A stretch of DNA of 64,000 nucleotides from Lentilactobacillus raoultii (GTDB lineage Bacteria > Bacillota > Bacilli > Lactobacillales > Lactobacillaceae), in assembly GCF_900411375.1 (NCBI RefSeq), contig NZ_LS422986.1:124001-188000 (forward strand), read 5' to 3'. The notes beneath the pieces were generated by a model, which saw nothing but the letters and a program-made list of their open reading frames with translations, made no database searches and was not told where the DNA came from. Each line of letters opens with the position of its first letter. Within the stretch, counting starts at the first letter, position 1. The position numbers and the translations under genes were made by a program. Shown piece by piece: positions 1 to 64,000 of this stretch.

Positions 1-657
1 GATTATTGGGGAACGCAGATTGGAAAGCTACAATTTGACCCTAACGGTGGTTCCATTGGCTTTTCTTCTTTGAAACGTTTAGCTAGTATCAGTCATGCTG
101 GGAAATTAGCTGATGGAGATAAGGCGCGGTTCCCATTACGACGAGTAGATGCTGCTCTTTCGAGTAATGGTCGCTATCTAACGATTCTAGCAGAGGGGAC
201 GAATGGAAAATGGCAAATTACGTGCTATGAAACCAATGTTATTGATAGGTTGTTAAATGAATCAACAACGAATTATATTAGTTGCGGTCAAACTGAAATG
301 CGAACTCGACATGGTGCTGATGGAGGCGCCTTGGTCAGCTCAGTTGCGTTTACACGCCACTTCCCTTGGGATTCCATGCAAGGTATGGAATTTTCAAATG
401 ATCTAAAGGTTTATCTTACTGGAGGCCAGTGGATTGCAGGAGGAAAAGGCGAAGCACCACATGTTTTAAAAGGAAATTGGGATTGGAGTAAATATGAAAC
501 GGTTTCCTTACAAGTTGATAATGTCCAATATGCTGAAACAGAAGGAATTCAGCTTTATGGAGATTATGTGTATGTTGGTGTAGAATTTCATGAAAATGGA
601 ACTGGTGAAGCTAGACATACAATTCAGGTATTTAAAAAGAGCGAATTCACCGTATAG
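1..657 (+). CDS. Helveticin J-family class III bacteriocin, C-terminal part (truncated by window edge)
   Basis: The reading frame is open from base 1, so the first in-frame TTG at position 70 is not the true start; 218 residues of the C-terminal part are visible. It parallels the complete protein at 3288-4238 block by block: a DYW..Q/R motif, then R.DAALSS (residues near 70), SMQGMEFSN..VYLT, and a C-terminal ETEG.QLYGDYVYVGVEFH. The same blocks (EAAVS, S.QGYDL, E.ESIQ) occur in helveticin J, a heat-labile bacteriolytic protein of lactobacilli. An intrinsic terminator follows at 716-765. Assignment rests on remembered family motifs; the killing spectrum cannot be inferred. Confidence 0.75.
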   Translation, partial: DYWGTQIGKLQFDPNGGSIGFSSLKRLASISHAGKLADGDKARFPLRRVDAALSSNGRYLTILAEGTNGKWQITCYETNVIDRLLNESTTNYISCGQTEMRTRHGADGGALVSSVAFTRHFPWDSMQGMEFSNDLKVYLTGGQWIAGGKGEAPHVLKGNWDWSKYETVSLQVDNVQYAETEGIQLYGDYVYVGVEFHENGTGEARHTIQVFKKSEFTV

Positions 658-715
658 GCTGTGTTACCAGATTGGTCTTCAAGGAATTTAGATCTTTAGT
701 TTTTAACGTAAATGG

Positions 716-765
716 AAGCTCCCATGGATATGATGCCAGAGAACACCATATCTATGGGAGCTTTT
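716..765 (+). terminator. Intrinsic terminator after the truncated helveticin-like gene
   Basis: AAGCTCCCAT at 716-725 pairs with ATGGGAGCTT at 754-763, extended inward by GGATATG/CATATCT, and is followed by a short T run. It lies between the plus-strand helveticin-like gene and the minus-strand gene ending at 799, so it may serve both. Confidence 0.75.
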
Positions 766-798
766 AATGAACGGTTTTATGATTGATTGACTTCCAGG

Positions 799-1617
799 CT
801 ATTTCGATGTTCCAATGACAATTGTTTGACCATTAAGCTCATCGCTAACTGGCAGATATTTGTTTGATAAGTATATCCCAATGATAAACTTTTGCTGGCG
901 TCGTTTGGCGCCATACCCATTTGCATTCAGGAGCTGCTTAATTTGTGTATATCGTTGATTGATCGATAGGTTGTAGGAATGCAGGTTCAAAAAGTCATTT
1001 AATGTGGGAAGTTTGTCGTATGGTGAAATGATATTGCTAATGTCGTATGTGGCTGAATTTAACCCCAAACCGGCCTTGGCTAAATCGAGTGAAACGGTAC
1101 TATTTGGAAATAAAGCCATTATTTTGCGGGTCAGTACTTGAGATGGGGATAGTTTAACGTATCGCTGATACTCGTGATTATTATAAAAGTTCAAAATATC
1201 AACCGTACCAATATTTTGAAAGTTAGGATTGTGACCCTGCTTTAAATAGCCATGCCAAACGTAGCCAAACGCTTTAACGGGTTTGTCATCAGCAACTACC
1301 TGGCTGATATGATAATAAACGGATTTTTTTCCATTATGTTTAAAAATTGCAACTGCGTCTCGAGACCAAGTTGTATTGGGATAGTTTTTCAGATTGTGCT
1401 TAACTTTACTATGAGTCGAATTCCAAATTACGGCTGATCTTTTGGGATTTTTTGCATAGTATAAAGGGCCGTTATGTTTTAGCGTGTAGCCCGGTGTTTT
1501 TGAACTGTCATATTTAACACTGACCAACTTGTACGAAGTGCTTGCAAAGGCTTGGGAGCCAGTGTAAATACCAGTGCCGATGATTATACCAATTAGTAAC
1601 CAAAGTAATTTTTTCAT
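799..1617 (-). CDS. Secreted protein with SH3-like N-terminal domain, unknown function
   Basis: 272 residues. The N-terminus (about residues 1-26) is a charged-hydrophobic signal peptide ending near AFA-S. Residues about 50-130 contain YYAKNPKRSAVIWN, KHNLKNYPNTTW and GYVWHGYLKQGHNPN. The 138-residue secreted protein at 32590-33006 has the same blocks, so the two share one domain. The basic, Tyr/Trp-rich composition and 'WxGYL' ending resemble SH3-like cell-wall binding modules of lactobacilli, but no family is certain. Residues about 150-272 form a separate C-terminal part I do not recognise. AGGAG lies upstream of the ATG with suitable spacing. It stands alone on the minus strand. Confidence 0.7.
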   Translation of the reverse strand: MKKLLWLLIGIIIGTGIYTGSQAFASTSYKLVSVKYDSSKTPGYTLKHNGPLYYAKNPKRSAVIWNSTHSKVKHNLKNYPNTTWSRDAVAIFKHNGKKSVYYHISQVVADDKPVKAFGYVWHGYLKQGHNPNFQNIGTVDILNFYNNHEYQRYVKLSPSQVLTRKIMALFPNSTVSLDLAKAGLGLNSATYDISNIISPYDKLPTLNDFLNLHSYNLSINQRYTQIKQLLNANGYGAKRRQQKFIIGIYLSNKYLPVSDELNGQTIVIGTSK

Positions 1618-1848
1618 TTTTTCTTTATACTCCTAATACTAAGCTCTGTTTTGAAGTGATGTTGTCCTCGTAGGTAACGTAAATTTTAGGTCAATATCAC
1701 ATTGCTCTCCTTCTAAGCACCTGTATTAGCACGAATCTCACAAATCCCGAATTTACCTTTACCCTTAATCTTAACTTTTCTGAAGACCATGTTAAAACCA
1801 AAACCAAAATTAATCAAAGGAAGTTCGTCAGAAACTAACAGTTTTTGA

Positions 1849-2106
1849 CTATGATTCGAAATGCCGGTAGAGGTCAATGGAACATCCATACGAAACAGCG
1901 GTAGGAAGACGAATTAGCCGAGCATGAATGGCGCTTTCTTGGTTAACATTTGGCATCGGATAAGGTGGTAGCCTATCTGAAGCAACCATAGCTCCCCGGG
2001 CTCTGACAAACTCGGACAAAGTAATTTGGGGATTTTGCAATTCGGCAATCGCTTTTTTCTTAGTTTCATCATCGATTCTAGTTTCAATTCTGACCCTATC
2101 AATCAC
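1849..2106 (-). CDS. RelB/DinJ-like antitoxin, orphan and possibly frameshifted at the C-terminus
   Basis: 85 residues from a GTG start. The first ~50 residues carry the ribbon-helix-helix pattern of RelB/DinJ antitoxins: VRIETRIDDETKKKA, then ITLSEFVRARGAMVASDRLPP. No RelE/YafQ-type toxin follows within the intergenic space, so it is an orphan. The C-terminal ~30 residues look unlike the family. The DNA encoding them (1872-1903) is repeated almost exactly at 2891-2924 beyond the mazEF pair, suggesting a rearranged or decayed gene. It could still produce a DNA-binding repressor. Confidence 0.5.
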   Translation of the reverse strand: MIDRVRIETRIDDETKKKAIAELQNPQITLSEFVRARGAMVASDRLPPYPMPNVNQESAIHARLIRLPTAVSYGCSIDLYRHFES

Positions 2107-2171
2107 CTTTTTTAGACTGCACTACTTAGACGTACATATATGATGTTTTCACCTATTGAGGCAGATTACAT

Positions 2172-2537
2172 TTAGTTGGCAGCCACAATGTCGCCGGCTA
2201 GGGCACATAGACGGTTGCGAAGTTTATCAGGAACTTGACCAATTATTTCGCCATTACGGGCAACGTAATCATAATTGGGCGTTTGCCAAGTCACAATATA
2301 GCCGTTGGTATGACTGTTGGGGTCAAGGATCGGTTCGAAGCCCTTTTGAATTTGACTGGTGCCATGAGTGATGGGCATGGCGACAACGAATCCGGTTAGC
2401 CGATTGTATTGAGAGTTTGATACAACGACGGCTGAACGTCGCGGTTGGCTAGCCGTGTGGCCGCCCATTTCGTGCCCACTATGGGGTTCAAAGTCTAAGA
2501 GAATAATAGCGCCTTGGTTAGGAAAAGTCGTTGTCAT
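2172..2537 (-). CDS. MazF/PemK-family endoribonuclease toxin
   Basis: 121 residues, the usual length of the family. The N-terminal FPNQGAIILLDFEPHSGHEM matches the conserved 'GDIvwlDFdPt.GhEq' start. It is followed by RRSAVVVSNSQYN, then FVVAMPIT and the C-terminal IGQVPDKLRNRL. Known members are ribosome-independent mRNA interferases that cleave short sequence motifs and are neutralised by their partner antitoxin. Its start overlaps the end of the antitoxin gene (2534-2797) by 4 bases, so the two are translationally coupled. Cleavage specificity cannot be read from sequence. Confidence 0.85.
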   Translation of the reverse strand: MTTTFPNQGAIILLDFEPHSGHEMGGHTASQPRRSAVVVSNSQYNRLTGFVVAMPITHGTSQIQKGFEPILDPNSHTNGYIVTWQTPNYDYVARNGEIIGQVPDKLRNRLCALAGDIVAAN

Positions 2538-2797
2538 AGTTCTCGACCCTTCCTTGGTTCGTTGCCAACATTAAAACCAATCTTATCCAGCTGACCACGA
2601 AAATCAACATTATCATATGCGCCCGACGTCCAGGGGTTTTTATGGCTGTTAGCGCGCCGGATAATCAAGGTATCTTCATCAACCTTTTCAATTATGACCG
2701 GCTCATTACTCGAAAAGCCGGTGCTTTTAGGTAAGGTGACACTGACCGAGTTACCAGTTTTATGCGTTTTGGTGTCCGCAATTTTTAAGCTATTCAT
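2534..2797 (-). CDS. MazE/AbrB-type antitoxin
   Basis: 87 residues. The N-terminal SLKIADTKTHKTGNSVSVTL is the swapped-hairpin AbrB/MazE DNA-binding fold pattern. It is followed by EPVIIEKVDEDTLIIRR, and a polar C-terminal tail that would wrap the toxin. It lies first in a two-gene operon, with AGGAGGGAC upstream of its ATG and a 4-base overlap with the toxin. By analogy the complex would autorepress its own promoter in the 2798-2890 AT-rich stretch; no operator was identified. Confidence 0.82.
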   Translation of the reverse strand: MNSLKIADTKTHKTGNSVSVTLPKSTGFSSNEPVIIEKVDEDTLIIRRANSHKNPWTSGAYDNVDFRGQLDKIGFNVGNEPRKGREL

Positions 2798-3071
2798 TAT
2801 TAGTCCCTCCTCGTAAAATTTGAATTAAGTATATCGTAATTACAAAGTTATTACAAGTGCTTACCTTTGGAAAATTCCCGCCCTAAGTGGGGTCAATGGA
2901 ACATCTATACGAAAAATAGCGGTACGCCTTAAAAACCGCAGCATTTAAACCAAATCGGTTCATCAACTGAAGCGAAAATGTGTCGCCTTGGTTAGTAAAT
3001 GGGAATCCGGCAAGTACACACCGATAAAGGGATTGTCATTAGCACTTTAAATAGTTAGAACATCGCCATTA

Positions 3072-3113
3072 CAAAAAACGTCTCGTCATTCATTTGACGG
3101 GGCGCTTTTTGTG
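3072..3113. terminator. Terminator-like hairpin in the mazE-helveticin intergenic region
   Basis: AAAAAACGTCTCGTCA pairs, with G-U steps, with TGACGGGGCGCTTTTT across the loop TTCATT. The A run on one side and T run on the other allow bidirectional function. It may insulate the helveticin promoter region from the toxin-antitoxin operon. Confidence 0.6.
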
Positions 3114-3115
3114 AT

Positions 3116-3144
3116 TGGCGGTTAAGTGGCGGTGTTTTGGCGGT
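3116..3144. promoter_or_regulatory. Three TGGCGGT direct repeats with exact 11-base spacing
   Basis: TGGCGGT occurs at 3116, 3127 and 3138. Each repeat unit is 11 bases, about one helical turn, as expected for a regulator binding one DNA face. It lies about 145 bases upstream of the helveticin-like start at 3288. A 14-base perfect palindrome TCAAATCGATTTGA follows at 3200-3213. Function is inferred only. Confidence 0.4.
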
Positions 3145-3287
3145 TAGTCGTCCGATAGCGGTCGGTTTTAAAAGCTCAATCGGCGATATGCTATAAGCGT
3201 CAAATCGATTTGATACATCAATCGCTAATTTAATGCCGGAATTAAATTGGCAAAACAAAATAAATTTAAAGAAAGAAGATTTTTATC

Positions 3288-4238
3288 ATGACAGATGCAA
3301 CACAAAGATATCACGTAACCTTACCAAGCAGCAAAGTGATCCAAAAGTTCTATTTGGATTTTCCAAACAAAATGGCTTACTTTTTGCAAATGGCTGCTGG
3401 TAGTGCTAAAGATATGACTTTAACTTATGGAAGTTTTGATCCAAGTAATTCAGAGATCAATCTTTCAAGCAATCCTACTCAGATGCATTTAACTAACTTT
3501 GGTCATGGCCAGACTTTTGAATTGTTTAACTGGAACAATCAATTGTATGCTTGGGTTATGACTTATGCTGGCGGCAATGCAAGTACGGATGGGGACTATT
3601 GGGCAACTCGGGTTGCTCGTTTACCAATTGATGGTAATTCGAAAACGCCCGCTGATGTCAACTCCATCACTTACTTGAACTATATGGGTACTGGCAAAAA
3701 GAATCTGACCTTATATCGTGCGGATGCGGCATTATCTTCAGACAAGTCTCGTTTAGCGGTTTGGACTCAACAATCTCAAACAGGAACTAAAAAACGGGTT
3801 ACCGCATTTAACGCTAACGTATTAAATCAAATTATGGATGCCGAAGGAAATATTAAATGCACTGACCCTCGCATGACGAAGGGCGGATCAGCTTACGTAG
3901 CCACTCGTGACATAAGCAGTTACAGTTATCCTCAAAGTTCTTGGCAAGGTATGGAGTTATCCAATAAAACTAGCGCGGGTTATAACTGGGTTTATCTAAC
4001 GAGTGGTCAAAAAGTGAATCCATCAGTAATCGTCCGGGCACCTTGGAACTTCGTAAGTCCTGCACCACAAAATATTACTGCAAAGATCACCGATTTGGGT
4101 TCGCATGAGCACGAAACTGAAGCTCCTCAATTGTATGGAAATAATGTTTACTTTGGCGTTGAGGAAAAGAAGCCGGCTAGTGGGAAACTTAACGAACATT
4201 ACATCTACAGTATCTCTAAGGATGCTTTTACTAATTAG
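3288..4238 (+). CDS. Helveticin J-family class III bacteriocin
   Basis: 316 residues, close to helveticin J (about 330). Family blocks in order: an N-terminal beta-rich region, GHGQTFELFNWNNQLYAWVM (about residues 81-100), DYWATRVARLPID, YRADAALSSDKSRLAVWTQQ, SSWQGMELSN..YNWVYLTSG, and HETEAPQLYGNNVYFGVEE near the C-terminus. No signal peptide is visible, as reported for helveticin J, so export may need lysis or an unknown route. AAAGAAAGAAG precedes the ATG. No recognisable immunity or transporter gene is adjacent. It is a paralogue of the truncated gene at 1-657. Activity could be lytic or enzymatic; this is inference from family. Confidence 0.78.
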   Translation: MTDATQRYHVTLPSSKVIQKFYLDFPNKMAYFLQMAAGSAKDMTLTYGSFDPSNSEINLSSNPTQMHLTNFGHGQTFELFNWNNQLYAWVMTYAGGNASTDGDYWATRVARLPIDGNSKTPADVNSITYLNYMGTGKKNLTLYRADAALSSDKSRLAVWTQQSQTGTKKRVTAFNANVLNQIMDAEGNIKCTDPRMTKGGSAYVATRDISSYSYPQSSWQGMELSNKTSAGYNWVYLTSGQKVNPSVIVRAPWNFVSPAPQNITAKITDLGSHEHETEAPQLYGNNVYFGVEEKKPASGKLNEHYIYSISKDAFTN

Positions 4239-4293
4239 AGTAACTGGGATTAGGGATCGACGTAGATGTAAATACTAAGTCGAATTCGGTCTG

Positions 4294-4337
4294 AGAAGCC
4301 GCACAAAATTGGTTTAAATCAACTTTGTGCGGCTTCT
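4294..4337. terminator. Bidirectional terminator between convergent genes
   Basis: AGAAGCCGCACAAA (4294-4307) pairs perfectly with TTTGTGCGGCTTCT (4324-4337). It separates the plus-strand helveticin-like gene from the minus-strand gene ending at 4374. Confidence 0.85.
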
Positions 4338-4373
4338 TATGGCTCCTAGTATTCAAAACCTTAAAAGTGATTA

Positions 4374-5231
4374 TCAGTCGCCATAATTAGCATCGTTCTG
4401 TGGGGGTGTGAAATATTTGGCACCGCCTACTGTATAGAAACTAGCCCACATTGCATATACCTTGCCAGTATATTGATAGGGTGTATGTTGATTATTAATC
4501 GTCAAACGGTAACGATACTTCCCTTTGTTTAAATGAGTGGCGCTTACTCCTTGAAGTTTATGCTGATAGTATAAAAAGGTTTTGGATCCTCGTTTAAGCG
4601 TATGCCTAATCTTAACGTAGGAGGTTGGCTTCTGGACGTACTGCCAATGAAGGCCTCCGTCGGCTAAAGGTTTTTGATGATACTTATAAAACTCTAAATA
4701 ACCATCAGAAGTGATTTTTAAAGCATTGCTAGTGAAATGGGGATTATAGAAATAATTGGCAGCTCGTTCTTTAAAGGCGTCAATACCACCAGAATAGAGA
4801 ACGTTTTCGCCATAAGGTAGAACGTAGGCTGGCCGTTTCACTCGGGTATATTTACTCGGATAATAGGAAAGCAAGATTGGAATAAAGTGAGATGGTTTTT
4901 TAAAGCCCACCCTTTTTTTCAGGGCATAACTAAGATCAATGTGAGAGCTAATTAGGGCTTCTCCACTCTTGGCTTTACTACCACTATCAATACTGACGGA
5001 GGCGGCAAGAATCGTTCCCTTTGGTAAAGTAACTTTATTACCAAAAAAATTAAATTTAGTGTTTTGATTTAATCGGTAATATGGTGATTTTAGGCCAATC
5101 TTATTAATATAACTGCTACTAACCCTATGAAGACCAGTTTGTTTGGCTAAAGCTGATTTATCCGAAGAAACCAATAGGCCTGAAAAGACCATTAAGGCTG
5201 AAATAAAAGTTAAAACGATGCGGTTTTTCAT
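4374..5231 (-). CDS. Secreted protein of unknown function
   Basis: 285 residues from the chosen ATG at 5231. An in-frame ATG five codons upstream (5246) is rejected because the AGGAGG ribosome binding site forms its next two codons. Residues 1-30 are a signal peptide (basic start, hydrophobic core, cleavage near SALA-K). The mature part is basic and Tyr-rich, with LPKGTILAAS near residue 70 and several KR/HxLKRGSKTFLYY-like strands. This is typical of wall-associated proteins of lactobacilli. I recognise no catalytic motif. It is monocistronic and shares the terminator at 4294-4337 with the helveticin gene. Confidence 0.65.
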   Translation of the reverse strand: MKNRIVLTFISALMVFSGLLVSSDKSALAKQTGLHRVSSSYINKIGLKSPYYRLNQNTKFNFFGNKVTLPKGTILAASVSIDSGSKAKSGEALISSHIDLSYALKKRVGFKKPSHFIPILLSYYPSKYTRVKRPAYVLPYGENVLYSGGIDAFKERAANYFYNPHFTSNALKITSDGYLEFYKYHQKPLADGGLHWQYVQKPTSYVKIRHTLKRGSKTFLYYQHKLQGVSATHLNKGKYRYRLTINNQHTPYQYTGKVYAMWASFYTVGGAKYFTPPQNDANYGD

Positions 5232-5450
5232 GAATATCCTCCTCATTTGCCCTCAGTATACCTGATTAAGCGTTAAATTTAAAAATTGAGAATTATTCTC
5301 TTGGATAATCTCTAAAGAATTAACTGTAAAAATATTGTAAATCGGGTTGATACTTCACGGGTTCAATATAAAATATAAATTTATAAGCCCTCTTTTTAAT
5401 CCATTTTTGGTAAAGAAAATGAATCAACATGAAAAAGCCTAATAATGCCC

Positions 5451-5610
5451 ATGATCCTAACTACTATCACTGTTCTTAGTGGTGGTTACTAACCTTGGAA
5501 TGGTGTTTATTCTTGCAACAACGGTAATTTTAGCAGCTATTCGGCGGCATACACATAATATTAATTTGGAAACAGCGATTCATTTAGCTTTTTATTACTT
5601 TCTTAGTTGA
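5451..5610 (+). pseudogene. Possible decayed small membrane-protein ORF in the 5232-5630 gap
   Basis: The 400-base gap has no intact gene. An ATG at 5451 opens 14 codons ending in a stop. A shifted frame from 5482 (GTG) continues for 42 codons with a hydrophobic stretch (FILATTVILAAI) followed by basic residues. A single frameshift would join them into one ~50-residue membrane peptide. No homologue is recognised; it may be chance. Confidence 0.2.
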
Positions 5611-5630
5611 AAAGTGATAGCTGAAATATT

Positions 5631-5819
5631 CTACTTCTTCGATATCAACCGCGCAATAATTAATGACAGCAGCCAAGAACAAAACCCAATCACAAAAGCA
5701 CCAATGATAAAGCGACTATCAACTATTGACCCCAGTAATAATCGAGCAATTAAAATGCATCCAATAAACATCACCACATAGATTAGAAGAAATTGCAACA
5801 CTTTAACTGGTTTATTCAA
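5631..5819 (-). CDS. Small two-segment membrane protein, unknown function
   Basis: 62 residues from a TTG start at 5819. Two hydrophobic segments are visible (about residues 8-27 and 37-56), ending LISKK. A longer frame from a GTG at 5912 is possible. It would run through the terminator of the upstream GDPD gene (5870-5914) and across a TATAAT at 5841-5846 on this strand, so the shorter start with GGGGTG upstream is preferred. Function unknown. Confidence 0.45.
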   Translation of the reverse strand: MNKPVKVLQFLLIYVVMFIGCILIARLLLGSIVDSRFIIGAFVIGFCSWLLSLIIARLISKK

Positions 5820-5869
5820 TTTAATCACCCCACTTTTCGCCATTATAGCGCATAATTGAAAAATTGCGT

Positions 5870-5914
5870 AAAAAAAGAGTGGCACTAAAACCAGTTCGAT
5901 TTTCAGTACCACTC
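5870..5914 (-). terminator. Intrinsic terminator of the GDPD gene
   Basis: On the minus strand GAGTGGTACTGAAAA pairs with TTTTAGTGCCACTC and is followed by seven T residues (A run at 5870-5876 on the plus strand). Confidence 0.85.
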
Positions 5915-5952
5915 GTCATCTACGATTTAAATTATTAAGTAACCGGCTATCA

Positions 5953-6645
5953 TTAAGCTGGTGACCCAGCCTGAATCTTTTCGGCCGCTTCAAAATTGTT
6001 GGTAAAAATTCCTGCAACATTTTGAGCAAATAAGTGCTTTTGAATCTTTGGATCATCAACAGTCCAGATTCGTTCTTTAATGTTTCTCATTGGAACGTAA
6101 TGACTCAAATGCAAGCCAACCAAGTGCTCCTTGGCCATTAGCTCACGTGGGTTCTTAATATCGTGTTCGGATAAGAAACAATACTGTTGGGTTGGGTCAA
6201 GTTGATAAGCAATCTTTAGTGAATCCAGATTGAAAGAAGAATAAATCACTGGATAAACTAAATGATAATTTTTCACCATCTTCAACACAATTCGTTCAAT
6301 ATTTCGATAGTGAATCTCATTGGTCTTAAACTCCAAGTTCAGATGAACCGGTTGGTTTTCGGCAAGTGACAAAAGTTCTTTTAATGTTGGAATGCGTTGA
6401 CCATCGCTCAGTTGAAATTGACGCAATTCAGCGAATGTATACGAACGAATTTTGCCGGTACCATTAGTGGTCCGATCAATCTTTTCGTCGTGCATAATCA
6501 CCGGCACATCATCCTTTGTCAGATGAACGTCAAACTCCAACCCGTCAATCCCATGACTAATCGCATATTTAAATCCAGCTAATGAGTTTTCTGGAAACTT
6601 ATGGGGATAGCCGCGGTGACCGAAGATCAATGTTTTCTTTAACAT
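5953..6645 (-). CDS. Glycerophosphodiester phosphodiesterase family protein
   Basis: 230 residues from the ATG chosen at 6645; an upstream in-frame TTG at 6702 would add 19 residues. The TIM-barrel GDPD signature is present: FGHRGYPHKFPENSLAGF near the start, GLEFDVHLTKDDVPVIMHDE, then LNLEFK. The His and the Glu/Asp of HRG..PEN and EFDV..T are the catalytic/metal ligands in this family. It hydrolyses glycerophosphodiesters to glycerol-3-phosphate and an alcohol. No signal peptide, so cytoplasmic and probably acting on lipid or teichoic-acid turnover products. The ribosome binding site is weak for either start. Confidence 0.85.
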   Translation of the reverse strand: MLKKTLIFGHRGYPHKFPENSLAGFKYAISHGIDGLEFDVHLTKDDVPVIMHDEKIDRTTNGTGKIRSYTFAELRQFQLSDGQRIPTLKELLSLAENQPVHLNLEFKTNEIHYRNIERIVLKMVKNYHLVYPVIYSSFNLDSLKIAYQLDPTQQYCFLSEHDIKNPRELMAKEHLVGLHLSHYVPMRNIKERIWTVDDPKIQKHLFAQNVAGIFTNNFEAAEKIQAGSPA

Positions 6646-6811
6646 AGTATTTATAAATTGCTTCCTTCCAAAAACAAGTTCTGAGTAAAAATCAGTTTTC
6701 AATTATTTTCATTGTGTAACCACTATACTAGCAGGTTACTTGAAAGTTTCAAGGCTAAACCAGCATCTTTTTAATTACGTTTTGTTTACTAATTATAACA
6801 AACCGGATTAA

Positions 6812-7843
6812 TTAAATGTTGAAATTCGTCCCGGTCAGTTTTTCACCCAATTGCCAAATCCGATCCGCATCCTGATCGTCAATTGACCATGGTCGAACAC
6901 CAAATTTAGAATGACTGTTAGCGGCCACAACATGACTGATATTACAATCTTCAATAAAGACGCCACCCAAGTCGTTTAACTGGCGACTGGTTGCGGCCCA
7001 TAATGTGCTGGCAGCTCCCTGACTAACCGTTTTGAAATAGTCATATTCTTCCTGGCGGTGAAACCGGGCTTTAAGTGAATGACCGGCATTGATAATATGG
7101 GTCAATTCAAGTTGGTTTAAAGCAAAGGAAGAGGCTCTCTTTAAGGGTTCATGACGAACGTATCGGTTTAAGCCCGTCCCTGGGACCAATCCCGGATGAA
7201 CGGCAAAGGCGCGCACACCGTCTTTTTGACCGCGTTTATCCAAGCCAACGGCAAATAAAGCATCGGCTGCTTTAGATTGCGCATAAGCACTGCGTGCATC
7301 ATATTGGTGATGGGTGAAATTCGGATCATTAAAATCAACCCCATTCCAGCCTTGTGCTCTGGAAGACATTAAAACCACTCGGGCATGACCGGCTTTTTTA
7401 AGGGCCGGATATAGCTTAGCAGTTAGTTGGAAATGCCCCAAAAAGTTGGTTGACAATTGCGACTCGTTTCCCCGACGATCCCGCTTCAACGGTGGAAACA
7501 TAATGCCGGCACATTCAATTAATAGATCTAATTGTCGATTGGACGCTAAAAATCCCTTGGCAAATCGATCAATTGAATCAGGATCCATTAAATCCAGCAA
7601 CCCCAATTCAGCATTTTTTAAATGTTCAACTACCGGGAGCGCTTTGGCAACAGTTCTAGCTGGTACAATGACGTGAGCACCTGCATTTGTTAACATTTCA
7701 GTGACTTTTAGTCCGATGCCGCTGTAGCCACCGGTCACAATTGCATTTTTCCCGCGAAGGTCAATGCCTTTCATGACTTTTTCAGCAGTCGTGGTATTGT
7801 TAAATGGACTATCAATTGGTTTTTGTCTCGATGTTTGGAGCAT
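6812..7843 (-). CDS. Short-chain dehydrogenase/reductase (SDR)
   Basis: 343 residues from the ATG at 7843, preceded by AGAGGTAA that overlaps the stop codon of sfsA. The N-terminal Rossmann motif TGGYSGIGLKV (about residues 39-49), the NxLG-type NFLGHFQL and the catalytic YAQSK (Tyr/Lys) define a classical SDR. The preceding region and C-terminal domain resemble the retinol-dehydrogenase-like/'light-dependent protochlorophyllide' SDR branch. Substrate unknown; NAD(P)H-dependent redox of an alcohol or ketone is expected. The 7-base gap to sfsA indicates one operon and coupled translation. Confidence 0.85.
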   Translation of the reverse strand: MLQTSRQKPIDSPFNNTTTAEKVMKGIDLRGKNAIVTGGYSGIGLKVTEMLTNAGAHVIVPARTVAKALPVVEHLKNAELGLLDLMDPDSIDRFAKGFLASNRQLDLLIECAGIMFPPLKRDRRGNESQLSTNFLGHFQLTAKLYPALKKAGHARVVLMSSRAQGWNGVDFNDPNFTHHQYDARSAYAQSKAADALFAVGLDKRGQKDGVRAFAVHPGLVPGTGLNRYVRHEPLKRASSFALNQLELTHIINAGHSLKARFHRQEEYDYFKTVSQGAASTLWAATSRQLNDLGGVFIEDCNISHVVAANSHSKFGVRPWSIDDQDADRIWQLGEKLTGTNFNI

Positions 7844-7850
7844 TAATTTA

Positions 7851-8618
7851 TTACCTCTTATATTCTTGAGTTCTGGTTTGAATTGATGACGGCAAACCAT
7901 CACTGATAAATGGCTGCGTCAAATCAAATGGAACCGGGTGATTCAGGATTAATGAATCAGGTGTCACCCGGCAATCATAAGCAAGCACATGAACCCCTCT
8001 TCTTTGCGCCTTGGAAATTTCAATTGCAAGGGGCTCGAAAATATCTCTGTCAATTGTCACTGCTTTGATTTTCTCCATCTGAATAGTAAATAATAGATAG
8101 GAAAGGTACCCTTTGTCAAGGGCTTTTTGTAAAGTTTTCACGTGTTTTAATCCTCGTGTGGTTGGGGCGTCTGGAAATGCCGCAATACCGGCATTCTCCA
8201 ATGTAACTCCTTTCACCTCCAAGAAAAACTTTTTTTGTTCATCACCGATTCCTGAAAAATCCAGCCGAGAATCCAGAAAGGTCACTTCGGGAGTCACCTG
8301 CGTAATTTGATCAATCTCTGGTAACTGAATCCGGTTATCACGTAATCCTGCTTTCACAAGCTTGTTGGGAGCCTGGGAATCAATATTAATCCAAAACTGA
8401 TCGTACTTTTTAGCTGCCACCAGATCATACTTGGTTTTGCGAGTTGGGTTATGACTCTCAACTAACGCTGTCGTGACATTCGGCTGTAAAATAGTCGTTC
8501 TTCCTGTATTCTTAACGTGAACGGTTACTACTTCACCGGTTTCAATCAACCGGCAGTGCGCAATGAAGCGGTTCGGCCGATCAATAAAGCGTGCCAACTG
8601 ATAGTTAGGGTATTGCAT
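7851..8618 (-). CDS. sfsA: SfsA family DNA/RNA nuclease (sugar fermentation stimulation protein)
   Basis: 255 residues from the ATG at 8618, which has AAGGATGG upstream; a 12-residue extension is possible but not supported. The family pattern is clear: RFIDRPNRFIAHCRL, VHVKNTGR, FFLEVKGVTLE..GIAAFPDAPTTRGLKHV, LLFTIQME and VLAYDCRVTPDSL. The D/E..E.K arrangement is that of PD-(D/E)XK nucleases. The historical name comes from maltose fermentation in E. coli; the molecular role is still uncertain. First gene of a two-gene operon with the SDR. Confidence 0.88.
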   Translation of the reverse strand: MQYPNYQLARFIDRPNRFIAHCRLIETGEVVTVHVKNTGRTTILQPNVTTALVESHNPTRKTKYDLVAAKKYDQFWINIDSQAPNKLVKAGLRDNRIQLPEIDQITQVTPEVTFLDSRLDFSGIGDEQKKFFLEVKGVTLENAGIAAFPDAPTTRGLKHVKTLQKALDKGYLSYLLFTIQMEKIKAVTIDRDIFEPLAIEISKAQRRGVHVLAYDCRVTPDSLILNHPVPFDLTQPFISDGLPSSIQTRTQEYKR

Positions 8619-8811
8619 CAAACGCCATCCTTTCGAATTTAAATTACCAATCATTTTAAAAACACATCGTTATTAATTGAGCACTGAGTATCCCTTTTAT
8701 TGATAGTTACTAGTCAAAGAAATGAACTTCTTTCTGTTCCTTTTACCGATCTGCCTGTATGATAAAGGTAGTGTGACTGATTACTTAATCTGTTTAAAGG
8801 GGTTGATTCAG

Positions 8812-9342
8812 ATGACGCAATTTTTAAGTCAAATTCGCCGATACCTTTGGCTTGAAAGTATCATATACATTATTTTTGGACTCTTTTTCCTATTTGAACC
8901 GGAAGCAACCATTAACGTTTTTATAAACATTTTAGCGAGTTTCTTCGCACTTTTCGGAATTATTAACTTGGTTTCATGGTTTATTCAACGTAATCAGGGA
9001 GATGTTCTCGACTACAGCCTACCAGTTGGTGTCTTTCAGTTGATTTTGGCAATTTTTATTCTAATCTTTGCCAAACCAATTCTAGCGGCGCTACCGTTAG
9101 TTATTGGCATCGTCTTGGTGCTGGTCGGATTATCCCAAATCATCGATGCAATTGGTCATCGTGAGTTTGTCAACGTCTCGCCTTGGCCGTTTATCAGCTA
9201 CGGCATCTTACTGATGATTTTGGGCGGCATTCTGGTGTTTCACCCATTTGGAACCGTCCTTTTCATCCTCCAATTATTTGGCGCATTATTAGTAGTCACC
9301 GCAGTTGTCGAATTAGTTGGTGCCTGGCGTTGGCGAGAGTAA
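8812..9342 (+). CDS. HdeD/DUF308 family membrane protein
   Basis: 176 residues from the ATG at 8812, which has AAAGGGG upstream; the open frame extends 30 codons further without a ribosome site. Six hydrophobic segments in three similar pairs fill the protein, with FGLFFLFEPEAT and GILVFHPFGT turns that are hallmarks of DUF308/HdeD proteins. In enterobacteria HdeD is linked to acid resistance; the role in lactobacilli is undetermined. It is monocistronic and ends at a strong hairpin at 9365-9394. Confidence 0.75.
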   Translation: MTQFLSQIRRYLWLESIIYIIFGLFFLFEPEATINVFINILASFFALFGIINLVSWFIQRNQGDVLDYSLPVGVFQLILAIFILIFAKPILAALPLVIGIVLVLVGLSQIIDAIGHREFVNVSPWPFISYGILLMILGGILVFHPFGTVLFILQLFGALLVVTAVVELVGAWRWRE

Positions 9343-9364
9343 TCATTAAAATCTGATCAATATT

Positions 9365-9394
9365 AAACGGCTGGGTTAGCATTACCCAACCGTT
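9365..9394. terminator. Bidirectional terminator
   Basis: AAACGGCTGGGTTA pairs with TAACCCAACCGTTTT-like sequence across a short loop, between convergent genes ending at 9342 and 9412. Confidence 0.8.
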
Positions 9395-9411
9395 TTAAAT
9401 TGCAAAAAATC

Positions 9412-10038
9412 TTAGGCTTTCTTTAAAGCTGCTGCCAACTGGTCATGATTAGCCCGCATAATATAGGCTGGTGTGCCATTTTGAAACCGGAACCCCTCGT
9501 GAAGGGGACCAGCATCGTAGGCATCAAAACCAAATTGATCCATTAATGAGCTGACAACTGCCTTTGCTTCAGCATCATTGCCCGCAATTGGCAGTGCGCG
9601 TCGATTTGGCTCATTTTTAGGCTGGCCGGTTGATAATAACTCACCGGCAATAATCGAATTAAATGCCTTGACCACTTTTGAATCCGGTAAATGAGCCTGC
9701 AGCAACTCGCTGGTAGTGGTGGTGCCATTATCTAATTCTTTAATGTGGCCATCCCTGGCAGGATAATAATTCATTGTATCGATGACGATTTTTCCTTTCA
9801 ATGGCTCAACTGGAACCTGCTGATAATTCTTCAATGGGATGGTCACGACGACAATGTCTCCTTGGGCAGCTGCATCTTTCGCCCAGGCAGCGGTTGCGTG
9901 CGGCCCGAGTTCCGCTATCAAACTATTAAGCGTTTGCGGATCCCTTGAATTACTCATAATGACATCATGTCCGTTTTGGACTGCCAGGCGGGCCAAATTA
10001 CCACCGATGTTTCCTGAACCAATAAAACCAATTTTCAC
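9412..10038 (-). CDS. NADPH-dependent F420-reductase-like dinucleotide-binding protein
   Basis: 208 residues from a GTG start with GAAAGGGTG upstream. The N-terminal GFIGSGNIGGNLARL is a Rossmann motif. VVVTIPL, KIVIDTMNYYPARDG and VKAFNSI.AGEL follow the 'NADP oxidoreductase, coenzyme F420-dependent' family (YjeE/FNO-like). Lactobacilli are not known to make F420, so another hydride acceptor is likely. Substrate unknown. Monocistronic. Confidence 0.78.
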   Translation of the reverse strand: MKIGFIGSGNIGGNLARLAVQNGHDVIMSNSRDPQTLNSLIAELGPHATAAWAKDAAAQGDIVVVTIPLKNYQQVPVEPLKGKIVIDTMNYYPARDGHIKELDNGTTTTSELLQAHLPDSKVVKAFNSIIAGELLSTGQPKNEPNRRALPIAGNDAEAKAVVSSLMDQFGFDAYDAGPLHEGFRFQNGTPAYIMRANHDQLAAALKKA

Positions 10039-10128
10039 GTTTGAGTCACCCTTTCATTTGATTATCTACTACTAACATAACCCACTTTGATTAACCGGTT
10101 CAAATTATGATCAGCGAAAATCTCAGAA

Positions 10129-10144
10129 AGTTTCACGTGTAACA
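10129..10144. promoter_or_regulatory. parS-like site (candidate ParB binding site)
   Basis: AGTTTCACGTGTAACA matches the reverse complement of the Bacillus parS variant TGTTACACGTGAAACA at 15 of 16 positions. It is intergenic, between a reductase and crcB. See the other candidates at 35739, 49164, 53478 and 56970. Confidence 0.5.
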
Positions 10145-10164
10145 TTTCAAAATCAGTTGCCTGG

Positions 10165-10524
10165 CTAGGACCTAATCAAAGACCCTAAGCCCAATCCAAG
10201 ATAGGCCGCCAAAAATCCTAGCATAATCGTCCCAAAATAATAAGTAGCCGCAATTGTCCATCGTCGATTGCGCAATAAAACAAACGTGTCGGTCGTAAAG
10301 GTTGAAAAGGTCGTAAAACCACCGCACATCCCCGTTAGTAAAAACAGTTCATCAGCCGTGGGCACCTGAATGCCAACTAAAAAGCCGGCTAATGTTGCAC
10401 CGATCACATTAATAACCAATGTCGCAAATGGCAGCTGTGGCCAATACCGTTTCCCCACCAATGTGATCAGGTATCTTAAAACCGCACCAAAACCGGCACC
10501 AAGTGCGACCCAAATGATTACCAT
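10165..10524 (-). CDS. crcB: Fluoride channel subunit FluC/CrcB (second of pair)
   Basis: 119 residues with four hydrophobic segments. Family motifs are GAGFGAVLRYL, PFATLVINVIGATLAGF and GMCGGFTTFSTFTTDT; the polar TTFSTFT segment lines the fluoride pore, and the Asn of the second block is conserved. The gene overlaps its partner by 7 bases (10518-10524). Tandem crcB genes in Firmicutes usually encode a heterodimer that exports fluoride. A fluoride riboswitch precedes the pair. Confidence 0.92.
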   Translation of the reverse strand: MVIIWVALGAGFGAVLRYLITLVGKRYWPQLPFATLVINVIGATLAGFLVGIQVPTADELFLLTGMCGGFTTFSTFTTDTFVLLRNRRWTIAATYYFGTIMLGFLAAYLGLGLGSLIRS

Positions 10525-10919
10525 ATTTTCTTACCTCGATCCATTAATCTTGCTGCTATGTATCCTAAAATTGCTGTTGCAAACCCACCAATCAGGTTAA
10601 TGATCATAAATAGCAGGGCAGCTGTCGGCTGAGTTCTAATTCCCTGTACAAACAATAACGCAAAGGTTGAAAAAGTTGTAAAAGCGCCAACCACACCTGT
10701 CCCAAGGCCTAAAATCAGCCAGTCTGGTAAATCAATGACCAAATCCAATCCGTAGATTGTAAATGTCAGAAAAAAGCAGCCGACCACGTTGACGAATGTC
10801 GTCCCCGCGAAGGTGTTTGCATTCAGCCAATTACCAATTTCATATCGACCAACCCCGCCAATCATTCCACCAACAAACACTGATGCAAACTGACCCAACT
10901 TGTACCAATTGATTGCCAT
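10518..10919 (-). CDS. crcB: Fluoride channel subunit FluC/CrcB (first of pair)
   Basis: 133 residues with four hydrophobic segments. Motifs: FVGGMIGGVGRYEIGNW, GTTFVNVVGCFFLTF and GTGVVGAFTTFSTFALL, with the conserved Asn and TTFSTF pore residues. It ends in a basic tail (RLMDRGKKIW). AAGGAGGTG lies upstream of the ATG. It is the first gene behind the fluoride riboswitch at 11019-11100 and forms a two-gene operon with 10165-10524. Confidence 0.92.
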   Translation of the reverse strand: MAINWYKLGQFASVFVGGMIGGVGRYEIGNWLNANTFAGTTFVNVVGCFFLTFTIYGLDLVIDLPDWLILGLGTGVVGAFTTFSTFALLFVQGIRTQPTAALLFMIINLIGGFATAILGYIAARLMDRGKKIW

Positions 10920-11018
10920 TGTTTCACCTCCTTCTCTGAATTGACTGATTTATACATCAAAGATTAACCGAACCTCTTGAATCAATAATTTACATTCTTG
11001 AAGTGCATTCGCGGTTAT

Positions 11019-11100
11019 AAAAAACGCCTACCCATCACATTTAAGGTAGACGTCATCAACTCTTTGTGGATACACGAGTTTTGGCGAACTTCATCGCCAG
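11019..11100 (-). promoter_or_regulatory. Fluoride riboswitch (crcB motif) with terminator
   Basis: Read on the minus strand: GGCGATGAAGTTCGCC (11098-11083) is the conserved first stem-loop of the crcB motif, with the GAUG strand. A second stem follows, then TGATGACGTCTACC (11058-11045), matching the conserved 3' UGAUG.C.CCUAC. CGTCTACC (11052-11045) also pairs with GGTAGGCG (11032-11025), which is followed by six T residues. The aptamer 3' end and the terminator 5' arm are therefore shared. Fluoride binding should favour read-through into the crcB pair. Confidence 0.9.
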
Positions 11101-11114
11101 ATCAATTACAAATT

Positions 11115-11143
11115 AGTATAGCAAAAGCGACGTGAAGGCGCAA
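11115..11143 (-). promoter_or_regulatory. Promoter of the fluoride riboswitch-crcB operon
   Basis: On the minus strand, TTGCGC (11143-11138), a 17-base spacer and TATACT (11120-11115) lie just upstream of the aptamer. Confidence 0.7.
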
Positions 11144-11210
11144 TACGCGTAAAGCACTTATTTAAACAAAAATAGACTAATTCATGCATTTAGATATGAT
11201 ACACTACTAA

Positions 11211-11915
11211 TTGATATCTGAAAAAGGGGGACTTGTTATCCAAAATTCGCTTAAACAACGCTGGCTGGGGCTAATCGCCGGATTAATTTTAAATGCGTTT
11301 GGGAATGCTTTAACCATTTCAGCTAATATGGGGAGTGCCGTTTGGACAGCTTCCGCAGTTAATTATAGCCATTGGTTTAACGTTAACGTCGGCATTCTAC
11401 TTTTCATTATCGGGTTTCTAAATACCGTCACTAATCAGATCCTCATTAAATATTGGGATTGGCCAAGATTCGTCGGCGAAATTGCCTATGTTTGTTTTTT
11501 CAGCTATTTTGTTAGCCTCTTTGTGACACTGTTCAACTCTCTTGGAATTAGTAGTTTGTCAAATTTAATTCGGGCAATCCTGTCATGCTTGGGGATTGTT
11601 TTCTTCTGCATCGCCATTTCCTTGTATCAACGAGCCAACATTTTGATGCACCCCAACGACGATACAACGAACATTTTGCGTTTCTTTTATCTACAAGAAA
11701 GCGCGGTGGCAGCTCAACTGATCGACTTCATTCCACCAATTGTTGCCATGATCATTTCTTTTGCGATCACTAAAAATCTTTATGCCGTCAACATTGGGAC
11801 TATTTTCTCAATTCTATTCAACGGCTTGATTATTCAAACTGCTGATAAATATATTTGGCCCGGGCTTAAGCATAATTTCAAAACACTTGGCCAATCTACA
11901 TCCAAGAGTCATTAG
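11211..11915 (+). CDS. YczE/YitT-like integral membrane protein, start codon unclear
   Basis: Up to 234 residues with about five hydrophobic segments. GLILNAFGNALTISANMGSAVWTA and ILMHPNDDTTNILRF resemble YczE/YyaS-type membrane proteins of Firmicutes (unknown substrate). The given start is a TTG at 11211, which has no ribosome site and sits only a few bases from a TATGAT box. A very good AAAGGGGGA at 11222-11230 is instead placed 7 bases before an ATC codon at 11238, giving a 225-residue product that begins (I/M)QNSLKQRW. No ATG/GTG/TTG exists there in frame. Translation may therefore use ATC or be impaired. Next gene at 11973 is probably co-transcribed. Confidence 0.65.
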   Translation: MISEKGGLVIQNSLKQRWLGLIAGLILNAFGNALTISANMGSAVWTASAVNYSHWFNVNVGILLFIIGFLNTVTNQILIKYWDWPRFVGEIAYVCFFSYFVSLFVTLFNSLGISSLSNLIRAILSCLGIVFFCIAISLYQRANILMHPNDDTTNILRFFYLQESAVAAQLIDFIPPIVAMIISFAITKNLYAVNIGTIFSILFNGLIIQTADKYIWPGLKHNFKTLGQSTSKSH

Positions 11916-11972
11916 ATAAACGTTTTTTCTTAAGAGAAAAATTTAAAAATTGATATTTCAAGGGTGGGGTTC

Positions 11973-12362
11973 ATGATGAAAAAAGGATGGCTTTATGTCG
12001 TAGATGTGTTGTCGCCGATATTAATCGGCCTGGCGTTTATTGAGTTTGATTTCAAAATGCACGCAATGTATGGCACTCCCTACCATGTTAGTACAAGCTT
12101 GGTGCCGCCAATCATTACGCTAATCGTTCACATTGTCCTATGCTGCTTGCTTTTCTGGGCATTTAGCTATGTTTACACAAACATGAGTGGCTACTTGATC
12201 AGGGGTATTAATGGCCTAATGCTGGTGATTACAATCGCGATGACGGTCCTTTCCCAAGCTGTTCCGGTCGTTATTAACTTTTTTGAGATGACTGGGCTAC
12301 TCTTACCGGTCTTTTCGGGTTACTTTGCTGCCTTAACATTTTTGCCATCGAAAAAAGATTAG
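11973..12362 (+). CDS. Small four-segment membrane protein, unknown function
   Basis: 129 residues from ATG 11973 (or 11976); AAGGGTGGGG lies just upstream. The in-frame GTG at 11964 overlaps that site and is rejected. Four hydrophobic segments (about 10-27, 44-66, 78-98, 103-122) with short loops. No family motif recognised. It follows the YczE-like gene by 57 bases and ends at a strong terminator, so it may be in the same transcript. Confidence 0.6.
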   Translation: MMKKGWLYVVDVLSPILIGLAFIEFDFKMHAMYGTPYHVSTSLVPPIITLIVHIVLCCLLFWAFSYVYTNMSGYLIRGINGLMLVITIAMTVLSQAVPVVINFFEMTGLLLPVFSGYFAALTFLPSKKD

Positions 12363-12390
12363 CATCAGGCTAATGGTTATCTCTAGCATA

Positions 12391-12444
12391 AAAATCGCTC
12401 GCAAAATTCATGGAAATTATCTATGAGTTTTGCGAGCGGTTTTT
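12391..12444. terminator. Bidirectional terminator between convergent genes
   Basis: CGCTCGCAAAA (12396-12406) pairs with TTTTGCGAGCG (12428-12438); T run follows on the plus strand and A run precedes it, so it serves both the membrane-protein gene and the NCS1 permease operon. Confidence 0.88.
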
Positions 12445-12479
12445 GCATCCAGCTTGTTTAGTGTTGTTTAAGTCCCACC

Positions 12480-13811
12480 TTAAGCTTTGAGGTCAGCAGT
12501 CACTTCTTTATCATATCTCAATAGCCACAACGTTAGCCACGATACTATAAAGCCAATCGGCCAACTTAAATTAACGCCGACTAAGGCTAATAACGCCCCA
12601 GCGAATAACGCAATAATCGGTTGCGGTGCCGCCTTTACTTTTTGATCATCGTATAAAGCGGCAACATCAACTTTTCTTCGTCGTTTAACATAGTATTCGT
12701 TTAACACAATTGCCGTCATCGGGCCAAGAAAGGCCGAATAGGTTTTAATAAACACCGTCAATCCAGTCGAGGAACTATCCTGAACCAACAACCATGGAAA
12801 GCTCAGGCTGGCCAAAATGGCAACAATGATTAAGGACCATTTTTCTGATAAATTAAACCAGGCGTTTAACACATAGGTCGGTGGTATAATATTCGCAACC
12901 AGATTGGTTGTAACGGTTCCTAACACAATAAAGGCCGAAACGATTACCGTTACCAAATCATTATTAAACAGACGGGCCATTGCGTGGACCGGACTTGAAA
13001 TTCCCGTTACCACAGCCAACAGCGCACCGGTCAAGACCGTAATCCCATAAGCTATAAAAATCGGCAGGAAGTAGAGTGCTGCCCGATGTTTATTGGAGAA
13101 GCCAGTTCGCAATTCACGAGAATAGTCGGCCGCTGATTCAAAAATTGCGGTGTAATTCCCTAAAAAGGCGACGATAAATCCCCAGAACGTCGGCCCCCAA
13201 GTTCCCTTTACGTGAATCATCCGACTGGAAAAAGCCGTATTTCTTTGAGTCACTAAATAAATCAGCATGCCGACCAGCAGGATCGCCATAAACAATGAAA
13301 TTGCTGAGGCAACGACTTTGATTGACCGGAATCCCTTAATTGAAATCAGCGTCTGGATAGTCAATAACCCCACAAAGAAGAGTGCCGGCTGATTAACGCC
13401 AACCGTGATTTTAGCAATTTGATTCAACGCCAAACTCCCCGTCCAACTTTGAAACCCATACCAGACAACTGCTGGAATTCCCCTCAGTAAGCTGGCAAGT
13501 TTGGCACCTAAAATACCAAACGTCATTCGCAATTGAATCACGTATGGTGAACCGGTATAATATCCAAAATGATCGTTTAAAACAAAGATAACGGTGATAA
13601 TGGCAATCGCAATCCCGGCTGCCAAAATCGTTTGCAGTAAATTCATGGTAGCCACGCCCGCCACTACAATCGAGGATCCTAATGTTACATTACCGATATT
13701 GAAGCCATCCCCCAGCCACATTGCCATATACGACCATTGACCAACGTGACGCTGGGACTGAGTTCGCGGTTTTAAGTCTGCTGAAATTGAAAGTGATTTA
13801 GCTGAATTCAT
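12480..13811 (-). CDS. NCS1-family nucleobase/pyrimidine permease under TPP control
   Basis: 443 residues, about 12 membrane segments. NCS1 signatures: WSYMAMWLGDGFNIGNVTLG at residues about 26-45 (the N-terminal substrate/cation motif), YGFQSWTGSLALNQI, and IFESAADYSRELRTG. NCS1 proteins import cytosine, purines, uracil, allantoin, hydantoin or thiamine pyrimidine (CytX). Its ATG overlaps the stop of the AllB-like gene by 4 bases (ATGA), and a TPP riboswitch precedes the pair. The context favours import of a thiamine-related pyrimidine over allantoin; this is inference. The operon ends at the hairpin at 12391-12444. Confidence 0.8.
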   Translation of the reverse strand: MNSAKSLSISADLKPRTQSQRHVGQWSYMAMWLGDGFNIGNVTLGSSIVVAGVATMNLLQTILAAGIAIAIITVIFVLNDHFGYYTGSPYVIQLRMTFGILGAKLASLLRGIPAVVWYGFQSWTGSLALNQIAKITVGVNQPALFFVGLLTIQTLISIKGFRSIKVVASAISLFMAILLVGMLIYLVTQRNTAFSSRMIHVKGTWGPTFWGFIVAFLGNYTAIFESAADYSRELRTGFSNKHRAALYFLPIFIAYGITVLTGALLAVVTGISSPVHAMARLFNNDLVTVIVSAFIVLGTVTTNLVANIIPPTYVLNAWFNLSEKWSLIIVAILASLSFPWLLVQDSSSTGLTVFIKTYSAFLGPMTAIVLNEYYVKRRRKVDVAALYDDQKVKAAPQPIIALFAGALLALVGVNLSWPIGFIVSWLTLWLLRYDKEVTADLKA

Positions 13812-15193
13812 GACTCATCAACTCCAGTTAGTTGTTTTTGTAGAAATTGACCGGTTGGTTGCCCCTTAAATCCATCTTTTAACGTGTAAATCACTTGACC
13901 ACGAAGAATCGTCGTGGTGACTCGATCGTTAATTATCATCCCCATATAAGCACTAATTTTGTTTTTGTAATATAGATCGGCCGGTTTTAGCTGATAATGC
14001 TGCTTTAGATCCAATAACGTGATATCTGCATCATAACCGACCGCTAAGCAACCTTTCTTTGCCAAGCCAAATAATTTTGCCGGCGTTTCTGCCGTTAATT
14101 TGATGAAGTCGGTTACAGGTAAGCCACGCTTCGTAACAGCTTGATCGTACAGCAAATCGACGTTATTCTGACAGCCACTGATGCCACCCCAGATATCAAA
14201 AATGTTGTGATCCGGACTTTGTTTCATTGAAGCCGGTGCCGGCGAATGATCCGAACCAATTGTATCAATTTGGCCACTAAAGAGCTTTTGCCAAAGGCCT
14301 TCAACGACTTGTCGATCCCGCAACGCCGGTGAACATTTAGCTAACGGCCCAATCTTTTCAAATTGATCACGATCTAAGATCAAATAGTGCGGACAGGTTT
14401 CACAAGTGACATTTTGACCGGCTGCTTTTGCCTTAGTCACTTGAGCAACCGCTTCCGGTGTTGATAAATGAACAAAGTGCAAATGGACATTGGTTTGACT
14501 CGCTAAATAAATTGCCCGTTTAACTGCTTCAACTTCAACAAATGGTGGTCGCGAATCAACGTAGTCTTGGATATCGGTTTGACCTTTAGCAACTTTTTCG
14601 GCTGCCAAACCATCCGTAATAGCTGCATTTTCAGCATGCACCAAAATCGGTAAACCGGTTTTTCCGATTTCCTGCATGCCCTTTAACAGCTGATAATCGG
14701 TTACATTTTTAAAATCACCTGGGATATCCGATCCCGTTGTCGCCATAAACGCCTTATAGCCCATGGCACCCTGTTCAGCCATTTTTGAAATTTCAGCTAA
14801 GTTTCCCGGTACCAATCCGCCATAAAAGCCAAAATCAACGTAAGATTTAGTCTCGGCAATTTTTTTCTGACGCTGAAATTCTTCGCCAGTCGTTCGAGCC
14901 GGCAAGGCATTTAGTGGCATCACCAACATAGTCGTCGTCCCGCCGGCAGCTAAGGCTTGAGAGCCCGTCCGGTAATCTTCCCAGTCACTACGCCCCGGTT
15001 CATTGATATGCACGTGTGAGTCAACCATGCCGGGTAAAACCATTTGACCATCAGCGTCAATAACGTGATCAGCTTGGGCAACTAATCCATCACCAATTGC
15101 CGCAATTTGGCCGTCTTTAATTGCTAAATCACTCTCAATGACGCCGGTTGGTGTTGCAACATGACCATTGGTGATAACTAATGAATATTCCAT
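13808..15193 (-). CDS. AllB-like cyclic amidohydrolase (allantoinase/dihydropyrimidinase superfamily) under TPP control
   Basis: 461 residues. Metal ligands of the amidohydrolase fold are intact: HVH at 60-62, carboxylated Lys in MGYKAFM (147), HAE (186), HLS (242) and TIGSDHSPA (Asp 315). VDSHVHINEPGRSDWEDY and MPLNALPARTT resemble AllB allantoinases closely. No allantoate-pathway gene is nearby. A TPP riboswitch lies directly upstream and its terminator overlaps the ribosome site. It is coupled to an NCS1 permease, and a YkoE-like thiamine/HMP S component lies upstream. It may open a ring or deformylate a thiamine-derived pyrimidine. Sequence supports AllB; context suggests thiamine salvage. 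Confidence 0.8.
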   Translation of the reverse strand: MEYSLVITNGHVATPTGVIESDLAIKDGQIAAIGDGLVAQADHVIDADGQMVLPGMVDSHVHINEPGRSDWEDYRTGSQALAAGGTTTMLVMPLNALPARTTGEEFQRQKKIAETKSYVDFGFYGGLVPGNLAEISKMAEQGAMGYKAFMATTGSDIPGDFKNVTDYQLLKGMQEIGKTGLPILVHAENAAITDGLAAEKVAKGQTDIQDYVDSRPPFVEVEAVKRAIYLASQTNVHLHFVHLSTPEAVAQVTKAKAAGQNVTCETCPHYLILDRDQFEKIGPLAKCSPALRDRQVVEGLWQKLFSGQIDTIGSDHSPAPASMKQSPDHNIFDIWGGISGCQNNVDLLYDQAVTKRGLPVTDFIKLTAETPAKLFGLAKKGCLAVGYDADITLLDLKQHYQLKPADLYYKNKISAYMGMIINDRVTTTILRGQVIYTLKDGFKGQPTGQFLQKQLTGVDES

Positions 15194-15230
15194 AAAAAAA
15201 TCCTTCCTCCAACGTTTGTCGAAGAAAAGA
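15194..15230 (-). terminator. TPP riboswitch expression platform: terminator overlapping the ribosome binding site
   Basis: On the minus strand TCTTTTCTTCGAC pairs with GTTGGAGGAAGGA (13 pairs including G-U) around loop AAAC, followed by seven T residues that end right at the ATG of the AllB-like gene. The 3' arm contains the GGAGG ribosome site, so the hairpin could both terminate and block translation. Confidence 0.7.
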
Positions 15231-15263
15231 TCATTTGATTTTTCATTTGAGAATTGTCAAATC

Positions 15264-15333
15264 AGTCTTCCTCCGACAGTTCAAACTGTGTCAGGTTCAA
15301 TGGGTATAATCTCAGCTCAAAAGAGCACCCCAG
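15264..15333 (-). promoter_or_regulatory. TPP riboswitch (THI element) upstream of the AllB-like gene
   Basis: On the minus strand the conserved blocks appear in order: CTGGGGTGC, GCTGAGA, ACCCATTGAACCTGA, then CAGTTTGAACTG and GGAGGAAGAC. These are the P2-J-P3 and P4/P5 thiamine pyrophosphate contacts of the THI box. Binding of TPP should switch off the allB-like/NCS1 operon. Confidence 0.93.
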
Positions 15334-15349
15334 ACATCATTTAATTCAA

Positions 15350-15904
15350 TTATTTGGAAACATCAAAATGTAAAACTGATGAGCGTTCAACTAATGCGAA
15401 AATCATTTTGACCAAAACTGTTCCAAAAACAAGATCGGAAACCAAACGAACTAAAAATAAAGCAATAATCATCGGGATTGAATACTTAACATATCCTAAT
15501 CTGAACAATTCATATCCAAAAGCTACAATTGTTGTCGTTATCGAAGAGCTCAATAAACTTGCCCAGCCCCAGTTTCGATAACGTAATAGTGCAAACCCCA
15601 ACTCACTACCAACTCCTTGAACAATTCCAGAAATTAACGCAGCAGCACCAAATGTTCCGCCAAAGAGAACTTCAGCAGCGGCACCCAGGGTTTCGCCAAT
15701 CACTGCAGAACCTGGGACGCGGACCAGATACATGGTAAGCGGGCCAGCCATAATCCATAGTCCAAAAAGTGCTTCGTTGGCAAACGGGCCAATCGCTAAA
15801 TACAAAAAGTTGTATAACCAATCGGTGCCGACAAAAATGGCGCCAAACGCAATCGCAATTAACGCGATTAAAATGATATCTTGTAAATGAAACTTCTTTT
15901 TCAC
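15350..15904 (-). CDS. YkoE-like ECF transporter S component for thiamine or HMP
   Basis: 184 residues from a GTG start with GGGGAG upstream. About five to six membrane segments. The blocks IGPFANEALFGLWIMAG, YLVRVPGSAVIGETLGAAAE and GIVQGVGSELGFAL match YkoE of Bacillus subtilis, the substrate-binding component of a thiamine/hydroxymethylpyrimidine ECF importer. No ATPase or T-component genes are adjacent, so it probably uses the shared (group II) energising module encoded elsewhere. A TPP riboswitch with its own terminator lies upstream (15972-16121), consistent with repression when TPP is plentiful. Confidence 0.85.
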   Translation of the reverse strand: MKKKFHLQDIILIALIAIAFGAIFVGTDWLYNFLYLAIGPFANEALFGLWIMAGPLTMYLVRVPGSAVIGETLGAAAEVLFGGTFGAAALISGIVQGVGSELGFALLRYRNWGWASLLSSSITTTIVAFGYELFRLGYVKYSIPMIIALFLVRLVSDLVFGTVLVKMIFALVERSSVLHFDVSK

Positions 15905-15971
15905 AATATTTCTCCCCTTTTTTCAATTATCAACAGCTCAACAATCAAAAAGGTATTATCTGTGAACCAAC

Positions 15972-16004
15972 AAAAAAAGCCTCCCCTGCATTGGCAAAGG
16001 AGAC
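15972..16004 (-). terminator. Terminator of the second TPP riboswitch
   Basis: On the minus strand GTCTCCTTTGC pairs with GCAGGGGAGGC (11 pairs with G-U) around CAAT, followed by seven T residues, 50-80 bases after the aptamer and about 70 bases before the ykoE-like start. Confidence 0.8.
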
Positions 16005-16052
16005 CTTTTATCAACATATCATTAGCTGTATCTGAAATAGCTCATGGTTGGT

Positions 16053-16121
16053 TGTCTTCCTCCGGCAGTACGAACTGCATCAGGTTCAATGGGTATTTCT
16101 CAGCCAAAATGGCACCCCAGA
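16053..16121 (-). promoter_or_regulatory. TPP riboswitch upstream of the YkoE-like gene
   Basis: On the minus strand: CTGGGGTGCC, GGCTGAGA, ACCCATTGAACCTGATG, CAGTTCGTACTG and CCGGAGGAAGAC. All THI-box core blocks are present. It differs from the copy at 15264-15333 mainly in the stem sequences, so it is probably a duplicate that diverged while keeping function. Confidence 0.93.
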
Positions 16122-16193
16122 CAATATTCGATTTTGATAGTTATATTATTGCTTAAATAACAGTGAAAAGCAAGCTAACCTAACCTACTAAAT

Positions 16194-16778
16194 TCAATTA
16201 GTCATTAACCTGCCAACTTCAGCCTGTAGTCTTGGCACAACTTGAGTTTGAAACCAAGGATGTTGCTTCAGCCAACCATAGTTCAACGGTGATGGGTGAA
16301 CCAACGGAAAGTAATCCGGCAGATAGTCTTCAAATTGGCGAACGGTTTCCGTTAAATTTCTTTGGCGGTTCTTTTGAAGGTAATATTTTTGAGCGTACTG
16401 GCCAATTAAAAGTTTTAATTGAACGTGTGGCATCAACGATAACAAAAGTGGGTGCCACTTATCCGCAAACCCTTTTCTGGGTGGCAAGTCACCGTGTGGC
16501 CCTTTACCAGGGTAGTAGAAATCCAGTGGCATGACCGCAATCTTTCCGGAATGATAAAATTGATTTTGACTAATCCCCATCCAGTTACGAAGGCGGTCCC
16601 CACTTGGATCATGCCAGAAAGTCATTGACTCTTGGGCTTTTCGACTAGGTGCTTGACTAATAATCAGAATTTTAGCATCTGGCTCAATGTGATAAAGCGG
16701 TAAAATACCTTTGTTTGTAAAGTTTCTGTTTTGAGGATCTCGTTGAATTGCTCTAAAAATGTCATCCACCGTTTGCAT
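16194..16778 (-). CDS. Uracil-DNA glycosylase superfamily protein
   Basis: 194 residues. ILIISQAPSRKAQES (about residues 37-51) corresponds to the GxAPG-type motif A of the UDG superfamily. VHPSPLNYGWL corresponds to the HPSPLS motif near the C-terminus. PRKGFADKW and the region around residue 80 fit the small UDG-like family found in Firmicutes. Substrate specificity (uracil or other base) is not clear since motif A has Ser-Arg in place of Gly-Gln/Glu. It lies 17 bases downstream of rlmH on the same strand, so is probably co-transcribed. Confidence 0.75.
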   Translation of the reverse strand: MQTVDDIFRAIQRDPQNRNFTNKGILPLYHIEPDAKILIISQAPSRKAQESMTFWHDPSGDRLRNWMGISQNQFYHSGKIAVMPLDFYYPGKGPHGDLPPRKGFADKWHPLLLSLMPHVQLKLLIGQYAQKYYLQKNRQRNLTETVRQFEDYLPDYFPLVHPSPLNYGWLKQHPWFQTQVVPRLQAEVGRLMTN

Positions 16779-16795
16779 TTATTTCATCTCTCATT

Positions 16796-17275
16796 TCACT
16801 TGTGATACGGACTACCCTCATTAATCATGAATGCTCGATAAATCTGTTCAGTCAAAACCAACCGCATAAGCTGATGGGGCAATGTAAATTTGCCAAACGA
16901 AATTTGCGTATCGGCTCGATCAAGAACATGTTTAGATAGCCCAAGTGAACCCCCAATCACAAATGTAATATCAGAATGCCCATAGGTGGTTAAATCTGCG
17001 AGTTCCTTTGCAAATTGCTCCGAAGAGCGTTCCTTACCCAAAATCGCTAAGGCATAAACATACTCACGATCTTTTATCTTGTTCAAAATTCGCGAACCTT
17101 CTTTATCCATTACCTCAGTCATTTCTGATTGACTGAGTGATTCCGGCGCCTTCTCATCAGGAACTTCAACAATCCGAAATTTGCAAAAACGCGACAATCG
17201 TTTGGCGTATTCCGCAATTCCTTGCTTGAAATACTTCTCTTTTAGTTTGCCAACCACAACCAATTTAATATTCAC
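16796..17275 (-). CDS. rlmH: 23S rRNA (pseudouridine1915-N3)-methyltransferase RlmH
   Basis: 159 residues from the GTG at 17275, with TAGGAGTG upstream. This is exactly the usual RlmH length, while the longer frame runs into DnaA boxes. It begins [19 protein letters not shown], contains the SPOUT-fold knot [10 protein letters not shown] and ends with [19 protein letters not shown], the family's hallmark C-terminus. It methylates pseudouridine 1915 of 23S rRNA in the 70S ribosome. Its location near oriC, next to htrA, is conserved in lactobacilli and streptococci. Confidence 0.95.
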
Positions 17276-17333
17276 GCTCAGTTCACTCCTAATTAATCTT
17301 TTCCCTGTGTAAAAAATAGTGGTTATAAACAAG

Positions 17334-17634
17334 TTGTCCACAGAGTTATCCACAGGTTGATAACTTATACCGCTTTCTTTTTGCCCCGCATTTTTTTATG
17401 ATCTGTCAAGTGGGTATTTTTTTATCCACAGAATTGTGGACAACACTCGTTCGCAAATTCACTTCGCAAACCCTATTATATCAACATTTACTTGACCGAA
17501 CAAATCAAAATTCAAAAGCAAAAAAAGTTATCCACAGTTTTTGTGGATAACTTTTCAAATTTGGGGATAAATCAAAAACGGTAATATACCAGTGAATTTA
17601 TTTTCCCTGTGGATTATCCACAGAGTTATCCACA
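17334..17634. other. DnaA-box cluster between rlmH and htrA
   Basis: Six perfect TTATCCACA boxes lie in 300 bases: plus strand at 17346, 17422, 17528, 17614 and 17626, and minus strand at 17542. One-mismatch boxes lie at 17334, 17435 (TTGTCCACA type), 17562 and 17608. Several are paired as inverted repeats (17422/17435, 17528/17542). An AT-rich stretch occupies 17460-17525. The site is 23 kb from the dnaA-dnaN intergenic region. It may titrate DnaA (datA/DBC-like) or be an accessory origin element. The rest of the gap to 17903 has only an htrA-side hairpin around 17840-17885. Confidence 0.85.
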
Positions 17635-17903
17635 AGCTCAATGTGAACAATTTCCAGACTTTTCAATTGGTACTGAATCTTTTAAAAAATAATTTGCTAG
17701 AAGTTCGCTTTTTAGTGAAGATGTCACCCCAAATCAGCCATTTATCTCATTAACCGTTCGGAAACCTTTAAAATCGTCCCGCTATTAGCAACCGAATGTT
17801 CAGATATTGAGTAGTCACTTTACTTACAATAAAAAAACGACCCATTCATCATTGGATCGTTTTCTCGCAGCGGAACTGCAGCAACTGAGTATCAACGCAT
17901 TAA

Positions 17904-19160
17904 CTACTTACTTGCTTCGTTTAGTACCTTATTAGATGACTTTTGATTTAACGTGATTGAGCTGGTCTGTTTATTCCCTTTGTGATAATAAGTAACGGAA
18001 ATCTTATCACCGATTTTATGCTTGTAAAGAATGTCTCTCAATTGGCTCTGTTGGGTAATCTTAGTTCCATCCAATTCAGTGATGACATCGTACTTCTTAA
18101 GGCCGGCTCGTTGTGCTGGTGAATTGGCATTTACTTTCAAGACAACGGCGCCTTGAGTCACACTCTTAGGTAATTTAAGAATTGAACGTTGTTGTTCTTC
18201 CGAAATATTTGAAAGATCAGTATAACCAATTCCCAATGCCGGTCGAACAACCTGGCCATTTTTAATCAATTGATTGATAATCGTAACAACTTCATTACTT
18301 GGAATCGCAAAGCCCATTCCTTCAACACTGGTTCCTTGTTGATCCTGAGCCAGTTTCATAGAATTGATTCCGACAACCTGACCCGCAAAATTGATTAATG
18401 GGCCACCGGAATTCCCGGGGTTAATGGCCGCATCTGTTTGAATAACCGTTGCGTTACCAACCTGCGCTCCCGATTCCGAAGTTTGCGGTACTTCCCGCTT
18501 CTTAGCAGAAATGATTCCCTGGGTCACGGAAGTTGCGTATTGGGAACCAAGGGGTGAGCCGATTGCCAATACTGGTTCAGCCACTTTAATGTTGTCAGAA
18601 TTACCAAATTGGGCAACGTCTTTAACCTTATTTGAAGTGATTTTAATCACGGCTAAATCAGTTACCGCATCCTTACCAACTACCTTGGCAGATGCTTTCG
18701 AACCATCGCTCAGGATAATTTCCAATGCATTGGCACCGGAAACCACGTGATTATTGGTCACAATATAAGCGGTGTTACCGCTCTTCTTATAAATGACGCC
18801 TGAACCTTCACTGGAGGCTTCAAGCTGACCACTCTTCTTACTGCCACTACTTGAGCCGCCTTCCAACCCGCCGAGGATTCCAGCCAGAGTATCATCACTC
18901 GAACTTTCCCGCTGTAAATTAATAACTGATACAACCGTATTCTTAGTTGCATTAAAGGCTTTTTCCGCTTGTGTATTGAGGTTCACTTTCATATTACTGA
19001 TCTTGGTGTTGCCATTTTGATTACTGGAAACCAGAGAGGTTCCGGTTCCATTATCGTTATTGTTAAAATATGACATACCACCATAAGTGATCCCGCCGCC
19101 TAAAGCACCGGCGACGACCGCCGTTACAATAATTTTTCCAAAACCATTTTTTTGTGCCAA
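17904..19160 (-). CDS. htrA: HtrA/DegP-like serine protease
   Basis: 418 residues from a TTG start with AAGGGGGG upstream. One N-terminal membrane segment (about 9-28), a low-complexity linker, then a trypsin-like domain with His138 (TNNHVV), Asp168 (VTDLAVIKI) and Ser251 (NPGNSGGPL). A single PDZ domain occupies about residues 305-405. Surface quality-control protease, degrading misfolded exported proteins. It follows walJ by ~90 bases in the usual wal-htrA order. Confidence 0.95.
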   Translation of the reverse strand: MAQKNGFGKIIVTAVVAGALGGGITYGGMSYFNNNDNGTGTSLVSSNQNGNTKISNMKVNLNTQAEKAFNATKNTVVSVINLQRESSSDDTLAGILGGLEGGSSSGSKKSGQLEASSEGSGVIYKKSGNTAYIVTNNHVVSGANALEIILSDGSKASAKVVGKDAVTDLAVIKITSNKVKDVAQFGNSDNIKVAEPVLAIGSPLGSQYATSVTQGIISAKKREVPQTSESGAQVGNATVIQTDAAINPGNSGGPLINFAGQVVGINSMKLAQDQQGTSVEGMGFAIPSNEVVTIINQLIKNGQVVRPALGIGYTDLSNISEEQQRSILKLPKSVTQGAVVLKVNANSPAQRAGLKKYDVITELDGTKITQQSQLRDILYKHKIGDKISVTYYHKGNKQTSSITLNQKSSNKVLNEASK

Positions 19161-19247
19161 TGAGTGGGCCCCCTTCTGTTTTCTTAAAGTATATACTTTT
19201 TTCTTGAAAAAAGTGTGTTCTCAAAGTTATAAAATTCTAAAGGATCT

Positions 19248-20051
19248 TTAAATAATCATTAAAGGAGAAGCAGTTTCCGGTTCTGTATCGTACAATTTAA
19301 AATCCTTACCAACCCCATAATCATGATCAGCTAAAATGGAAGCAACCGTCAGATGACAAAGAGATTTCATGTTATTGTGCTGACTTCGATGGCCCAGAAA
19401 AATCTTTTTAGTTCGGTGACCAATGACATCCAACATTGTATTAGCACCGTCTTCATTTGAAAGATGACCTTGGGATCCCAAAATCCGTTGCTTTAACGGC
19501 CACGAATAATCGCCATTTTCCAACATTTCAATATCATGATTACACTCCAGCAAATAGCCATCCGCGTCCTTGATAACGCCTTCCATCCGATCAGAAACGT
19601 ACCCAGTATCAGTCAAAACCACAAACGATCGGTTGCGATGATGAAAAACGTAAAATTGCGGTTCGGCCGCATCGTGGGATACTGAGAAACTTTCAATGTC
19701 TAAATCGCCAAAATCCATTACTGTATCCGGTGGAAAAATATTAATTTCATCTTCCGGAATTTTACCGATTCGCGGTCGCATGGCATCCCAGGTTCCCTGA
19801 TTAGCATAGACATTAAGGTGGTACTTTCGAGCCAATACACCAACACTTTGACGGTGGTCCGAATGTTCATGGGTGACTAACAGGGTATCAACATCATTAA
19901 TATCTCGCCCGATTGAACTCATTAAGCGGGCAATTTTTTTACCGCTTAAACCGGCATCCAAAAGTACTTTATGCTGCGGCGTTTCAATATAAGTAACATT
20001 ACCAGTGCTGCCACTGGCAAGGACACTAATTTGCATGTCATCGTTTTCCAT
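19248..20051 (-). CDS. walJ: MBL-fold metallohydrolase WalJ (VicX/YycJ)
   Basis: 267 residues from the ATG at 20051 (AAAGAAGAAG upstream); an upstream TTG at 20072 overlaps the walI stop. ISVLASGSTGN at the start and LLVTHEHSDHRQSVG are the metallo-beta-lactamase signature (HxHxDH). Further ligands are in FSVSHDA and FLGHRSQHN. VicX/YycJ belongs to the wal operon in lactobacilli and streptococci and has been reported as a 5'-3' exonuclease implicated in replication/recombination fidelity. Confidence 0.88.
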   Translation of the reverse strand: MENDDMQISVLASGSTGNVTYIETPQHKVLLDAGLSGKKIARLMSSIGRDINDVDTLLVTHEHSDHRQSVGVLARKYHLNVYANQGTWDAMRPRIGKIPEDEINIFPPDTVMDFGDLDIESFSVSHDAAEPQFYVFHHRNRSFVVLTDTGYVSDRMEGVIKDADGYLLECNHDIEMLENGDYSWPLKQRILGSQGHLSNEDGANTMLDVIGHRTKKIFLGHRSQHNNMKSLCHLTVASILADHDYGVGKDFKLYDTEPETASPLMII

Positions 20052-20071
20052 ACTGCTTCTTCTTTCCAACA

Positions 20072-20908
20072 TTAATTAACTCCAGAAATTCCTTGACTAT
20101 TCTTTAAGTTTTCGTTTGTCTCTTTGATGATGCCCCCGGTAAAGGCATTAATCTTTTTCAACTGCACCTGGGGGGAGTTTTGAGGCTTAATGGCAATGAT
20201 CCAGGTTGGAATAAAGACTCGGTCGTTATCAATTGACAACAGTTTGGTATAACCGAGTTTTGTCCAAGCAACTTTCGTATTATTGGGAATCTCATTGTAT
20301 TGATATAACCATATTAAAGCACGAGTTTCCGAAATTGTCTCTGATTTTTCCCGCAAACTTTTAATATCCTGCAAATAAGATTGCGTATAACTTATAATCT
20401 GATGGTTGCCATTCAACGTAAATCGAATCTGAGCCTCTGTTGAATACATCAATCCCCCCATTGCTTTTTGAATGTAGACAATGCTTCTGGGAGTTGATAA
20501 TTCCTTACTATATTGATACTGATCACCAAAGGCCACAAAGGTAGGATCCATCAATAACTTGTCGATTGTTTGCTCTGGATTATTCTGGTCAACCTTAACC
20601 GGATTTTTAAACTCACTATCCAGCTCGTACCCGGCATAATGGGGAGTCTGATTCAGCAATTGTCCCATTTGACTGCGTAACGTGTCATTTTGAGTACCGG
20701 AAAGGTAATAGGCAAAACTTTTTTTCTTGGAGAGGCCACCTACTTTGATTTGGTCATCCTTCATTTCCTTAACAATTTTTGAATCGGAATCACCCTGTGC
20801 CACGTTTTCGGTTTGCATACTCATATTTTGTTCAAACATGCCAAACAAGAAAATATCAATGGCGATAAAGGTAACCAAAAAAATAATTTCGATTCGTTTA
20901 AAATTCAA
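20072..20908 (-). CDS. walI: WalK regulator WalI (YycI)
   Basis: 278 residues from a TTG start with AAGGAGGGG upstream. A single N-terminal membrane helix (about 7-25: IIFLVTFIAIDIFLFGMF), then an extracytoplasmic YycI-type domain with PTWIIAIKP near the end. YycH and YycI bind WalK in the membrane and lower its activity in Bacillus. Here walI follows walH by 16 bases and precedes walJ, the standard order. Confidence 0.88.
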   Translation of the reverse strand: MNFKRIEIIFLVTFIAIDIFLFGMFEQNMSMQTENVAQGDSDSKIVKEMKDDQIKVGGLSKKKSFAYYLSGTQNDTLRSQMGQLLNQTPHYAGYELDSEFKNPVKVDQNNPEQTIDKLLMDPTFVAFGDQYQYSKELSTPRSIVYIQKAMGGLMYSTEAQIRFTLNGNHQIISYTQSYLQDIKSLREKSETISETRALIWLYQYNEIPNNTKVAWTKLGYTKLLSIDNDRVFIPTWIIAIKPQNSPQVQLKKINAFTGGIIKETNENLKNSQGISGVN

Positions 20909-20924
20909 ACGGCTCCCCTCCTTT

Positions 20925-22223
20925 CTACCGGTTAATCAGTGATGTATAGGAGTGCCAGTTGCCTTTATAGTCCACATACCAATCCGGCACTAAATTGACC
21001 AGCAACTGCGATGAGTTGTCTCTTCGCCAGCCATAACCAATTTGCAGATTCTGAATATTTTTCTTATGATACCCCTTGCTTATCAGTCGACTAATGACCG
21101 TTTCAGTGGTTGGCAATGTACTATACCCCTCATTATTTGGGATCGGGACTTCCGGATTATCCAACGAAAATTGTAATCTTTTGGCATTGGAATTCAAAAT
21201 CTGAGTTGAAATTGTGCCAAAACCAGTTGTTCTAAAAATCGGGAACCCTTCAACAAAAGTTCGATAAGAAACAATTCTGGAAGCTGGATTGTAATTAAAA
21301 AAATGAACACTTTCCAGTGGTAATCCCAAATCAACTAGCTGATTATATGAGTCGCTCAGCACCGATGTTATATGACGTTGATTCTTATTACTTCGAAAGT
21401 CGGAAAAGGTGCCAATCCTGGTTCTCGAATTAAACGCCAATTGAAGTGTATTTTGATCACTATACGTCACAACGTTTCGGCGTCGCTTGACCGAAATGCT
21501 GCTTTGAGAATCGTGATTGTTAAGCAACCGGCTGACATAGTAATCTTCTGACTGTCGGTCAATCAGATACCTGTACGGTTGAAGCTGGGCCGTTGATTTC
21601 ACGAATACCATTGGCTGCCCGTTAAATAATTGAAAAGAAGCAGGAATTCTTCTGATGTTCATGTCCAAAACTTGATTCAAACTCTTTAAGCTGTGCTTCT
21701 TAACATTAATGCGATAAACAGCGTAGTTTTTATCATTCAACAGATACAAATGGGTAGAATCATTGGTTGGTAAAACAATTCGCGAAACTTGATAATTTGG
21801 TAATTTTTTAAATCGGTTATTGGTAAGCTCGTTAATGATCTTAACGGAAACCGGACTAACATAACTCAGCATGATAGAGTCGGGCCGGTTTGCGATTTGA
21901 AAATAGGCTTCCTGAGACCGGGTGCTGATTTTTTTAAGATGAACATCTTGATAATCACGCATCGTTTTTTGAATTTCAGTAACTGAATTAACCAACCGAT
22001 TGACTAAAATGGTTTGGTTTCCATTGCTATCGGTATGGACAGCTTGGGTGGGCGCATAAACGTACCGTTTTGGCTTGGTAATCTCTTCATTTTGCGTATT
22101 CTGAGTTGCATTTTGGCGGTTCTTATAGTTGGCAGGGTTGGTCCAAATCACTACTGAGAGTGTCAGACTAATGATAACCGCAATTGTTAATGCGAGTGGT
22201 ATCAAGTATTTACTAAACCTCAT
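20925..22223 (-). CDS. walH: WalK regulator WalH (YycH)
   Basis: 432 residues. One N-terminal membrane helix (about 7-28), then a long extracytoplasmic domain with the YycH pattern, including YVYAPTQAVHTD and the C-terminal LVPDWYVDYKGNW. It overlaps the end of walK by 11 bases, so translation is coupled. With WalI it modulates the essential cell-wall sensor WalK. Confidence 0.88.
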   Translation of the reverse strand: MRFSKYLIPLALTIAVIISLTLSVVIWTNPANYKNRQNATQNTQNEEITKPKRYVYAPTQAVHTDSNGNQTILVNRLVNSVTEIQKTMRDYQDVHLKKISTRSQEAYFQIANRPDSIMLSYVSPVSVKIINELTNNRFKKLPNYQVSRIVLPTNDSTHLYLLNDKNYAVYRINVKKHSLKSLNQVLDMNIRRIPASFQLFNGQPMVFVKSTAQLQPYRYLIDRQSEDYYVSRLLNNHDSQSSISVKRRRNVVTYSDQNTLQLAFNSRTRIGTFSDFRSNKNQRHITSVLSDSYNQLVDLGLPLESVHFFNYNPASRIVSYRTFVEGFPIFRTTGFGTISTQILNSNAKRLQFSLDNPEVPIPNNEGYSTLPTTETVISRLISKGYHKKNIQNLQIGYGWRRDNSSQLLVNLVPDWYVDYKGNWHSYTSLINR

Positions 22224-24066
22224 CCCATAAGTCCTCCTCTTCTAGTGGTTCATAAGGCAGCGCAATGTAAAAGGTTGAACCTTTTCCTTCAACACTTTCA
22301 GCCCATAATTGGCCATGAAGCGCTTCAACCACCTCTTTGGAAATTGCCAACCCAAGACCACTACCTCCTTGTTGACGAGAACGGGCCTTATCAACTCTGT
22401 AGAAGCGATCAAAGATATGAGGGATATCTTTACGTGGAATCCCCAGACCTTGGTCACTGATACTTAAAATGACCTTATTTCGAGTCTCATACAATCGACA
22501 GGTAATGACGCCGCCATCCGGTGAATATTTAATTGCATTGTTCATGAGATTATCAAGGACTTGTGTAAAACGATCTGTATCCAAATCAACCCAAAGGTCT
22601 CGTTTAGTAAAATACCGCTTAATCGTATACGTTTTTTCAGGATGCTCATCTTTTTTAAGAATCATATCAAACCGATTCAGAACGTAATTAAATAGTTCAT
22701 TAATATTAACCAGTTCAACTTCCATCTTCTGCGTACCCGAATCCATTCGTGATAATGTCAAAAGATCATTAATCATTCGAATCATTCGATCCGTTTCATC
22801 CTGAGTCACTTTTAAAAATTTGGGTGCCAGCTTGGGGTCCTTCCAAGCGCCGTCATGAAGCGCCTCAATATATGAACGAACACTGGTCAACGGTGTTCTT
22901 AATTCGTGAGAAACGTTGGAAACGAATTGTTTTCGATCCTGATCGATTCTTTGCTGCTCAGTAATATCCCTTAATACGCAGACCAAACCACTAATAAACC
23001 CGGATTCTCGTTGAATTAAAGAAAAATGAGCATGTAAAATCAGACTGTGTTCATCACTTGAAAAATCCAAAATCAATTCATCTGGTTTTTCAAGCAAGTC
23101 CCGCAGACTATAGTCTTTTCGAATATCCAAGACATCCAAAATCGACTTTCCCATGGCCTGACTTTCATCAAGGTCAAGAAAGCTGGCAGCAGTTTCATTA
23201 ATGATAATCACGTTCCCACGGCGATCGGTTGCCAACACGCCATCTGTCATGTTAGCCAACACGGAATCCAGCCGCCGCCGTTCAGATTCGGTTGATTCAT
23301 GAGATTCCTCAACTCTAACTGACAAATTATTAACAGCACTGGCCAATTGGCCCAATTCGTCATTTCCATAAACATGAACCTGACCTGAGTAATCCCCCCG
23401 AGCGATTCGAATGGTTTGCTTCTTCATTTCCTCAATTGGACGGGTAATTGCCCGGGAAATCACAATTGAGATTAATAATCCAAGAATAATCGCAATTGAT
23501 GCCGCAAACAAAAAGATAACCGTAATACTGTTAATGTTCTTGTACACCTGATCCAGATTAGCTCTTGTATACACAACACCAACCAGGGTGCTGTTATTGC
23601 CAGAGCTTTTAATTAATGGTGAGATCAGTGTGTAATAACGGGTATTACTTGAAGAGTCAAACGTTTTTTTCTCAACTTTCTGACTGCTGTAAATGGCGTT
23701 TTTAACGTCGTTATCGGTTGTTTTTTGGCCGACTACTGCTTGATTATTAACTTGATTGGTCCCACGAATGGTCCCTTTATTATCAATCACCTGGATTTGA
23801 GCCGTATTATCACTGTCAGAATCGTTTAAAATGGTTTTAATTCGTCGATCGGCCAACGTTTTATTGGAACGTGAAAGCTCAGTTATTAATGAATTTTTCA
23901 CGTATGATTGTAATTGCACCTGACTGGTAAATGTTGCGAGGTTTTGGTGTTCCAACTGCCTCACGAAAACGGCACCAACAATTTCCAAAGTCAGTAACAA
24001 TACCAATGCAAAAACCAACGCGATCTTAACTTTGATTGATTGGTAAAATTTGATTCGGTTATTCAC
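22213..24066 (-). CDS. walK: Cell-wall sensor histidine kinase WalK (VicK)
   Basis: 617 residues from a GTG start. Two membrane helices (about 13-34 and 181-204) bracket an extracytoplasmic PAS-like domain. A HAMP (about 204-256), a cytoplasmic PAS (about 262-370) and HisKA with phospho-acceptor His387 (NVSHELRTPLTS) follow. An HATPase domain with N box (MNNAIKYSP), DQGLGIP and GSGLGLAISK completes it. It pairs with WalR to control cell-wall hydrolases in response to peptidoglycan state. Start lies 38 bases after walR. Confidence 0.96.
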   Translation of the reverse strand: MNNRIKFYQSIKVKIALVFALVLLLTLEIVGAVFVRQLEHQNLATFTSQVQLQSYVKNSLITELSRSNKTLADRRIKTILNDSDSDNTAQIQVIDNKGTIRGTNQVNNQAVVGQKTTDNDVKNAIYSSQKVEKKTFDSSSNTRYYTLISPLIKSSGNNSTLVGVVYTRANLDQVYKNINSITVIFLFAASIAIILGLLISIVISRAITRPIEEMKKQTIRIARGDYSGQVHVYGNDELGQLASAVNNLSVRVEESHESTESERRRLDSVLANMTDGVLATDRRGNVIIINETAASFLDLDESQAMGKSILDVLDIRKDYSLRDLLEKPDELILDFSSDEHSLILHAHFSLIQRESGFISGLVCVLRDITEQQRIDQDRKQFVSNVSHELRTPLTSVRSYIEALHDGAWKDPKLAPKFLKVTQDETDRMIRMINDLLTLSRMDSGTQKMEVELVNINELFNYVLNRFDMILKKDEHPEKTYTIKRYFTKRDLWVDLDTDRFTQVLDNLMNNAIKYSPDGGVITCRLYETRNKVILSISDQGLGIPRKDIPHIFDRFYRVDKARSRQQGGSGLGLAISKEVVEALHGQLWAESVEGKGSTFYIALPYEPLEEEDLWDEV

Positions 24067-24103
24067 AACCAGCTAATACCCCTTACTTATCTTTCTCTTA
24101 ACG

Positions 24104-24820
24104 TCACTGTTGGTCATTTTCGGGGTTTCTCAAATAATAACCCACTCCACGCCGAGTTACGAGCCAAGTTGGATGACTGGGGCTGTCCTCGACTTTTTCA
24201 CGTAATCGCCGAACAGTTACGTCAACGGTTCGAACGTCACCAAAATAATCGTAGCCCCAAACGGTCTGCAGTAAGTGTTCTCGAGTCATTACCTGACCAA
24301 TATGTTGTGCCAGATAATGCAAAAGCTCAAATTCTCGATGAGTTAACTCAATATTTTCCCCTCGTTTAGAAACTGAATAAGCTTCGGGATGAATCACAAG
24401 GTCACCAATTTTAATATCCTTATTTTCGTCACCATCATTTGAGTTATTACTTGAAGTTCCCTGACGACGCAAATTGGCTTTAACTCTAGCAACCAGTTCA
24501 CGGTTGGAGAATGGTTTTGTCACATAATCATCGGCCCCTAATTCAAGCCCCAAAACCTTATCGAGTTCTGAATCCTTGGCCGTTACCATAATGATTGGTG
24601 TATCTTTGGTTTTACGAATTTCACGGGCGACCTCAAGTCCATCAATTTTCGGTAACATTAAGTCCAAAATGATGAGGTCGGGATCAACTTCGGTTACTTG
24701 TTTTAAAGCTTCTTCACCATCATAGGCAACAAAAACTTCGTAACCTTCCTTTGTTAAATTGAATTTTTCTATGTCGACGATTGGTTTTTCATCGTCTACT
24801 ACCAATATTTTTTTAGCCAT
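24104..24820 (-). CDS. walR: Response regulator WalR (VicR)
   Basis: 238 residues from the ATG at 24820 (AGGAGA upstream); two further upstream codons are rejected. Receiver domain starts [10 protein letters not shown] with phospho-acceptor Asp53 (IILDLMLP), Thr (VTAKD) and Lys (TKPFSNREL). The C-terminal OmpR winged helix has [19 protein letters not shown] and [13 protein letters not shown]. It is the essential regulator of wall homeostasis and the first gene of the wal operon. Confidence 0.97.
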
Positions 24821-25003
24821 TAACAATGTCTCCTAACATGGATTTCAATATTGTTATTTTTCAAAATTTACACACGCCAACATGATGCTATTATAACACA
24901 GTGTCCGATATCGACCGAAATCGACTGGTAAGGCCTGCTTAGGTCTAATTACGTAAAACATTAAATCGTTAACAATACTTTTGCCATGCTGTTAAAAAAC
25001 CTA

Positions 25004-25032
25004 TTGCAAAAATTTTTTTACCGTGTTATTAT
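25004..25032 (+). promoter_or_regulatory. Promoter of tRNA-Lys
   Basis: TTGCAA (25004-25009), a 17-base spacer and TATTAT (25027-25032) end about 20 bases before the tRNA. Confidence 0.7.
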
Positions 25033-25051
25033 ATTTAAGTCGGTTAGTGAT

Positions 25052-25124
25052 GGGCAGTTAGCTCAGTTGGTAGAGCAACGGACTCTTAATCCGTGGGTCC
25101 AGGGTTCGAGCCCCTGACTGCCCA
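25052..25124 (+). tRNA. tRNA-Lys (anticodon CTT)
   Basis: 73 nucleotides folding as a cloverleaf: acceptor GGGCAGT (25052-25058) with ACTGCCC (25117-25123), D-loop AGCTCAGTTGGTAGAGC, anticodon stem CGGA-CTCTTAA-TCCG reading CTT, and T-arm GGGTTCGAGCCCC. CCA is not encoded. It is on the plus strand, against its minus-strand neighbours, with its own promoter and terminator. Confidence 0.97.
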
Positions 25125-25136
25125 CTAATACGAATC

Positions 25137-25184
25137 AACCAGCTTTCATGATGTGAATCACATCGTGGTTGCTGGTTTTTTGTT
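25137..25184 (+). terminator. Terminator of tRNA-Lys
   Basis: AACCAGC pairs with GCTGGTT, with inner ATGATGTG/CACATCGT, followed by a T run at 25175-25181. Confidence 0.85.
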
Positions 25185-25354
25185 TTAAAATTGAATGGCA
25201 CCTATTTTTCGGTGCGCCAATATTTCTTTTGATGGTAATAAGTAACGGTCATCTTCTCTGCTAATCAATAGACTAAAATAACTAATAATACTTTACTAAT
25301 TGGCCATCGTTAAATCAATCAAACCATCCCTTAGCAAAATTTATACATATATCC

Positions 25355-25396
25355 AAAAAAGACTGAGAGGCTATCATTGTCTCTCAGTCTTTTTTG
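25355..25396. terminator. Terminator downstream of dnaB
   Basis: GACTGAGAG (25361-25369) pairs with CTCTCAGTC across a short loop, flanked by A and T runs, so it works in both directions. Confidence 0.88.
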
Positions 25397-25406
25397 TATG
25401 GTCCCA

Positions 25407-26795
25407 TTAACTGCCTTCTTGAGCGTAGGAAATGGATGAAAACTTATTATATGATTTTACAAACAATAATTTAACCGTTCCTCGAGGGCCCGATCGATTT
25501 TTTTCGATAATGACTTCGACTTCACCGACATCATTTTCGTCATCGGTTCCTTGGGCGTCATTATTACTATTATCATCGTCATCATCCCGCTCGTAATAAT
25601 CATCCCGATACAAAAACGCGACAATATCAGCATCCTGTTCGATAGAGCCGGACTCACGGATATCTGATAATACCGGCCGCTTATCTTGTCGCTGTTCAAC
25701 CCCACGGGAAAGCTGGGAAAGTGAAATTACCGGAACGTGCAATTCTTTGGCTAATTTTTTTAACTGTCGAGAAATGTAAGAAACTTCCTGCTGACGGTTT
25801 TCCTGGTGGCCACCCTCGATTAATTGCAAATAATCAATCACAATTAAACCCAGGTTACCATTTTCCTTAGCTAATCGTCGACATTTAGCCCGAATTTCTG
25901 ACATCTTAATTCCGGCCGTATCATCAATATAAATGTTTGCTCGAGACAAGCTACCCATTGCGACTACCAGATTTTGCCATTCATCCTCAGTTAATTGGCC
26001 GGTTCGCAAATGGTTGGCATTAATGCTGCCTTCCGAACAAAGCATTCGATCAACCAACGATTCCGCACTCATTTCTAAACTAAAAATTGCAACGGTTTTA
26101 TCTGTCTTAGTCCCGACATTTTGCGCAACATTTAATGCAAATGCCGTTTTACCAACAGCTGGCCGGGCTGCCAAGATCACTAATTCATCATTATGAAGAC
26201 CGGTAGTAATCTTATCGAGTTCAGGATATCCAGTGGAGAGACCAGTAACGGTTTCCCCCTCCTGAGACAACTCATCGATTTTATTAAACGCTGAGTTTAA
26301 AACATCCTTAATAGGTTTAAAGCCTGACTGATTGCGATCTTCCGCCACGCTCATAATATCGCGTTCCGCGTTATCCAACACGGTGGTGACATCATCATCT
26401 GTATTATAACCAGTCGTCACAATATTTGTCGCAGTTTGAATTAAACGCCTTAAGATCGCTTTATCTTTAACAATTTTGGCATAATAACTCGCATTGGCAG
26501 CGGTCGGCACCGCATTAGCCAATTCAGTAATATATTCATACCCGCCAACATCATCCAGATTGTTCTGATCCTTAAGCGTATCTGTAACGGTAATACCATC
26601 AACAGCTTGATCACGATCGTTTAATTCTACCATCGCTTTAAAAATAATTTGATGGGAATGTTTGTAAAAATCACTTGGATCCAAGTACTCCATTGCATCG
26701 ATCAATGCGTCAGTACTAAGAAAAATGGATCCCAATACCGCTTTTTCAGCTTCGATATTTTGTGGCGGTACTTGACTTATTAAATCATTGTTCAT
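25407..26795 (-). CDS. dnaB: Replicative DNA helicase DnaB
   Basis: 462 residues (called DnaC in Bacillus subtilis). N-terminal DnaB domain begins SQVPPQNIEAEKAVLGSIFL. The RecA-like ATPase has Walker A ARPAVGKTAFA (about residue 205-215), Walker B LIVIDYLQLIEG and the arginine-finger region FLYRDDYY. An acidic, Asn-rich insertion (about residues 405-430) is longer than in Bacillus. Unwinds DNA at the fork. Next to rplI as in most lactobacilli, separated by a terminator-like hairpin. Confidence 0.97.
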   Translation of the reverse strand: MNNDLISQVPPQNIEAEKAVLGSIFLSTDALIDAMEYLDPSDFYKHSHQIIFKAMVELNDRDQAVDGITVTDTLKDQNNLDDVGGYEYITELANAVPTAANASYYAKIVKDKAILRRLIQTATNIVTTGYNTDDDVTTVLDNAERDIMSVAEDRNQSGFKPIKDVLNSAFNKIDELSQEGETVTGLSTGYPELDKITTGLHNDELVILAARPAVGKTAFALNVAQNVGTKTDKTVAIFSLEMSAESLVDRMLCSEGSINANHLRTGQLTEDEWQNLVVAMGSLSRANIYIDDTAGIKMSEIRAKCRRLAKENGNLGLIVIDYLQLIEGGHQENRQQEVSYISRQLKKLAKELHVPVISLSQLSRGVEQRQDKRPVLSDIRESGSIEQDADIVAFLYRDDYYERDDDDDNSNNDAQGTDDENDVGEVEVIIEKNRSGPRGTVKLLFVKSYNKFSSISYAQEGS

Positions 26796-26850
26796 TAATT
26801 TTCACCAATTTAATCTTAAATCCAGATTGATAAAAGCCATCATTCAAATA

Positions 26851-26896
26851 AAAGAAACTGGAGACAAATGATTTCAATCGCTTTGTTTCCAGTTCA
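26851..26896 (-). terminator. Terminator between rplI and dnaB
   Basis: On the minus strand GAACTGGAAACAAA pairs with TTTGTCTCCAGTTTC, followed by a T-rich tail. Sits 20 bases past rplI. Confidence 0.75.
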
Positions 26897-26915
26897 TTCG
26901 GCGCATCTATCAATT

Positions 26916-27368
26916 TTATTTTTCTGATACGTGTACCCTAATTCGAGCCGTAACATCTGAGTGCAATTTGACGGGGACATTTGTATATCCGGCAACCTTG
27001 ATTGGTTCTGCCAATTCAATTTTGCGTTTATCGAGCTTAATGCCAAATTGTTTATCCAAAGCGGAAGCAATCTGCTTACTTGGAATTGAACCAAACAATC
27101 GGCCATCAGTCCCAGACTTAGCTTTTAATTCGACAACTGTTTTATCATCTTCCAGCTTTGTCTTTACGGCTTGTGCTTCCGCCAACTCTTCTTCTTCGCG
27201 CTTCTTTTCAGCACGTTGTTGCCCCTTCAACTGGCTCATTGCCTGGCGGGAGGCGACTTTTGCTTTACCGTTTTTAATCAGAAAGTTTTGAGCATAGCCG
27301 TCTGGAACTTCTTTAACTTCACCGCGTTTACCTTTACCACGGACGTCTTCTAGAAAAATCACTTTCAC
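26916..27368 (-). CDS. rplI: 50S ribosomal protein L9
   Basis: 150 residues from a GTG start with AGGAGTG upstream. The N-terminal [20 protein letters not shown] and [15 protein letters not shown] are the L9 signature, followed by the long connecting helix and a C-terminal domain ending in a beta strand with HVSEK. Binds 23S rRNA near L1 and helps maintain reading frame. Follows gdpP by 37 bases. Confidence 0.97.
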
Positions 27369-27405
27369 AACAGATCACTCCTACTATCCTCAAAATTTAT
27401 TTTCT

Positions 27406-29418
27406 TTATTCATTATCTTCGATATAGTCGATCGTTTCAAGCAGTAATTGTTTAACTTCGGCAATCGATTTATTTTCAATTTGGGTGGCCCCACTGGAAA
27501 GGTGGCCACCGCCACCCATTCGCTCCATGATAATTTGGACATTGATTGACCCGGTGCTGCGTGCCGAAACGCCAATTTTACCATCAGAACGTTTGGTAAT
27601 AATAAATGATGCATCGACTCCAGACATTGTTAATAGGGAGTCACAAGCTTGAGCCGCTGTTACCGGATCGTATACTCGATCCTCTTCACCAACAATCATC
27701 GCCATATCTTTATGGAAAAATTCAACCATCGAAATAAGATGATTTCGCTGCAAATAATTATCAATATTTTCTTTCATCAATTGCTGCATCTCGGTTGAAT
27801 CAGCTCCGGCAGAACGAAGATAGCTGGCTGCATCAAAGGTTCTGGTTCCAGTGCGCATTGAGAAGGATTGCGTATCGATAAAGATCCCGGTCAACATTGC
27901 CGTGGCCTCAATTCGATTGATCGGTTCTTCCTCATGTGGCTGATATTCAAACATTTCCGTAATTAACTCACACGTTGAAGAAGCGTAGGGTTCAATATAA
28001 ACCAACATTGGATTTTCGGGAAATTCTTCACCTCGTCTATGATGGTCAATAATGACGACTTTTTGGGTCATTCGTTGATACAGATCAGGTGAAATACTAA
28101 TCGACGGTTTAGAATGGTCCACCATGATTAGCAGACTGCTATCGGTTACTTTGGCCAAGGCCTCTGAAGGCGTAATAATTGAATCACTGATTTCCGGATA
28201 CTTCTTAGAAGCTTCCAGTAGCCGTTGAATATCGGAGTGAACTTTTTCTTTATCCAAAACAATCCAACATTTTTTATTATTCATCTGGGCAATCCGTCTA
28301 ATGCCCATGCAAGCCCCCAAGGAGTCCATATCTGGCCGTGTATGCCCTTGAACAAAGATCTGGTCAGCATCACCCATTAATTCATTTAATGCTTGAGAAA
28401 TCATCCGAGCACGAACACGGGTCCGCTTCTCCATCGGGTTAGTTTTGCCCCCGTAAAATCGGGCTGTTCCATCAAGGGATTTTACAACAACCTGATCTCC
28501 ACCACGACCAAGTGCCAAATCAAGGTTGCTTTGTGCCTGATCAGCTAAGCTGTTAAGGTCATCTTCACCATACGAGATCCCGATACTCAGGGTCAACGGG
28601 AAATTTTGTTTTGATGTACTTTCACGCACGATATCAAGAATGTTGAATTTATCATTTTCAATTGCTGTTAATGACTTTGCGTAAGCGAGTAAGAAGAAGT
28701 GGTCATCATCAATTTGTTTTAAGTACATCCCGTACTTCTTAGACCAGGTTGCCAATTCATTAGTGACATAGTTGCTTAAATTGGAAATTTCCTGGTCCGT
28801 CATTGATTGCGTAATTTCGTCGTAATTATCTAAAAAGATTTGACCGACAGAAATCTGTTCTTCTTCATAACGCTCTTCTAGATTTGCGTAACGTGTAATA
28901 TCAAGCATATAAATTGAATGATATTCACTTTGAATCAGCATGGTAAATTTATGTTCACGCCAAGTTACGGTATGAAATTCATCCGATTCTTCATATTTCA
29001 TGATTAGTTGCTGCAAATCATGATCAACATCTTCGATCCGTTTTCCAAGGATGTTTTCATTGTTAAAATACCGTGTTAAATAGGGGTTGGTCCATTCTAT
29101 CAAACCATCCGCATTTAAAATCATCACACCAATTGGCATTTCCAATAGACTTTCTTGCTCACCACGATGGATTCTGTAAGAAAGATCAGAAATGTATTGA
29201 TTTGTATCTGTACTCATTTCGTTCATCATCACAATTGTATAAATCAAGCCTAAAACGCTAATGACAATCAAAATGGCAGAAACAACGATATTATATAAAA
29301 ATGAAATGACGATGCCGTAAATCACAATCAGTGCAATAAACAACATGATTCGCCGCAAACGACGATTATGAATAAATGGCGGTAATTCACCACTACTATG
29401 AGAAAACCAATTTTTCAT
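27406..29418 (-). CDS. gdpP: Cyclic-di-AMP phosphodiesterase GdpP
   Basis: 670 residues. Two N-terminal membrane helices (about 25-62), a PAS domain, a degenerate GGDEF domain, then the DHH/DHHA1 catalytic module with GHTRPDMDSLGACMG, VDHS, IIDHHRRGEEF and the C-terminal GGGGHLSSGATQ. Hydrolyses c-di-AMP to pApA, tuning cell-wall, potassium and osmotic homeostasis. Usual position between rpsR and rplI. Confidence 0.96.
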   Translation of the reverse strand: MKNWFSHSSGELPPFIHNRRLRRIMLFIALIVIYGIVISFLYNIVVSAILIVISVLGLIYTIVMMNEMSTDTNQYISDLSYRIHRGEQESLLEMPIGVMILNADGLIEWTNPYLTRYFNNENILGKRIEDVDHDLQQLIMKYEESDEFHTVTWREHKFTMLIQSEYHSIYMLDITRYANLEERYEEEQISVGQIFLDNYDEITQSMTDQEISNLSNYVTNELATWSKKYGMYLKQIDDDHFFLLAYAKSLTAIENDKFNILDIVRESTSKQNFPLTLSIGISYGEDDLNSLADQAQSNLDLALGRGGDQVVVKSLDGTARFYGGKTNPMEKRTRVRARMISQALNELMGDADQIFVQGHTRPDMDSLGACMGIRRIAQMNNKKCWIVLDKEKVHSDIQRLLEASKKYPEISDSIITPSEALAKVTDSSLLIMVDHSKPSISISPDLYQRMTQKVVIIDHHRRGEEFPENPMLVYIEPYASSTCELITEMFEYQPHEEEPINRIEATAMLTGIFIDTQSFSMRTGTRTFDAASYLRSAGADSTEMQQLMKENIDNYLQRNHLISMVEFFHKDMAMIVGEEDRVYDPVTAAQACDSLLTMSGVDASFIITKRSDGKIGVSARSTGSINVQIIMERMGGGGHLSSGATQIENKSIAEVKQLLLETIDYIEDNE

Positions 29419-29590
29419 TTTTTATCCTCTTGAATTACTATGCTTAATGTTTTTATTTTAACATAAAATAAAGTTTAAATTTTTATGAAGAATTCATTTC
29501 AGCGATTTTTCCGACGATTTAATCAATTAAACTTCATCATAAAAATCCAACATTAACCATTCATCATCTAAAAAATGAGCCAAACATATA

Positions 29591-29630
29591 AAATAAAGGT
29601 CCAGATAAAACCGAAGTTTCATCCAGACCT
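29591..29630 (-). terminator. Terminator of the rpsF-ssb-rpsR operon
   Basis: On the minus strand AGGTCTGGATGAAAC pairs with GTTTTATCTGGACCT (with G-U) around a TTCG tetraloop, followed by TTATTTTA, about 15 bases after rpsR. Confidence 0.82.
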
Positions 29631-29644
29631 CCTAATATACTTGA

Positions 29645-29881
29645 TTAGTCTTCAGCAACGAAAGGCATTAAGCCCATAATTCGTGCTCGTTTAATAGCAA
29701 TTGTTAATTTACGCTGATTTTTAGCACTTGTTCCAGTAACACGACGAGGAAGGATCTTTCCCCGTTCTGAAACAAATCGCTTCAACAAATCAACATCTTT
29801 GTAGTCGATATAATCGATGTGATTAGCAGCGATAAAATCAACTTTACGGCGACGACGGCCGCCACGTCTTTGTTGAGCCAT
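29645..29881 (-). CDS. rpsR: 30S ribosomal protein S18
   Basis: 78 residues, basic N-terminus ([15 protein letters not shown]), then [33 protein letters not shown], the S18 core that binds 16S rRNA with S6. GAGGAGGA precedes the ATG. Third gene of the rpsF-ssb-rpsR operon. Confidence 0.98.
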
Positions 29882-29919
29882 GTTAATTCCTCCTCATAAA
29901 AAATTCGTTACCGTTCAAT

Positions 29920-30465
29920 TTAGAATGGTAAATCGTCATCGGAAATATCAATCGAATCACCTGAGTTGGCAAATGGATCATTCGGGTTACCCTGATTACC
30001 ATTGTTGCCATTCCCACTGCTGGCACTACCAGCATTAGCATTCCCGTTTCCATTCGAATTGTTATCAAATGGATTACCGTTATTTCCGTTATTTTGTTGA
30101 GGAGCATTACCGTTTTGCTGATTATTTGCATTATTGTTTCGTGCTGAACGCGGTTCAAGTAATGCAAAATTATCGACAACAACTTCAGTCACATAAACTC
30201 GGTTGCCTTGTTGATTTTCGTAATTCCGTGTTTGGATACGACCATCAATTCCAACAAGAGATCCTTTGTGAACAAAGTTGGCAAAATTCTCAGCGGATTT
30301 ACGCCAGATGACACAGTTAATGAAATCAGCCTCTCGTTCACCATTACGATTGGTAAACGACCGATCTACTGCTAACGAGAAAGTACCAACAGCCGTTCCG
30401 CTCTGTGTGTATCGTAAATCAACATCACGGGTTAGGCGTCCCGTTAAAACTGCTCGATTAAGCAT
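29920..30465 (-). CDS. ssb: Single-stranded DNA-binding protein
   Basis: 181 residues. An OB fold starts [20 protein letters not shown] with [18 protein letters not shown] long Asn/Gly-rich linker (about 115-170) follows, ending in the protein-interaction tip DDDLPF. Coats single-stranded DNA and recruits repair and fork proteins. Lies between rpsF and rpsR in the conserved operon. Confidence 0.97.
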
Positions 30466-30500
30466 GCTGAATCTGCTCCTCTCATAGTTAGAATGATTAA

Positions 30501-30797
30501 TTAGTCATCGCGGACAACGATCATATGACGTAAAATATCGTCATTGATCTTTGATAGACGATCAAATTCATTTAAAGGCGTATCACTATCACTCGTTAAA
30601 GTAATAACGTGATAAGTGCCTTCGTTGTAGCCACCGATTTCGTATGCGAAACGGCGTTTTGACCAGTCTTTTGAATCAAGAATCTTAGCACCATTGTCTG
30701 TGACGATCTTGTCAAATCGTTCGACAAGTGAAGACTTGGCATCTTCTTCGATATCAGGACGAATGATGTAAGTGATTTCGTATTTCTTTTCTTCCAT
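30501..30797 (-). CDS. rpsF: 30S ribosomal protein S6
   Basis: 98 residues beginning [19 protein letters not shown] and containing [19 protein letters not shown], the S6 core. AAGGAGGTG precedes the ATG. First gene of rpsF-ssb-rpsR. A TATAAT at 30941-30946 (minus strand) is a plausible promoter -10; -35 is weak. Confidence 0.98.
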
Positions 30798-31002
30798 GAT
30801 TGCACCTCCTTATGGGCTTATGGCTCCCTTCCTGAGAGCAAGGAGAGTTTCTGCTTTTACTCAGATACTCACAAATAAGTATGTTAACATGTTTCCGTCA
30901 AAACATCAATACGCCTAAGTTGTTGATTTACGGTACACTTATTATATACGGTAAGTGTTACCCTTTTTCTTGAAGGGTACAAAAAGATTATTTTTTAAAT
31001 GA

Positions 31003-31050
31003 TAAACGCCCTGGTGAAATTAAACGTTTCAAATTTCACCAGGGCGTTTA
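31003..31050. terminator. Perfect 18-pair hairpin downstream of lox
   Basis: TAAACGCCCTGGTGAAAT (31003-31020) is exactly complementary to 31033-31050. The T tract is weak, so it may act as an insulator/mRNA end as much as a terminator. The 30798-31107 gap otherwise holds the rpsF leader and a 6-pair ACCCTTT/AAGGGT hairpin. Confidence 0.75.
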
Positions 31051-31107
31051 CCATTTATATACTTGCTTGACTTTTATGACTGTTTCTCAATCAAGGCTTT
31101 ATTAATT

Positions 31108-32217
31108 TCAATAATGCAAATTAAGCAATTTAGCTTTTTTAACATCTTCAATTGTCTTAGTTCCAGCTAACTGCATAATGATTTCTAATTCATGATCAAG
31201 ATGCTCAAATACTGATTGAACGCCTTCAGCACCTCCAAGAGCCAAGCCATAAATCACCGGCCGACCGATTCCAACTAAATCAGCACCGGATGCAAGAGCT
31301 TTAAAGACATCTGAACCACGCCGAACACCAGAATCAAAAATAATCGGGACCTTACCGTTAACAGCTTTGGCGACGTCTTCCAAAACATCAAACGAGGCGG
31401 GACCACCATTTAATTGACGGCCACCATGGTTGGATACATAAATGCCAGCAGCCCCAGCACCGATCGCATATAATGCATCTTCTGGCGATTCAATTCCCTT
31501 TACAATAACGGGTAGATCCGTGTAATCAGCAATTCTAGCTATGTCATCCGGACCAATTTTTTGAGCTGCAGATGCGTAAATTTCAGCAATTCCTTTTCCT
31601 TGGCCATCGCCTTCACTATATTTGGTCAAATTAGCCATCGGAATTGGAAATTGGAAGTTATTGATAATATCAGCTTCCCGATAGCCATCCACCGTTGCGT
31701 CAACTGTCAGGATAATTCCTTTAACACCGGCGGCTTTAGCTTCATCCAACAATGCTTCATTGAAGTCCCAATCGTCACTCATATATAACTGGAAAAATTG
31801 TGGTGCGCCATTTCCAGCAGCTGCAGTATCGGCAATTGATGTTGAAGAATAAGTACTCTGAGCCATTAAACCACCAACTGCAGCCACGCCCTTCGCTGTA
31901 TCAACTTCGCCTTTAACATGAGCTAATCCTTGGGCAGCAGCCGGTACCATAAAAACAGGTGTTTTTAATGGCAAGCCAAAGACATTGGTATCCAATTCAG
32001 GTTTTTCAATATTAGTCAATGCCCGTGGAACAATTTGTTTGTGTGTAAATGCCTGTCGATTAGCCCGCAGTGTCCATTCATCTTCAGAACCACCAGAGAT
32101 ATAGCCAAAGCCACCGGTTGGGATAATTTCCTTAGCCTGTTTTTCCAACTGGTCCAAGTTTAATATGTCAAGACTATTTTCGTTTTCGTTTTGTTTGTAA
32201 CCATTCACAATCGCCAT
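31108..32217 (-). CDS. L-lactate oxidase (FMN-dependent alpha-hydroxy acid oxidase)
   Basis: 369 residues, usual length for lactate oxidase (~370). FGYISGGSEDEWTLRANRQAF near the N-terminus, VPAAAQGLAHVKGE, ILTVDATVDGYREADI, and the active-site YVSNHGGRQLNGGPAS with His-Arg, then FDSGVRRGSDVFKALASGADLVGIGRP for FMN phosphate. Oxidises L-lactate to pyruvate with H2O2 in known Aerococcus and Streptococcus enzymes. A lactate monooxygenase or other hydroxyacid oxidase is less likely. GGAGGAA precedes the ATG. Monocistronic. Confidence 0.87.
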   Translation of the reverse strand: MAIVNGYKQNENENSLDILNLDQLEKQAKEIIPTGGFGYISGGSEDEWTLRANRQAFTHKQIVPRALTNIEKPELDTNVFGLPLKTPVFMVPAAAQGLAHVKGEVDTAKGVAAVGGLMAQSTYSSTSIADTAAAGNGAPQFFQLYMSDDWDFNEALLDEAKAAGVKGIILTVDATVDGYREADIINNFQFPIPMANLTKYSEGDGQGKGIAEIYASAAQKIGPDDIARIADYTDLPVIVKGIESPEDALYAIGAGAAGIYVSNHGGRQLNGGPASFDVLEDVAKAVNGKVPIIFDSGVRRGSDVFKALASGADLVGIGRPVIYGLALGGAEGVQSVFEHLDHELEIIMQLAGTKTIEDVKKAKLLNLHY

Positions 32218-32324
32218 TTTAAAGTTCCTCCAAAATTATTCTTAAGTTATTAGTCTTACAATATCACTTACAAAAAGTAAGTCAACGATTTACACTAACA
32301 ATTTTTAAATAAAACAGAACGGCA

Positions 32325-32492
32325 GTGTCAGGGGGCCGATTAACTCAACTTTTCGATCATATTGATTTATATGAAGATGGCACGATTGATTTTCAATTTT
32401 CCTATCTGTTAAGGCCACTGTTGTTTGACCTTAAAAAAGAACTTTTACTCACTGCGATTGTCAGAGTTAGCCACTATTTGATCAAAGTATAG
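32325..32492 (+). pseudogene. Possible remnant of a large serine recombinase C-terminus
   Basis: The gap 32218-32589 holds no intact gene. From a GTG at 32325 a 55-codon frame reads LTQLFDHIDLYEDGTIDFQF then a hydrophobic tail. The 'I.lyEDGTI.f.f' pattern is like the C-terminal end of serine recombinases/site-specific integrases. No start region, catalytic domain or ribosome site is present. It could be a chance frame. Confidence 0.25.
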
Positions 32493-32589
32493 TTTCGTTC
32501 TCTTGAAACTGCTGGAAGCTCGACTAATTTCTAAAACTATCATTACTGTATCTTTTCAGCTATAATCAATTCGAAAAGAGGGGACTTGA

Positions 32590-33006
32590 ATGAAAAAAAG
32601 AATTCTGTTAACTATAATTTTGAGTGTCTTTATGATTAGCTTTATACTCCCAGTCACAACTATGTCTGTATCGGCACAACAACGAATCGTTCTTAAATCG
32701 GGGTGGAAGGTCATTAAGGGAAGAGCCTATCCAGGAATCCCTTATCATGCTAAAAACCCAAAAAAGAGTGCTATTCTTTGGAATACACCAACAGTTAGCA
32801 AACATTCCAACCTAAATAAGTATCCATATGAAACCTGGAATGTGGTTGTTGTTTGGGTTCTCCAAAAGGGCTCTAAAAAACGGGTATACTACCAAGTTGA
32901 TGGTCAACACGACACCGGTTGGGTTTGGCGTGGCTATTTGACGAAAGGACATAATCCTAACGAATCTAAAGGTAATAATCCAAATCAATTACCAGAAGAT
33001 GACTAA
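32590..33006 (+). CDS. Small secreted SH3-like protein, paralogue of the 799-1617 domain
   Basis: 138 residues. Signal peptide (residues about 1-30) with cleavage near VSA-Q. The mature part contains YHAKNPKKSAILWN, NLNKYPYETWNVVVVW, KKRVYYQV and GWVWRGYLTKGHNPN, matching the N-terminal domain of the protein at 799-1617. That one has a second domain; this stops after the shared module. Basic, Trp/Tyr-rich and likely wall-bound. GAGGGGACTTG lies upstream of the ATG. No function assigned. Confidence 0.68.
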   Translation: MKKRILLTIILSVFMISFILPVTTMSVSAQQRIVLKSGWKVIKGRAYPGIPYHAKNPKKSAILWNTPTVSKHSNLNKYPYETWNVVVVWVLQKGSKKRVYYQVDGQHDTGWVWRGYLTKGHNPNESKGNNPNQLPEDD

Positions 33007-33030
33007 TTTTAAAACCAGCTAGCACAAAGA

Positions 33031-33162
33031 GGCTGGGACATAAGGGTGTCACTCAAATTTTGATCTATATTAAAAATAAAATCCCATGTAATCAACAATT
33101 TATCATGCTGATTACACGGGATTCCTTTGATTTGCGACCATTTTTCGACTTATGTCCCGGCC
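33031..33162. repeat. Nested inverted-repeat element between a secreted protein gene and gyrA
   Basis: Outer arms GGCTGGGACATA (33031-33042) and TATGTCCCGGCC (33151-33162) pair. Inner arms AATCCCATGTAATCA and TGATTACACGGGATT pair inside them. No coding capacity. The 'GGCTGGGACATAA' end is reminiscent of intergenic repeats common in lactobacilli. It lies between convergent genes and may act as a terminator for both. Confidence 0.7.
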
Positions 33163-33197
33163 ACTAACTTGAATTAAATTCTTTTATCTTGAACAGC

Positions 33198-35702
33198 TTA
33201 TTGATTATCAGATGTAGATTGATCATCAGTTTGTTGTTCATTTTCAGTTGTTTGTTTTTCAACCTTAGCCATTGTCGATACCTTGGAATCCTCATCAATC
33301 TTAATTAAATGAACTCCCAAGGTTGCCCGACCGGTTTGCGAAACATCTTCAATTCCAAACCGAATCATGACCCCTTTATCGGTGATTAACATAATGTCCT
33401 CGTTACCATTAACCGTTGTTAAGCCGGCAAGTGGACCATTCTTTTTAGTGATATTGGCTGTTTTAACACCTTTACCACCTCGACCCTTAATTGGGTAATC
33501 AGCTGCCGGTGTTCGCTTTCCAAATCCCTTTTCCGAAATCACAAAGACCTCATTATCAGGCTTTAAAACATCTGCACCGACAACATAATCATGATCCCGT
33601 AATCGAATGCCTCGGACACCGGTTGCAGAGCGGCCCATTGATCGAACATCTGAAGCATTAAAACTCATTGCATATCCTAAATGAGTCCCAATAATAATAT
33701 TTTGATCCGGGTCAATAATCAGCGCATTGATTAATTGATCGCCATCTTTAAGATGAATGGCAATCAAACCATTACTTCGAATATTTGCAAATTCAGAAAC
33801 CGGTGTTCGCTTAACAGTACCATCTAGCGTCACAAACAATAGATCTTTCTGAACGTCATTCTTACGATCAGAAATATTAATGACCGCTTCAATCTTTTCG
33901 CCGGAATTAATGTTCAACAGGTTAACAATTGGAATTCCCTTGGCTGATCGCCCATACTCAGGAATTTCATAACCTTTCATTCGATATACTTTTCCGGCAT
34001 CCGTAAAGAATAGTAAAACATCATGAGTCGACGTTGAAACTAATTGTTCCACAAAATCATCATTGTGGACACCCATTCCTTGGACGCCACGGCCACCGCG
34101 GTTTTGAGCTTTGAATTCAGTTGTTGGTAACCGTTTGATATAGCCGTTGTGAGTTAGTGAAACGATCACGTCTTCTTCTTCAATTAAATCTTCATCTTCT
34201 AGGCTCAAAACTTCACCGACTAGAAGTTCAGTTCGTCTCGGATCACCAAATTTCTTTTGGATTTCCAATAATTCCTCATAAATGATTTGGTTGATCCGAT
34301 CACGACTCGCTAAAATGGCTTTGAAGTTTTCAATATCTTTCATCAATTGATTATATTCTTTATCAATCTTCTCACGTTCCAAACCAGTTAAACGAACCAG
34401 TCGCATGTCCAGAATAGCTTGGGCTTGCTTATCGCTCAAACCAAATCCTTCAATCAATTGGTTCTTAGCAATTTCACCGGTTTGCGACCCACGAATAATC
34501 TTAATAATTTCATCAATATGATCAAGGGCAATTCTTAAGCCTTCCAAAATATGAGCTCTAGCTTGCGCTTTTTTTAACTCATATTTGGTTCTCCTGGTAA
34601 TTACTTCAACTTGGTGTTCCAAGTAGTACTGAAGGATTTCTTTCAAGCTTAAAATCCGTGGTGTTCCTTTTACAATTGCTAACATGTTAAAACTAAACGA
34701 TGTTTGCATTAATGTAAGTTTGTACAAATTATTTAAAATGACTTCCGCACTGGCATCCCGACGAACATCAATAACAACTCGCAGACCTTCTCGATCTGAC
34801 TCATCATTAATATCCGTGATGCCTTCAATCCGTTTATCTCTGGCTAATTCAGCGATTCGTTCAATTAACTTGGCTTTGTTAACCATGTAAGGCAATTCAG
34901 TAGCAATAATCCGTTGCTTGCCGTTAGCTTCACCTTCAATTTCTACTTTTGCCCGTAAAATAATTGTCCCGCGGCCAGTCTGATAAGCCTTGCGAATTCC
35001 TGATTTACCCATTACCACTCCACCAGTTGGAAAATCAGGTCCTGGCAGGACTTCCATTAAGTCTGCAGTTGTTGCTTCGGGATTATTCATCAAAACGTGA
35101 ATTGCACTAATAACTTCTGATAAATTATGAGGTGGAATATTGGTAGCCATTCCAACCGCAATGCCGGAGGCCCCATTTACCAATAAATTGGGGAATCTAG
35201 ATGGTAAGACACTTGGTTCGCGTTCAGTCCCATCATAGTTTGGAACAAAGTCGATTGTGTCTTTGTTAATATCCCGTAGCATTTCCATCGCAATTTTGCT
35301 TAATCGAGCTTCCGTGTAACGCATAGCGGCAGCTCCGTCACCATCGACTGAACCAAAGTTACCATGGCCATCTACTAACATGTAACGATAACTAAAGGGT
35401 TGAGCCATTCGGACCATTGATTCGTAAACAGCCGTATCACCGTGTGGATGATATTTTCCAAGAACATCCCCAACAATTCTGGCTGACTTTTTATAGGGTT
35501 TATCAGGGGTCACTCCCAGTTCATTCATATCATACAAGATTCGTCGATGAACCGGTTTTAATCCATCACGAACGTCTGGAAGTGCTCGTGAAACAATCAC
35601 ACTCATCGCATAATCCAAAAAAGACGTGCGCATTTTCTTGGATAAATCGACATTAGTTATTCGACCAGGAAAATCTCCATTTTGGTTGGTTTCATTAGCC
35701 AA
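33198..35702 (-). CDS. gyrA: DNA gyrase subunit A
   Basis: 834 residues from a TTG start. N-terminal [23 protein letters not shown], catalytic Tyr in MRYTEAR, quinolone-pocket [17 protein letters not shown] with Thr90 where many species have Ser, the GyrA box region GGRGVQGMG and a C-terminal beta-pinwheel ending in a Gln/Asp-rich tail. Introduces negative supercoils with GyrB. Follows gyrB by about 100 bases. Confidence 0.98.
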
Positions 35703-35738
35703 ACTTTTTTACCTCCATTCAAAATTAAGGAACCCAAA

Positions 35739-35754
35739 TGTTTCATATGAAACA
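35739..35754. promoter_or_regulatory. parS-like palindrome between gyrB and gyrA
   Basis: TGTTTCATATGAAACA is a perfect 16-base palindrome, two mismatches from TGTTTCACGTGAAACA. It sits in the gyrB-gyrA intergenic space. Confidence 0.45.
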
Positions 35755-35807
35755 TTTAAGCAGTTAAACGAGTCTTATTTCTTTGCTTATCATTTTGTTT
35801 TTTAACT

Positions 35808-37751
35808 TTATACATCCAGGTTTTCAACAAATGTCGCGTTTTTTTCGATAAATTCACGTCTTGGTTCAACCTTATCGCCCATTAACATGGAGAAAACATG
35901 ATTAGCTTCTGCCGCATCTGATGATTCAACTCTTAATAAATGGCGATTTTCAGGATTCATAGTCGTTTCCCAAAGTTGCTCAGCATCCATTTCACCCAAT
36001 CCTTTATATCGTTGAATAACCGGTTTTGGTGATGGCTGAAGCGTCCCTAAAAATTGGTTAAGGTCTTCGTCTGAATCAATGTACCGCTGCATCTTACCTT
36101 GTCGAACCTGGTATAGCGGTGGTTGGGCAACATAAACATATCCGGCGTCAATTAAGGGCCGCATATAGCGATAAATCAGTGTCAGCAACAACGTTTGAAT
36201 ATGGGCCCCATCAACATCCGCATCGGTCATGATAATCAACTTGTGATAATTGACTTTGGATAGATCAAAATCTTCACCAAAACCTGTCCCCATTGCGGTA
36301 AAGAGCGACCGGATTTCTTCGTTAGCTAAGATTCGATCCATGCTGGCTTTTTCAACGTTCAAAATTTTACCACGAATTGGTAAAATGGCTTGCGTTAATC
36401 TTGAGCGTCCCTGCTTAGCAGAGCCACCGGCGGAATCACCCTCGACAATGAACAATTCCGAGATATTTGGATCCTTACTCGTGTTATCGGCAAGTTTACC
36501 GGGTAAGTTACTGATTTCCAAACCACTTTTACGCCTGGTAACTTCTCGAGCCCGCTTGGCAGCAGATCTTGCCTTGGACGCTAATAACCCACGATCAACA
36601 ATTTTTCTTGCTAATTTAGGATTTTCCATTAAGAATTTTGAAAAATGGTCACTAAAAATTCGATCCGTTGCCGTCCGGGCATCCGAATTTCCAAGCTTGG
36701 TTTTGGTCTGACCTTCAAATTGAGGATCGGGATGCTTGATACTAACAACCGCCGTGGTTCCCTCACGGACATCTTCTCCAGAAAGGTTAGCCTCATTATC
36801 CTTAAGCAAATTGTTTTTTCGAGCGTAGTCATTTACCACTCGAGTTAAAGCTCGTTTGAAGCCTTCTTCATGAGTACCGCCTTCATACGTATGAATATTA
36901 TTTGTGAAGGTCATTAATGTACTATGATAATCTTCAGAATAATCAATGGCGACTTCAACCGTAATACCATTTTCAACGCCTTCAACGTAGATTGGTTCCT
37001 TGAGCAATGTTTCTTTATCTTTATCAAGGTACTCAACGTAATGACGAATACCGCCTTCGTAAAGGAAGTCTTGTTCAGTTGGCTTCTCAGGTCTCAAATC
37101 TCGAATGATAATTCGTAACCCTTTATTCAAAAAGGCTAACTCTCTTAGCCGAGCTGTTAAAATTTTAATATCAAAAGTCGTGGTTTCTCTAAAGATATCC
37201 GGATCAGGCAAGAAATGTACTTTGGTCCCATGTAAATCATCTGATACATGATCAATTACTTTCATTTTGGTCGTGACGTGTCCACGAGAAAAATCCATGT
37301 AATAAACTTTGCCGTTTCGAGTAACCGAGACATCTAACTCTTTAGAAAGCGCGTTAACAACTGACGCACCTACCCCGTGTAAGCCGCCGGAAACTTTATA
37401 GCCGCCACCGCCAAATTTTCCACCTGCATGAAGAATTGTATAAACGGTTTCCAGAGCCGGTTTGCCGGTTTTCTTTTGAATATCAACCGGAATACCGCGA
37501 CCGTCATCAGTAACTGTGATGCTATTATCTTTTTCAACCGTAACCGTAATTTTAGTGGCAAAGCCAGCTAATGCTTCATCAATTCCGTTATCAACAATTT
37601 CCCATACAAGATGGTGCAGGCCTTGTGAGGAAGTCGTTCCAATGTACATTCCTGGACGTTTACGAACCGCTTCCAGGCCTTCAAGAACTTGAATTTGACT
37701 GGCATCATATTCATTTGCAAGTTCTTTTTTAGTTTCTTTTTGATCAGCCAT
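35808..37751 (-). CDS. gyrB: DNA gyrase subunit B
   Basis: 647 residues. GHKL ATPase with [15 protein letters not shown] and DDGRGIPVD, the transducer region, then the TOPRIM motif [26 protein letters not shown] and a C-terminus RREFIEKNA. Follows recF by 12 bases. Partner of GyrA; needed for fork progression. Confidence 0.98.
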
Positions 37752-37763
37752 ACTTTATCTCCT

Positions 37764-38885
37764 TTACGATTCTTCCAAGCTAACTTTACCGTTTGTAATT
37801 TTAAATATTTTTGGATTACTGAGTAGTTCTTGTTGAACATCACTTAAGCTCGTTGTTGTTAAAAATGTTTGAACTTTATTTTGAATAGCTGTTAGTAAAT
37901 GGGTCTGTCGATAAGCATCCAATTCAGACAAAACGTCATCTAAAAGTAAAATTGGATATTCGTTTGTTTGCTCTTTCATTAAATCAATTTCCGCTAATTT
38001 AACAGAAAGCGCCGTAGTCCGTTGTTGGCCTTGTGACCCAAATGACTGAACTTCCTTTTGGTTAATAGCAAATTTAAGATCGTCGCGATGAGGTCCCAAA
38101 AGTGTTGTTCCGCGTTGAATCTCTTTTTCTTTAATATCAGAAAACTTGCTTAACAGGCTGTGATAAATTGATTCAACAGAGACTAGCTGCTTATTTGAAA
38201 CAGCCGTTTGATAGACAAAAGTCAATTGCTCTTTCCCTTGAGATATTTCTGTGTGGATGATTTTAGCAAAGTGCTCCAGTTTTCTTAGTAGTTTAATTCG
38301 CTGATAAATGATTTCGGCACCATAGGCGGATAATTGATCTGATAGAACATCCAGAAAGATTCTATCTGATTGAGCTTTATGCTGAAGATCCCGTAAATAT
38401 CGGTTTCGCTGTTTTAAGATTTTTTTGTATTGAGCAGAATTATATAAATAGCGATTACTCATTTGCCCAAATTCCATATCCATGAATTTACGCCGAATCT
38501 GTGGAGCACCCTTAACGATAGATAAATCTTCGGGTGCAAATAAGATGACATTTAATTGACCAACATAGCTGGATAATTTTGCCTGTTCTAAATGATTCAC
38601 TTTGGCTCGTTTTCCCTTAAGGCCAAGGTCCAGTTCAATTGGTACCTTTCCCAGCTGTTTTTGAATAGTGCCTTTTAACTGCGCTGTTTGGCTTTGCCAA
38701 TTGATCAGCTCTTTTTCATTTGATGTTCGATGACTTCTAGTCAGCGCTAATACATATATAGCTTCAAGTAAATTTGTCTTGCCCTGTGCATTTTTACCTA
38801 AGAAAACGTTAATTCCTGCAGAAAATTTAAGTGATTGATCAATGTAATTACGAAAATTACGTAATGAAATGTCTTCCAATCTCAT
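37764..38885 (-). CDS. recF: DNA replication and repair protein RecF
   Basis: 373 residues. SMC-like ATPase with Walker A GKNAQGKT (residues 30-37), signature LLGPHRDDL and SFGSQGQQRTTALSVKLAE, and Walker B LLLDDVLSELD. Loads RecA at gaps. It overlaps yaaA by 4 bases in the conserved dnaN-yaaA-recF-gyrB arrangement. Confidence 0.97.
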   Translation of the reverse strand: MRLEDISLRNFRNYIDQSLKFSAGINVFLGKNAQGKTNLLEAIYVLALTRSHRTSNEKELINWQSQTAQLKGTIQKQLGKVPIELDLGLKGKRAKVNHLEQAKLSSYVGQLNVILFAPEDLSIVKGAPQIRRKFMDMEFGQMSNRYLYNSAQYKKILKQRNRYLRDLQHKAQSDRIFLDVLSDQLSAYGAEIIYQRIKLLRKLEHFAKIIHTEISQGKEQLTFVYQTAVSNKQLVSVESIYHSLLSKFSDIKEKEIQRGTTLLGPHRDDLKFAINQKEVQSFGSQGQQRTTALSVKLAEIDLMKEQTNEYPILLLDDVLSELDAYRQTHLLTAIQNKVQTFLTTTSLSDVQQELLSNPKIFKITNGKVSLEES

Positions 38886-39112
38886 TTAGAACCCTGCTTT
38901 GAGCGAATAAAAAATAAGCCGACCTTTGGAATTTCCACATGATCGCCTGCATAGAGCTTACGGCCCCGGCGGTTATCCGGTTCATCGTTAACATTAACGA
39001 CGTGTTCTTTTAAGTACCATTTTGCTTGGCCGCCACTATCAATAACTGATTCTTCTTTAAGTAATTGACCAAGTGTTATATAAGGTCTATCAATGAAAAT
39101 CTCTTTTTTCAC
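38882..39112 (-). CDS. yaaA: S4-domain RNA-binding protein YaaA
   Basis: 76 residues from a GTG at 39112 with AAAGGTGGGTG upstream; a TTG seven codons earlier is rejected. Start KKEIFIDRPYITLGQLLKEE and VNDEPDNRRGRKLYAGDHV match Bacillus YaaA (71 residues), an S4-like RNA-binding protein involved in 50S assembly. Translationally coupled to recF by a 4-base overlap. Confidence 0.93.
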   Translation of the reverse strand: MKKEIFIDRPYITLGQLLKEESVIDSGGQAKWYLKEHVVNVNDEPDNRRGRKLYAGDHVEIPKVGLFFIRSKQGSK

Positions 39113-39379
39113 AATTTCACCCACCTTTTGCACATATCTATTATACGCTTTTTTCGTTTAAAAGTATATGATCTTGGGGGTTTATATGCATTCTGAGCTG
39201 TTTTTTGATTTTTCGGCACTTTTGTTAAAAGGGACTGAAATCTTCTAAGAAACACGTATATGGACAAATATGTTGTGATCTCCTCGTTTTTATAATTCTG
39301 ACTGGCAATTTACAAGGATATTCTTTTTAAGTAATTTGGTTTGATTTTTAACCATGAATTTTGCAAATAAAGTCAAAAA

Positions 39380-39420
39380 TAAAAACCGCGGCGGCATTTT
39401 TGAAGCAACCGTGCGGTTTA
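39380..39420 (-). terminator. Terminator downstream of dnaN
   Basis: On the minus strand AAACCGCACGG pairs with CCGCCGCGGTTT (one internal mismatch), followed by a T-rich tail. The rest of the 39113-39461 gap shows no gene; it probably carries the yaaA-recF-gyr promoter. Confidence 0.75.
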
Positions 39421-39461
39421 TGGTATGTGAATTAATCAAGTTAACGTTATGTGGACGTGTT

Positions 39462-40601
39462 TTAAAAAGTTCTAATTGGCGTAATCAATTGCACAAAGCT
39501 GTCACTGTCTTCGGTTGGTGTTAATGTAAATGGCCGCAAAGAAGAAGTGAAATCAATATTGATCGTTGCCTGACTGAATGATCGTAAGGCATCTTTCATA
39601 TAATCAGGGTTAAAAGAGATCTCCAATTCGTTGCCTTCAGCTGTTTTTGGTTTCATATCTTCTTCAACGTTACCAACATCTGGAGAGTTACCGTAAATTG
39701 TGACGGTTTTAGTTTCAGGTTTGACGGTAATTTTAACAACGTTGTTTCGAGATTCATGAGATAACAGAGAGGCACGTTCAATTGAAGCTAACAAATCTGG
39801 TGCGTCAAATGAAATTCTAGTGTCATGTGTATCAGGAATTAGGCGTGAGGTATCCGGATAATTTCCTTCAAGAAGTCGTGAATAAAATAATGTGTCCCCA
39901 ATAGTGAAGAGAGCTTGATTTTCTGTGATTGACAGAACAATGTCTTTTTTGTTGTCTTCAATCATTCTGGAAAGCTCTGTTAAACTTTTTCCTGGAATCA
40001 CAAAATCAAAGGAACCGTTTATGGGCGTTTCTAAGGTGACTTTACGTTGACTAAGTCGGTGACTGTCAGTCGCAACTGCCAAAAAATTATTTTCTGACAG
40101 AATAAAATGGACACCCGTTAGAATAGGCCGACTTTCTTGAGTTGATACGGCAATAACCGTTTGGCTGATTATTTGTTTTAAAAGATCTCCAGCTAATGGA
40201 ATTGAATTGGTTGTTTCAATTTCTGGTAAATGTGGATAGTTATTTGCGTCGAGTCCGTTAATGGTGAATGAGGACTGTCCTGAAGTAATTAGTGTTTGAA
40301 AGTTCTCGCCGACTGAAATGGTTAAAGTTTCCTCCGGTAATTTCTTAACAATATCTGTAAAAAATCGTGCAGGCAACACAATGGCACCTTCTGATTCAAT
40401 TGCTAAAAGATTATCTGGGTTTTCAGTTTTAATGGTGGTTTCAATTGAAATATCCGCATCGCTACCAGTCAGGATTAGTCCTGACTGAGTTGCTTGTAAT
40501 TTCAATCCCGTCAAAATTGGAATGGTTGTTTTGGTTGAAATTGCTCTTGAAACTGTGTTTAGTGCTTTTGTGAATGCCGTTCTACTAATTGTGAATTTCA
40601 T
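39462..40601 (-). CDS. dnaN: DNA polymerase III beta sliding clamp
   Basis: 379 residues, three tandem clamp domains. FTISRTAFTKALNTVSRAIS starts it, and the C-terminus RPFTLTPTEDSDSFVQLITPIRTF is the clamp's conserved end. Ring that tethers DNA polymerase III. Lies after the dnaA-dnaN origin segment. Confidence 0.98.
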   Translation of the reverse strand: MKFTISRTAFTKALNTVSRAISTKTTIPILTGLKLQATQSGLILTGSDADISIETTIKTENPDNLLAIESEGAIVLPARFFTDIVKKLPEETLTISVGENFQTLITSGQSSFTINGLDANNYPHLPEIETTNSIPLAGDLLKQIISQTVIAVSTQESRPILTGVHFILSENNFLAVATDSHRLSQRKVTLETPINGSFDFVIPGKSLTELSRMIEDNKKDIVLSITENQALFTIGDTLFYSRLLEGNYPDTSRLIPDTHDTRISFDAPDLLASIERASLLSHESRNNVVKITVKPETKTVTIYGNSPDVGNVEEDMKPKTAEGNELEISFNPDYMKDALRSFSQATINIDFTSSLRPFTLTPTEDSDSFVQLITPIRTF

Positions 40602-40684
40602 ACTGTTGGCTGACCTCCCAGAATGTTATATATAAAGAATAAAGCAAAAAATAAAAAAAGCAGTAATAGTAGTTCCTGTGGATT

Positions 40685-40778
40685 TGTGGATAACTATTTA
40701 AACTGCTTTTACCAGCAAGGAAAAGATCTGTGGATAAAACTGTGTATAACTCACTGGCTTCTTTAACATTTATCCACA
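40685..40778. other. oriC part 1: DnaA boxes in the dnaA-dnaN intergenic region
   Basis: Perfect boxes: minus strand at 40685 and 40729, plus strand at 40770; a one-mismatch box is at 40741. An AT-rich stretch 40625-40665 adjoins them on the dnaN side, a likely unwinding element. Together with 42225-42495 this forms the bipartite oriC typical of Bacillus-like genomes. Confidence 0.88.
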
Positions 40779-40792
40779 GCCCATTATACCAT

Positions 40793-42154
40793 TTAGCTTA
40801 ACGCAGTTTTGATATCGGTGATTTCTTTGCGAATGTCAGCATCAATTTTAATAACTTCTGCAATTTTATCGCAAGCATGGATGACGGTTGTGTGATCTTT
40901 GCCCCCGAATTCTTTACCAATTTTTGGTAGTGAATTACTGGTCATCTCTCTTGAAAGGTACATCGCAATTTGTCTTGGGATAACAATTGATTTCATTCGC
41001 TTTTTTCCTTTAAGGTCGCTGATAGTGACATGAAAGTAACTGGCAACCTTGGTTTGAATGTCCATAATTGATAATTCGTTATTGGCTTTGGCAAGCTTCA
41101 GGCCCTTTAAAGCTTCGTAAACCAAATCGGTAGTAATGGGCTCATTTTTAAGTTTTGAATATGCTTGGACTCGTGAAAGCGCGCCCTCTAATTCCCGGAC
41201 ATTTGAGTTAATCTGTCCGGCGATATAGGATAAAGTTTCATTTGGAATTGATAGATGATCTAGTTTTGCTTTACTTTTTAAGATGGCAATTCGAGTTTCT
41301 AAATCTGGGGGCGTTATATCTACTGGTAGTCCCCAGGCGAACCGGGATACTAAGCGTTCCTGGAGTTTAGGAATCTCTTGTGGGACACGGTCAGAAGTCA
41401 AGACGATCTGTTTGTCGTTATTGTACAAATCATTGAAAGTGTGAAAGAACTCTTCTTGGGTTCCCTCTTTTTGGGCGAAGAATTGAATATCATCCACCAT
41501 TAGCAAATCAACGTTTCGATATTCACGTCGAAATTCTTCAGTTCGATTGGTTTGAATTGCGTTGATGAAGTCGTTGGTAAAGGCCTCACTGGTAACGTAT
41601 TTAACATTTGTTTCGGGATGATCTTCAAGTCGTTTATTACCAATTGCCTGCATTAAATGAGTTTTTCCCAAGCCAACGCCGCCGTAGAAAAATAGCGGAT
41701 TATACAATTTGCCGGGTTCTTCGGAAACAATCAAGGCAGCTGCGTGAGCCATTTGATTTCCTTTGCCAATGATAAAATTATCGAAGGTGTAATTGGGATT
41801 TAAATGATTTTCCTTACTAAACGAAAAGGTTTCGCCCTGATTATCATCGTTATCATCGCTAGAGTCGGCTTTAACCGGCTCTTTTTTTGGTGCTTCTTTT
41901 TTGATATCAGAATCCAAGACAAATTTTGGTTCAATATTCCCCTTGGTGATGATGAATGCGTATTCGATTAAATTTGGTGCCAGTTGTTCTTTCCAGTAAT
42001 CTCGGTGTAACTCGGAAGGAAGGGATAAAGTTAGCGTTGATCCATCAAAATCAACAGGTGTTACAGGTTTAATCCACGTATCATATGTAAGATCAGTGGT
42101 GTTCTTTCGAAACTCTGCGCTCAATTTCTGCCACAGTGACTCTTTTGTTAACAC
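40793..42154 (-). CDS. dnaA: Chromosomal replication initiator protein DnaA
   Basis: 453 residues from a GTG start with AGGGGGGAC upstream. Domain I starts LTKESLWQKL, followed by an acidic linker. AAA+ ATPase with GGVGLGKTH (158-166) and Walker B VDLLMVDDIQFF. Domain IV helix-turn-helix carries GGKDHTTVIHACDKI, which contacts TTATCCACA. Flanked by its boxes on both sides. Confidence 0.99.
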   Translation of the reverse strand: MLTKESLWQKLSAEFRKNTTDLTYDTWIKPVTPVDFDGSTLTLSLPSELHRDYWKEQLAPNLIEYAFIITKGNIEPKFVLDSDIKKEAPKKEPVKADSSDDNDDNQGETFSFSKENHLNPNYTFDNFIIGKGNQMAHAAALIVSEEPGKLYNPLFFYGGVGLGKTHLMQAIGNKRLEDHPETNVKYVTSEAFTNDFINAIQTNRTEEFRREYRNVDLLMVDDIQFFAQKEGTQEEFFHTFNDLYNNDKQIVLTSDRVPQEIPKLQERLVSRFAWGLPVDITPPDLETRIAILKSKAKLDHLSIPNETLSYIAGQINSNVRELEGALSRVQAYSKLKNEPITTDLVYEALKGLKLAKANNELSIMDIQTKVASYFHVTISDLKGKKRMKSIVIPRQIAMYLSREMTSNSLPKIGKEFGGKDHTTVIHACDKIAEVIKIDADIRKEITDIKTALS

Positions 42155-42224
42155 GTTAAATGTCCCCCCTAATTAAATAGTCGTTATTCGAAATGCAAAT
42201 TAATTCTAGCATTCTAAATCAAAG

Positions 42225-42495
42225 TTTTCCACAGGCAGAATCTGCCTGTGTATAATTGTTTCACAGGGGTGGACAGTGAGGATAAGTAACTTGTGGATAA
42301 GTGGAAAAAAGGGTAAAAAATTAGTTGAATTAACAGCTTACTGTGGATAACTAAAGCCGATATTATCAAGTTTTTGGAAGATCTCAATAATTTTATCCCC
42401 AGCCTGTGGATAACTTAAAGAACAAGCTGTGAACCTGTGGATATCCCTGTGAATTTTTGCTGTGTTCAGTATATTGAACGGGTGACTTATCCACA
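42225..42495. other. oriC part 2: DnaA boxes upstream of dnaA
   Basis: Perfect boxes on the minus strand at 42292, 42342 and 42405 and on the plus strand at 42487. One-mismatch boxes at 42225, 42247, 42393 and 42436. The gap 42155-42661 also contains divergent promoters for dnaA and rpmH. The array likely mediates dnaA autoregulation and initiation. Confidence 0.88.
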
Positions 42496-42661
42496 GTTTT
42501 TGTTCATGAAACAAATTTTTTAGATGGCGTCTTTTTTAGCAAAACAAGAAATGGATATTCCATTTGTCGAAGAAATATGTTAGTATGTTAAGGAAATGCA
42601 TTTGAACATCCGAAATCAATGCTTAAACGCTAATTAATTAATCTGATAAGGAGGATTTCTG

Positions 42662-42796
42662 ATGAAAAGAACCTATCAACCAAAGAAGCGTCATCGCGCT
42701 CGTGTTCATGGTTTCCGTAAACGAATGAGTACCAGCAATGGTCGTAAAGTGTTAGCACGCCGACGTCAAAAAGGTAGAAAAGTATTGTCTGCATAG
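42662..42796 (+). CDS. rpmH: 50S ribosomal protein L34
   Basis: 44 residues: starts [19 protein letters not shown] and ends GRKVLSA, the whole L34 sequence type. AAGGAGGA precedes the ATG. Divergent from dnaA across oriC. First gene of the rpmH-rnpA-yidC group. Confidence 0.98.
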
Positions 42797-42851
42797 ACCA
42801 CTGACCATTCAGTGGTCTTTTTCATTATTTTTAGTTGTGTGGAGATGGATC

Positions 42852-43217
42852 ATGCGAAAATCGTATCGTGTAAAAAAAGAGGCTGAGTTTCAAAAAGTTT
42901 TTGAAACTCATAACTCGGTTGCTAATCGTCAATTCGTTGTTTATACGTTGGATAAACCGAATCAATTACATTTTCGCGTCGGGATTTCTGTTGGAAAAAA
43001 GATTGGAAATGCGGTACATAGAAATTGGGTCAAACGGCGAATTAGACAGGCAATTTTTGAGTTAAAACCTGATTTACGTCAAGATGTCGACTTCATTGTA
43101 ATAGCACGTCCGTCAACTGATCAGATGTCGATGCAGAAGGTTAAATCCAGTTTGATTCATGTATTTAAACTGGCTGGATTATTAGATTCCAACTACGATG
43201 GTGGGGAGAAACATTGA
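42852..43217 (+). CDS. rnpA: Ribonuclease P protein component
   Basis: 121 residues from the ATG at 42852, with GGAGATGG upstream; the GTG at 42837 lies before that site and is rejected. Start MRKSYRVKKEAEFQKVFE and the RNR motif in GNAVHRNWVKRRIRQAI are diagnostic. Assists RNase P RNA in tRNA 5' maturation. Overlaps yidC by 4 bases. Confidence 0.96.
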   Translation: MRKSYRVKKEAEFQKVFETHNSVANRQFVVYTLDKPNQLHFRVGISVGKKIGNAVHRNWVKRRIRQAIFELKPDLRQDVDFIVIARPSTDQMSMQKVKSSLIHVFKLAGLLDSNYDGGEKH

Positions 43218-44050
43218 AAAAAAGAATAAAGAAACTATCGGTATTGCTGTCATTACTGAGTTTGACAATTATTTTATCTGCTTGTAGTAATGCACCGATT
43301 ACCGAACACAGTACCGGAATTTGGGATGGCTGGGTTGTTTTAAACTTTTCACGGGCAATTATCTGGTTATCGAAATTCTTTAGTGATAATTATGGCATGG
43401 GGATCATTATTTTTACGATTCTGGTGAGAATTGTGATTTTACCTTTAATGATTTACCAGACGCGCAGTATGCGTAAAACACAGGAAGTTCAGCCACAATT
43501 AAAAGCGTTGCAGAAGAAGTATTCCTCAAGGGATGCTGAAACGATGCAAAAGCTTCAGGCTGAACAAAAGAAATTGTACGCTGAAGCTGGAATCAATCCG
43601 CTTGCCGGTTGTTTACCATTAATTGTCCAGATGCCAATTTTGTTTGCCTTGTATCAGGCAATCTGGCGAACTGATATCTTAAGAAGTGGGACTTTCTTCT
43701 GGTTGCAGCTAGGTCATCCGGATCCAATCTTTATTTTGCCGATTCTGGCAGCTCTGTTTACTTTTATTTCTTCTTGGTTGGCAATGAAGGGCCAGCCGGA
43801 ATCTAATTCGATGACAACAATGATGACAATTGGAATGCCGATCTTTATTTTAATTATGGCGGTCAGTCTGCCATCTGCTTTGTCACTTTATTGGGTGATC
43901 ACCAATGCCTTTCAAGTGGGGCAGACCTTGGTCATTCAAAATCCTTGGAAGATCCGTCGTGAACGTGAACAAAAGCAAAGAGCAGAACGTGAGCGTCAAC
44001 GTGCAATTAAAAAGGCGATTCGAAAAGCTAAACGCAGTAAACGGAAATAA
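43214..44050 (+). CDS. yidC: Membrane protein insertase YidC/OxaA (lipoprotein)
   Basis: 278 residues from a TTG start overlapping the rnpA stop. N-terminal lipoprotein signal with lipobox LSAC (Cys about residue 24), five membrane segments, VRIVILPLMIYQTRSMRKTQ with the conserved Arg of the hydrophilic groove, NPLAGCLPLIVQMP, and a very basic C-terminal tail. Inserts membrane proteins with or without SecYEG. Normally followed by jag; here a terminator and two inverted genes intervene. Confidence 0.96.
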   Translation: MKKRIKKLSVLLSLLSLTIILSACSNAPITEHSTGIWDGWVVLNFSRAIIWLSKFFSDNYGMGIIIFTILVRIVILPLMIYQTRSMRKTQEVQPQLKALQKKYSSRDAETMQKLQAEQKKLYAEAGINPLAGCLPLIVQMPILFALYQAIWRTDILRSGTFFWLQLGHPDPIFILPILAALFTFISSWLAMKGQPESNSMTTMMTIGMPIFILIMAVSLPSALSLYWVITNAFQVGQTLVIQNPWKIRREREQKQRAERERQRAIKKAIRKAKRSKRK

Positions 44051-44072
44051 ATTGATTTTAACTTGAAAAATT

Positions 44073-44115
44073 AACCCCCACACTGACCTAAAAGTCGGTG
44101 TGGGGGTTTTTATGA
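44073..44115 (+). terminator. Terminator after yidC
   Basis: AACCCCCACACTGAC (44073-44087) pairs with GTCGGTGTGGGGGTT (44093-44107), followed by TTTTTA. May also end the inverted gene at 44132. Confidence 0.9.
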
Positions 44116-44131
44116 TGATAGGTTGATGATT

Positions 44132-45058
44132 TTAGTTTTGGCGGCTCTCTGCATACTTAGTTTTAATATAGTTAGCCGAGGTTTGAAGCTTTTTAAGTTC
44201 TTCATCTGTTAAGTCCAGCTGAAGCTGTTCCAAAATACCGTCGCGACCAACAATTGCCGGATATGAAAGATAAGTACCATATTCCTTTCGGTAGTTTGAA
44301 ACTGGCAATTCTGTCCGAGCATCACTCATGATGGTATAAGCTAATCGGACAGCTGCTGTTGAAACACCGTAGTTTGTGTATTTTTTAGCATGGAAGACGG
44401 TATAACCACCAACTCGAGCTTCATGATCAAGCGCATCAAGATCCAAAGCTTTTTCTTTAGCGATCTCAGTAATTGGTTTACCCAACACACGAACCGTTGA
44501 CCAAGCTGTAAATTGTGAATTTCCATGCTCTCCTAAATTATAGCCAGTGACAGAACGTGAATCGATACCAAGCTTATCAGCGACAGAAGCTCGCATTCGA
44601 GCTGAATCAAGTAACGTTCCGGTTCCAATGACGTGGGCTTTCGGTAAACCGGTAACTTCCTGGTAAATGGAAGTGATGACATCGACTGGATTGGTAATGA
44701 CGACGATTTTGCCATTAAAGCCTGAATCTTTAATCTGTTTGGCAACCAGAGGAACCTGCTTGCTGGTAAATGGCAATTCGGCAAACCGATCATCATTTGC
44801 ATTATCCTGTAATTTAATGTTACCAATGGCTGAAATGATCACATCAGCGTCTTTCAGTTCACTGTAATCATTAGTTGTGATATTGATATGCCAGGGAAGA
44901 TTGACTAACGCATCGCGAAAATCCAACGCGTCTGCGTTAACCTTATCTTCTCGCAAATCAATTAACACCAAGTCGTCGGCAAGTCCCGTTGAGACAATAT
45001 AATGAGCGGCAGCAGCACCAACGTTTCCCATTCCAATAATTCCGATTTTCCTTGACAT
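44132..45058 (-). CDS. L-2-hydroxyisocaproate/L-lactate dehydrogenase family
   Basis: 308 residues. N-terminal IGIIGMGNVGAAAAHYI (Rossmann), Asp52-like LIDLRED, the active-site loop SAIGNIKLQDN..DRFAEL, NPVDVIT and GYNLGEHGNSQFTAWSTVRV with catalytic His. The IGNIKL loop and L..NLPWH region resemble L-2-hydroxyisocaproate dehydrogenase of Weissella confusa more than fructose-1,6-bisphosphate-regulated lactate dehydrogenase, suggesting reduction of branched 2-oxoacids with NADH. AGGAGG precedes the ATG. It is on the minus strand inside the plus-strand yidC-jag interval. Confidence 0.87.
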   Translation of the reverse strand: MSRKIGIIGMGNVGAAAAHYIVSTGLADDLVLIDLREDKVNADALDFRDALVNLPWHINITTNDYSELKDADVIISAIGNIKLQDNANDDRFAELPFTSKQVPLVAKQIKDSGFNGKIVVITNPVDVITSIYQEVTGLPKAHVIGTGTLLDSARMRASVADKLGIDSRSVTGYNLGEHGNSQFTAWSTVRVLGKPITEIAKEKALDLDALDHEARVGGYTVFHAKKYTNYGVSTAAVRLAYTIMSDARTELPVSNYRKEYGTYLSYPAIVGRDGILEQLQLDLTDEELKKLQTSANYIKTKYAESRQN

Positions 45059-45303
45059 TTTAATGCCTCCTAAGTTAATTAACCTCTTGAGTAGTAATAG
45101 TCACCAATCAATTTAAATTAAATGAAGTTGAAGATGATCGTCTTAATTGAAGCGATCCTTAGACTATTCTAATTTTAAATGATGAGGTTGTTAATAAAAG
45201 GGCGGTTACCCAGCCTTGGTTTTAGTATAAGTATTTCCTGTGAAATAAACAACCTGTAAGTTAGTAATAGTTGAAGTAGCAAAGATAGTCGTTCTTGTAA
45301 ATT

Positions 45304-45330
45304 AAAAAAAGCTCTCGAAAAGTGAGAGTC
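45304..45330 (-). terminator. Terminator downstream of the CDF transporter
   Basis: On the minus strand CTCTC pairs with GAGAG around ACTTTTC, followed by CTTTTTTT. The 45059-45389 gap otherwise holds the hydroxyacid dehydrogenase promoter region. Confidence 0.7.
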
Positions 45331-45389
45331 GGTGAGAAAAATTATTATTTATCGAAATGGCGGTATAAAGAAAAGAACTATTAGACGAT

Positions 45390-46343
45390 TTAATCAACAT
45401 GGTGTGGATCGTTCTTTAAACTAACGGGGTAAGCCATCACATCCGCATCTAAAATATCATATTTTTTCATCAATGCATGCTCAACCTTTTCACCAATTGC
45501 ATATGCCTTGGCTACGTAAGTATCGTCAGCCAAATAAACGCCAACCTTCATGACGATTTGATCGCCAAGCCAACGGGGTTCGATTCCCTGAACACCTAAA
45601 ACACCCGGAATTTCGTTAATTGTTTCGGAATAGTCTGCAATGACCTTTGGACTAAATCCCTCAGTAAGTCTCATAATAGTCGTTCTAAAGATGGTGATAG
45701 AAGCGTGAAGAATCAAGAATCCCACGATAATTGTTGCTGCACCATCCAGCCACTGAGCGCCTAAATAAGCGCCACCAATTGATAAGAAAGTCCCAAAACT
45801 GGTCCAGGCATCACTTTTTAAATCTTGCCCAGAAGCAACTAAGGCCTGATTATTGAGTTGGTTTCCTTTAATGGCGTTATATTTTGCCAAAATTGAAATA
45901 GTGAGTGCTGAAATGAGGCTAATTCCGAGTGACCAAAAGTTCGGCTGAACGGCAATCCCTTCAAAGTATCGACGAACTGCAAAAGCACCGTCAACTAAAA
46001 TTTGAAGACTAATCGCGAACATAATGGTTGCGGAGAGGAAGGCGGCAATATTCTCGTATTGCCAGTGACCCATCACGTGATTTGAATCTGGTGGTCGCCG
46101 GGAAATTTTCAGTCCGGTAATTAGAATGGCTGCCCCGCAAACGCCGGTTAGATTATTGAGTCCATCGGCAATTAAAACTGTAATGTGATTCCAATAACCA
46201 ATAATTAATTCAGCCGTCATAATGGCTGCGTAAGCGCTCAGATTAGCATACGTAATTTTCTGAGCTTCCTCTAGTTTGTTTAGCCGATGTTGGCGGTCGA
46301 TAATAATGTTTCGGCCAGCATCATATTGATTAATATTTGCCAA
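45390..46343 (-). CDS. Cation diffusion facilitator (CDF) metal efflux transporter
   Basis: 317 residues from a TTG at 46343; the GTG at 46352 overlaps its GGGAGGTG ribosome site. Six membrane segments (about 30-200). ADGLNNLTG and the later QDLKSDAWTSFGTF supply the metal-site D/N residues of helices II and V. A C-terminal cytoplasmic ferredoxin-like domain with PGVLGVQGIEPRW follows. Zn/Fe/Mn efflux in exchange for protons; metal unknown. Member of the inverted block with the hydroxyacid dehydrogenase. Confidence 0.88.
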   Translation of the reverse strand: MANINQYDAGRNIIIDRQHRLNKLEEAQKITYANLSAYAAIMTAELIIGYWNHITVLIADGLNNLTGVCGAAILITGLKISRRPPDSNHVMGHWQYENIAAFLSATIMFAISLQILVDGAFAVRRYFEGIAVQPNFWSLGISLISALTISILAKYNAIKGNQLNNQALVASGQDLKSDAWTSFGTFLSIGGAYLGAQWLDGAATIIVGFLILHASITIFRTTIMRLTEGFSPKVIADYSETINEIPGVLGVQGIEPRWLGDQIVMKVGVYLADDTYVAKAYAIGEKVEHALMKKYDILDADVMAYPVSLKNDPHHVD

Positions 46344-46530
46344 TGTCCTCACCTCCCAAAACGAGAACTTGATAATTTTTGGATTTTCTTTTAACTGAGC
46401 AAATTAGGGCCTCAATGTTTATTATATCGGCTTTATCAAAATAGTGTTAAATGGAGGTTGCAAATATCACAAAATCATTAAGGTTTGCGTTTAGTTTGCG
46501 TTTTTTTGCTTAAACCATTTATAAATGTAA

Positions 46531-46552
46531 TGATTTATGCTATCATAAATCA
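46531..46552. promoter_or_regulatory. Inverted repeat ahead of khpB (jag)
   Basis: TGATTTATG-CTAT-CATAAATCA (9-base arms) lies 27 bases upstream of the khpB start. It overlaps a candidate -10 region and may be an operator or 5' mRNA hairpin. A second palindrome CATTTATAAATG is at 46517-46528. Confidence 0.4.
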
Positions 46553-46578
46553 GTTAAATCCATTAAAGGGAGTTTATT

Positions 46579-47322
46579 ATGACAATTTACTCTGGTAAAA
46601 CTATCCAAGACGCAGTAAATGAAGGCTTAGCCGAATTATCACTCAATGAGGACCAAGTTGAAGTAAAAGTCCTTCAACAACCAAGAAACGGCTTTCTTGG
46701 GATCGGTCGAAAACTGGCTAAAGTCGAATTAATTAAAAAAGTAACCACAAACCAATCTAGGGTCTCGCTTCATCAAAAAAAATCAACTCAATCAACGAGA
46801 ACCGATGATCAGATGGTTTCAAAACCTAACGATGTAGTTAAAAATGAAAAGATAGGCGAAAACCTTGATTTAGATAAAATTTCACAACAGTTGGCTGATT
46901 ATCTAAACGATGTCCTTGAAGCCATGGGTTTTTCGTTTACCTTAAAACTTGACATTAGAAGTCGGCATTCAATTTATATTGATATTGATACTGAACAAGA
47001 GAGCCGCTTAATTGGTCGCCATGGGCGAACAATTAATGCGCTGCAAAATCTTGGCCAAATTTACGTTAATCGGTCAGGTGCCAATAACGTCAATGTAGAA
47101 CTCGATACTGCCGATTATCGGCATCGAAGAAGTGAAGCGTTAATTCAGTTGGCAGATAAAACAGCCCGAAATGCAATCGCAAACGGCAAGCCGGTTTATT
47201 TAAATCCGATGCCATCTTTTGAACGTAAACAGATTCATAATGCACTTGCAGATAATGAGCATGTTATCACCTATTCAACGGGTAAGGAGCCACATCGAGT
47301 CATCGTTGTAGCGCCAAAATAA
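46579..47322 (+). CDS. khpB: RNA-binding protein KhpB (Jag/EloR)
   Basis: 247 residues. N-terminal Jag domain with YSGKTIQDAVNEGL, a low-complexity linker, then KH (IDIDTEQESRLIGRHGRTINALQ) and R3H (ALIQLADKTARNAIANG..YLNPMPSFERKQIHNAL) domains. Partner of KhpA; regulates cell elongation in streptococci and sporulation in Bacillus. AAAGGGAG precedes the ATG. Now separated from yidC by an inverted block. Confidence 0.94.
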   Translation: MTIYSGKTIQDAVNEGLAELSLNEDQVEVKVLQQPRNGFLGIGRKLAKVELIKKVTTNQSRVSLHQKKSTQSTRTDDQMVSKPNDVVKNEKIGENLDLDKISQQLADYLNDVLEAMGFSFTLKLDIRSRHSIYIDIDTEQESRLIGRHGRTINALQNLGQIYVNRSGANNVNVELDTADYRHRRSEALIQLADKTARNAIANGKPVYLNPMPSFERKQIHNALADNEHVITYSTGKEPHRVIVVAPK

Positions 47323-47581
47323 ATCAAATCGAAAACTAACGATAACCATTAAGAGTGAAAACAATTTTCTGGTGAGCTGTTTTTAATCAGGTGCAGCAGT
47401 TAGTTTTGTGATCGGTTTTTAATGAATGGTAAAGAATATATTGTTATTCGCGAAACTTAATAGGCACATAATTTTGGCTGCTGGAAAGTCACCAGCTTGG
47501 GTTTACGAGGAGAAATTTGTTTGGACTGTGTAAATCGAGAAATTTCTCTAGTTGGTTGCCGTAAATGGTAAAAACTTAGCG

Positions 47582-47610
47582 TTGACAAATGGCCCACTTT
47601 AAAATATGAT
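47582..47610 (+). promoter_or_regulatory. Strong promoter upstream of mnmE
   Basis: TTGACA (47582-47587), 17-base spacer, TATGAT (47605-47610); both boxes near consensus. It drives the leader that ends in a terminator at 47649-47695. Confidence 0.85.
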
Positions 47611-47616
47611 GAAGGT

Positions 47617-47695
47617 AATCATTCTTATCTTAACTAGGTAAAGTAGTCAAAGTGCTTTATCCATGCTTTTGACGCATGGAGTAGGCACTTTTTTT
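47617..47695 (+). ncRNA. Leader RNA / small RNA candidate ending in a terminator before mnmE
   Basis: From the predicted start (~47617) to the hairpin is about 79 bases. The terminator is two-part: AAAGTGC/GCACTTT outer and TCCATGC/GCATGGA inner, followed by TTTTTTT. It ends about 70 bases before mnmE, so it may be a free small RNA or an attenuator. No recognised riboswitch class. Confidence 0.5.
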
Positions 47696-47766
47696 GTGCT
47701 TTTAAAAGCATTTTATGGTTTAATGGTTTGGATACGACTGTATTTTACGCGGGAGGAAACTGGAAA

Positions 47767-49161
47767 ATGGTTTTGACAACAACTGAATTTGACACAATTG
47801 CGGCTATTTCGACACCACCTGGTGAAGGCGGGATTTCAATTGTTCGGGTTAGTGGTGAAGAGGCGTTAGATGTCGCTAAAAAACTTTATCGAGGTAAGAA
47901 CCTGGATAAAGTTGCTACCAACACAATCAATTATGGCCATATTGTCGATCCTTCTACAAATCAAGAAGTTGATGAAGTAATGTTGTCGGTAATGCGGGCA
48001 CCACACACCTACACAAAAGAAGACATTGTTGAAATAAATTGTCATGGTGGCATTGTGGCAACTAACCGGATTTTACAATTAGTTTTAAGTAATGGGGCTC
48101 GAATGGCTGAGCCCGGCGAATTTACCAAGCGGGCCTTTTTAAACGGCCGGATCGATTTATCACAGTCCGAAGCAGTAATGGATTTGATCGAAGCCAAAAC
48201 GGATCGGTCCATGAAAGCGGCCATCAGTCAATTAGACGGTAATTTATCACACTTAATTAAACACTTACGTCAAGATATTTTGGATGTCTTGGCTCAGGTG
48301 GAAGTTAATATTGATTATCCTGAATACGATGATGTTGAAACGATGACCAGTAAATTACTTCGTGAAAAAGCAACGGATGTTCATCGAAGAATTGTTCAAC
48401 TACTACAAACCGCTAAACAGGGAAAAATTTTGCGTGACGGACTGGCAACGTCAATTATTGGCAGACCCAATGTCGGTAAGTCCTCGCTTTTAAACCACTT
48501 ATTGCATGAAGATAAGGCAATTGTAACCGATGTTCCGGGCACGACCCGGGATGTTTTGGAAGAGTATGCCAATGTTCAAGGAGTGCCGCTGAAGCTGGTT
48601 GATACTGCCGGGATTCGTAATACAACGGATAAGGTTGAAAAAATCGGGGTTGATCGGTCTCGTAAGGCAATTAACAGCGCTGATTTGGTGCTACTTGTCT
48701 TAAATGCCAGTGAGGCACTAACTGAAGAAGATCGCCAGTTGATTGAAGTAACGAATCATAAACAACGGATCGTGGTTTTGAATAAAACGGATTTACCAAT
48801 GAAGTTAAATTTGGATGAAGTTAAACGGCTTGCGAAAACGGATCACTTGATTTCGACGTCAGCAATTAAAGCAAACGGATTAAAGAATTTAGAATTATTA
48901 ATTTCGAAAATGTTTTTCAATGAGGGGATTTCAAGCAGTCGAAATGATGTGATTGTCACGAATGCCCGACATATCGGTTTACTAAATCAAGCTAAAAGTG
49001 CTCTTGAAGACGTGATTAAAGGATTAGATGAAGGGATGCCCGTTGATCTGGTGCAAATTGATATGACTCGTTGTTGGGATTTTCTTGGTGAAATTACCGG
49101 TGACAGTTATCAGGATGAATTGATTGATCAGTTGTTCAGTCAATTTTGTTTAGGAAAATAA
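47767..49161 (+). CDS. mnmE: tRNA uridine-5-carboxymethylaminomethyl(34) GTPase MnmE
   Basis: 464 residues from the ATG at 47767 (GGGAGGAAA upstream). N-terminal folate-binding domain begins [19 protein letters not shown]. Ras-like G domain has [15 protein letters not shown] and NKTD. Conserved C-terminal CLGK. With MnmG it modifies the wobble U34 of several tRNAs. Two genes form an operon; mnmG follows. Confidence 0.96.
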
Positions 49162-49163
49162 GC

Positions 49164-49179
49164 TGTTTCATGTGAAACA
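49164..49179. promoter_or_regulatory. parS-like site in the mnmE-mnmG junction
   Basis: TGTTTCATGTGAAACA, one mismatch from TGTTTCACGTGAAACA, immediately before the mnmG ribosome site. An identical 16-mer occurs at 56970. Confidence 0.6.
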
Positions 49180-49195
49180 TTTGGAGGAAAAGCAG

Positions 49196-51133
49196 TTGAA
49201 AAGTTTACGAGTTAGCGATGTGAAGCAAAAGTATCGCGGGAAAAATTATGATGTCATCGTAGTCGGTGCTGGTCATGCCGGCTGTGAAGCAGCTTTGGCC
49301 GCTGCTCGGATGGGCAATCGGACGCTGATCTTAACAATTAATTTGGATATGGTGGCCTTTATGCCATGTAATCCATCAGTCGGTGGCCCGGCTAAGGGAA
49401 CCGTTGTCCGAGAAGTTGACGCACTCGGTGGCGAGATGGGTCGCAATATTGATAAAACCTATGTCCAGATGCGGATGCTCAATACTGGAAAAGGGCCAGC
49501 TGTTCAAGCATTGCGGGCACAGGCCGATAAGCATGCCTATCATGCCGAAATGAAGCATACGTTGGAAAATGAGTCTAATTTAACACTCCGGCAGGCAATC
49601 GTTGACTCTTTAATCGTTGAAGACGGCGTTTGCAAAGGTGTTATCACCAATACGGGTGCTAAATATTTTGCGAAGTCAGTTGTAATTGCTGCTGGTACAG
49701 CCGCTCGTGGAAAAATTATTATCGGAGAATTGATGTATGCTTCCGGGCCTAATAATTCTCAACCTGCTGAAAAATTGTCTGGCAATCTTGAAGCGCTTGG
49801 CTTTGATCTGGAACGTTTTAAAACCGGAACGCCCCCTCGGGTTGATGGTACGACGATTGATTATTCTAAAGCTGAGGAACAACCGGGCGATGAGAAACCT
49901 CATCATTTCAGTTTTGAATCATCCGATAAAGACTACTTAGCAGTTAAAGACCAACTTTCCTGCTGGTTGACCTACACAAATGAAACAACTCATAAAATTA
50001 TTCGAGAAAATTTGGATCGGGCACCAATGTTTACCGGTGTGATTGAAGGCGTCGGTCCTCGATATTGTCCTTCGATTGAAGATAAGATCGTGCGTTTTGC
50101 TGATAAGAGTCGGCATCAATTGTTCTTAGAACCTGAAGGTCGAAAGACTGAAGAATGGTATGTTGATGGGCTTTCAACATCAATGCCGGAAGAGGTTCAG
50201 CAAAAAATGCTACACACCATTTCAGGATTGGAAAATGCAGAAATGATGCGTCCGGGTTATGCCATTGAATATGATGTGGTAGCACCTTATCAACTAAAGC
50301 CGACTTTGGAAACTAAAATTGTAAAGAATCTTTTTACAGCTGGCCAAACCAATGGGACATCCGGGTATGAGGAAGCTGCTGGTCAGGGAATTATTGCCGG
50401 GATTAACGCTGGTCGTCGGGCACTTGGTAAAGGACCGTTTGTCTTAAAACGCAATGAAGCTTATATTGGCGTTATGATTGATGATTTGGTGACAAAAGGT
50501 ACTAAGGAACCCTACCGGCTCTTAACTAGTCGGGCTGAATATCGTCTGCTGTTAAGAACTGATAATGCGGACATGCGACTAACCGAAAAGGGCTATGAAA
50601 TTGGCCTAATTTCCAAAGACCGTTATCAGCGGTTTCTCGCTAAAAGAAATGCCATTCAATCAGAAATTAAGCGATTAGAAACGTTGCGGATTAAACCAAC
50701 TGAAGAGGTAAACCGATTTGTAGCCGCTCACGGCGATAAACCGCTGAAAGATGGGGTATTAGCTGCCGTTTTCTTGAGGCGCCCCTATGTTGACTATCAG
50801 ACGCTTTTACAATTTATTCCAAGTCCTGATCAAGAATTGGATCGACACGTAATTGAACAAGTTGAAATTCAGACAAAGTATGCTGGTTACATTGCCAAAG
50901 CTGAATCAAGTGTTGAAAAAATGAAGCGAATGGAAGCTAAAAAGATTCCGGACCGAATTGATTATGAGGCAATTGACGGGATTGCGACAGAAGCTCGTCA
51001 GAAGCTTCAAAAAATTCATCCAGAAACAATTGCCCAAGCATCAAGAATCAGTGGTGTTAATCCGGCAGACATTGCTATTTTGAGTGTTTATATTCAACAA
51101 GGCAAGATTGCTAAGTTAAAGAAAAGCGTTTAA
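49196..51133 (+). CDS. mnmG: tRNA uridine-5-carboxymethylaminomethyl(34) synthesis enzyme MnmG
   Basis: 645 residues from a TTG at 49196 with GGAGGAAAA upstream; a GTG at 49172 adds 8 residues and overlaps the parS-like site, so is rejected. FAD-binding [21 protein letters not shown], then the Cys-containing [24 protein letters not shown] and NTGKGPAV. With MnmE it installs cmnm at U34. Ends at a hairpin at 51151-51205. Confidence 0.97.
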
Positions 51134-51150
51134 TTGAATGGTGATTAATT

Positions 51151-51205
51151 CAAAACGGAGACTTGCGATCCTTTAAAATAAAGGAATGCAGGTCTCCATT
51201 TTGAT
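51151..51205. terminator. Bidirectional terminator after mnmG
   Basis: AAAACGGAGACTTGC pairs with GCAGGTCTCCATTTT with inner CCTTTA/TAAAGG. Sits between convergent mnmG and the MFS gene. Confidence 0.85.
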
Positions 51206-51215
51206 AATGATTAAA

Positions 51216-52415
51216 TTATTTTGCTTGATTAGCTGAAGTGATCTGGGTAAATAAAATAAGACTAAGCCCAATACAACCGGCAATTGCAATCGCCATTGGT
51301 AAATACGTTTGACTGCCCATGATACCAACCATCGGCGACATTAATCCACCAATAGCGTTTTGGGATAATCCTAATAGAGCTGAAATACCACCACTGTTTT
51401 TTAACGATAAATTCATGACTACCGAGGTCGTTAACGTAAACAGCATCCCAAATTGGCAAACGATTAATAGAACCAGTCCGACCACGATCAGTAATTGATT
51501 AAGCAGGAACCAACTAAGAATTAACAGGCACGCCGTTAAGAGAGTTGATCCCAAAACAAATCGGATTTGCTTGATTTCAGAAACTCGAGTTGCCAATAAT
51601 CCTGGAATTGCTGACCCAATTGCAATGCCAATGCCGTTCATTGCGTAAAGAAAGCCAAAACTTGCGACATTCATTTGAAAGTAATTTTGAAAAACAAATG
51701 AAGAGGCTGAAATATAGCTGAAAAGCCCTCCATAAACCAAACCACTAGCCATGATCAATTTTAAAAATTTGGCACCTTTCAATAATTTAAGCATTGCAAC
51801 AATTGAATTGACTGGACTGCCGGAAATTCTTGAACTTTGTGGTAAGGTTTCTTTTATGCCACCCCAAATGGCTAATGTTACAATTAATCCGATTAATGCT
51901 AGTAAAAGAAAAATGCCCTGCCAATCCACGTATTTGATCATATAACCACCAATAATGGGTGAAATAACTGGAAAGATACCATTAACAGCGGACAGGAGTG
52001 AATAGAACCTCGTTAGCAGCGGGCCGGAAAAGAGATCTGAGGCAATCGCTCGCGACAAGACTTGACCACTGGCACCGGCCAAGCCTTGAATAAATCTTAA
52101 GCCAATTAAAAGGTAAACTGAATGACTAATAGCAATTAGTAATGAGACCAACGCAAAAATAAAAAAGCCGATCATCAGAGGTTTTTTACGGCCATACCGA
52201 TCACTGAGGGGACCTGAAATTAATTGTCCAATTGCAAGTCCCAGTAAGCAGGCACTTAAGCTTAGTTGAATTAAGGATGCCTGGGTTTGTAGATTTTGAG
52301 TCATTTCCGGTAAAGCCGGCAAATACAAGTCAATTGAGAGTGGCCCGGTGGCACTGATTGTTCCCAAAATAAAAATCAGCCAGAAACGTTTAATCACGCC
52401 GGGATTTTGGATCAT
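51216..52415 (-). CDS. Bcr/CflA-type MFS multidrug efflux transporter
   Basis: 399 residues, twelve membrane segments. The N-terminal TGPLSIDLYLPALPEMTQNL and QLISGPLSDRYGRKKPLM (motif A) and RFIQGLAGASGQVLSRAIASD are the DHA1 Bcr/CflA pattern. Exports chloramphenicol, bicyclomycin or similar in known members; substrate here unknown. Monocistronic, on the minus strand after mnmG, where rsmG/parB genes are often found in relatives. Confidence 0.85.
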   Translation of the reverse strand: MIQNPGVIKRFWLIFILGTISATGPLSIDLYLPALPEMTQNLQTQASLIQLSLSACLLGLAIGQLISGPLSDRYGRKKPLMIGFFIFALVSLLIAISHSVYLLIGLRFIQGLAGASGQVLSRAIASDLFSGPLLTRFYSLLSAVNGIFPVISPIIGGYMIKYVDWQGIFLLLALIGLIVTLAIWGGIKETLPQSSRISGSPVNSIVAMLKLLKGAKFLKLIMASGLVYGGLFSYISASSFVFQNYFQMNVASFGFLYAMNGIGIAIGSAIPGLLATRVSEIKQIRFVLGSTLLTACLLILSWFLLNQLLIVVGLVLLIVCQFGMLFTLTTSVVMNLSLKNSGGISALLGLSQNAIGGLMSPMVGIMGSQTYLPMAIAIAGCIGLSLILFTQITSANQAK

Positions 52416-52543
52416 TTAATCACCTAATTTCCGAATTAATCGTTGATTACTTAATGAAATTGACACTTAAAATAATGATAACGGGTTGGCAGATGAAGCG
52501 CAACTAATTATAGATGTGTTAATTATGACTTTAAAATGTTGTG

Positions 52544-52571
52544 TTGACGGTAAAATATGCTAAAATATAAC
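52544..52571 (+). promoter_or_regulatory. Promoter of the signal peptidase gene
   Basis: TTGACG (52544-52549), 16-base spacer, TATAAC (52566-52571), about 86 bases before the ATG. Confidence 0.55.
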
Positions 52572-52657
52572 TCGATTGTGTCAATTAAGCGTGATAAAAA
52601 TAAGCATTAATAAACAACGGTGACTTTGATGTTGAAAGTCCACGAAGGAGTAAAAGA

Positions 52658-53245
52658 ATGAAATTTTTAAAGGGATTACTGGGATTTATAATTCCCATTG
52701 CGATTGGACTTGCACTGGCATTGGTCATTAAAGCAACTGTCGTAACGGTTGCGAAGGTTGATGGGCCTTCAATGGAGCCTAATCTAGTTAATAATGAGCG
52801 TTTATTGGTTTGGCGACACGCTAAGATTAAGCATCTCAGCGTTATTGTATTTGATGCCCATGGTGAGGATCCAAGTGCTACCAAACCAAATACTGATTAT
52901 GTTAAGCGGGTGGTTGGGTTACCCGGTGATACAGTTTCCAGTAGTAATGGTAACATCTATGTTAATGGTAAAAAAATTAATCAGAACTTTATCAGTCATT
53001 ATCAGCGAACAACTGGCACCGGTAATTGGGATTTACAAACCCTTTCCAAGAGTTGGGCCAAGCATCCTAATTCAGTCAAAGTTCCTAAGGGAAACTACTT
53101 TGTGCTTGGTGATCATCGAAGCGTATCTAACGATGGTCGATATTGGGGATTTGTCCCGAAAAAGAAAATTACCGGGGTTGCGAAAACCTTCTTCTGGGGA
53201 ACCACCAAAGCCAAACGCCATAATGTTAATGCTTTAGGCTATTAA
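52658..53245 (+). CDS. lepB: Signal peptidase I
   Basis: 195 residues with an N-terminal membrane helix (about 8-27). Ser38 in VDGPSMEPN is the nucleophile and Lys83 in DYVKRVVGLPGD the general base; NYFVLGDHRSVSNDGRYWGFVP is the third conserved box. GGAGTAA precedes the ATG. Cleaves signal peptides of secreted proteins such as those at 799, 4374 and 32590. Ends at a strong terminator. Confidence 0.95.
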   Translation: MKFLKGLLGFIIPIAIGLALALVIKATVVTVAKVDGPSMEPNLVNNERLLVWRHAKIKHLSVIVFDAHGEDPSATKPNTDYVKRVVGLPGDTVSSSNGNIYVNGKKINQNFISHYQRTTGTGNWDLQTLSKSWAKHPNSVKVPKGNYFVLGDHRSVSNDGRYWGFVPKKKITGVAKTFFWGTTKAKRHNVNALGY

Positions 53246-53254
53246 AATTATAAG

Positions 53255-53306
53255 AGATCCGGTTAATCACTATTTTATCAACCAGTGATTAACCGGATCT
53301 TTTTTA
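53255..53306 (+). terminator. Terminator after lepB
   Basis: AGATCCGGTTAATCAC (53255-53270) pairs perfectly with GTGATTAACCGGATCT (53285-53300) followed by a T run. Confidence 0.92.
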
Positions 53307-53354
53307 TTATATTAAAGAATTTATCACTTAAACATTAATTTGTGAAACGTGCGT

Positions 53355-53993
53355 CTATTGATTGTAGGACAGTACTTGTGGCTTATCAGTTACGTTTAAG
53401 ACCATAAAGCTGCCATTTTTAGGCTGTTCGTACACCATTCGATCAGGTGAAAAGAGGGTTGCTAAGTTTCTGATGTATGTTCCATGTGAAACAACCAGAG
53501 CGGTTTGATCCTCGGTTAGCTGGTTTTGAATTGTTGAGACAGCTTTTCGAATCCGGGTTTCTAATTGGTGGGCGGTTTCTGCGTAATGAAAAGGATCAGC
53601 CTCATGCATAAAATCACGAACTTTTAACAGGCCGTATCGATTGATTAAGTCGGCTTGCTTAAAATATCCCATAGGACCACCGATCATGTTCCAAGTTGTC
53701 ACGCTGTCAATCGCTTCAAAGGAACCAAAATAAACTTCGCGAACATCTTGATTGATTTCTCGTTTAGGAAAGTTGGTGTCTTGATGGTGATTTAAAATAA
53801 TATCAAGCGTTCGCGTGGCTCGCATCATATCAGAACTAATCGCCAGGTCGAATTTGATATCTTGAAGCTTTTTACCAACAGCCGCTGCCTGCTCTTCTCC
53901 TTTCTTGGTTAAGGGAGAGTCCACCCAACCTTGCATCCGACGAAATTGGTTTAAAAGTGTTTGCCCATGGCGTACAAAATATATTTTTTTCAA
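53355..53993 (-). CDS. Histidine phosphatase family protein (phosphoglycerate mutase-like)
   Basis: 212 residues from a TTG start with GAGGAG upstream. RHG motif YFVRHGQTLLN with SPLTKKGEEQA and, later, VVSHGTYIRNL with the second catalytic His. Small cytoplasmic phosphatase; substrate unknown. A parS-like site lies inside the gene at 53478. Monocistronic. Confidence 0.85.
   Translation of the reverse strand: MKKIYFVRHGQTLLNQFRRMQGWVDSPLTKKGEEQAAAVGKKLQDIKFDLAISSDMMRATRTLDIILNHHQDTNFPKREINQDVREVYFGSFEAIDSVTTWNMIGGPMGYFKQADLINRYGLLKVRDFMHEADPFHYAETAHQLETRIRKAVSTIQNQLTEDQTALVVSHGTYIRNLATLFSPDRMVYEQPKNGSFMVLNVTDKPQVLSYNQ
53478..53493. promoter_or_regulatory. parS-like site inside the phosphatase gene
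   Basis: TGTTCCATGTGAAACA differs from TGTTCCACGTGAAACA, a Bacillus parS, by one base. Confidence 0.45.
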
Positions 53994-54228
53994 AATTCCG
54001 ACTCCTCATACTGGATTATTTATTATCTTTATAAGAAAACTTTACTATTTTTATGTCAATTTAGAAAGGGGTTGGGTAAATTAACTTTTTAAGCCTCATT
54101 TAAGTTGGCGGATGTAGTCTAATCATAATCAATTTAACAAAAATAAATTGAGAACAGTAGCGGCTAGGTAGTCGTTCTCTAGATCATTCTCCCCCAATAA
54201 ATACCCTCCAATAATAGAATTGATAATG

Positions 54229-54257
54229 AGTCCGGCAGTGATGTCGGGCTTTTCTAT
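54229..54257 (+). terminator. Weak hairpin in the 53994-54421 gap
   Basis: AGTCCGGC pairs with GTCGGGCT (one G-U) around AGTGAT, followed by TTTTCT. No gene was found in this gap, and its transcript source is unclear. A GAGAAC/GTTCTC hairpin is at 54150-54180. Confidence 0.35.
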
Positions 54258-54421
54258 GGTGTGGTTTTTACTATGAAGCAAAAGTGACTTTGGCTTTTAA
54301 TGGGGATGGGGGCATCGAGATTAAATTGCTTCAAATGGTTTAATTTAAAGTGAGCAGCCAACCCTATTCCGCTATATAATATAGCCAAATGACTTTAATG
54401 AATTGAGAGAGGAAACTAGTT

Positions 54422-54964
54422 TTGGATCACCGTTTAACGAGATTGAGCAAAAGATTATCGTTTATTTTGCGTCATCATCCTGAAAAAATTGGTATCAAAC
54501 TGGATCAATACGGTCGGACTGATCTAGCTAATTTGATTCAGCAGTTTAATCGTCACTATGGCACACCAATCAGTCGTTCAACGATTGAAGAAATTATCCG
54601 GCAGAGTGACAAACAACGGTACGCCATTGAAGGAGCCACTATTCGAGCACTATATGGGCATAGCGTTCCGGTTAAGCCGCTAACACCCCCGCAAATGCCG
54701 CCCGTCTATTTATATCATGGGACGTCGCATGCTGCTGCTAAGTTAATTGAAACTGAAGGATTAAAAAAGATGGATCGAGATTTTGTTCATTTATCGGCTA
54801 ATCCACAAATGGCCATTCAAGTTGGTCAACGACGGGATCCACATCCGGTTGTCTTTAAGGTTGCAGCTCAGGCAGCCGCCCATCACCAGTTTCTTTTTTA
54901 TCCGACAAAAAGTGGTGTTTGGCTGGTGGATTCAATGCCTGCTCAATTTTTAACGCGTTTGTAA
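54422..54964 (+). CDS. kptA: RNA 2'-phosphotransferase KptA/Tpt1
   Basis: 180 residues from a TTG start with AGAGAGGAAA upstream. N-terminal LSKRLSFILRHHPEKIGI..D..GRTDLANL, then YLYHGTSHAAAKLIETEGL and VHLSANPQMAIQVGQRRDPHPVVFKV match Tpt1/KptA. The eukaryotic homologue removes the 2'-phosphate left by tRNA ligation using NAD+; bacteria have no such introns, so the physiological RNA substrate is unknown. Followed by a zinc-ribbon miniprotein 31 bases on, in the same transcript. Confidence 0.9.
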   Translation: MDHRLTRLSKRLSFILRHHPEKIGIKLDQYGRTDLANLIQQFNRHYGTPISRSTIEEIIRQSDKQRYAIEGATIRALYGHSVPVKPLTPPQMPPVYLYHGTSHAAAKLIETEGLKKMDRDFVHLSANPQMAIQVGQRRDPHPVVFKVAAQAAAHHQFLFYPTKSGVWLVDSMPAQFLTRL

Positions 54965-54995
54965 ACATCAAATTTAACCTGAGAGGATGAGCAGA

Positions 54996-55157
54996 TTGAC
55001 TGAAAAACAACCAGAAAAAAAGACGTCGCCACTAAAAATTCGTAAACCGATTCACGGTCGTTGTCCACGATGTAACCGCCCAATGATGATCAATTACGGC
55101 TTAAATCGTTGTCCGAACTGCGGTTTTATTTTTAAATCAAATTTGAAACTGGATTAA
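54996..55157 (+). CDS. Zinc-ribbon miniprotein adjacent to kptA
   Basis: 53 residues from a TTG at 54996 (GAGAGGA upstream). An ATG at 54987 lies inside the ribosome site and is less likely. It is very basic at the start (KIRKPIHGR), with CPRC and CPNC pairs 19 residues apart, a zinc ribbon. The frame ends 4 bases past the convergent trpG stop. Possibly an RNA- or DNA-binding cofactor of KptA; function unknown. Confidence 0.65.
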   Translation: MTEKQPEKKTSPLKIRKPIHGRCPRCNRPMMINYGLNRCPNCGFIFKSNLKLD

Positions 55158-55771
55158 TCACGGCCAGATAATTGGCGTGGCCGGTTGGTCGTGTGAACAA
55201 TGGTTAAAAAGTTACGAATAATTTGAGCGCCAACCGCTGGGTCTGTCATGATGGATTCTGGGTGGAACTGAACACCATAAACGGCTTTGGTTTCATCCGC
55301 AATGGCCATGATTTCGTGATCTGCCGTTTCAGCAGTCACGGTAAGGGCTGCTGGGATTGTCTGGGAATCAACAATTAACGAATGATACCGGGCTGCTTCA
55401 AATTTTTTAGGACAATCGTCAAATAGCGGTGATGTCGTCGTAACAGTTATTTTTGAGGGTTTACCGTGCATCAGCTTGGGTGCATGGATCACATCCGCAC
55501 CGTAAGCTTCCGCAATGGCCTGATGCCCAAGGCAAACACCGAGAATCGGAACTTTTCCTAAAAAGGCTGATAAAATTTCCGGCATCCTACCGGCATTTTC
55601 CGGTCGACCGGGTCCAGGTGAAAAAATGAGACTTTCAGGCTGACGATGGATCAGCTCGTTGACAGTTATCGCGTCATTTTTAACGACTTGGATCGGTTCT
55701 TTAGAAATTTGGCCGATCAGTTGATACAAGTTATAGGTGAAACTATCATAGTTATCGATCAGATAATGCAT
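55154..55771 (-). CDS. trpG: Anthranilate synthase component II (glutamine amidotransferase TrpG/PabA)
   Basis: 205 residues. Class I amidotransferase: IDNYDSFTYNLYQLIG start, SPGPGRPENAG, nucleophile Cys in GVCLGHQAI and His-Glu in VQFHPESIMT. Supplies ammonia from glutamine to TrpE. Overlaps trpE by 20 bases and is translationally coupled. Could also serve folate synthesis as PabA, but the Trp T-box supports tryptophan. Confidence 0.9.
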   Translation of the reverse strand: MHYLIDNYDSFTYNLYQLIGQISKEPIQVVKNDAITVNELIHRQPESLIFSPGPGRPENAGRMPEILSAFLGKVPILGVCLGHQAIAEAYGADVIHAPKLMHGKPSKITVTTTSPLFDDCPKKFEAARYHSLIVDSQTIPAALTVTAETADHEIMAIADETKAVYGVQFHPESIMTDPAVGAQIIRNFLTIVHTTNRPRQLSGRD

Positions 55772-57233
55772 GACTCACATCTCCCTTAGTAGCCGTCTCT
55801 TTTAATGCATTCACAACGGCACTGGCTTTATTATTAAATTCCTGGTACTCATATTTGGCGACGCTATCGGCAACAATTCCAGCGCCGGAATGAACCACTA
55901 AGTGGGGGCCCTTTCGGTAGGACAAGCGAATCCCGATACATAAATCAAGATCACCATCAAACCCCAGATAACCGAGACAACCACCGTAAACGCCGCGTTT
56001 TCGATTTTCAAGGTTTCCAATTAACTGCATCGCCGAGATTTTAGGCGCGCCTGATAAGGTACCGGCCGGCAGTACGGCATTAATAATGTCAATGGTGGAA
56101 GCGTCGCGTTTGACGGTGCTTTCGACAACCGATCCCATATGCATGACGTTGGCAAATTTTAAGAGGTGTCGATAAGCCGTTACTTTGACCGACCCAAACT
56201 CGCTGACGCTGCCGAGATCATTTCTGCCCAAATCAATCAACATGTTATGTTCTGACAATTCTTTGGGACTGTGTTGTAGTTCAAATGCCAATCGATCATC
56301 TTCAGCTTGGGTTTTACCCCGCCGTCTTGTTCCGGCAAGTGGGTAGGTAAACAGTGTTTGACCACGCTTGGTGATTAAAGTCTCTGGCGATGCACCGATG
56401 GTTTCGAAGTCGCCGTGCCGAAAATAGAATTGATAAGGTGAGGGACTTTCTTTAAAAAGGGTTGGGGTAACGGCGAATAAGGAGCCAGTCATTTCGGCTT
56501 GTTGCGGATTTGATAAAATTAACTGAAAAATATCACCATCAATGATGTGCTGCTGAGTTTCATGAACTTTTTCAGTAAAAGTTGATAAAGAGAATTGCAG
56601 AGATAGCGGCGTCATTGAAAATTCGGGTAATGGGTGTCGACCATTGATGGATAAAATCTGCTGTTTTAATTGACCGAGGTGGGTTATGATCTCGTCATAA
56701 CGATTATTTAGTTGAGCAGCAGGAACAATTTGGCTTAAAGTGACGGTTTTGGTGGCATGGTTATAAGCAATTACCTGATTAACCAAGACAAGATCAGCGT
56801 CGTTAAGCGCCATTGGGTCCGCGACATCAGGAAGGGGTGCAGTGGTCGCATATTTGGCATAGTCGTAACTAAAATAACCAGCCAGGCCACCTAGAAATGG
56901 TGGGAGATCATTTAAAACGGGGGTTTGATGTTGCTTTAGGATCTTTTCAAGGACCGGTTTCAAAGCAATTGTTTCATGTGAAACATGCCCCTCCTTGGTT
57001 GTTGTCGTGAGCACACCGTCACGGTAAGTAAATGATTCAACAGGATTAAAGCCGATAAAGGTATAGCCATCTTCGGTTTTCTTAGGCTTTCCAGTTAATA
57101 AAAAGCAGGGATGCTCCGGCTGGTCAAAGGTTTGAGTAACCGCAATTGGGTCAAAATCAGTTGCTTGAAACTGAAGTGTTACAGGAATTGCCGGGTAGTT
57201 CTTAGCGAGTTGTTCTAATTGTTCGATTGTCAT
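55752..57233 (-). CDS. trpE: Anthranilate synthase component I (TrpE)
   Basis: 493 residues. Chorismate-binding enzyme with YPLAGTRRRGKT, FSYDYAKYATTAPLP, and the C-terminal GAPKISAMQLIGN, YGGCLGYLGFDGDLDLCIGIR and HSGAGIVADSVAKYEYQE motifs. The feedback Trp site motif is usually LLES; here LLTGK at 45-49, so sensitivity may differ. GGAGGC precedes the ATG. A Trp T-box with terminator lies upstream. Other trp genes are not in this window. Confidence 0.92.
   Translation of the reverse strand: MTIEQLEQLAKNYPAIPVTLQFQATDFDPIAVTQTFDQPEHPCFLLTGKPKKTEDGYTFIGFNPVESFTYRDGVLTTTTKEGHVSHETIALKPVLEKILKQHQTPVLNDLPPFLGGLAGYFSYDYAKYATTAPLPDVADPMALNDADLVLVNQVIAYNHATKTVTLSQIVPAAQLNNRYDEIITHLGQLKQQILSINGRHPLPEFSMTPLSLQFSLSTFTEKVHETQQHIIDGDIFQLILSNPQQAEMTGSLFAVTPTLFKESPSPYQFYFRHGDFETIGASPETLITKRGQTLFTYPLAGTRRRGKTQAEDDRLAFELQHSPKELSEHNMLIDLGRNDLGSVSEFGSVKVTAYRHLLKFANVMHMGSVVESTVKRDASTIDIINAVLPAGTLSGAPKISAMQLIGNLENRKRGVYGGCLGYLGFDGDLDLCIGIRLSYRKGPHLVVHSGAGIVADSVAKYEYQEFNNKASAVVNALKETATKGDVSHALSDR
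56970..56985. promoter_or_regulatory. parS-like site within trpE
   Basis: TGTTTCATGTGAAACA, identical to the site at 49164; one mismatch from TGTTTCACGTGAAACA. Confidence 0.6.
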
Positions 57234-57346
57234 AAATGGTTAGCCTCCAATTTTTTAAAATCTGATGATTAAAAAATAGTCGGCTGCCATCGTTTAGTTG
57301 TGCGTTTCATGTTCAGTGAACCCTCCGATCAAACTAATTTCAAAAT

Positions 57347-57655
57347 AAAAATCCGTCCAAAACAAGTTTTTACTTGTTAAGGACGGATTTTTCCGCGGTG
57401 CCACCTTAATTTAACGGGTTGGCAAATGAGGCGACCTAACCGGCCGTTTTAACCGACTCGTTACCCTTGGCGAGATGCCAACACATCTCCGACAACTGAC
57501 GTCTGTCTGAACGTTTCTCCGTACTGAACATGCCGCTTTCAGGAGAACCCTCTGTGGTCCATTTAACTGCCTGCGTTCGATCGTTTTCTCAGCAATCACG
57601 ACTCTCTTTACGTGCACAACAATCTTGATCTCCACATCAATGGTTTATTTAGGAA
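57347..57655 (-). promoter_or_regulatory. T-box riboswitch, tryptophan specifier, upstream of trpEG
   Basis: On the minus strand AAGGTGGCACCGCGG (57407-57393) is the universal T-box/antiterminator sequence. Terminator: AATCCGTCC pairs with GGACGGATT (57350-57390) and a T run follows. In Stem I the bulged codon TGG (57561-57559), in AAATGGACC, is the specifier for Trp. Uncharged tRNA-Trp should allow read-through. No gene in 57234-58009 otherwise. Confidence 0.93.
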
Positions 57656-57674
57656 CGACTATTTGATTGACAAT

Positions 57675-57703
57675 AGAATAGGGCAATTCTCATAAAATGT
57701 CAA
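57675..57703 (-). promoter_or_regulatory. Promoter of the T-box-trpEG transcript
   Basis: On the minus strand TTGACA (57703-57698), 17-base spacer, TATTCT (57680-57675). Confidence 0.85.
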
Positions 57704-57940
57704 GAATTTATAGAAATCTAATCTCATTGTTTTTAAAAATAACTGAATTGAATCAATCGAAAAGCCGAATTGCTTTAGGTAATCAAAAAATATTGTGGGC
57801 TCATTTTTTATTTTATAGATGAGGAGTAAACCTGCTTAATCTTTGACATGATTGGCTTTTGAGTGGGGGAGAAGTTTGCTGAATAACCGAACATTTAGTT
57901 TAAATAAGTGGCTTATTTTACGAAATTTGAAATCTTTTTA

Positions 57941-57969
57941 TTGACAAGCCTGAAAATAAATTATATGCT
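57941..57969 (+). promoter_or_regulatory. Promoter of the aromatic leader-aroF-aroB transcript
   Basis: TTGACA (57941-57946), 17-base spacer, TATGCT (57964-57969). Divergent from the T-box promoter. Confidence 0.85.
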
Positions 57970-58009
57970 AACAACAATTAAAATTTAACTTTTTAAGGAG
58001 ATTCTAATC

Positions 58010-58063
58010 ATGGCGAAGATCAATCGAAAAATTAATCGATTTTATTACTACTGGTTTTGGTAG
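58010..58063 (+). CDS. Aromatic leader peptide MAKINRKINRFYYYWFW
   Basis: 17 codons, ATG at 58010 with AAGGAG (57995-58000) at 9-base spacing, stop TAG at 58061. The last seven codons encode Phe-Tyr-Tyr-Tyr-Trp-Phe-Trp. Such a run at the end of a short, well-initiated ORF ahead of hairpins is the hallmark of ribosome-mediated attenuation, as in the E. coli phe and trp leaders. Codons 13-15 (58047-58055) can pair with 58110-58118. It precedes aroF, the entry step of the pathway to those amino acids. Confidence 0.8.
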   Translation: MAKINRKINRFYYYWFW

Positions 58064-58246
58064 TGTCTACATCGTACAGGATGCGGACACTTGTCAGCAA
58101 TCCTGTGCGACCAGTAGTTTTTCAGCATGATTAAATCGGTCACACAGTAAACGATCAAAATACTGCGGGACCGATTCAGACAGAATCTCGATAATAACAC
58201 GAAAGAACTCCCGTGGTGTTTTGAACACTGCGGGAGTTTTATTTTA
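58047..58246 (+). promoter_or_regulatory. Attenuator RNA with three hairpins ahead of aroF-aroB
   Basis: Hairpin A: ACTACTGGT (58047-58055, inside the leader peptide codons) with ACCAGTAGT (58110-58118), and nested CGTACAGGAT with ATCCTGTGCG. Hairpin B: AATCGGTC (58134-58141) with GACCGATT (58169-58176) and inner CAGTA/TACTG. Terminator: AACTCCCG (58206-58213) with CGGGAGTT (58231-58238) followed by TTTTATTTTA. GCGGGA in hairpin B could alternatively pair TCCCG of the terminator arm. Exact switching is inferred. Confidence 0.75.
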
Positions 58247-58295
58247 TACAGTTTTCGGTTTTAAAATTTGAAAAAAATGAAAAGAGGATGTTAAC

Positions 58296-59312
58296 ATGAT
58301 TATTATTATCAAAGCAGGTCAGGAACACATGATTGATGAACTTCAAAAGCGATTTGGGACCACAAATGATGTCTTTGTCCATCAAAATCGCGTTGCCTTG
58401 GAAGGAATTACCGAAACTGACTTAACGCCGGATGAACGCGCAGCAGCTGAGCAAATTATCGATAATCCGCCTAAAGCAGTTCAGGGGAGTCGACTATTTC
58501 ATCTCGAGGATACCATTGTCAAAACGGCGCACAGTGAAATTGGTGGTCGCCACTTTACCATGATGGCGGGACCTTGTTCGGTTGAATCAGCTGAACATGT
58601 GATGAAAATGGCGGCGGTTGCCAAACGTGGCGGCGCAACCGTTCTTCGAGGTGGGGCTTTCAAACCACGAACTTCACCTTACTCTTTTCAAGGATTGGGT
58701 GAAGATGGTTTGAGGTATCTACGGGCAGCCGCTGATGCATACGATTTGGACGTCTTAACCGAGGTTATGGACCAGGATCATGTTGACATGATCGCCCGAT
58801 ACACCGATATTTTTCAAATTGGTGCCCGAAACATGCAAAACTTTTCACTGCTTAAAGCGGTCGGAAAAACCCGTATTCCGGTCATGTTAAAACGGGGAAT
58901 GTCCGCAACCATTGATGATATTTTAAATGCTGCTGAATACATTGCGGCAGGTGGTAATCATCAGATTATGATTACGGAACGTGGCATTCGGACGTTTGAT
59001 AATCAATACACCCGTAACACGCTGGATGTTGGAGCCGTTCCAGTTCTCCAAAAACTGACTCATTACCCAGTCATCGTTGACCCAAGTCACGCTGCCGGTC
59101 ACACTGAATTTGTAACACCCGAAGCACTTGCCGGGGTAGCTGTTGGCGCTAGTGGTCTAGTTGTTGAAATTCATGATGATCCTGCCCATGCCTTTTCAGA
59201 TGGCGCCCAAGCATTAAAGCCCGATGAATACCTTGAAATGGCACGCCAAGCATTTGCAATTCGTAACACATTAACGACACCAGTTGAAGAAAAAAGTGAG
59301 GTTGAATTATGA
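58296..59312 (+). CDS. aroF: 3-deoxy-D-arabino-heptulosonate 7-phosphate synthase (type I-beta)
   Basis: 338 residues, same length as the Thermotoga maritima enzyme. An N-terminal ferredoxin-like/ACT-type regulatory domain (about 1-70), then the barrel with MAGPCSVES, GGAFKPRTSPYSFQGLG, QIGARNMQNF, LKRG and DPSHAAGH. Condenses PEP and erythrose-4-phosphate, the first step of the shikimate pathway; the N-terminal domain gives Tyr/Phe inhibition in known members. GAGGATG precedes the ATG. Overlaps aroB by 4 bases. Confidence 0.93.
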   Translation: MIIIIKAGQEHMIDELQKRFGTTNDVFVHQNRVALEGITETDLTPDERAAAEQIIDNPPKAVQGSRLFHLEDTIVKTAHSEIGGRHFTMMAGPCSVESAEHVMKMAAVAKRGGATVLRGGAFKPRTSPYSFQGLGEDGLRYLRAAADAYDLDVLTEVMDQDHVDMIARYTDIFQIGARNMQNFSLLKAVGKTRIPVMLKRGMSATIDDILNAAEYIAAGGNHQIMITERGIRTFDNQYTRNTLDVGAVPVLQKLTHYPVIVDPSHAAGHTEFVTPEALAGVAVGASGLVVEIHDDPAHAFSDGAQALKPDEYLEMARQAFAIRNTLTTPVEEKSEVEL

Positions 59313-60388
59313 AAATTATCAAAGTGACTTTACCCGATCATTCATACAATGTTGAAATTGAAAGTGGCATTTTAAGTTGTACCGGTCAGTTAGTTTCAAG
59401 TGTCTGGGATGAAAGAAAGATTGCGTTGGTCAGTGACAGTAATGTTGCCCCCCTGTACCAACAAAAAGTTTCGGATGCACTGATCAGTGTCGGCTTTACT
59501 GTTCATAACTACCAGTTTCCAGCCGGTGAAGCTTCTAAATCGCTTGAAGTATTGGCTGATTTGACCCGAGAATTGGCGGCTGACGGCTTTACCCGAGACG
59601 ATGGTGTGATTGCATTAGGTGGCGGGGTTACCGGTGATTTGGCCGGTTTTCTTGCCGCAACGTACATGCGGGGAATCAGCTTGATTCAGATGCCCACTTC
59701 ATTATTGGCACAGGTAGATAGTTCGGTTGGGGGCAAAACGGCCGTTGATTTAGACACTACCAAAAACATCATTGGTGCCTTTTATCAACCGGACTTGGTG
59801 ATTATTGATCCGGAAACTTTAACCACCCTGGATCGTCGGGACTTAGTTGAGGGCTATGGTGAAATTGTCAAAGAGGCCGCCTTAACGGATGGTAAACTTT
59901 GGGAATTGGTTAAAGAAATTGAGTCACCATCTGCCATTCTGGAGAATGCTGAAGAGCTAAGTCGTTTGTCAATTCAATACAAAGCTGATGTTGTTATGGG
60001 TGATGAAAAAGAAGGCGGTCTTCGTCAAGTCCTTAATTTCGGCCACACAATCGGGCATGCAATTGAGGCTTTGGCAGACGGCGATCTTCGTCACGGTGAG
60101 GTTGTCAGTGTTGGGATGGTGGCCATAACGCGTATTTTTGAAGAAAAGGGACTCACCCAAGCGGGCGTCACGGAAAAGCTGATTAATCGTTTGGATGCTG
60201 TCGGATTACCGGTAAGTTCGCCACTTCTGGAATCGAGTGATATTTTTGATAAGATTAAAAATGATAAAAAGAATCATACCGGTCATTTAAATCTGGTTTA
60301 CCTACATCAAATTGGCGGTCCAGCGATCAAATCAATTCCGTCTGAAGAAATTCGAGACTTTCTAAACATTAAAGCACTTCAATCATAA
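59309..60388 (+). CDS. aroB: 3-dehydroquinate synthase
   Basis: 359 residues. NAD-binding GGGVTGDLAGFLAATYMRG, DSSVGGKTAVD, GAFYQPDLVI, and metal-binding His in LNFGHTIGHAIE and LRHGEVVSVG. Second step of the shikimate pathway, converting DAHP to 3-dehydroquinate. ATGA overlap with aroF implies coupled translation under the leader attenuator. Confidence 0.96.
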   Translation: MKIIKVTLPDHSYNVEIESGILSCTGQLVSSVWDERKIALVSDSNVAPLYQQKVSDALISVGFTVHNYQFPAGEASKSLEVLADLTRELAADGFTRDDGVIALGGGVTGDLAGFLAATYMRGISLIQMPTSLLAQVDSSVGGKTAVDLDTTKNIIGAFYQPDLVIIDPETLTTLDRRDLVEGYGEIVKEAALTDGKLWELVKEIESPSAILENAEELSRLSIQYKADVVMGDEKEGGLRQVLNFGHTIGHAIEALADGDLRHGEVVSVGMVAITRIFEEKGLTQAGVTEKLINRLDAVGLPVSSPLLESSDIFDKIKNDKKNHTGHLNLVYLHQIGGPAIKSIPSEEIRDFLNIKALQS

Positions 60389-60416
60389 CCATGGGCATGT
60401 AGTTATATGCCATCAG

Positions 60417-60457
60417 AAAAAGTTGGGACAAGAATTAGACCTTGTCTCAACTTTTTT
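60417..60457 (+). terminator. Terminator after aroB
   Basis: AGTTGGGACAAG (60421-60432) pairs with CTTGTCTCAACT (60441-60452, one G-U) followed by TTTTT. The GGGACAA stem resembles the arms of the element at 33031-33162. Confidence 0.85.
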
Positions 60458-60541
60458 GGCCGTTTTTAACTCTTGGTGGATCTCATGGCATGTTAGAATA
60501 ACTACTGATTAGATTTATGAATTAAAGAAAGAAGAATCGCT

Positions 60542-61312
60542 ATGGCAAAATTACGGCCCTCACTTCCAGACTTTTCATTTACAACGATGGCGGATTATCG
60601 TCGCCGGCTTGAACAAACAGTCAGGTGGGCATTGCCGATTGGGGTGAACTTAGTTGCACGAAATTTTGCACGCTCCACTGCGAGTTCATATTGGTTGCTG
60701 CAGAAACAGTCAAATTGGGGAATTCAATGGCTAACGCTTAGAATTGCCACCCATCCGGTTTGGTTAAAACAAGCTCAGCAATTAGAAATATTATGGTCGA
60801 ACCCACGTGACTTTGACCTGCTTGGGCGACTTTTGAAAACACATTTGATGCAAACTGAAATGCAGCCGTTTTATTTTCAAATGAGCGTGGTCGATCTCAG
60901 TACATTAAAACTTTTGGTTGAATTAGAACATCACCAATTGATCTGGTTTATCAAACTGACGTCTAAAATTGCCCAGGCGCACAAACAGCAGCGGTTCGAT
61001 TTGATAACGGATTTTCCCAAGGCCACTTTGCTGTTAGGTGATCGAAACAATGCCAATCATTTATTACGCAGAATTGATCACCCTAAGTTTCAGCATCAAC
61101 TAGCACTATTTTATGGACAGAATTTATTATTTTCACAATTTACGAAGCACCAACTACTAAAACTGTTACCGACAAATCAATGGTTGCAGCCAATTGTGGG
61201 CGCAGAAGGCGTTCCCAGGGATTGGCAATCTCAATTAAAAGAAATTTATGGCAATGAATTTGTGACGGTCTGCTTCACTGAGATGAAAAATCAGATATGC
61301 AGGTTAACATAA
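60542..61312 (+). CDS. Unrecognised protein with basic N-terminus
   Basis: 256 residues, ATG with GAAAGAAG upstream. I recognise no domain. N-terminal half is Arg/Trp-rich (DYRRRLEQTVRWALPIGVNL), with several Leu/Phe-rich amphipathic helices (LELEHHQLIWFIKLTSKIAQAH). The C-terminal end is VTVCFTEMKNQICRLT. No signal peptide or clear membrane segment. Monocistronic, just after aroB. Confidence 0.6.
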   Translation: MAKLRPSLPDFSFTTMADYRRRLEQTVRWALPIGVNLVARNFARSTASSYWLLQKQSNWGIQWLTLRIATHPVWLKQAQQLEILWSNPRDFDLLGRLLKTHLMQTEMQPFYFQMSVVDLSTLKLLVELEHHQLIWFIKLTSKIAQAHKQQRFDLITDFPKATLLLGDRNNANHLLRRIDHPKFQHQLALFYGQNLLFSQFTKHQLLKLLPTNQWLQPIVGAEGVPRDWQSQLKEIYGNEFVTVCFTEMKNQICRLT

Positions 61313-61554
61313 TGAGAGTTTGTGATTAAAATGGAAAAATGATAGTCAAGCAGATTAATTATTTTCGATCTTTAGTTAAGCTGAAGAGATTAATTAACAA
61401 AATATTTGTGAAACAATTAATTATTGAGCTAAAAGATGATACAATATACTTATAATAAAACGCTTACATCTAATTGATAAAGCTCAACGATTAAAGCTTT
61501 TCGATAATTTTAGTAATTAATCAGTATTGAAAAAATCTTTAGTGGAAAGGTCGA

Positions 61555-61755
61555 ATGATAATGAACATGCCATTTACAAAAACGTTATTACTTTTTTGTG
61601 GTGAAATGGTTGAGATGATATTGATTACTGGGGCCTTTATTTTATTAGGCACCAAAGCGGTTAGCATTAACTCATTAATATTTTTATTAGTCGTTCTAGC
61701 GATTCTGGTATATCAGTTTATCTATTTTCATCGAAATCGAGGTAAGGGAGAATAA
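61555..61755 (+). CDS. Small two-segment membrane protein (pair with the DUF3784-like gene)
   Basis: 66 residues. Two hydrophobic segments (about 9-31 and 38-56), then a basic tail HRNRGKGE. GGAAAGG precedes the ATG. Only 3 bases separate its stop from the next ATG. No family recognised. ATAAAACGCTTACA at 61455-61468 upstream is near the catabolite-repression consensus, weak evidence only. Confidence 0.55.
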   Translation: MIMNMPFTKTLLLFCGEMVEMILITGAFILLGTKAVSINSLIFLLVVLAILVYQFIYFHRNRGKGE

Positions 61756-61758
61756 AGA

Positions 61759-62061
61759 ATGGCAATTTTGGGATTAATCATCTTGACAATCCTATTTTGG
61801 GGATTGGGCATTGCATTTAGGCATGGCAAATTACTGTTTTTGATAGCGGGTAACAATGCTGCTCGAAAACCGTATGATCAAAAGTCATTATTTGCGGGAC
61901 GAATTGTTGGATTGATCATGCATGTTGCCGGTATCTTAACAGCACTGATAGCGATTCCCAATATACCTGAAATCTATTATTTAGGAGCCACCATTGGATT
62001 TATTATTTTTCTGATAATTGCGTCGGTTTATCTTAATAAGCAGATTGGAAAAATGGATTAG
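61759..62061 (+). CDS. DUF3784-like membrane protein
   Basis: 100 residues with three hydrophobic segments. FRHGKLLFLIAGNNAARKPYD resembles the 'GkGyfLIAGyN' motif of DUF3784 proteins of Firmicutes. AAGGGAG precedes the ATG, inside the preceding gene end. Function unknown. Ends at the hairpin at 62133-62187. Confidence 0.6.
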   Translation: MAILGLIILTILFWGLGIAFRHGKLLFLIAGNNAARKPYDQKSLFAGRIVGLIMHVAGILTALIAIPNIPEIYYLGATIGFIIFLIIASVYLNKQIGKMD

Positions 62062-62132
62062 AAAATTTATCTCAAGTTACCTAAGGGGGAAGAGTGCCCC
62101 TGCTCTTAATTAAGAGCAATGTAGAAATATAT

Positions 62133-62187
62133 AAAAGCCAACGGGTTCAAACCAGTCTTTTAAACTGATTTGAGTCCGTTGGCTTTT
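62133..62187. terminator. Bidirectional terminator between convergent genes
   Basis: AAAAGCCAACGG pairs with CCGTTGGCTTTT, with further pairing inward of TCAAA/TTTGA and CAGT/ACTG. Between the DUF3784-like gene and gapN. Confidence 0.85.
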
Positions 62188-62226
62188 AGAAGTACGTTTT
62201 GTTTTGCGTGTTTTTGTTCATTAGGA

Positions 62227-63678
62227 TCATTTAAGATTCATCACGGTTAATTTCTCACGAGACATTGACAACAGACTGTTGTGAACACCCTGAGTGCCCA
62301 TTCCAGAAGACTTCACGCCTAGGAATGGGAAGTTATCAGGTCCCCGTTCCGGTCGGCCGTTGACCTGGACGGTGCCAACTTCAATAGCCCCCGCAATTTC
62401 CAGTGCTTTATCGATATCTTGAGTAAAGACACTGGCCTGCAGTCCAAAATTAGACTTATTGGCAAGTTGAATCGCCTGGTTGACTGAATGGACTCGAATA
62501 ATTGGTAGAACCGGACCAAATGGTTCTACCCAAGCAATATCCATGTCTTCGGTGACGTGATCCAACAGCGTTGGTGCCAATAGGTTTTCCTTACGCTGAT
62601 TACCAGTTACTAGGGTGGCACCCTTATCCATTGCATCATCAATCAATCCTTGGACGAAATCGGCTGATTTGTTATCGATCAATGGAACAATCATGCGATT
62701 ATTTTTTGGTGATCCAACGGAGAGGGCATCAACTGCTTTTTGTAATTTAGCAACCAATTGATCGGCAACCTGATCATCAACTAAAACCCGTTTAACGGCT
62801 GTGCATCGTTGACCAGAATAAGAAAAGGCCCCACTGATGATGTTTTTAACCGTTAAATCAAGATCGGCATCTTGGCAAACAATTGCTGGATCCTTACCGC
62901 CTAATTCCAAGACCAGTGGAATCATAATCGATTTTTGAGAAAGGTGTTTACCGGTTCGGGTACTGCCCGTAAAACTAATCATGTTAATGCCGGGATGTTC
63001 AGTTAAGTAGTCACCAATTTCTGAACCTCGACCGGTGATCAGACTTAAAATGCCGGATGGAATGCCGGTGCGATCCAAGGCTTGAATCATTTTAATCCCA
63101 CTAATCGATCCTTGAGTTGCTGGTTTGAAGATCACACCATTTCCAGCCATGAGTGCCGGTGCGATTTTTGAAGCGGCTAAATTAACTGGATAGTTGAATG
63201 GTGAAATGGCAAGCACGACACCGAGCGGGACTCGTTCAATAATGCCGAGTTTTTCTTTTGAGCCGCCGGGAAAACCATCCCCACGGACGCTTTCACCATG
63301 CATGTGCAAAGCTTCTTGAACGGTGTATCGAATTAAATCGATTGTCCGGACGACCTCTTTTTCAGCATCGGCGTAATTTTTGCCAACCTCGGTCATAATC
63401 GAAGTTGCGAGACTTTCCTTATCTTTTGCCAGCTCCTGTGCCCATTGATTTAGGTATTGACCACGTTCGCCTAAAGATAGTGTTGCCCATTCATGCTGGG
63501 CATTTTTGGCGGCTTGGATACTTTGATCAACCTCTGATTGAGTAACAGCTTGAACATGGCCGATAACGTCACGTTGCCAAGGCGAGTGAATCGCAATAGT
63601 TTCATGCGATTCACTTGGCTGCCATTGACCGGCCAGATAGGCTGGATAAGTGGTAACATCATTTTCTACATGATCCAT
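62227..63678 (-). CDS. gapN: NADP-dependent non-phosphorylating glyceraldehyde-3-phosphate dehydrogenase (GapN)
   Basis: 483 residues. Aldehyde dehydrogenase fold with SPFNYPVNLAASKIAPALMAG, FTGSTRTGKHL, ELGGKDPAIV (Glu) and GYSGQRCTAVKRVLV-type nucleophile Cys in SYSGQRCTAVKR. The whole pattern, including EEPFGPVLPIIRV-like VEPFGPVLPIIRV and GVKSSGMGTQGV, follows streptococcal GapN. It converts glyceraldehyde-3-phosphate to 3-phosphoglycerate, making NADPH. A broader-specificity aldehyde dehydrogenase is possible. GAAGGGAG precedes the ATG. The remaining 63679-64000 shows no further gene. Confidence 0.85.
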   Translation of the reverse strand: MDHVENDVTTYPAYLAGQWQPSESHETIAIHSPWQRDVIGHVQAVTQSEVDQSIQAAKNAQHEWATLSLGERGQYLNQWAQELAKDKESLATSIMTEVGKNYADAEKEVVRTIDLIRYTVQEALHMHGESVRGDGFPGGSKEKLGIIERVPLGVVLAISPFNYPVNLAASKIAPALMAGNGVIFKPATQGSISGIKMIQALDRTGIPSGILSLITGRGSEIGDYLTEHPGINMISFTGSTRTGKHLSQKSIMIPLVLELGGKDPAIVCQDADLDLTVKNIISGAFSYSGQRCTAVKRVLVDDQVADQLVAKLQKAVDALSVGSPKNNRMIVPLIDNKSADFVQGLIDDAMDKGATLVTGNQRKENLLAPTLLDHVTEDMDIAWVEPFGPVLPIIRVHSVNQAIQLANKSNFGLQASVFTQDIDKALEIAGAIEVGTVQVNGRPERGPDNFPFLGVKSSGMGTQGVHNSLLSMSREKLTVMNLK

Positions 63679-64000
63679 GTACCAAACTCCCTTCTAAAAA
63701 ATCATTTTCTTAAGCAGAATGAAAATAATATGAATTTATTATTGAACATTTTACAACTTATTTTCGATAAAAGCTACTTTATTTTCAGAAAGATTTAAAA
63801 AATAATTAGTTGAATTTACAGAGAAACGCATCTAACTAACTATTGTAATTTTGAAATTTCCTTATAGATGAAGGGTAGACACGATTACTATCATTATGAA
63901 ATCGGAAAAAGGCCTTCCATAATTTTAAGATAGTAAAAGTTTATTTTATGTAATCAGATATCTATTTTTTGAGATTAGTTTTCATACTAAATAAATAACT

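Follow-up and report, generated by a model that had tools for sequence, protein, structure and literature searches.

A very probable ribosome-mediated attenuator of aroF-aroB in Lentilactobacillus raoultii, with a chain of alternative pairings and related aromatic leaders in other Lactobacillaceae

The aroF-aroB upstream region

The window analyzed here is a 64,000-nucleotide stretch of the Lentilactobacillus raoultii genome (contig NZ_LS422986.1, 124,001 to 188,000), and all positions are counted from its first base. Between the divergent trpE-trpG genes and aroF-aroB lies a short ORF preceded by a ribosome-binding site of its own and followed by a series of possible hairpins that ends in a terminator-like hairpin before aroF. 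A sequence-only reading of the window had proposed ribosome-mediated attenuation of aroF-aroB at this place. The ORF, the promoter-like site, the 9-base pairing of the codons, the second hairpin (58134-58149 with 58161-58176) and the terminator that it described were all found where it had put them, and NCBIfam and Pfam models agree with its naming of the genes 3' of the terminator. The features of the region are:

57376..57649, minus strand: T-box (RF00230) 5' of the divergent trpE-trpG; 85.7 bits, under the Rfam cut-off of 93; specifier read by eye as UGG (Trp); a neighbour, outside the proposed attenuator
57941..57969, plus strand: promoter-like site, TTGACA-17-TATGCT, 10 of 12 consensus bases
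57995..58000, plus strand: Shine-Dalgarno AAGGAG of the leader ORF, 9 nt 5' of the ATG
58010..58063, plus strand: leader peptide ORF; ATG at 58010, 17 codons MAKINRKINRFYYYWFW, stop TAG at 58061-58063; aromatic run kept in relatives
58040..58060, plus strand: candidate sensor codons F Y Y Y W F W; the genus core is Tyr-rich plus Trp
58296..59312, plus strand: aroF, DAHP synthase (PRK08673 / TIGR01361; NCBIfam, Pfam)
59309..60388, plus strand: aroB, 3-dehydroquinate synthase (TIGR01357; NCBIfam, Pfam)

By itself the promoter-like score carries little weight, because 7 such sites occur in the 2.5 kb that we scanned and 5.5 are expected. A similar -10-like box can be seen by eye in rows L001-L015 of the genus alignment, not in L017-L020. 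The same scan gave the terminator-like hairpin of 17 pairs at 58204-58240 (2 found, 2.7 expected). Taken as a whole, 57976-58250 folds at -98.5 kcal/mol compared with -55.4 for shuffled sequences (sd 4.7; z -9.1), and 0 of 200 shuffles fold as low.

The trpE-trpG T-box and the proposed aroF attenuator stand back to back in one shared intergenic region. The sequence-only reading had remarked that control of this kind in Firmicutes is usually by T-boxes, and they are indeed common in this genome, with 50 matches, 18 of them above the cut-off. Elsewhere in the window, the minus strand carries two TPP riboswitch aptamers ~700 nt apart (15251-15342 and 16040-16129) and a fluoride riboswitch (11040-11107).

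A chain of alternative pairings

We divided the region from the codons to the terminator into eight segments:

58047..58055, plus strand: segment a, inside the Tyr-Tyr-Trp codons; partner 58110-58118 in the predicted termination state
58062..58073, plus strand: segment b; predicted partner 58080-58091 when a ribosome stalls upstream
58073..58091, plus strand: segment c; partner b (through 58080-58091) or d (58073-58082 with 58100-58109)
58100..58118, plus strand: segment d; pairs with c and a (termination) or with e (antitermination, 58103-58112 with 58138-58147)
58134..58149, plus strand: segment e; partner d or f; GGTCACACAGT in 19 of 20 genus rows, GGCCACACAGT in L016
58155..58176, plus strand: segment f; pairs with e (anti-antiterminator) or g
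58204..58224, plus strand: segment g, terminator 5' arm; pairs with h (termination) or f (antitermination)
58224..58246, plus strand: segment h, terminator 3' arm and T-rich tail; partner g

The pairings form a chain that runs from the codons (a:d) through b:c, c:d, d:e, e:f and f:g to the terminator g:h. They fall into two sets, a:d, c:d, e:f and g:h for termination and b:c, d:e and f:g for antitermination. The perfect pairing of 58047-58055 with 58110-58118 had already been seen from the sequence alone and is borne out at 9 of 9 bases. Three pairings had been missed, namely f:g (58155-58170 with 58209-58224, antiterminator against terminator 5' arm), b:c (58062-58073 with 58080-58091) and d:e, which has one mismatch.

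In the window, the hairpin energies are -34.5 kcal/mol for a:d plus c:d, -14.0 for b:c, -22.7 for c:d, -12.8 for d:e, -15.5 for e:f, -24.6 for f:g and -23.9 for g:h. Over the genus sequences, mean duplex energies of the seven predicted partners range from -10.0 to -21.8 kcal/mol, and all other combinations of the eight segments reach at most -8.8 (b and c as cut overlap by 2 bases). The a:d duplex is weak in L017-L020, at -5.4 to -6.8 kcal/mol. Two further pairings were considered and dropped: the start-codon region 58005-58017 with 58121-58133, which we set aside, and 57990-58005 with 58182-58197, whose second partner is missing from many genus rows. We also observed that A142 (58142) is invariant in 20/20 genus rows though it is mismatched in both e:f and d:e, and C108 (58108), opposite it in d:e, is likewise invariant in the genus.

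Conservation within the genus

An AroF search of 60 relatives gave 41 matches at E <= 1e-60, 20 of them in the genus of the window with its own genome included. The sequence-only reading had named an alignment of relatives as the check on its proposal, and lack of conservation of the short ORF or its aromatic codons as the outcome that would speak against it. In that alignment the aromatic block and the hairpins are kept in 20/20 genus loci with aroF and the whole leader in 19/20. A motif finds the leader in 18 of the 20; L012 is a one-base variant, and L016 has the aromatic block INRYYYYWFR before its stop, with the leader start at or beyond the contig end. The ribosome-binding region GGRGAYTCT is present in 19/20, the exception again being L016, which reaches only the contig end. 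The four genus genomes in which AroF had no match (G002, G006, G014 and G020) likewise lack the element.

Leader endings in the genus include FYYYWFW, FYYYWFG, FSYYWPL, SYYFWPR, YYYWSR and similar. In all 20 leaders a Trp codon stands three codons ahead of the stop, and that of the window ends in a second one. The final Phe-Trp of the window is not conserved (other endings are WFG, WFR, WPL, WFV, WYA, WPR and WSR), so that the genus-conserved part is Tyr-rich plus one Trp, with Phe present only in some. The alignment also has near-invariant blocks, such as GTGCGRCC and the segment e sequence given above, each with two partners, and having two pairing partners can explain why these blocks do not vary within the genus.

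The sequences are related, so covariation and conservation counts here and below are not counts of independent events. Across the 20 genus sequences, 85.8% of cells in the termination set are paired, with two-sided changes in 12 pairs and 29 two-sided cells compared with 14.8 in shuffles. For the antitermination set the figures are 88.3% of cells, 9 pairs and 20 two-sided cells compared with 7.8. When the helices are slid along the alignment, 32-47% of cells pair. The b:c pairing is held through two-sided changes within the genus, and d:e shows a constant C-A mismatch and zero two-sided changes in the 20 sequences. Extra pair types are no more frequent than in shuffles in either set of the genus alignment, nor for b:c and d:e in the wider alignment described below.

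Spread through the family and order

Searching with the exact hairpin pattern gave 19/397 family genomes, all in the genus of the window and with one copy each, which suggested an element restricted to the genus. Covariance models overturned this idea. A model built from the 20 genus leaders (R1) matched 78/397 family genomes in 13/40 genera at E <= 0.05, and a wider model from 76 rows (R2) matched 108/397 genomes in 21/40 genera at E <= 0.01, leaving 289/397 with no match. The sequence-only reading had expected such a leader to be unusual; by these counts leaders of this kind are not rare in lactobacilli. R2 matches a single place in the genome of the window, and plasmid records gave no match. 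In an order-wide sample, R2 matched 15/295 genomes, including 8 outside the family (E 4.5e-4 to 0.01).

We read the loci of all 58 R1 genomes outside the genus and 40 further R2 loci, 98 in total; the R2 matches in G271 and G348 are not among them. A script found the leader in 56 of the 58, with L226 recognized by eye and L181 as the other exception, and a looser script found an aromatic leader in 40/40 of the further loci. By a strict criterion (at least 4 aromatics in the last 9 codons), leaders are present in 94/98 loci outside the genus. Shuffling the 100 upstream bases gave a mean of 1.5 and a maximum of 5 per 98 loci in 40 shuffles, and removing one or two bases gave 0 leaders. Both models include the codon stretch, so aromatic codons in their matches are partly expected; the start codon, the ribosome-binding site and the frame lie outside the models. 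For L033 and L182, the AroF genes are at two places, and a leader is in reach only for the L182 copy.

As a negative control we ran R2 on 80 named aroF loci (L031-L110). It matched 5 of the 7 Lactobacillaceae among them (L. otakiensis, Lentilactobacillus sp., Secundilactobacillus hailunensis, S. paracollinoides and Ligilactobacillus ruminis), with no match in S. collinoides L033 or Weissella L037. At E <= 1 it matched 0 of the 73 other named loci, several of which have little upstream sequence.

The genes that follow are of the shikimate pathway, or encode transketolases, aminotransferases or transporters. We took as the downstream gene the nearest blastx match to a small reference set, which is not always the first gene; in L256 (G209), for example, the leader is followed by an ORF that by eye resembles a nucleotide-sugar epimerase, not a transketolase, which may reflect a rearrangement or a break in the assembly. 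The 58 loci gave transketolase 30 times, aroE 19, aroF 6, aminotransferase 2 and aroC once. The 40 further loci gave transketolase 12 times, aroE 9, aminotransferase 8, TrpX-type binding protein 6, MFS transporter 3, and aroF and an aroB-like gene once each. The erythrose 4-phosphate that DAHP synthase uses as a substrate is a product of transketolase. NCBIfam supplied the identities of the aro and transketolase references. Those for the aminotransferase, TrpX and MFS genes were drawn from the loci themselves, so their counts show mutual likeness only, and the TrpX model match is under the curated cut-off (321.5 of 390 bits). The MFS transporters behind aromatic leaders in L249, L259 and L263 are candidate aromatic transporters.

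Covariation outside the genus

The filtered family alignment holds 78 sequences after removal of 15 weak opposite-strand rows, which we took to be mirror images of the hairpins. A second alignment, likewise wider than the genus, holds 76 of these (74 distinct), L226 and L227 having fallen under the E-value limit. In the 58 rows outside the genus, the helices fitted by the model are paired at 99% for a:d, 92% for c:d and 94% for e:f. Of the helices that the model did not fit, b:c is paired at 80% and d:e at 74%, versus 28-49% when slid. In the wider alignment, unfitted b:c and d:e together are 81.2% paired (28-44% slid), with two-sided changes in 14 of 21 pairs. Two-sided cells number 283 in the fitted set compared with 78.8 in shuffles, and 109 in the unfitted set compared with 44.2; segments d and e are each also constrained by their other partners.

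The helix that includes the codons is 98.0% paired in the wider alignment, with two-sided changes in 7 of its 9 pairs. Synonymous TAT/TAC changes in the Tyr codons are matched across a:d (CG 52 / UA 18 in one pair, UA 50 / CG 23 in another). In L188, of genus g33, the sequences of d and e differ and by eye still pair around the same C-A mismatch. The leader of L183 (G236), SYYYYQPR, has no Trp codon, and its a:d helix is kept through changes on both sides.

Proposed mechanism and folding model

The arrangement suggests the following sequence of events. The leader peptide would be translated behind RNA polymerase. With charged Tyr- and Trp-tRNA (here also Phe-tRNA) available, the ribosome would run through the codons and leave; a:d and c:d could then pair, e:f would pair next, and the terminator g:h would form before aroF. 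When an aromatic aminoacyl-tRNA is short, the ribosome would stall on the aromatic codons and cover a. Then b:c and d:e would form, e would be unavailable to f, and the free f would pair with the terminator 5' arm g, letting transcription enter aroF-aroB. What we infer here is that the leader is translated, that ribosomes stall on it, in which order the RNA folds during transcription and that the outcome follows amino-acid supply.

In the folding model, d:e probabilities were averaged for each sequence after its weakest quarter of d:e pairs had been dropped. For RNA cut off just 3' of e, the mean for 78 sequences was 0.01 when free and 0.47 when the codon segment was masked; it went up in 62, down in 0 and was unchanged in 16, and it exceeded 0.5 in 39/78 masked and 0/78 free sequences. 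With a intact and the upstream bases masked the mean was 0.10, and so in silico it is the masking of a that appears to favor d:e. Masking to 58052 or 58061 gave means of 0.45 and 0.44, masking to 58067 gave 0.20, and masking through b as well gave 0.44 again; the last two values do not support ribosome release at the stop codon as the "off" position.

For single stalls in the window we assumed a ribosome footprint edge ~12 nt past the A site. A stall at Tyr12 gave a d:e probability of 0.50 at RNA end 58148, 0.10 at 58160 and 0.00 at 58172, with f out. With a stall at Trp15, c:d stays at 0.95 and d:e is 0.01 at equilibrium, which leaves Trp sensing unsupported by the folding model. The model favors Tyr over Trp as the stall that would matter. 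The sequence-only reading had a stall at any aromatic codon disrupting its hairpin A; "any" goes too far, given the Trp15 result and the unconserved final Phe-Trp, where a ribosome would cover segment b too. Nor does loss of hairpin A alone explain antitermination, as that reading had it, and a relay of d:e and f:g could. At RNA end 58230, f:g in the window is at 0.97-0.99 whether the ribosome stands at a Tyr codon, a Trp codon or the stop codon. When the full-length RNA is folded at equilibrium with a ribosome at each codon in turn, the terminator wins at every position, so the switch would have to be kinetic and decided during transcription.

Terminators and variants

A permissive scanner, used with no shuffle control, found a terminator-like hairpin 3' of the leader in 78/78 sequences. 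A U-tract (at least 5 T in 8) follows e:f in 42/78, including 16/20 in the genus; the window has none there. The f:g pairing is at or above the best 5% of shuffles in 59/78, and fails in 6/6 rows of genus g33, 4/7 of g47 and 3/3 of g2. At the thresholds used, the three g2 rows have neither f:g nor a U-tract after e:f. There seems to be a range of forms, with one end like the trp attenuator, where e:f looks like the terminator and f:g is absent (the six g33 rows), and the other a relay with f:g and no U-tract after e:f (the window and 13/14 Secundilactobacillus rows). Where both terminators are present, one stall could open first one and then the other, since f serves both as 3' arm of the first and as the antiterminator, acting on g, of the second. 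The idea that f:g is always kept in members with no first U-tract was considered and dropped, since g2, L170, L203, L214 and L223 lack both at the thresholds used.

Comparison with known systems

The trp, phe and his attenuators of E. coli and Salmonella combine leader codons, ribosome stalling and mutually exclusive hairpins, and the his leader works as a relay of A:B, C:D and E:F against B:C and D:E. The element described here shares these traits with the enteric attenuators and differs in its longer chain, in its several aromatic amino acids and in the U-tract that follows e:f in part of the sequences. T-boxes read a tRNA through one specifier codon and use no ORF. They resemble the element in that they commonly control amino-acid genes in this genome, one of them driving the divergent trpE; we found no T-box specifier stem or antiterminator on the aroF strand, the neighboring T-box being on the other strand. 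A T-box, a riboswitch or a known Rfam leader (Trp, Phe, His, Leu/phe) at the locus was rejected for lack of a match: in 57930-58310 no riboswitch or T-box family matched at E <= 5, and the 8 Rfam matches at that threshold are all under gathering scores, none of them a leader family.

Scanning 16 loci against Rfam gave RF02863 above its gathering score, at the leader, in L239 and L245, which belong to two other families, and no match over a gathering score in the other 14. RF02863 has no match in the window or its genome. Among the matches listed, it coincides with at least 7 of the 8 R2 places outside the family. In the order sample it matches 162/295 genomes in 51/74 genera at E <= 0.01 (71 above the cut-off), and it matches 0/14 control genomes. 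We read 28 RF02863 loci from 24 of the 162 genomes, some of them below the cut-off, and found an aromatic leader in 28/28 (24 by script, 4 by eye); TrpX-like genes follow in 24 and aroE-aroF-aroB in 3, and one locus (L292) has neither. The RF02863 model pairs an F-S-Y-F-R stretch with a downstream arm and then has an e:f-type hairpin, much as here. Most of its leaders read FSYFR or FSFFR, and differ from ours in having no Trp.

The family is named "Enterococcus sRNA 2410", which we take from the name to be sRNA_2410 of E. faecium. In the accessible parts of the publication, sRNA_2410 is a 195 nt sRNA validated by Northern blot with two transcripts, and those parts mention no leader ORF or attenuation (PMC5593968). 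From the sequences read, RF02863 members may well be attenuators, and the sRNA_2410 transcripts may be terminated leader transcripts.

As far as the accessible portions of the papers go, ribosome-mediated attenuation has been described in Firmicutes for hisS/hisZ leaders (PMC2965389), Listeria rli60 (PMC5864092), his operons of the B. cereus group and others (PMC9413887), a leucine-rich attenuator of S. aureus (PMC5794164) and the Lactococcus Leu/phe leader RF01743 (PMC2864571). These follow the same or a similar principle, which is therefore not new in Gram-positives; they differ in amino acids and genes, and none has an Rfam match here. Closest in position is the uORFC-13-1 motif of Acholeplasma, a short ORF 5' of a terminator and aroF, for which the available text proposes that termination depends on how fast Phe is incorporated, and which is described there with Phe codons only and from Acholeplasma and environmental sequences only (PMC8632094). 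Two Acholeplasma aroF loci in our set (L067 and L089) have aromatic short ORFs, which by genus and gene are presumably this motif. In a comparison that used R2 as its model, they gave no match at E <= 1. A literature search, with subscription papers mostly outside its reach, did not find the element in lactobacilli. Ribosome-mediated attenuation is a known kind of control; as far as we searched, the family and the relay are new.

Weighing the explanations

The region has an ORF with its own ribosome-binding site 5' of the operon, a run of codons for end products of the pathway, mutually exclusive helices that covary and include those codons, and a terminator between leader and aroF. From this pattern we consider it very probable that 58010-58246 is a ribosome-mediated attenuator of aroF-aroB responding to aromatic amino acids, as first proposed; the comparative evidence strongly supports that proposal, with the details corrected as above. 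A plainer attenuator, in which a:d and a terminator with f:g suffice and d:e and b:c are decorative, would account for the effect of masking a in the window, which at RNA end 58230 takes the f:g probability from 0.23 up to 0.97, d:e being no higher than 0.03. However, b:c is kept through two-sided changes in the genus, and other genera retain both b:c and d:e, neither of which was among the fitted helices, so we think this version unlikely.

Another kind of reading makes the ORF or its position beside aromatic genes incidental. Termination at g:h could release an sRNA, or the leader peptide, that acts in trans; homologues match a family named as an sRNA, with the two Northern transcripts mentioned above, and the accessible literature includes a trans-acting attenuator peptide, peTrpL, in Sinorhizobium. 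Yet an in-frame aromatic ORF stands in nearly all of the strictly scored loci and in every RF02863 locus read, aromatic-pathway or transporter genes follow nearly all leaders, and two alternative covarying structures plus a terminator are what an attenuator needs, not a plain sRNA, which makes action in trans very improbable. Least credible of all, and in our judgment close to negligible, is a metabolite-binding riboswitch or a protein-binding attenuator that senses the aromatics directly. The near-invariant blocks GTGCGRCC and GGTCACACAGT could form a binding pocket; however, they change outside the genus (g33 has CTTAG/CTAAG), the ORF retains its start codon, ribosome-binding site and frame, and, as noted, riboswitch and T-box families gave no match in 57930-58310.

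With ribosome-mediated attenuation as the preferred reading of the locus, we lean, with clearly less assurance, towards an order-wide attenuator family for aromatic metabolism in Lactobacillales. RF02863 would be one of its branches and not an sRNA, many members would have coupled terminators, and the genes controlled would be those of the shikimate pathway, transketolase heading an aro operon, aminotransferases and TrpX-type transporters.

Implications

Amino-acid genes in Lactobacillales are usually discussed as controlled by T-boxes. If the reading given here is true, it suggests why both kinds of control coexist, since a T-box reads one tRNA and a string of codons can answer to several. 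A catalogued sRNA family would then become a switch with a testable input, and food bacteria would have a tunable aromatic sensor. The linear chain of seven pairings would make a clean model of co-transcriptional RNA switching, with natural variants that have the trp-like form at one end and the relay at the other.
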